This document shows positions 1 to 20,067 of a DNA stretch of 20,067 bases, one piece after another. Position 1 is the first letter of the stretch, and the number at the start of each line of letters is the position of its first letter. The notes beneath the pieces were generated by a model. That model was not told the origin of the DNA. It saw nothing but the letters and a program-made list of their open reading frames with translations, and did no database searches. Origin of the DNA: a virus; IMG/VR virus record IMGVR_UViG_3300020056_001281, positions 1 through 20,067 of that record; one strand, 5' to 3'. The translations under genes were made by a program, and so were the position numbers.

Positions 1-204
1 AATATCAAGTGGATTAATATCAAGCTCGTTAAACAGCAATTTAGCAAGTGTAGTTTTACCAATACCTGCACTGCCGCTAAACAGCAAATGCGGAATGCTT
101 TGCTCTTTAATCCAAGTGTTTACTTGATTGCGTTGTGCTTCGTCACGAAACACATAACCGTCTACAGTTTTCGGCCTGTACTTCTCTACCCAAAGTTCTT
201 TCAT
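1..204 (-). CDS. 44: Sliding clamp loader large subunit (T4 gp44-like), N-terminal part only
   Basis: This is the first 68 codons of an AAA+ clamp-loader ATPase; the rest lies beyond the left edge. The protein opens with MKELWVEKYRPKTVDGYVF, the WxEKYRP signature of RFC/gp44-type clamp loaders. At about residues 46-53 it has the Walker A sequence GSAGIGKTT, for ATP binding. In T4, gp44 with gp62 loads the gp45 sliding clamp onto DNA for replication, and the clamp also activates late promoters. The start at 204 lies 3 bases after the stop of the upstream 82-residue gene, so the two are probably co-transcribed. The identification rests on the two motifs and their spacing. A cellular RFC/DnaX homologue is less likely because of the phage context. 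Confidence 0.9.
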   Translation of the reverse strand, partial: MKELWVEKYRPKTVDGYVFRDEAQRNQVNTWIKEQSIPHLLFSGSAGIGKTTLAKLLFNELDINPLDI

Positions 205-207
205 TAT

Positions 208-456
208 TCACACCTTTTTGATATCAACTTTATAAGTGTCGTAGTTGTTTGAGCTTCCTGTATAATCATCAATAAACGATTCAGGAATGTTTGGATTATA
301 GTGCTTGAGTTCATCAGCAGTATAAGTGTTGGGATCTTTTACACCATACTTGTCAAGCAGGTCAAGAGCCCATTCAGTGTATTCTTTTCTGTTTTTGAAC
401 ATATGATTCTTTATATTTTCCATCGAGTGTGTAATACGCAGAGTTATACCACGCAT
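208..456 (-). CDS. Small hypothetical protein upstream of the clamp loader
   Basis: I do not recognise this protein of up to 82 residues. It is charged, soluble-looking and Tyr/Asn/Asp-rich (for example DELKHYNPNIPESFIDDY), with no membrane segment. It ends 3 bases before the clamp-loader start, so the two genes form one unit. The start is uncertain. A sigma70-like promoter ends 11 bases before the ATG at 456, which would leave an almost leaderless mRNA. The in-frame ATG at 423 (MENIKNHMFK) would have a leader of about 38 bases and may be the true start. Neither ATG has a clear Shine-Dalgarno sequence. Confidence 0.65.
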   Translation of the reverse strand: MRGITLRITHSMENIKNHMFKNRKEYTEWALDLLDKYGVKDPNTYTADELKHYNPNIPESFIDDYTGSSNNYDTYKVDIKKV

Positions 457-467
457 CTTGTATACTA

Positions 468-496
468 GTTATAGCATGATATTTCTTAGAAAGCAA
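468..496 (-). promoter_or_regulatory. Sigma70-like promoter for the unknown gene plus clamp loader
   Basis: On the minus strand TTGCTT (491-496) and TATAAC (468-473) are separated by 17 bases. This is a reasonable match to host sigma70 elements. It sits in the only roughly 80-base gap in this part of the window, just upstream of the gene leading to the clamp loader. Early or middle expression of replication genes would fit. No AATAAATAC late motif is present here. Confidence 0.5.
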
Positions 497-535
497 GAGT
501 TTATACCAAGCAAAAAAAAGTTTAATTCGTTCCAT

Positions 536-1363
536 TTATGAAATATCAAATCTCTTTAAAAGAATCGGTTCTATAATGTCGTGTATAGCTTTTGCTTTAT
601 AATTACCTCTACGAGGTAATGTATCAATTTCTGCAATGTAAAATTCTTCGCTTTTTTCATTTGACAAAACATCAATCCTTATGAAATCAAAGTGTTTAGC
701 AATTTTACTTGCAACACCTATTTGTTCTTTCCAGTTTTTAGGAACAACAAAATTCCGTGTAGCTGAATTTACTAATTGTGCACCAACGAGAGACCCATCA
801 GTCCATACCATGCATTCTTCTATATGCTCTGTACCTTTTTCGATATTGTAAACTGTTTGTGTAAAAAAATGTTCACCGTACACAAAAAAGTGCTTATAGT
901 CTACAATATCTATCAATTCTTTCTCTGAAAAAAACAAAGGAATGCCGCCTTTGTCATAGTGATACATACTAAAGCTATCTCGCTTACACATATTGATAAT
1001 ACTAGTTTTTAGATTTTCAAAACCTGTTTTATCTGTAGTTTCTGTACTGCGACCTATAATATAATTACCATCAATAACTTTAGCATTAAGTCCTGAAAAT
1101 AGATTACACTTCAGCCAATAACGAGAATGTGCTGTGTGTTCTACTACCTCTTCAAAATTCTCATGTACATACATCGGGGGCAATATATAATCACCCCCAA
1201 TATTGAGATCTTCTACAATCCATTCTTTTACAGCTAGTTTATCATTTGCTTTTAAAAAAAGTTTATAGTTGTTTTTTTTTAATTTGTTAGCACTATTATG
1301 TATGAATTTGTTCCAAACCGCAGACGACTTATCAAATTTATCTTTGATTTTGTAGTTGGTCAT
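536..1363 (-). CDS. ATP-grasp family protein, TupA-like
   Basis: This 275-residue protein resembles the TupA-type ATP-grasp family, which in bacteria ligates amino acids or peptides in cell-surface polymers. The supporting segments are SRYWLKCNLFSGLNAK (about 81-96), matching the family's lysine-containing nucleotide-binding strand, and FIRIDVL followed by FYIAEIDTLPRRGN (about 227-254), matching the metal-binding RxD ... E segment near the C-terminus. There is no signal peptide or membrane helix, so it should act in the cytoplasm on ATP and a carboxylate. It starts 5 bases after the mazG stop and no good ribosome-binding site is visible. It is more AT-rich than mazG, with long A runs. The substrate is unknown. 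Modification of host surface or virion glycan is possible, but nothing here shows it. Confidence 0.6.
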   Translation of the reverse strand: MTNYKIKDKFDKSSAVWNKFIHNSANKLKKNNYKLFLKANDKLAVKEWIVEDLNIGGDYILPPMYVHENFEEVVEHTAHSRYWLKCNLFSGLNAKVIDGNYIIGRSTETTDKTGFENLKTSIINMCKRDSFSMYHYDKGGIPLFFSEKELIDIVDYKHFFVYGEHFFTQTVYNIEKGTEHIEECMVWTDGSLVGAQLVNSATRNFVVPKNWKEQIGVASKIAKHFDFIRIDVLSNEKSEEFYIAEIDTLPRRGNYKAKAIHDIIEPILLKRFDIS

Positions 1364-1368
1364 TTATT

Positions 1369-1791
1369 CTACAAGTCGCCCTCTTTTCGATTTTCGCTGT
1401 AAAAAGCATCAAATTTTCCGCCTGGATATCGTGCTTCTAACTTGCGAACGTTTTCGGCAATAACTTCGTTTGGATCTTCGCCGATTGCGTTTACAGCATT
1501 TATCCAGTACCACATAATGTCACCAAGCTCACGCTTCATATGAAAAATTGTATCCTCGTCGCAAGACTTTCCTTGAAAAATCATTTTCTTTACAATCTCA
1601 GCAAACTCGCCGCCTTCACTAGCAAGACCAATTGCTCCGGTTAAGAGCCGTGCGCTATTAACAACAGTTTTGCTTTCGGTTGTTTCCATTTCAACCATAC
1701 GATTATACATTTGTAGAATAGACTTTGATTCATCGCTTGTAACAGCATTTACAAAATCTTTGTATTTGTTAAGATCAACAATATTAGACAT
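1369..1791 (-). CDS. mazG: MazG-like nucleoside triphosphate pyrophosphohydrolase
   Basis: This 140-residue all-alpha NTP pyrophosphohydrolase is predicted to hydrolyse (d)NTPs to the monophosphate and pyrophosphate with Mg2+. The MazG metal-binding pattern is complete: EGGE at 59-62, E65, then ELGD at 88-91, with the helix ENVRKLEARYPGGKFD at 113-128 typical of the phage/MazG-like branch. The length fits a single-domain MazG, not the two-domain cellular enzyme. Phage MazG proteins are common in marine T4-like phages and are thought to adjust nucleotide pools or alarmone levels; the true substrate is debated. The start at 1791 follows AGGTATAAA and lies about 20 bases downstream of the predicted start of transcription from a strong sigma70 promoter. 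The ATP-grasp gene follows in the same unit. Confidence 0.92.
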   Translation of the reverse strand: MSNIVDLNKYKDFVNAVTSDESKSILQMYNRMVEMETTESKTVVNSARLLTGAIGLASEGGEFAEIVKKMIFQGKSCDEDTIFHMKRELGDIMWYWINAVNAIGEDPNEVIAENVRKLEARYPGGKFDAFYSENRKEGDL

Positions 1792-1817
1792 TTTATACCT
1801 CTGTGTTTAGATTGTTT

Positions 1818-1846
1818 ATTATATTATAATAAAAGTTAAAAGTCAA
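1818..1846 (-). promoter_or_regulatory. Near-consensus sigma70 promoter of mazG
   Basis: The minus strand reads TTGACT (1841-1846), exactly 17 bases, then TATAAT (1818-1823). This is 11 of 12 consensus bases at optimal spacing, the best host-type promoter in the window. A second TATAAT overlaps at 1823-1828 but is too close to the -35. The -35 lies inside the last codons of the upstream small gene. Transcription should start near 1811 and give a leader of about 20 bases before mazG. It probably serves early expression by host RNA polymerase. Confidence 0.75.
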
Positions 1847-2009
1847 TGTCTAAACCATTTATAGAATAAGTCGAGCCGTTAAAACCTTTATCCATTTTTT
1901 CTACTTCAGTCATTTTATCGCCGTTTTTACGCTCATAAGGATCAAAGTCTTTTTCTTCTCTTACTCTTTTATTTTTTAATTTAGGTTTTTTATTATTAAA
2001 AATACGCAT
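1836..2009 (-). CDS. Small basic hypothetical protein
   Basis: This is a 57-residue protein starting at the ATG at 2009, where the sequence TAATG joins it to the stop of the preceding membrane-protein gene (1-base overlap). The open frame runs further upstream to 2081, but that part only covers the upstream gene's coding region, so the coupled start is preferred. The N-terminal third is strongly basic and polar (NNKKPKLKNKR), followed by an acidic-basic mix and a GSTYSINGLDIDF tail. No known domain was recognised. Its place at the end of the co-chaperonin cluster gives no firm function. Confidence 0.6.
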   Translation of the reverse strand: MRIFNNKKPKLKNKRVREEKDFDPYERKNGDKMTEVEKMDKGFNGSTYSINGLDIDF

Positions 2010-2218
2010 TACCAAAATCCCAAAGTTCTTCCATTGCCTGCAATTATAGCAAAACAAGTTAAAATATGTAAAACTATCCAAAATGTCCTAAAGGCTAAAG
2101 CACGTTTTACGTCTTTTTGTGATATGGGCAAGAATTCTGGTTTGTCATCGTCATTAATGCCTATTGGCATTCCTACAGTTCGTGCCCATACTTTAAGCCA
2201 GCGACGTTGTCCGGTCAT
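2009..2218 (-). CDS. Small single-helix membrane protein
   Basis: This is a 69-residue protein with a polar, Arg/Trp-containing N-terminus (MTGQRRWLKVWARTVG) and one hydrophobic helix near the C-terminus (about 46-62, FWIVLHILTCFAIIAG). It is probably a single-pass inner-membrane protein. The positive N-terminal half favours that half staying in the cytoplasm. It overlaps the co-chaperonin stop by ATGA and the next gene by TAATG, so all three are translationally coupled. The family is not recognised. A role in lysis control, superinfection exclusion or as a membrane anchor is conceivable but cannot be shown. It is too short for a holin with several helices. Confidence 0.7.
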   Translation of the reverse strand: MTGQRRWLKVWARTVGMPIGINDDDKPEFLPISQKDVKRALAFRTFWIVLHILTCFAIIAGNGRTLGFW

Positions 2219-2607
2219 GTTTTTATAAAGCTAGAAGGATCAACGGTCATATGGTCTCCGTCGTTATACTCATTACCGAACATTACATCGTCTGGTTTTG
2301 TATCGCTATAACCAAGTATAGCAGAGTTTTCAACCATGCGAATGGTGCCTGTAAATTCGTTAGTTTCAAAATCCACGCCTCTTGTCCAACGGCCGTGCTC
2401 TATCAATACCCAATGGCCAATTTCATAATCATCTTTATTGCGTGGGCCTTTGTCAAACACTTTACCCCACCGTGCATGGACGCCGCGTGTTTGGCCGTCA
2501 TCACTTGAAATAATTAATCCACCTTTAGTCTTTTGTTCACCAAAGTCCATATCTGAAACAAGAACTTTGTCACCAATGGCTTTTACTTTTGATTTAAATT
2601 TTTTCAT
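2215..2607 (-). CDS. GroES-like co-chaperonin (T4 gp31-type)
   Basis: This 130-residue protein has the GroES fold signature. It begins with a KAIGDKVLVSDMD strand (9-21), then a mobile-loop region with KTKGGLIIS (26-34), which is the segment that docks to GroEL. Next come RGVHARWGKVFDKGP (41-55) and YEIGHWVLIEHGRWTRGV (61-78), corresponding to the GroES barrel strands. It is longer than GroES (about 97) and T4 gp31 (about 111) because of a C-terminal extension (about 100-130) rich in Asp and Asn. In T4, gp31 replaces host GroES so that GroEL can fold the major capsid protein; the same role is likely here. A clear AAGGA lies upstream. It overlaps the next gene by ATGA. Confidence 0.88.
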   Translation of the reverse strand: MKKFKSKVKAIGDKVLVSDMDFGEQKTKGGLIISSDDGQTRGVHARWGKVFDKGPRNKDDYEIGHWVLIEHGRWTRGVDFETNEFTGTIRMVENSAILGYSDTKPDDVMFGNEYNDGDHMTVDPSSFIKT

Positions 2608-2618
2608 TATTATTATCC

Positions 2619-2804
2619 TTACTTTCGTAAAGTTTCAATCCAGCTAGTTTCGAAGTGCCAGCGTTTTGTTATCCGGCTCCAGCGAACCATTGCTAAGAAT
2701 CTACCAAGTCGAAACTTGAAGCCTTTGCTGCTAGGGTCGTTCTTGTAAATGTTGAAGCCGTTATTTACATATCCGCCTTCTAAGTTTTCTCTAAAATAAA
2801 TCAT
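2619..2804 (-). CDS. Small hypothetical protein
   Basis: This 61-residue protein is rich in aromatic and basic residues (FKFRLGRFLAMVRWSRITKRWHFE), with no evident membrane span or cysteine motif. It begins behind an AGAGAAGA Shine-Dalgarno-like stretch, 2 bases after the previous stop, and ends 11 bases before the co-chaperonin start, so it belongs to the same operon. I do not recognise the family. The alternating hydrophobic and basic pattern suggests beta strands that could bind nucleic acid or a partner protein. This is a guess from composition only. Confidence 0.65.
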   Translation of the reverse strand: MIYFRENLEGGYVNNGFNIYKNDPSSKGFKFRLGRFLAMVRWSRITKRWHFETSWIETLRK

Positions 2805-2806
2805 TG

Positions 2807-3046
2807 TTATTCTTCTCTTCGGCCTGGATCAGAAATTACTGCATCGTTATTTTTATAATATTCAGCAAGAACTTGCTCGCGAGTGCGAATAATTTTTCCA
2901 CCGGGGCCGATTTCGTCACCCCGTGCATTCACCTTCATATTGCCTACAGCAGGTGTAAGTTCATTTTTTGCTCGTAATTGATCCATGTCAATCAACTTAC
3001 CACGCATAGTGCGATGCTGTTTTCTACCTACATCTTTTTTAACCAT
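2807..3046 (-). CDS. Conserved-looking small phage protein of unknown function
   Basis: This is a 79-residue basic protein with the glycine-rich motif NARGDEIGPGGKIIRTRE in the middle (about 41-58), flanked by NELTPAVGN and AEYYKNND. From memory, similar NELTPAVGN...NARGD...GPGGKI arrangements occur in marine T4-like phages; the function is not known to me. It starts behind an excellent AGGAG six bases before the ATG, a strong ribosome-binding site for this operon. It is followed directly by another small gene. There is no membrane segment. It could be a small structural or DNA-associated protein. Confidence 0.75.
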   Translation of the reverse strand: MVKKDVGRKQHRTMRGKLIDMDQLRAKNELTPAVGNMKVNARGDEIGPGGKIIRTREQVLAEYYKNNDAVISDPGRREE

Positions 3047-3055
3047 TTAATTCTC

Positions 3056-3529
3056 CTAGTCAAACTCGTTGTCTTCTCTATGACCAACACGCATACTCAT
3101 GTTAGCATCAGTTTCACGTACTTCTACTTTTGAGCACCAAACACGCTCGCCTGGTTCCCAACTTGGCAGGAAAATAGTATTAATGTATTCGTATAAGAAT
3201 TCTGCAATACCTTCACAACCAGTTTTCTCTACTTCTGTAATTTTAGCAAGACCTAGCTCGCCTAGTTTTAGCAACTGTTCACGCTGCGGATCATCTTGTG
3301 CAACTAGCAGTGTATGATCAAACCATTCTTCAAGTTTGTCTTTTAACGGACGTAACCCGCCGAAATCAACAACCCAGTTGCGAGCATCTAAATCATCAGT
3401 TTCAAATTCAAAATGAAATGAAAATGCATAACCGTGCACTTGATTGCAATGACTGTCTGCACGCCATTGACGATACGCACAAGGTGCAATCTGTCTGTAA
3501 GTTTTTGTACTAATATATTTCTTACCCAT
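3056..3529 (-). CDS. queD: QueD/PTPS-like 6-carboxytetrahydropterin synthase family protein
   Basis: This 157-residue protein is of the 6-pyruvoyl-tetrahydropterin synthase/QueD T-fold family, which turns dihydroneopterin triphosphate into a tetrahydropterin; QueD makes the precursor of 7-deazaguanine bases. Visible signatures are the catalytic-type cysteine in SHCNQVHGY (C28, H32), NWVVDFGGLRPLKDKL (51-66), FDHTLL (70-75) with the Asp-His pair, GIAEFLYEYI (107-116) and the substrate-binding Glu in VEVRET (E139). The canonical C..LHGH zinc site is altered: Tyr replaces the last His, and Cys (C17) stands about where the first zinc His is expected. Activity is therefore likely but not certain. 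A GGAG lies six bases before the ATG. No queC, queE or folE partner is in the window. Confidence 0.82.
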   Translation of the reverse strand: MGKKYISTKTYRQIAPCAYRQWRADSHCNQVHGYAFSFHFEFETDDLDARNWVVDFGGLRPLKDKLEEWFDHTLLVAQDDPQREQLLKLGELGLAKITEVEKTGCEGIAEFLYEYINTIFLPSWEPGERVWCSKVEVRETDANMSMRVGHREDNEFD

Positions 3530-3552
3530 TTTATACTCCGTATATATTTTAC

Positions 3553-4086
3553 TTATCTTAGAAATTCTTTGTAGTCTAAATTATATTTAAAACTGTCTAC
3601 TTTGTGTATACCTATTAAATATAGCACATAACTAGCTACGGAGCTACCTCTTCCTACGCCCCATACAATGTTATTTTCTCGCATAAAGTCTACAAGATAA
3701 ATTAGATACCTTAATAGATCAATCATACCATATTTTTCATATTCGTACAATTCGTCATCTATTCTATCTATTCTTTTTTCATCATAATGCCTAAGATACT
3801 GTGCATCGTAAAGCCACCGAGCTACGTCTAGTTGTTTATATGTATCAGGCATCAACCATTCTGATTGACACACTGCATCAAACTGTGTTTTATCTACATC
3901 TAAAGGAATATACTTTTGTAGCTTATCGAAACCTTGAGCTTCCATAGCACTGTTAAATTTGTCTATGTCGTTACTTGGTTCGCATAATACAATATGGCAT
4001 TTGTCAGCATTGCCACTATAAATCATATCGATAAGATTTTGATTGGTGAAACGAGGTACACCGAGGTTGTCAGTTTTCATAAGCAT
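3553..4086 (-). CDS. DnaE-like fragment without polymerase catalytic residues
   Basis: This is a 177-residue protein. Its C-terminal 75 residues match the segment of bacterial DNA polymerase III alpha subunit just before the active site: DELYEYEKYGMIDLLRYLIYLVDF, then GVGRGSSVASYVLYLIGI (143-160), ending with YNLDYKEFLR where DnaE has LxFERFLN. The protein stops there. The PHP domain and the catalytic Asp triad, which follow in real DnaE, are missing, and the DNA downstream codes for QueD, not a remnant. The first 100 residues are not recognised. It cannot polymerise DNA by itself. It may be a domesticated accessory protein. The start is uncertain (ATG at 4086 or 4080) and there is no good ribosome-binding site. 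Confidence 0.7.
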   Translation of the reverse strand: MLMKTDNLGVPRFTNQNLIDMIYSGNADKCHIVLCEPSNDIDKFNSAMEAQGFDKLQKYIPLDVDKTQFDAVCQSEWLMPDTYKQLDVARWLYDAQYLRHYDEKRIDRIDDELYEYEKYGMIDLLRYLIYLVDFMRENNIVWGVGRGSSVASYVLYLIGIHKVDSFKYNLDYKEFLR

Positions 4087-4094
4087 ATTTTATT

Positions 4095-4319
4095 TTAATC
4101 TACATTGATTAGATTGTCAAGTGAAGAATCGCCAGAGTTTTTTCGTTTATTAATCTGGCGATCTTCTAAAGTCATTTTAAAAAAATCTATTTGTGATGTA
4201 ATTAAATTTTTAACATCATTATTATTAGTCATAAAATATTTTTTTGTAAGATCGTCTATTTTATATAAAATATCTTGATCTGAAAGTTGCTCTAAGCCAT
4301 CTACAAATGGATTGGTCAT
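4095..4319 (-). CDS. Small hypothetical protein coupled to the 187-residue structural gene
   Basis: This is a 74-residue protein starting MTNPFVDGLEQLSDQDIL. The start at 4319 overlaps the upstream stop as ATGA, implying translational coupling; the longer frame to 4376 lies inside the upstream gene and is rejected. It is predicted largely helical (DLTKKYFMTNNNDVKNLITSQIDFFKMTLEDRQINKR) with a Ser/Asp-rich tail. The family is not recognised. Its location at the end of the tail-fibre block and before the DnaE-like gene suggests late expression from the promoters near 4896-4932. No membrane segment is seen. Confidence 0.68.
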   Translation of the reverse strand: MTNPFVDGLEQLSDQDILYKIDDLTKKYFMTNNNDVKNLITSQIDFFKMTLEDRQINKRKNSGDSSLDNLINVD

Positions 4320-4879
4320 GCAGTATATTGTCCTAAGTAACGACCAAAAACAGTTACTCCGCCTTGTATTGTCCAAAATTCTACAAAAACTGGATCAGTA
4401 GCTGATGTTACGGTAAAGTTACTTGGCCAGTTTGCATCAGTTTTCAGTGTTCCGCCAGCTTCAATTGCCCACGTAATAACACGCTCAGTTCCGTCACCTA
4501 CTAACTGTAATTTTAACGAAGCTAGTTGGGATGTTGCAGGCCAATCCGCAAGTGTTAATTGGATGTCAGCAGCTACTTGCAATTGTTGGTATGAGCCTGC
4601 TTCCCAACTTATATCTGTGTTTGCAGTCAATTCTCCTAAAGAATCAATGACTTCGGTTACTTTTGTTTGTTTATAATTTTCTAGTTTTACACCATTAAAA
4701 TTGTTGTCTACATTCAGTTTAGAAGTATCATCTTGCAAAGTTTCGATTTCGCTCTTAGCAGCAACAAGACTATTTTTTATTAGAGTAAAATTATCTCTAA
4801 ATCCTTGACTGTTATTATCTTGACCTGCGACCGGAAAAGCCGAGTCGATTGTATCAGCTGTTATATTACTTGCCATCAT
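4316..4879 (-). CDS. Virion structural protein (tail-fibre-associated), 187 aa
   Basis: This protein opens with SNITADTIDSAFPVAG followed by QDNNSQGFRDNFTLIKNS (about 20-37). That N-terminal module recurs in phage virion proteins and probably forms the attachment helix. A short helical region (about 38-50, AAKSEIETLQ) is followed by a beta-rich domain ending with FGRYLGQYTA. Late expression is indicated by AATAAATAC 16 bases upstream and a TATAAATA further upstream. The ribosome-binding site AAGGAAA serves two adjacent ATGs (4879 and 4876); the second is better spaced. No enzyme motif is present. It is probably a minor tail or fibre component; the exact place in the virion is unknown. Confidence 0.72.
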   Translation of the reverse strand: MMASNITADTIDSAFPVAGQDNNSQGFRDNFTLIKNSLVAAKSEIETLQDDTSKLNVDNNFNGVKLENYKQTKVTEVIDSLGELTANTDISWEAGSYQQLQVAADIQLTLADWPATSQLASLKLQLVGDGTERVITWAIEAGGTLKTDANWPSNFTVTSATDPVFVEFWTIQGGVTVFGRYLGQYTA

Positions 4880-4895
4880 TGTTTCCTTTTATAAT

Positions 4896-4904
4896 GTATT
4901 TATT
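4896..4904 (-). promoter_or_regulatory. T4-like late promoter of the 187-aa structural gene
   Basis: The minus strand reads AATAAATAC, identical to four other copies in the window. It lies 16 bases before the ATG at 4879, with an AAGGAAA ribosome-binding site between. The core AATAAATA differs by one base from the T4 late element TATAAATA. Confidence 0.7.
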
Positions 4905-4924
4905 TTATCTAAATAGGAATTGCA

Positions 4925-4932
4925 TATTTATA
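4925..4932 (-). promoter_or_regulatory. Perfect T4 late-promoter octamer TATAAATA
   Basis: The minus strand has the exact T4 late consensus TATAAATA over the stop codon of the 929-residue gene, 45 bases upstream of the next start codon and just upstream of the AATAAATAC copy. It could be a second, tandem late start site. In AT-rich DNA an eight-base match can arise by chance. Confidence 0.4.
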
Positions 4933-7717
4933 CAACATATTCTTTGTTTTGTAAAACAATATATTGTTCATCCGATCTAGATTCGCTATTATCAATAATT
5001 AATCTATCTACATCTAATTCAAATTGTTTAAAATTAATATTATTATTTTCTATCAGTTCTTTTATTTTTTCACTAGTGCCCGGCTTACAATAACATAAAA
5101 CTAGTGATGGCACATATCCAATTTCTGCAATTGAACTTTGAGGTGTTTGCATCCACAAAGGTAAGAAATCTTTTTCAGTTTCGCCTATTTTGAAAATTTC
5201 TTCCCGTAAATTTTTTATACTTGATACAGATCTTTTATTTTTGTATACACTATCTATAGTGTACAGATCTAAGTCAACCGTGACAACATTTGGAGTGTTA
5301 GGTCTAATTTTATATGCAGTATTTGCACCTGCATCTATTAAATCTACATCTAAAATATTTCCTAATTGACTTTCAATAAACAAATTGTTATTATCTAATG
5401 ACCAAATTAATGAGCCGTTGTCTCTAGTTTCTATAGGCAAATACACATAATATTCTATTATTTCAGTACCGGTTTCTCTTGTTACAACAGATATAGTATA
5501 CGGTTTACTATCATAATATTCTACCTCTTCGCTAAAATGACTGCTGTTTATTAATAAAGGTACTGTACTGTTATCTGTATATATTTTACGTGCCCTGCCT
5601 TTTTTAGGTATATTATCGTCTATAAGGTCAAGATAGACTACTTCGTATACAGGATTTTGTGTACCTAACTCCATAGCAATTGCAGTTTTCAAATTTCCGA
5701 TTTTATAAGTTTTTCTCTTTGCATATAGATTTGATGCTGCTACATAATGGTTAATATCTTTAGTTTCTATACCACTATATACTAGGATTTTAGGGTCGTC
5801 TTGAATACCAAAGTTTTTATCGTCTGGCCTATACAGCCATTCTGGTTTAAAAATACTAGGATCATTTATAATATTTCTATATTCTTGTCTTAATGTTTTT
5901 TGCAATAGTGGTTTCATAAAAATATTACTGTATTGCTTATTATTAGGATCGTCTACAACAATAGAAAATGTTCTAGTATTCAAGCTTAATCCATAATAAT
6001 CTTTAGCTGCTACAGTAAATTCAAACTTTCTATCTAAGCGTGTTGTATTGCCGTCGAATTGAGTGTCCCCGCTATCAAAAACAGTCAAGCCTTGGGCATC
6101 AATAGAACCATAGCTTTTTACTGTGCCAATTAATTCTCCTTCTAAGTTTAGTTGTAAGCCCGGAGGCAAACTACCAGACTGTACTGTGTAGAAAACATTA
6201 CTTCCTGTTGTTGATATTGCTTTTATATTTTTTGTACTTACGTAATTTGCGCTAACTGATCCTAAGTTAGAATCAGTCTGCCAAGTAATACTACTATTTG
6301 TCTCACCTAACAAGTTTACTTTAAAAGTTTTAGTAGCTTTAGCTTCTTCTACTTCGGATAAAACAAAAAATCCTAAATTAATTTCAGTGCCTTTAGGAAT
6401 AAAAGATCGTGTACCGTATGTTAAAGTGAGTTTATCATATTCACTATTTGATAAATCTGCTGATAAAATTTTGTAAGTATGGCCTAATACAGTAAATGAT
6501 TTATTAATAATATCTAAAGCTGTTACTTTTTCAAGTTTACTAATTTTAATAGTTGCAGAATTAAATGGTGTATCTTCAGTTGTTGTTTGTTGAAGTTCTA
6601 CACTTTCGTCGTCGTAATTTACTCTTATTGCAGAAATAGTAAATTTGTATTCTTTTGTTAAATATGGCTGATAAGGACTGCGTCCTACTATATAACCATT
6701 TCTAAAATCTAATCCTAGCCCAGGCGGAAGTATGCTATCACTGCCGTCGTTATTAACATCTTCTAGTCTATACCATACAAATCCGCCTAAGGTATCATTG
6801 TTTATTACTTGCAACGGTAAAGATATATAATTGTTTGCTCTTCTGTATCCAAAATTTTCAGGAGTAAGCCAAATGGGATTTCTTAATTTAGAAACATCTG
6901 CTGTAAATGTGCCAGTGCCTGCCTGCATTGCTGTCACGTCGGCGGTAAAAAAATCATCGCCTATAACATAAATTCTAAATGTTCTATCTATAACATATTG
7001 TCCATCTGTAACACTAACTGTAAATTGAAAATATCTGTTTAGTTTCCTTGGTGCTTTAGCAGGGCCGTCTATATCATATTGTACTAGGTCATAAAAATAG
7101 CTATCAAACCCTGCAGAAGTTTTTTGCAAAGCGCCAAACCAATCATAACCTGCATTTGTTTCAAAATCGTATGCACCTATATCATACCCGCCTGTTATAG
7201 ATTTTTCAATAGCTAAAATCGGATCAACAATGCCTTGTATTTTACCATCTTTAGTCAAAGATAATCCCGGAGGCAATATACCACTACTAGGCTTAATATA
7301 AAATTCTAAAATTTGACCTGCGTTAATATCAGGATCTTCAACTACTAATTGAAAGTCTACAACAGAATTATCTAAAACATAATAGGTATTATTGTTGCCT
7401 GCAGGTAAAAGATCTTCGGGAGTTTTCCAAACAGGTATGTCAGATCCATCTACAACAATGTTAAATGTACGATCATATATATTGTTATTAAAACTAGCAC
7501 GTAAAACAAATCTGTATTTGGTCTCATAAGCAACCTCGGTCGGAGTGCCAACTATTTGTTGGCCCACTAGACGTGTGCCTTTTGGCAATTTTCCACTAAT
7601 AACTTTTATTTCAGCAGTAGGCTCTGATATAGGTAATTGCAAAGATACAATCGTGTTTTCTACAACATTTCCTATTGTAGTGCCTGAAGGCTCATTCCAT
7701 ATTTGATCAATGTGCAT
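4928..7717 (-). CDS. Large virion protein with Ig-like (He_PIG) repeats
   Basis: This 929-residue protein carries several Ig/cadherin-like modules of the He_PIG type, each with a (L)PxGxxL...G.I.G turn. These are LPKGTRLVGQQIVGTP (44-59), ILPPGLSLTKDGKIQG (147-162), ILPPGLGLDFRNGYIVG (329-345) and SLPPGLQLNLEGELIG (516-531). Each is followed by beta-strand patterns such as RTFxIxV (83-89, 245-251, 582-588). There is no signal peptide. Such modules on phage particles usually bind surfaces or space out tail or fibre parts. The last third (about 590-929) has no recognised repeat. The start has AGGAG and AATAAATAC upstream, so expression is late and strong. Position in the virion is inferred from neighbouring fibre genes. 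Confidence 0.75.
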   Translation of the reverse strand: MHIDQIWNEPSGTTIGNVVENTIVSLQLPISEPTAEIKVISGKLPKGTRLVGQQIVGTPTEVAYETKYRFVLRASFNNNIYDRTFNIVVDGSDIPVWKTPEDLLPAGNNNTYYVLDNSVVDFQLVVEDPDINAGQILEFYIKPSSGILPPGLSLTKDGKIQGIVDPILAIEKSITGGYDIGAYDFETNAGYDWFGALQKTSAGFDSYFYDLVQYDIDGPAKAPRKLNRYFQFTVSVTDGQYVIDRTFRIYVIGDDFFTADVTAMQAGTGTFTADVSKLRNPIWLTPENFGYRRANNYISLPLQVINNDTLGGFVWYRLEDVNNDGSDSILPPGLGLDFRNGYIVGRSPYQPYLTKEYKFTISAIRVNYDDESVELQQTTTEDTPFNSATIKISKLEKVTALDIINKSFTVLGHTYKILSADLSNSEYDKLTLTYGTRSFIPKGTEINLGFFVLSEVEEAKATKTFKVNLLGETNSSITWQTDSNLGSVSANYVSTKNIKAISTTGSNVFYTVQSGSLPPGLQLNLEGELIGTVKSYGSIDAQGLTVFDSGDTQFDGNTTRLDRKFEFTVAAKDYYGLSLNTRTFSIVVDDPNNKQYSNIFMKPLLQKTLRQEYRNIINDPSIFKPEWLYRPDDKNFGIQDDPKILVYSGIETKDINHYVAASNLYAKRKTYKIGNLKTAIAMELGTQNPVYEVVYLDLIDDNIPKKGRARKIYTDNSTVPLLINSSHFSEEVEYYDSKPYTISVVTRETGTEIIEYYVYLPIETRDNGSLIWSLDNNNLFIESQLGNILDVDLIDAGANTAYKIRPNTPNVVTVDLDLYTIDSVYKNKRSVSSIKNLREEIFKIGETEKDFLPLWMQTPQSSIAEIGYVPSLVLCYCKPGTSEKIKELIENNNINFKQFELDVDRLIIDNSESRSDEQYIVLQNKEYVV

Positions 7718-7731
7718 TATCTTCTCCTATA

Positions 7732-7740
7732 GTATTTATT
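7732..7740 (-). promoter_or_regulatory. T4-like late promoter of the 929-aa gene
   Basis: AATAAATAC lies on the minus strand 14 bases before the ATG at 7717, followed by TATAGGAGA with the ribosome-binding site. It begins only a few bases after the stop of the 225-residue gene, so the whole 27-base gap is promoter plus ribosome-binding site. Confidence 0.72.
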
Positions 7741-7744
7741 AGGA

Positions 7745-8422
7745 TCAGATACTACCAAAGTTACTAGATATCGAAGCAGGAGTTATAAAAGAACCATAAT
7801 CTATAGACGTAGTAGCAATAATATAATCACCTATTGAAGTAATGTTTGATACCATAGCACCTAAATCTAAGTTTGAACTATAGTCTGTAACAGGTAACCC
7901 GTTTACTGTGCCAACAAGGTTACCTATAAAAGTTGTTGCTGTCACAGTATTAGCACTTGTTATGTTATGGTTATTAATATTTAAATCAGCACTCAAAGTT
8001 GGAGCTGGATCTAAAGCCAATAAACCATTAGGATCAATTGATATATTCACATCATTATTAGTTATGTTTGTATCAATGTTCGATGATCCTTTTATACCGA
8101 AAAACTTGCTTACACCGCTAATATTGGTACTATCTGTATCACTTTGAATAGTAAACGTTTCTGCGCTACTAATAGTTATTTCGTTGTTACTAGCACTTAA
8201 AGTTATATTATCACCAGCAACGATAGATTTGAAATATAAAACATTATTTTCTTTAGTATAAAATAATCCTTGACCATTACCTAAATTTTCGACGGTATTC
8301 GTAAAAGCGAATCTGCTGTCTAACTCGGTAAAGTTGGTATTTACTTTAGCAAAAGCTTCTCGTAAACTATCACCAGTGCCGTCGTTTGCTACATTACCTA
8401 TATTAATATTTTGCATGGCCAT
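7745..8422 (-). CDS. Fibre-like virion protein, 225 aa
   Basis: This protein starts with the module IGNVANDGTGDSLREAF (8-24) and KVNTNFTEL (26-34). The 2244-residue protein has the same module at the same residue positions. After that it is rich in Asn, Thr, Ser and Ile with beta-strand repeats (for example LSADLNINNHNITSANTVTA), typical of trimeric tail-fibre shafts. No catalytic motif or signal peptide is seen. The start has AGGAT upstream; a second ATG lies two codons in. It follows the 487-residue gene by 4 bases and lacks its own late motif, so the two share a transcript. Confidence 0.72.
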   Translation of the reverse strand: MAMQNINIGNVANDGTGDSLREAFAKVNTNFTELDSRFAFTNTVENLGNGQGLFYTKENNVLYFKSIVAGDNITLSASNNEITISSAETFTIQSDTDSTNISGVSKFFGIKGSSNIDTNITNNDVNISIDPNGLLALDPAPTLSADLNINNHNITSANTVTATTFIGNLVGTVNGLPVTDYSSNLDLGAMVSNITSIGDYIIATTSIDYGSFITPASISSNFGSI

Positions 8423-8426
8423 AATA

Positions 8427-9890
8427 TTATCCTATTTTCTTTATATGCATAATTGCCTGACCTATCCAGTAACTTGCACCTTGGTCACTGTCTAGTGAGT
8501 ATCTAATCCAATTATTTGCAGGATCGGCATCTTCGAATGTTACAATAATATGATCGTTACAGCTTAGTCCATTTACATTAAAACTACCTGTGCCGGGACT
8601 ATATACACTCATACTGCTAAATGCACCAGTGCTTACATTCCAACCATGTATTCTAATACCTTCTGTAGTTGTTCTTTCGTATAATTCAGGTGAAATATGA
8701 AATTCATATGTACTGTTTTGTTCAAAACCTGAGAATCTATCTACATTAAATGTAATACCAGTTAATGTAGGGTCCCGGTCTGCACTATCTGGCGATAAGC
8801 CAAATGTGTTAGCAGCATTTGCAAATGTGCATTCGTACCATGTGCCTACAGTTTTACCTATATATTCGCTATTAGGCGTGTTAGGTGGTTGTGATTGTGT
8901 AAATATGAACTTAGTATGCGGTTGCGCAATAGTGCCATCTATAACACTTGCAGGAATACTTCCATTTACACCATCTACAAGCAGTGTTGAATCGTCTGCA
9001 AATACACTTCCTTTTAAATCGTTAGATATGACTGGAGCTAAACTAAAACTTAGTGCAAATGCAGATGCTTCTACATTTATTTGTCCTGTTGTTCCTAAAA
9101 CTGTAAAAGTGTCTACAGCTAAATCTACAGAGCCTAAGCCTATATTACCGGCAGTTTGTAACACACCACTGCTAGTTATTCCAGTTAATCCACTGCCGTC
9201 GCCTACAAATGCATTAGCAGTAACAGTACCAGATAAATGTGCATCTGCAAATTTTTGCGACGAACTGCCTAAATCCCATTGGCTATCTTGCACAGGAATA
9301 ACATCACCACGAATAGTGTTATTAAGATTAATAGCACTCAACACACTGTCTACTAATGGCGTACTGTCGTCACCAAAAACTGAACCTTTAAGGTCACCGG
9401 TATTGTTAACGTCAACTGTAATCACACCATTTTGTAGATCACTTGCTTTTAAATACCCGCTATCATTGACTAGTGTACTTATGTTTGCTCCTACACTGAG
9501 AGCATCTACTATTCCAAAACCTGCTATAGTAGTAGGTTTGTTATTAATTTGTGGCCAATTTACGCTAGATATAAAGTTAGAGTCATTGTTAAGACTACTA
9601 ATATTTGACCCAGTAGTAATGAAATTTGCATCATTGGTAAAAGCACTTAAACCTGTAGGTTTGTTGATTAAATCGTTATAATCACCTGAAGTAGCAATTG
9701 ATTGAACTTCGGCGCCATTGATAGTTATACTATCAATAGTAATACTGCCAGCTGAAATTGCACCTGATGCTGTTACATTTTCAACTCCAACAATGTCACT
9801 ACCTGTCAAGTTTAAATTATCACCTGAAGGTAGTTCTTTAATTTTATTAGAATCAAATGTGTCTACTATTAAAGGATATCTATTGGTCAT
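8427..9890 (-). CDS. Tail-fibre-like virion protein, 487 aa
   Basis: This protein contains classic tail-fibre repeat motifs: YNDLINKPTGLSAFTNDANF (71-90), WPQINNKPTTIAGFGIVDA (112-130) and the similar NDSGYL segment (142-147). Two copies of KGSVFxDDSTxLVD occur at 168-181 and 293-306. AFVGDGSGLTGI (227-238) is another frequent fibre motif. The C-terminal roughly 160 residues lack repeats and hold aromatic-rich strands, probably a globular tip domain (WYECTF, WIRYSLD, SYWIGQAIMHI). It is most likely a tail-fibre or baseplate-associated protein. Late expression is supported by AATAAATAC 16 bases upstream. Which host receptor the tip would bind cannot be told. Confidence 0.8.
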   Translation of the reverse strand: MTNRYPLIVDTFDSNKIKELPSGDNLNLTGSDIVGVENVTASGAISAGSITIDSITINGAEVQSIATSGDYNDLINKPTGLSAFTNDANFITTGSNISSLNNDSNFISSVNWPQINNKPTTIAGFGIVDALSVGANISTLVNDSGYLKASDLQNGVITVDVNNTGDLKGSVFGDDSTPLVDSVLSAINLNNTIRGDVIPVQDSQWDLGSSSQKFADAHLSGTVTANAFVGDGSGLTGITSSGVLQTAGNIGLGSVDLAVDTFTVLGTTGQINVEASAFALSFSLAPVISNDLKGSVFADDSTLLVDGVNGSIPASVIDGTIAQPHTKFIFTQSQPPNTPNSEYIGKTVGTWYECTFANAANTFGLSPDSADRDPTLTGITFNVDRFSGFEQNSTYEFHISPELYERTTTEGIRIHGWNVSTGAFSSMSVYSPGTGSFNVNGLSCNDHIIVTFEDADPANNWIRYSLDSDQGASYWIGQAIMHIKKIG

Positions 9891-9906
9891 ACTGCTTCTC
9901 TTTTAT

Positions 9907-9915
9907 GTATTTATT
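9907..9915 (-). promoter_or_regulatory. T4-like late promoter of the 487-aa fibre gene
   Basis: AATAAATAC lies on the minus strand 16 bases before the ATG at 9890, with AGAGAAG as a ribosome-binding site between. It directly follows the stop codon of the 2244-residue gene. Confidence 0.72.
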
Positions 9916-12900
9916 TTATTTTCCAACCAGCACTTCAACAGTACCTTTGTCGTCATCTAGTTTTTCGCTAATTGCTTTACCTATAACGCTGCCTAGTTTC
10001 GGATCATTATCTACAATCGCATATCCCGGAACAGCGCTGGAAACTAACATATCGCCTTTGTTTACTTTGCCTATTACTTTTACAGGCACACGTCCTACAA
10101 GAGCAACACAAGTAGCGTTACCTTCGCAGTCTTGATTCATTGTAAACGCTGCTGTGTTAGACACTACACCTGCTACTCGGGTAGATTTGTATTCAGTTGA
10201 CCCTGTAACTTCTTTTTCGCCACCGAATACTAGTACAGTACCAACCTCATATATATGGTCAGCTTCGTAGTATTCTGCAATATCAGCATATGTAGCTTCG
10301 AATCTTGACCCAGTTGTTAAGCTCCAGTTGCCTGTAATAGTACCGGCTGTGCTACTATTGCCTGTGGTAATAGCAGTAGTTGTTAATGACCCTGTAACTT
10401 CTAAACCTGAGTCATTCACTTCAGTACGAACAACACCGTTAGTAACGTTGATAATCACATCAGAAGCAGATTGAGCAAAGCCGCCGCCGGTTCCTAAGCC
10501 AATACCAGTGCCGCTTGCGCCTTTCTCAGTAGCAGCTTCTAAGAAGTTTGTGTAAATCCAAGTAGCTGCTAGTTTGCTTGTACTTGTGCTGTAGCTACTA
10601 GCATCTTGGAATGTGCTGTTATTGACATTTGCAATATCGCCTACCTTAATTCCACCTGTTGTTTCTAATACCGGGTTACTTGCGCCTTCACCTTGAATAA
10701 GTACGCCGCCGCCTGGAGTTTTAACAATAGTATCAGAGCCGCTAGTATCAAGAATTTGGTTACCATCTATTTGGTAAGCTGTAGCATCGATTTCGCCAGT
10801 TGCAGTTCTTTTTACTACTGCATTATTTTGGGTAGAACTTGTAAGCTGACTAGTTCCATAAGTACTTGCATTTATTTTTGTAAGTAAAGTTGTGCCGGCA
10901 GTGCTTGAAATGTCAGATGCAAAATCTGTTGCTAACAACACACTTGCGTTACTTAATAGAGTTGACACTGGAATAGCAGAAGGATCGCCAGTTCCACTAG
11001 CAGTTCTACCGTATACTGTATCTTGTGCTATATCTGGTAATTCATCAAACGAAATACCATTCAGTTTTATTGATACTTCACCATTTGTAACATCAAAGTT
11101 TGTAGAATCAAACTGGGCAATGCCTTTTGCACTAGTAGTTGCTAAGAAGGATGCTAAGTCTAATTTGTTAGGGTCTATATTTGCAGTGCCTGATACATCT
11201 GCATTTACAATTACGCCCGGACTTATTGATGCTGTGATATCATTTCCAGTTACACTTACTGATATATCACCTGCTAGTGTGCCATCTACCCAATTAGTAC
11301 CGTTATAAATTAATAAATCATTAGCAGCAAGATTAACACTTATGCTTGTATCATCTAATTCAGATAATTCGTCTTGAGCGTCTAATCTAGTATTTAAGTA
11401 ACCAACATTCACAGCTAGGTCATCTGTAGGACTTCCTGGTACTGTTAAGTTATCTATATAGAAAGAACCCATATCTAAATTGTTTTTCATGGCGGTTGAT
11501 GATTCACCTGATTGTCCGCTTAAGCTAAGAACTCCGGGACCAATCAAACTTATGCCTGCGGTTAAGCCGTTTTCGTCAAACCCTAATCGTCTATCTATGT
11601 ATTCAGCAATTGCTTTTTCTGTTGGCACTACATTAGAGTCACGGCCGCTTAGTGAGTTATCAGTTGAAAATTCACTCACTGTAGTACCTGATTGGAAACC
11701 AAGACTAGTCGCATCAGCAATACCAATACCGCCTGTAATAGTTGTAGCGCCAGTAGCTTGATCTATATTAAAGTTTTTACCTACACGGAATGTTCCATAT
11801 TGATCTGAACTTGACCAGAATACCTTACCTTTACCTTTTTGCCAAACTTCAGCATTTGTGGCACTTGGAGAATTTGTAAAAGATAATGATTCACTAGTTT
11901 CAATAGGATCACCTAATATGCTATTAGGAAAATTACTTGCATTAAAACTGCCTTTGCCTACATTGTCAAAGCTGGTATTTGATGCTCGCACAATACTAGT
12001 TTTTTCGATAATTTCTGCCCCGCTGGCTGCTTTCAAGCCGGCATATAGTATACCAGGTGACTCTGTATTAATCGAGTCAGCAAGACCTGTTCCGCCTATT
12101 CCGCTAATATCAGCGCCGTCTTCTGTAAAGTCTATTCTTGCATAATTTGGATTTACTGCTGGTATATTTGTGTAGGCAGTAATTCGATGAGTTCTGCCGG
12201 CCCATACAAATACTGTTCCTACAATACGTGCTTCGTCTGATGTAGTCAAAGGTTCTATTGCTAAACTAGTATCGCCTAATGTTAAACCTGCTGTACCGGA
12301 TGGCGATCCAGCTTCTGTTACATATTGAATACTAGGAACTAATTCTATATAATCAAACGGATCATTAAATGTAAGTTTTAATTCGTCTGACTGTAGTGCA
12401 TTACCGTAATTGTCAGAAGTATCTATGTTTGTTAGGCCATACGAAATATCATTAGACTCGGCAAAAGTTAATGTTGTATTAGGACGAGTGTTTATATTTT
12501 GATCAGCTACATTATCAAAAATAAATTGGGTGCTGTCGCGTAATTCTACAATTTGATTATCTACTATGTCAGTTTGTAAGGTACTAAAAAAGTTGTTTGT
12601 AACATTTTCATCTGCGGTAAATGTTACGCTATATACAGGCACAGTACCACTAGTTCCAGCCCTAGTAGAACCGGTATCAACAACACTTCGAATTTTATAC
12701 TCTAAGTTTTGTGTTTCTGGATTTGTATTTGTACTATCACTAGCATTAGGGTATGTTGGAATTTTTAGTATACTACCTAGCTTTGGAGGAGTAGCAAGAT
12801 CATAAATTTCAATTACTGCGGTGCCGCTTGCTGCGGTAAAAGTACCGTTTACTTTTGCAGGTTGCACCATAGTATCTAAAAGTGTTACATCGTCCGGAAT

Positions 12901-15900
12901 GACGTTTGGATCAGAGCCTTCGGCTACTAAACCAAAGCTACCAAAGCGTATAGCAGAATTTTGCACTTTTACTGATCCGCCTGAATCAGCATAAAAACCT
13001 GCTCTAGTATAAGTAGCATCTGTATTAACTGCATTAGCTTCTGCACCGTTTGCAGTAATAATGCCGTAGCCTAAATCATTAACTTGTGAGAAGTTATCAA
13101 CTATTACAGATCTAGAACCGCCCATCTGTAAGTAAGCGTCTTGCGGGGTCGATCCGTTATATCCATTAGCACTATTACTCTGGGCATCTATATAAAATAT
13201 GGCCTTACCTAATCCTTGATCATAGTTACTAAACGCATTCACTTGATATCTGACACCGCTTACGTAAAAAACGCTAGGTACTTGTGGTTGTCTTAATCTA
13301 AGTCCTGTTCCTGCTGCACTTTCAACCTCTATAATAAATGCAGATAGCGGAGTTGATCCTGTATCAGCAGACGACGTGCCTGAATTTGCAATTATTGATA
13401 GAGGAATATTTCCTGCATATCCATCTATAAAAATGCCACCAGCAAACACTTTAGCATTTGTGCTTCGACTTATACTAGACGAGTTTGCAATTACTGGCGA
13501 CTTAGTAATAATTTGACCATCTGGGTCAATTACCCCTACAAACCCGCCGTGTTCTTGCACAGTAATATTTTCTATAGTTGAACCATCGTTTAGTAAGAAC
13601 ACATCGAGATTTCTGTTGTCCTTTGGCGCATTGTAACTACCGTCAAAAACAAAATTAATTTTAGCAATAAGATTTTGTACAATTGTGTCAGTACCGTCTT
13701 CAGCTATACCAAAACTTAAATTAGGATCAACAATGTTTGTTACTGTAGCGCTGCCAGCTAGATAATTACTATATGTACCTGCAATATCACCACTAGGTGC
13801 AACAGGTTGCACTTCAGGGGACACAGTACCAAACATTAAATTTAACATTAGATAGATGTTATCGTTTGCTGCTTCGATAGCTATCTTAGTACTAGGGTCA
13901 GTTTCGGTTACAAATAAATCTTGTATTTCTATTGACTTTTTATCATTGCCAGTTTCAAGGTCAGATACTAATGCATCAATTAATTTACTGTAATTTTGTC
14001 TATATATAGTTTCGTCATATGTTACACTACTATGTTCGGTATTTAAAAAATGAATAGTTTCTTCAATCAGATAGTCTTTGTTTTCTAGTGTTATGTTTGC
14101 TGCTGTTACAAAACCGCCTGCATTAACAACAGCAGCACCAATGTTTTTAAGCGCCGTAGGATCATTTAGATAATGATATCCTATTTTTCCTTTAGGGTTT
14201 CCAGATTGATCGTTAAGGACTGCACCACCGGCTGTTAATGTATTTCCATCTATAGAATCGTCTCTATAAAAATAAACAGTCGTGTGCTCACTTTGCGATG
14301 TTCTAGGTTTAGGCTTAACAAGTGTTCTGCGTAGTTCATCTCCTATTATTGAAGTGTTTATGGGCAATTTTATGGGCAAATCTTCTTCGTATGTGCCGCT
14401 TTCTACAACTATAGTTACCTGCTTCTCTCTAGTTAGATAACCAAAGTCTACTTCTTCACCTTCAAGGAATTCGATAGGTAATAGTAAATTTACAGTAAAG
14501 TCAGTTGATGTAATTGTGTTTTCAACTTCTACAATTTGTGCAAGTGCACCGCTTGTTTTTCCTTTAACTAATTTACTAGGCAAGGCATCTAAGTTAGCAG
14601 AACCTGTTTGATCTAGTTGGCTACTATTGTTAACCATAGATAAATTGTATGTGTTACCATAGAAAATATCCTGCCCGCTATCTGGTCCGTTAGTCCAAAT
14701 GTTAATTACAAGGTCACGTAATGTAGCTAATTGTGGAGGAGTTGATACAGTGTTATTGCTTGTATCTTGTTCATAATACTGTTGATATCTTAGAGATATT
14801 GTGCCTGCACTTGCATAAGCAGTATAACCACTATTGTCAAACAAAATTGTTAAAGCAGGATCACTATATAATTCAAATTGTGTAGCATCGCCTGTAGTTT
14901 TTATGTACGCAAATTGCTCATTAATTTGTGTCATACCAATTACATTTGTAAACTTAACAATGTTTCCATTTGATAAACCGTGATTTGTTGTAGTTGTAAC
15001 AACAGCAGGTACAACACCATCTGTTTGTGTAATATTTGATACTGTTTTTTCTTGTAATCCTGTATTTGTAAAAATGCTTTCGTCTATAAATGTGTAAAGT
15101 TGATTTACCACTGCTACATTTTGAGACAGGTGTTGTTTAATTTTTTCTCTATCACGGTTAGTTGAATAAAACTTTTGTGCAAATCTTTTAGTAATAGAAT
15201 TTGCAGAACTACCTTTGTTCAAATCAAATCTTATACTATCAATTAAGTTACCATAATCATTATCAAATTCTTTTATAGTAAAATGAGCGTCGTCTGCATA
15301 ATCCGGGTATGTAAATTTCAACCAGCCAAATATTTCTGCTAATAGGTATTGTTTATTAGCATTTAGTTGATTATTAGCATCTACTTGTTGTGGTGAATTA
15401 AGTGCAGAAACAGATCTTACGGTACTCGGTGTACCATTTGTATGTGTTAGTGTCTGTACATATGGTCCTAGTGATTCTTGGGAATAAGTAACTAGCTCAT
15501 TTGCTAGATTTGCCGCGGCATTTATTGTTCTATAAGAATAAGTTGCACTTGTACCTTCGTTGCCTGCAGGTGCTACAGTCTGATTATCATCGCCGCTTAA
15601 ACTTACATATAAAATGCTTTCGCTTGGCCTAGCAGAATTATCTACATAATACTTTGTTGCCGCTTGTAATTGCTCGTCGCCCTGTGCTTGGCCGGCTAGG
15701 CCGCCTGGGTGATCCTGAAGGATAAGTGTACCTGCCATTTTGTCACCTTGACGCCGGACTACACTATTTCTAGGTAATGGTTCATTAGATAACCAAAATC
15801 CTTGCAATGAGCTATCATAAGCTGTATCAGATAAACTATGAGAATCAGTGCTAGCAATTGTAGAATTATTTAAAACAATCTTATTTGTATTGTTTATTGC

Positions 15901-16650
15901 ATCATCTTTAGTTGGGTGTAAAGAAAGTTCATTTACAGTTACATATCTAACATAGTATGTAGTGTTGTTGGTTAACGATACATTAGGTGTTTCCTCCACA
16001 CTATATTGCCAACTTTTTCCATTTTGTTGACTTGTTAACCCGTGGTTAGTAATTTCAACATTATTGTTGGTATAAGAATTTATAGTTAAGGTATACGAAT
16101 TTGCATTTGCGGGTTCTGTGCTTAGTTGAACAGGAACACTCGACGATAGATAATTTTTGTCAGCGTAATTTTTATCTATTACTAGGTCTGAAATAGTATA
16201 AGTCGGATTACCAGGAATTGCTGACAATGCATCAGCAGCAGCGTCTGTGACTGTTACTCCACCTATTGCAAAGTTAGCAGCATTTAAATGATTACCTAGA
16301 GTTGGACTTTCGTCATCAACAAGAGACCCGAACGCCTGGGTAAGTATTATTTTACCAGTTGCTCCGTCAAATACAACATTGATACTATCAGCAGTATTAG
16401 GATCTAGAAAACTGTTGGAAACAATATCAGTTTGTATGACCCCAGTGCCGCTAGGATTAGTTACTAATAATTTACTAGCTTCGAATGAATCAGGAAAATC
16501 ATCTAAATTAGTAATACTAATTTGGCCACCTAAGCCAAATATTGCATATAATTCTTTAAAGTTTTCGTTTGTTTTGCGAAAACTTTCTCTAATGCTATCA
16601 CCTGTACCGTCGTTTCCCTCAATACCTATGTCTACTATTTGTCTTGACAT
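9916..16650 (-). CDS. Giant tail-fibre/adhesin-type virion protein, 2244 aa
   Basis: This is by far the largest gene here. The N-terminus (8-38) has the NDGTGDSIRESFRKTNENF module shared with the 225-residue protein, probably the docking end. Around residues 740-780 the segments VTIVVESGTYEEDLPIKL and INTSIIGDELRRTLVKP look like the start of a pectin-lyase-type beta helix. Later stretches are Asn/Thr/Ser-rich strands, consistent with a long fibre. The C-terminal 124 residues (2121-2244: YADIAEYYEA, VGTVLVFGGEKEV, RVAGVVS, KVNKGDMLVSS) form a distinct domain that resembles fibre C-terminal chaperone or self-cleaving domains. The start has GGAGA six bases before the ATG. It probably shares the transcript from 17036. 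No frameshift is seen. Confidence 0.82.
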   Translation of the reverse strand: MSRQIVDIGIEGNDGTGDSIRESFRKTNENFKELYAIFGLGGQISITNLDDFPDSFEASKLLVTNPSGTGVIQTDIVSNSFLDPNTADSINVVFDGATGKIILTQAFGSLVDDESPTLGNHLNAANFAIGGVTVTDAAADALSAIPGNPTYTISDLVIDKNYADKNYLSSSVPVQLSTEPANANSYTLTINSYTNNNVEITNHGLTSQQNGKSWQYSVEETPNVSLTNNTTYYVRYVTVNELSLHPTKDDAINNTNKIVLNNSTIASTDSHSLSDTAYDSSLQGFWLSNEPLPRNSVVRRQGDKMAGTLILQDHPGGLAGQAQGDEQLQAATKYYVDNSARPSESILYVSLSGDDNQTVAPAGNEGTSATYSYRTINAAANLANELVTYSQESLGPYVQTLTHTNGTPSTVRSVSALNSPQQVDANNQLNANKQYLLAEIFGWLKFTYPDYADDAHFTIKEFDNDYGNLIDSIRFDLNKGSSANSITKRFAQKFYSTNRDREKIKQHLSQNVAVVNQLYTFIDESIFTNTGLQEKTVSNITQTDGVVPAVVTTTTNHGLSNGNIVKFTNVIGMTQINEQFAYIKTTGDATQFELYSDPALTILFDNSGYTAYASAGTISLRYQQYYEQDTSNNTVSTPPQLATLRDLVINIWTNGPDSGQDIFYGNTYNLSMVNNSSQLDQTGSANLDALPSKLVKGKTSGALAQIVEVENTITSTDFTVNLLLPIEFLEGEEVDFGYLTREKQVTIVVESGTYEEDLPIKLPINTSIIGDELRRTLVKPKPRTSQSEHTTVYFYRDDSIDGNTLTAGGAVLNDQSGNPKGKIGYHYLNDPTALKNIGAAVVNAGGFVTAANITLENKDYLIEETIHFLNTEHSSVTYDETIYRQNYSKLIDALVSDLETGNDKKSIEIQDLFVTETDPSTKIAIEAANDNIYLMLNLMFGTVSPEVQPVAPSGDIAGTYSNYLAGSATVTNIVDPNLSFGIAEDGTDTIVQNLIAKINFVFDGSYNAPKDNRNLDVFLLNDGSTIENITVQEHGGFVGVIDPDGQIITKSPVIANSSSISRSTNAKVFAGGIFIDGYAGNIPLSIIANSGTSSADTGSTPLSAFIIEVESAAGTGLRLRQPQVPSVFYVSGVRYQVNAFSNYDQGLGKAIFYIDAQSNSANGYNGSTPQDAYLQMGGSRSVIVDNFSQVNDLGYGIITANGAEANAVNTDATYTRAGFYADSGGSVKVQNSAIRFGSFGLVAEGSDPNVIPDDVTLLDTMVQPAKVNGTFTAASGTAVIEIYDLATPPKLGSILKIPTYPNASDSTNTNPETQNLEYKIRSVVDTGSTRAGTSGTVPVYSVTFTADENVTNNFFSTLQTDIVDNQIVELRDSTQFIFDNVADQNINTRPNTTLTFAESNDISYGLTNIDTSDNYGNALQSDELKLTFNDPFDYIELVPSIQYVTEAGSPSGTAGLTLGDTSLAIEPLTTSDEARIVGTVFVWAGRTHRITAYTNIPAVNPNYARIDFTEDGADISGIGGTGLADSINTESPGILYAGLKAASGAEIIEKTSIVRASNTSFDNVGKGSFNASNFPNSILGDPIETSESLSFTNSPSATNAEVWQKGKGKVFWSSSDQYGTFRVGKNFNIDQATGATTITGGIGIADATSLGFQSGTTVSEFSTDNSLSGRDSNVVPTEKAIAEYIDRRLGFDENGLTAGISLIGPGVLSLSGQSGESSTAMKNNLDMGSFYIDNLTVPGSPTDDLAVNVGYLNTRLDAQDELSELDDTSISVNLAANDLLIYNGTNWVDGTLAGDISVSVTGNDITASISPGVIVNADVSGTANIDPNKLDLASFLATTSAKGIAQFDSTNFDVTNGEVSIKLNGISFDELPDIAQDTVYGRTASGTGDPSAIPVSTLLSNASVLLATDFASDISSTAGTTLLTKINASTYGTSQLTSSTQNNAVVKRTATGEIDATAYQIDGNQILDTSGSDTIVKTPGGGVLIQGEGASNPVLETTGGIKVGDIANVNNSTFQDASSYSTSTSKLAATWIYTNFLEAATEKGASGTGIGLGTGGGFAQSASDVIINVTNGVVRTEVNDSGLEVTGSLTTTAITTGNSSTAGTITGNWSLTTGSRFEATYADIAEYYEADHIYEVGTVLVFGGEKEVTGSTEYKSTRVAGVVSNTAAFTMNQDCEGNATCVALVGRVPVKVIGKVNKGDMLVSSAVPGYAIVDNDPKLGSVIGKAISEKLDDDKGTVEVLVGK

Positions 16651-16662
16651 TGTTGTCTCCGA

Positions 16663-17007
16663 TTAAATTTGTATTTCGTCTAAATCAAAATCTACGCTTG
16701 TTCCACATCCGCATGCTGATTTTGCATTGGGATTTGTAATTTTGAACATTTGGCCAAATATTTCAGTTTCATAATCAATTTCTGTACCGACTAAAAACAT
16801 AATACTTGTTGGATCTACAACAAGTTTACCATTATTGGATTCTATTATTTCGCTACCTTGTTCAATTTTATTATTTTCTATTACATCCCATTTATATTCA
16901 AAACCAGCACACCCTCCGCCTTTTATACTAAGGCTTACTGACTTATTGTTTTGGCTTAATTCGTCAATTTTTTTCTTAGCATTATCTGTAAGAGACAGAA
17001 TTGTCAT
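16663..17007 (-). CDS. HesB/IscA-type Fe-S cluster carrier
   Basis: This 114-residue A-type Fe-S carrier has all three conserved cysteines: C33 in KGGGCAGFEY and C99/C101 in SACGCGTSVDF. The FxITNPNAKSACGCG block is close to IscA/ErpA. Cellular homologues bind a 2Fe-2S or 4Fe-4S cluster and pass it to apoproteins. Length and domain are full. Its setting is unusual: it starts inside the end of the coiled-coil gene (26-base overlap), has its own AATAAATAC promoter and AAGGAAA ribosome-binding site, and lies 12 bases before the giant fibre gene. This suggests late synthesis, perhaps for virion assembly rather than early metabolism. Such genes are known in marine phages, but the role is unproven. 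Confidence 0.9.
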   Translation of the reverse strand: MTILSLTDNAKKKIDELSQNNKSVSLSIKGGGCAGFEYKWDVIENNKIEQGSEIIESNNGKLVVDPTSIMFLVGTEIDYETEIFGQMFKITNPNAKSACGCGTSVDFDLDEIQI

Positions 17008-17299
17008 GTATAGATTTCCTTGTTACTGTATTTATTTGATTTTGTAAATTGTTGGTATCGCGAGTTAGCTTACGCATTTGATTTTGCATTTCTTTTATTA
17101 TTCTTGCTTGGTCTGCAACTTTTTGTTCAAGCGTTTCAACATATCTTTGCGAGGCAACTGATTGCTCACTGCCGTCTTCTGCTATCAAAGTGTAACTATT
17201 CATTCCGTGGGCTCTTAAACCGCCCATCACTCGATTAGGATTTTTATTCGATGATGTGGTTTTAGTACCATACATAGTGGTTAAAAATGAGGATTGCAT
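16982..17299 (-). CDS. Coiled-coil protein, probably structural, 105 aa
   Basis: I do not recognise the family. The start at 17299 (MQSSFLTTMYG) is chosen because AAGGAAAA precedes it; the open frame reaches 17404 but that part lies across the promoter region. The N-terminal half is polar and Gly/Asn-rich. Residues about 51-95 (QRYVETLEQKVADQARIIKE and QNQMRKLTRDTNNLQNQI) form a heptad-like coiled coil, as in trimeric phage fibre or neck proteins. AATAAATAC lies 22 bases upstream. The 3' end overlaps the IscA-like gene and contains that gene's late promoter and ribosome-binding site. Confidence 0.75.
   Translation of the reverse strand: MQSSFLTTMYGTKTTSSNKNPNRVMGGLRAHGMNSYTLIAEDGSEQSVASQRYVETLEQKVADQARIIKEMQNQMRKLTRDTNNLQNQINTVTRKSIHDNSVSYR
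17028..17036 (-). promoter_or_regulatory. T4-like late promoter inside the coiled-coil gene, serving iscA-like and giant fibre genes
   Basis: AATAAATAC lies on the minus strand 20 bases before the ATG at 17007, within codons of the 105-residue gene. It is the nearest late motif upstream of the 2244-residue gene, which has none of its own. Confidence 0.65.
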
Positions 17300-17323
17300 T
17301 GTTTTTCCTTTTGCGTGTATAGT
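17294..17323 (+). promoter_or_regulatory. Sigma70-like promoter for the plus-strand metalloprotease
   Basis: TTGCAT (17294-17299) and TATAGT (17318-17323) are 18 bases apart on the plus strand. TATAGT matches five of six -10 bases. The -35 lies over the first codons of the divergent coiled-coil gene. Transcription should start near 17330, about 16 bases before the ATG at 17346. Confidence 0.45.
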
Positions 17324-17330
17324 ATTTATT
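17322..17330 (-). promoter_or_regulatory. T4-like late promoter of the coiled-coil gene
   Basis: AATAAATAC lies on the minus strand 22 bases before the ATG at 17299. It overlaps by two bases the -10 box of an opposing sigma70-like promoter. Confidence 0.68.
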
Positions 17331-17345
17331 TGCGCTAAATACTGT

Positions 17346-17906
17346 ATGTTTAAAACTTTATTCTCAATCGTAACCGCATTTATACTGTCATTAGTCTTTG
17401 CCAAACCAGCTTATACAGAAACAATTGAAGAAGCTAAAATGCTTGAACTTATCAATTGGATTATAGACGAATCTGCTATCTACGAATATAACGACGAGCC
17501 ACTGCCAAAAATTGTTTATGCTACACAAGAGCAATTAGGTGCTTACTTCTACGGCTTAGATACTTACTTAGAAAATGAAGACACCTTGTTTCCTATAGAA
17601 GGCATTTTTAGAAGTGCTGACGAAGGCACTATATTTTTGTTAGACGATTTTGATTGGGAAAGTGGGTCTACAATGGATATTGTAGTACATGAACTTGTGC
17701 ATTATCTGCAATATATTAATGGTCGTACATTTTCGTGTAGCGTGGCAGGCGAAATAGATGCATATAAGTTTCAATCAATTTGGCTAATGAAAAACCCAAT
17801 TCCTAATAGACAAGAACCTACTTTTTTAACTGCTGTTTATATAATAGAAACTTGCATAGCAGAAACTTTGAGAAATTCTAATTTAGATGAAACTCCACCT
17901 AAATAA
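17346..17906 (+). CDS. Predicted secreted HExxH zinc metalloprotease
   Basis: This is a 186-residue protein. The start at 17346 is preferred over the frame's first ATG (17256) because it gives a textbook signal peptide (MFKTLFSIVTAFILSLVFA, cleavage near 19-24). The gluzincin-type motif VHELVHYLQ (114-122) supplies two zinc His ligands (H115, H119) and the catalytic Glu116. E136 in AGEIDAYKFQ, 17 residues on, is a candidate third ligand. C131 and C170 could form a disulfide in the periplasm. It is the only plus-strand gene here, and its 3' end overlaps the uvsE stop by 8 bases. No Shine-Dalgarno is visible. Possible targets are cell-envelope proteins, during lysis or to block superinfection. 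Confidence 0.75.
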   Translation: MFKTLFSIVTAFILSLVFAKPAYTETIEEAKMLELINWIIDESAIYEYNDEPLPKIVYATQEQLGAYFYGLDTYLENEDTLFPIEGIFRSADEGTIFLLDDFDWESGSTMDIVVHELVHYLQYINGRTFSCSVAGEIDAYKFQSIWLMKNPIPNRQEPTFLTAVYIIETCIAETLRNSNLDETPPK

Positions 17907-18924
17907 GCGCAACAAGATCCTCAACAGCTAGATTTTTCATCTTGCTCTCGCACATGATATCTGCGTGTTCTAAGAAGGTTAATGCCCATTTATTGCACGC
18001 AGTATTTTTGTAATAATCACTGTGTGCACGAAGCTTTTGTTTTTTGTAGCCTTGCTCCATAAGCACTTGTAAATCAGGCAGCGTGTTTGTATCGACAGAC
18101 TCTATGTATTCTTCGCGGCTTACACTGTAATGAATAGCAGGACGCACACCACGCCAACTATCGAACACACGTTTTACCCGGTCGTCGTTAGCTTGAATGT
18201 ATTCACCGTTACTGCGAATGTAATGATGGTGAATGTCAAGCACAAGTGCGACATGTTTTTCAAGTTCTAGTGAAGCGTCAAGGCCCCAAGAGTTCTCGTC
18301 GTTCTCGATAGTAATACAGTTTCTAGCTTCGGGCGACAATCGAGGCAGTACTTTGATAATACCTTCGGGACCTTGCCGACCGGAGATGTGTACGTTGCAT
18401 TTGAAGTCTTGCCACTGTTGACCATATCCCATCCAACGTGCCATGTTGATATGATACTCAAACTCATCAATGCTGCGATCAACAATGTCAGGATTATCAC
18501 TAGCAAGCACAGTAAACTGACCGGGGTGCATAGACAAACGTACATCAAACTTGCGAGCAAGTTCACCTACCTTAGCAAACTTACGCTCACAGTAGGCAAC
18601 CACGTCGGGCTTCTGCCAGTAGTAGCGCCAATCGTCTTGCGTGTATACAGGCAAGCAATCACTGCCAAGGCGTACCATGCGATACACAGGAGCACGATGA
18701 CCTACATACCAAATCAAGTTGTAGTAAGATTGAATGTTGTGGACCATGATGTCCCACAGACGCTGTTCAGCTACTTCGCGAGTCTGCCGATTAAGCCACG
18801 CAACAGTTGTGGACTTGGTATTGAAAGGACGCTGAATTTCTTCAAGCTCTTTCTTCTTAAGCGATTGATTAGAGTGCACGTACTTACATGCAAAACCTAT
18901 ACGTTGTTTGGTGTTGTCGAACAT
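17899..18924 (-). CDS. uvsE: UV damage endonuclease UvsE/UVDE
   Basis: This is a 341-residue TIM-barrel endonuclease that nicks DNA 5' to UV photoproducts and other lesions. Family blocks are present in order: RIGFACKYV (8-16), YRMVRLGSDCLP (81-92), RLSMHPGQFTVLASDNP (129-145), NVHISGR (177-183), ITIENDE (204-210), LVLDIHHHYI (227-236), AIHYSVSR (263-270) and RAHSDYY (299-305). The likely metal ligands are H133, H179, E207, D230, H232/H233, H265 and H301. Length is in the family range. Marine phages often carry photolesion repair genes; here it would repair phage DNA. It lies 9 bases after the 121-residue gene. The upstream TATAAT next to the ATG might be a promoter but would be nearly leaderless. 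Its DNA looks less AT-rich than the fibre genes. Confidence 0.93.
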   Translation of the reverse strand: MFDNTKQRIGFACKYVHSNQSLKKKELEEIQRPFNTKSTTVAWLNRQTREVAEQRLWDIMVHNIQSYYNLIWYVGHRAPVYRMVRLGSDCLPVYTQDDWRYYWQKPDVVAYCERKFAKVGELARKFDVRLSMHPGQFTVLASDNPDIVDRSIDEFEYHINMARWMGYGQQWQDFKCNVHISGRQGPEGIIKVLPRLSPEARNCITIENDENSWGLDASLELEKHVALVLDIHHHYIRSNGEYIQANDDRVKRVFDSWRGVRPAIHYSVSREEYIESVDTNTLPDLQVLMEQGYKKQKLRAHSDYYKNTACNKWALTFLEHADIMCESKMKNLAVEDLVALI

Positions 18925-18933
18925 AATTATATA

Positions 18934-19299
18934 CTACACTGGTTCAGCAGCAAGAGCAAGAAAAGTTTTCTCTTTGCCGGTTATTTCGTATGAGCGATGC
19001 CCGCCGGCGATAACCTGAACACTTTCTCTATCTTTAATACAAATCCATCGATCAAAGTTAGTATAATGTATGAGAATCTTATTGGAATCTAAGATTCTCA
19101 TAAATTTTTCGTGACTGACACGCTTCTTCTGTACATTCTCCAGCGCCTCTTTAGTAATATACTCATCGTCGTCTATGTTATCTTTGTGAACCATAAGGGT
19201 AGTTGTTTCAGCCTGCACACGACCATCACAAATGAAGTAGTATACCTTTAAAGTAACCCGGTTCCAGGGTCGAATGCGCGGAAAGTAGATATCTGTCAT
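18934..19299 (-). CDS. Hypothetical protein, 121 aa
   Basis: I do not recognise this protein. It is soluble-looking with beta-strand-rich ends (VTLKVYYFICDGRVQAETTT; WICIKDRESVQVIAG) and a charged helical middle (about 42-66, DDDEYITKEALENVQKKR). The start at 19299 overlaps the stop of the ATT-start gene as TAATG, so translation of the two is coupled. It ends 9 bases before uvsE. The nearest purine-rich stretch (GAGGA) lies about 13 bases upstream of the ATG, too far to be ideal, which favours coupling. Confidence 0.7.
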   Translation of the reverse strand: MTDIYFPRIRPWNRVTLKVYYFICDGRVQAETTTLMVHKDNIDDDEYITKEALENVQKKRVSHEKFMRILDSNKILIHYTNFDRWICIKDRESVQVIAGGHRSYEITGKEKTFLALAAEPV

Positions 19300-19487
19300 T
19301 ACACAAGTGTATCCTCGTAATGGTCAAGCCGCTTGTTAGTTACAGTATACCAAAAACTATCACCTTTTTTCTCAACAGCTTTCACACCGGCTTCATCAGC
19401 TAACTCTTTTGAAGAGAAAACGCCCACTAGTTTTTGCCAATAGCCAGCGGGCGGTTTTTTGTAAATTATAGTAACGTAAGTTTGAAT
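19299..19487 (-). CDS. Small protein with apparent ATT start codon, 62 aa
   Basis: An open frame of 62 codons fills the gap between the 83- and 121-residue genes and contains no ATG. It reads (I)QTYVTIIYKKPPAGY, WQKLVGVFSSKELADEAG and later GDSFWYTVTNKRLDHYED. This is a protein-like sequence, and the VGVFSSKELADEA part recalls small phage proteins with a VxGVFSSxExA motif. The best start is ATT at 19487: GGAGG ends five bases upstream, inside the final ATG-GAG-GCA-TAA codons of the preceding gene. ATT directly follows that in-frame TAA. The stop overlaps the next gene's ATG as TAATG. An internal AUU start has been reported in T4 gene 26. A later GTG (codon 21) would lose the first strands. 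Stop-codon readthrough is an alternative. Confidence 0.6.
   Translation of the reverse strand: MQTYVTIIYKKPPAGYWQKLVGVFSSKELADEAGVKAVEKKGDSFWYTVTNKRLDHYEDTLV
19421..19453 (-). promoter_or_regulatory. RNA hairpin followed by a U-rich run, in the 5' part of the ATT-start gene
   Basis: On the minus strand CGCCCGCTGG pairs with CTAGTGGGCG, giving a 10-bp stem with two G-U pairs and a 13-base loop, then TTTTCTCTT. On the plus strand the same positions give A-C mismatches, so the structure fits minus-strand RNA. It may be an attenuator, weak terminator or translation-control element. Confidence 0.4.
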
Positions 19488-19739
19488 TTATGCCTCCATT
19501 ACATAAGCCATGTCCCATCCCCAATTAGCATTACGCTGCGGGATGTCAACATCGGCAATGTTAGTTTCTTCGTTAAGGGAAACAACGGAAATTTCCATAC
19601 ATGCTTCGTTACGGAGCTTTTCAATTGCTTCAGCTACGTTACTAGCTTGAACTGTTGCTACCAGCTCAGTCTCTTGTGTCAGCTGTTCTAAGTCAAAGTA
19701 GGGTGCACCAACAGGGCGAGTAAGTTCAAACGTTTTCAT
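19488..19739 (-). CDS. Hypothetical protein, 83 aa
   Basis: I do not recognise this protein. The start at 19739 (MKTFELTRPVGAPYF) is chosen because AAGGA stands before it at good spacing; the upstream ATG at 19787 lies inside the preceding gene. The sequence looks like a small alpha/beta domain (TELVATVQASNVAEAIEKLR, then ISVVSLNEET). It ends GWDMAYVMEA, where the last codons also form the GGAGG ribosome-binding site of the next gene. There is no membrane or cysteine motif. Confidence 0.7.
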   Translation of the reverse strand: MKTFELTRPVGAPYFDLEQLTQETELVATVQASNVAEAIEKLRNEACMEISVVSLNEETNIADVDIPQRNANWGWDMAYVMEA

Positions 19740-19749
19740 AATATATTCC

Positions 19750-20058
19750 TTACGCTGCGACTTTTTCAGGGAGCATTTCGAAGCCAAAGGTATCGACTAC
19801 GAAAGCAAAATCGTTTTCGTCTACGATGACGTCGCCAACGGAGACGGAGGAGAAGGTACCGTGTACTTGAATATCTTTGAGATGATCGTGAGCAAAGTTA
19901 CCCTTGTAGAATACATCTTCGAGCTTATCACCGTCGATGGTCAGTACGTGATCGTAGTAACCAAGGTCCATAGCCTCAGTAGCGCTCGGAACAACTCTCT
20001 CGCCGAACATGTAGGTCTTGAGAATGTGCTTGCGAACTTGCCAGCCTTTATTGACCAT
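19750..20058 (-). CDS. Hypothetical protein, 102 aa or longer (right edge)
   Basis: The frame is open from the ATG at 20058 and continues upstream to the window edge (GAA ATC GAC), so the true start may lie outside. No ribosome-binding site is visible in the 9 bases left. The protein is acidic and beta-rich, with TIDGDKLEDVFYKGN, FSSVSVGDVIVDENDFAFVV and a GFEMLPEKVAA tail. The VSVGDVIVDENDxAFVV part resembles a small beta-barrel. The family is not recognised. It ends 10 bases before the next start, within one operon. Confidence 0.68.
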   Translation of the reverse strand: MVNKGWQVRKHILKTYMFGERVVPSATEAMDLGYYDHVLTIDGDKLEDVFYKGNFAHDHLKDIQVHGTFSSVSVGDVIVDENDFAFVVDTFGFEMLPEKVAA

Positions 20059-20067
20059 GTCGATTTC

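Follow-up and report, generated by a model that had tools for sequence, protein, structure and literature searches.

A 62-codon open reading frame beginning with ATT very probably encodes a free-standing phage protein whose translation is initiated at AUU through a strong Shine-Dalgarno (SD) sequence, probably in coupling with termination of the gene upstream. Comparison with relatives indicates that the small gene is real, makes its ATT start well supported, and suggests that a known type of start, seen in infC and cvfC1, has a new example in this phage.

Locus and coding frame

The analysis covered a virus record of 20,067 bases (the window), which may be a fragment. Nearly all of its large frames lie on the minus strand, as does the small frame. 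Reading downstream, the gene order on this strand is a 102-aa gene, an 83-aa gene, the 62-codon frame, a 121-aa gene, and a UvdE (UV-endonuclease) gene (Table 1). A first-pass annotation had described a 62-codon frame between two genes with its stop in TAATG. This was correct, with coordinates 19487..19299 on the minus strand, and the last A of the TAA stop (19301..19299) is shared with the ATG of the 121-aa gene. Direct reading of the sequence also confirmed GGAGG at good spacing before an ATT that is the next codon after the upstream TAA: the frame opens ATT CAA ACT TAC, immediately 3′ of ATG GAG GCA TAA of the 83-aa gene. The first ATG, GTG, or TTG within the frame is a GTG at codon 21 (19427).

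Table 1. Features at the small-gene locus
Feature	Window position	Strand	Observation
Small gene, 62 codons, first codon ATT (IQTYVTIIYKK...YEDTLV, presumably fMet-QTYV...)	19299..19487	-	Frame conserved in 10 further contigs; pN/pS 0.21 (codons 2 to 62); the other five frames all interrupted by stops in the homologue comparison
ATT start codon	19485..19487	-	At this codon, 6 distinct homologous sequences have ATT and 2 have ATG; resemblance to the ATG forms sets in here
SD sequence GGAGG, 5 bases before ATT	19493..19497	-	Kept in L002 and L003, which lack the 83-aa gene; GAGGT in L005
Upstream 83-aa gene, ATG start, end VMEA-TAA, probably translationally coupled	19488..19739	-	Homologues in 8 contigs; same TAA end in L024 and L025, which have no small gene behind it
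Downstream 121-aa gene, ATG overlapping the small-gene stop (TAATG)	18934..19299	-	Only in some relatives

Elsewhere in the window, a 177-aa minus-strand frame (3553-4086) matches a PHROG of similar length (171) labeled DNA polymerase. Because much longer polymerase families are matched too, over part of their length, the frame seems to be a split or free-standing polymerase piece. A 216-aa plus-strand frame (17256-17906) carries a HELVHYLQY motif, resembling zinc metallopeptidases, and had no PHROG match; plus-strand frames of similar size and with a like beginning occur in L037, L038, L040, L042, and L047. The 121-aa gene contains a perfect 13-bp inverted repeat (TATGAGAATCTTA ... TAAGATTCTCATA) at 19069-19102.

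By itself, the SD-plus-ATT string is weak evidence for a start, GGAGGN5ATT occurring once in the window compared to a mean of 0.29 in shuffles. The claim is therefore carried by comparison, in which both frame and position are conserved in ten other contigs with full copies.

Start codon and upstream arrangements in relatives

Relatives of the small gene are encoded in 11 viral contigs, and 10 of these hold the full frame. Codon 1 is ATT in the window and seven contigs (six distinct sequences), ATG in three contigs (two distinct sequences), and nothing else. A pattern scan in which the start codon was left open returned matches only in the ten full-copy contigs. The first-pass annotation had asked for such a comparison of relatives, and the finding of ATT or ATG at exactly the start codon supports its proposal of a genuine gene initiated at the ATT that follows GGAGG. 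Sequencing error at the ATT was rejected, as ATT recurs in contigs of several separate metagenomes. Because the homologues all come from metagenomic contigs of a single phage group, their independence is limited.

Five upstream arrangements of the start region were present among the window and its relatives. In the first (window, L001, L006, L007, and L008), the 83-aa gene leads through GGAGGCATAA to ATT. In the second (L002 and L003), the 83-aa gene is missing, and the 102-aa gene leads into the same ATGGAGGCATAA, then ATT. In the third (L005), the 102-aa gene ends in TAA and is followed by TTAGAGGTATTAATA and ATT; an ATA precedes this ATT, with SD spacing equally good for both. The other two arrangements hold the ATG copies. 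In L004, the 102-aa gene has a changed end that overlaps the ATG (TAATG), while in L009 and L010 a longer homologue of the 83-aa gene is followed by an 11-codon frame and TGATG. Likeness of these ATG copies to the window starts exactly at codon 1. Across the arrangements, the SD match is GGAGG or GAGGT in ATT copies and at most 3 bases in ATG copies.

The whole block between the 102-aa and UvdE genes (window 18934-19739; L001 to L010) is reshuffled among the relatives, with genes on either side of the small gene present in some and absent from others. For example, the 121-aa gene is missing or different in L001, L002, L005, L006, L008, and L009. In L008, from about 297, it is seemingly a remnant, with a TGATG-coupled mini-frame whose end (LAAEPV-stop) is as in the window.

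In a tree, ATG copies fall in both main branches and ATT copies do too (modest support), so that the start codon must have switched two or more times or been exchanged through recombination. The occurrence of ATG in two lineages would also fit a history in which ATT copies are decaying forms of an ATG gene that lost its start codon and now have little or no expression. This history is very improbable, because the ATT copies are found on both sides of the main split in the tree, remain open under purifying selection, and have a better SD sequence than the ATG copies.

The upstream stop codon

The annotation had offered, as an alternative to initiation at ATT, read-through of the TAA that would fuse the 83-residue upstream protein to the 62-residue segment. 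The sole point in favor of read-through is register: in each of the three ATT arrangements, the upstream stop shares the frame of the small gene. This pattern is also compatible with rare read-through and would arise by chance in about 1 in 9 cases, counting the two arrangements beyond that of the window. However, the in-register partners, the 83-aa and 102-aa genes, are mutually unrelated. In L002, L004, and L005, the small gene stands behind a gene other than the 83-aa gene, and in the ATG copies (L004, L009, and L010) the upstream and small frames are not in register. In L024 and L025, the 83-aa gene likewise terminates at this TAA, and what follows is an unrelated gene with an ATG start, identifying the TAA as the natural end of the 83-aa gene. 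The restriction of codon 1 to ATT or ATG would also go unexplained under read-through, and TAA is generally the least leaky stop. A fusion protein is thus disfavored, and we give it very little credence compared to independent initiation at the ATT.

Coding constraint near the start

Eight distinct sequences of the small gene were used to calculate pN/pS, which was 0.13 for codons 2 to 11 and 0.11 for codons 21 to 62, in addition to the overall value in Table 1. By this measure, purifying selection acts on the frame already at codon 2 and beyond.

This constraint bears on whether translation might start further down, at the GTG of codon 21 in the window or a TTG at codon 20 in L006 and L007, giving a protein of about 42 residues behind an untranslated 5′ part. 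The GTG is the first canonical start of the frame and is what a standard ORF listing reports. Yet codons 2 to 11 are strongly constrained at the protein level, the GTG has no SD sequence and is not conserved (GTA in L006 and L007), and a protein started there would be missing one whole predicted strand, the first, along with half of the next. A later start also fits poorly with the homologues whose codon 1 is ATG, and we regard it as a slim prospect.

Synonymous change in codons 2 to 11 was the minimum of all segments along the small gene (0.083, versus 0.411 beyond), and codons 12 to 18 differ en bloc between the two tree branches. A similar depression was absent from the 102-aa and UvdE genes and present in some other genes, partly where sequences were few. 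As a signal specific to ATT, the low synonymous change was not supported, because the ATG copies share the codons concerned; a signal common to both forms, or recombination, could be its cause. Among 166 coding frames in 12 stretches of the phage group, an SD sequence with a noncanonical codon and no early canonical start was seen only in copies of the small gene, and a general habit of noncanonical starts in the group was rejected on this basis.

Predicted structure and database relatives

The predicted model of the 62-residue protein has the order E-E-H-E, with strands at residues 4 to 10 and 18 to 24 and a mean pLDDT of 75. Positions 16 to 46 of the Pfam DUF7336 profile (PF24024) align with residues 19 to 49, scoring 16.3 bits, below the 25-bit gathering cutoff; by this alignment, the domain would begin near residue 4. 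Foldseek comparison to viral models returned many small phage proteins at high probability and weak E values (at least 0.009), including a DUF7336 protein from Bacillus phage Spock. The DUF7336 member U5PY09 matched with an E value of 0.032 and a probability of 0.91, and no match fell below an E value of 0.001. The profile match to DUF7336 is weak and subthreshold, and the predicted fold is probably DUF7336-like.

Comparison to PDB folds gave no convincing match, and the literature searched contained no mention of DUF7336. GenBank phage records contained no DNA match to the region and no protein match to the small frame or to a 929-aa frame at 4928-7717, and no relative was found in bacterial genomes.

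Proposed initiation at AUU

The conserved 5′ end of the small gene lacks a canonical codon in ATT copies, ATT and ATG alternate at the same site, and the SD sequence is strong, all features of an AUU start. The reality of the gene, its start position, the alternation of ATT and ATG, and the difference in SD strength can be read from the sequences; from these we infer how ribosomes would use the AUU. GGAGG, 5 nt upstream of the AUU, would place the 30S subunit, and ribosomes finishing the 83-aa gene at the adjacent UAA would probably reinitiate at AUU with fMet-tRNA. The weak codon combined with a strong SD sequence would give modest output, presumably held down by IF3. Elsewhere in the phage group, the small gene has moved behind other sequences, with two lineages having ATG, almost no SD sequence, and overlap with the upstream stop. 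Predicted RNA structure at the start was no more stable than in shuffles, and promoters and terminators were found at no more than about chance level.

Among genes starting with GUG or UUG, there is a known tendency for a stronger SD sequence to compensate for the weak start codon (PMC5622118). The two ATG and three ATT arrangements are suggestive of a similar trade-off in the small gene. That start codon and ribosome binding site are balanced specifically to hold output low, with ATT wherever recombination has placed the gene behind a strong SD sequence and ATG behind a weak one, is an improbable proposal. Under it, AUU forms of the gene might tie the protein to IF3 levels or to the fidelity of initiation in the infected cell.

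Several known systems share parts of this layout. Escherichia coli infC, encoding translation initiation factor IF3, has an ATT start, and IF3 represses such starts (PMC5472188). The phage gene has the same noncanonical start codon, but infC is a self-regulating cellular gene, while the phage protein is unrelated and its control by IF3 would be an extrapolation. Staphylococcus aureus cvfC1 encodes 61 aa from an AUU start with an extended SD sequence, and its output from AUU is ~10% of that from AUG (PMC13009471). Both cvfC1 and the phage gene encode small proteins, have AUU conserved among relatives, and carry a strong SD sequence, and by analogy the phage gene may likewise pair this strong SD sequence with reduced AUU output. 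However, cvfC1 heads its operon and retains AUU across the staphylococci, whereas the phage gene lies behind the stop of another gene and alternates between ATT and ATG. As in coupled reinitiation at M13 geneV-geneVII (PMC2268962), the phage start adjoins or overlaps an upstream stop; unlike M13, it uses a five-base SD sequence and AUU, and coupling is suggested by layout alone.

Significance

Well-supported AUU-initiated genes are rare, with infC and cvfC1 as examples, and a limited literature search found no AUU-initiated phage gene. Gene callers restricted to ATG, GTG, and TTG would miss the small gene or drop its first 20 residues. Because the gene occurs naturally with either ATT or ATG, and behind several different upstream sequences, it offers a ready test of compensation between start codon and SD sequence.
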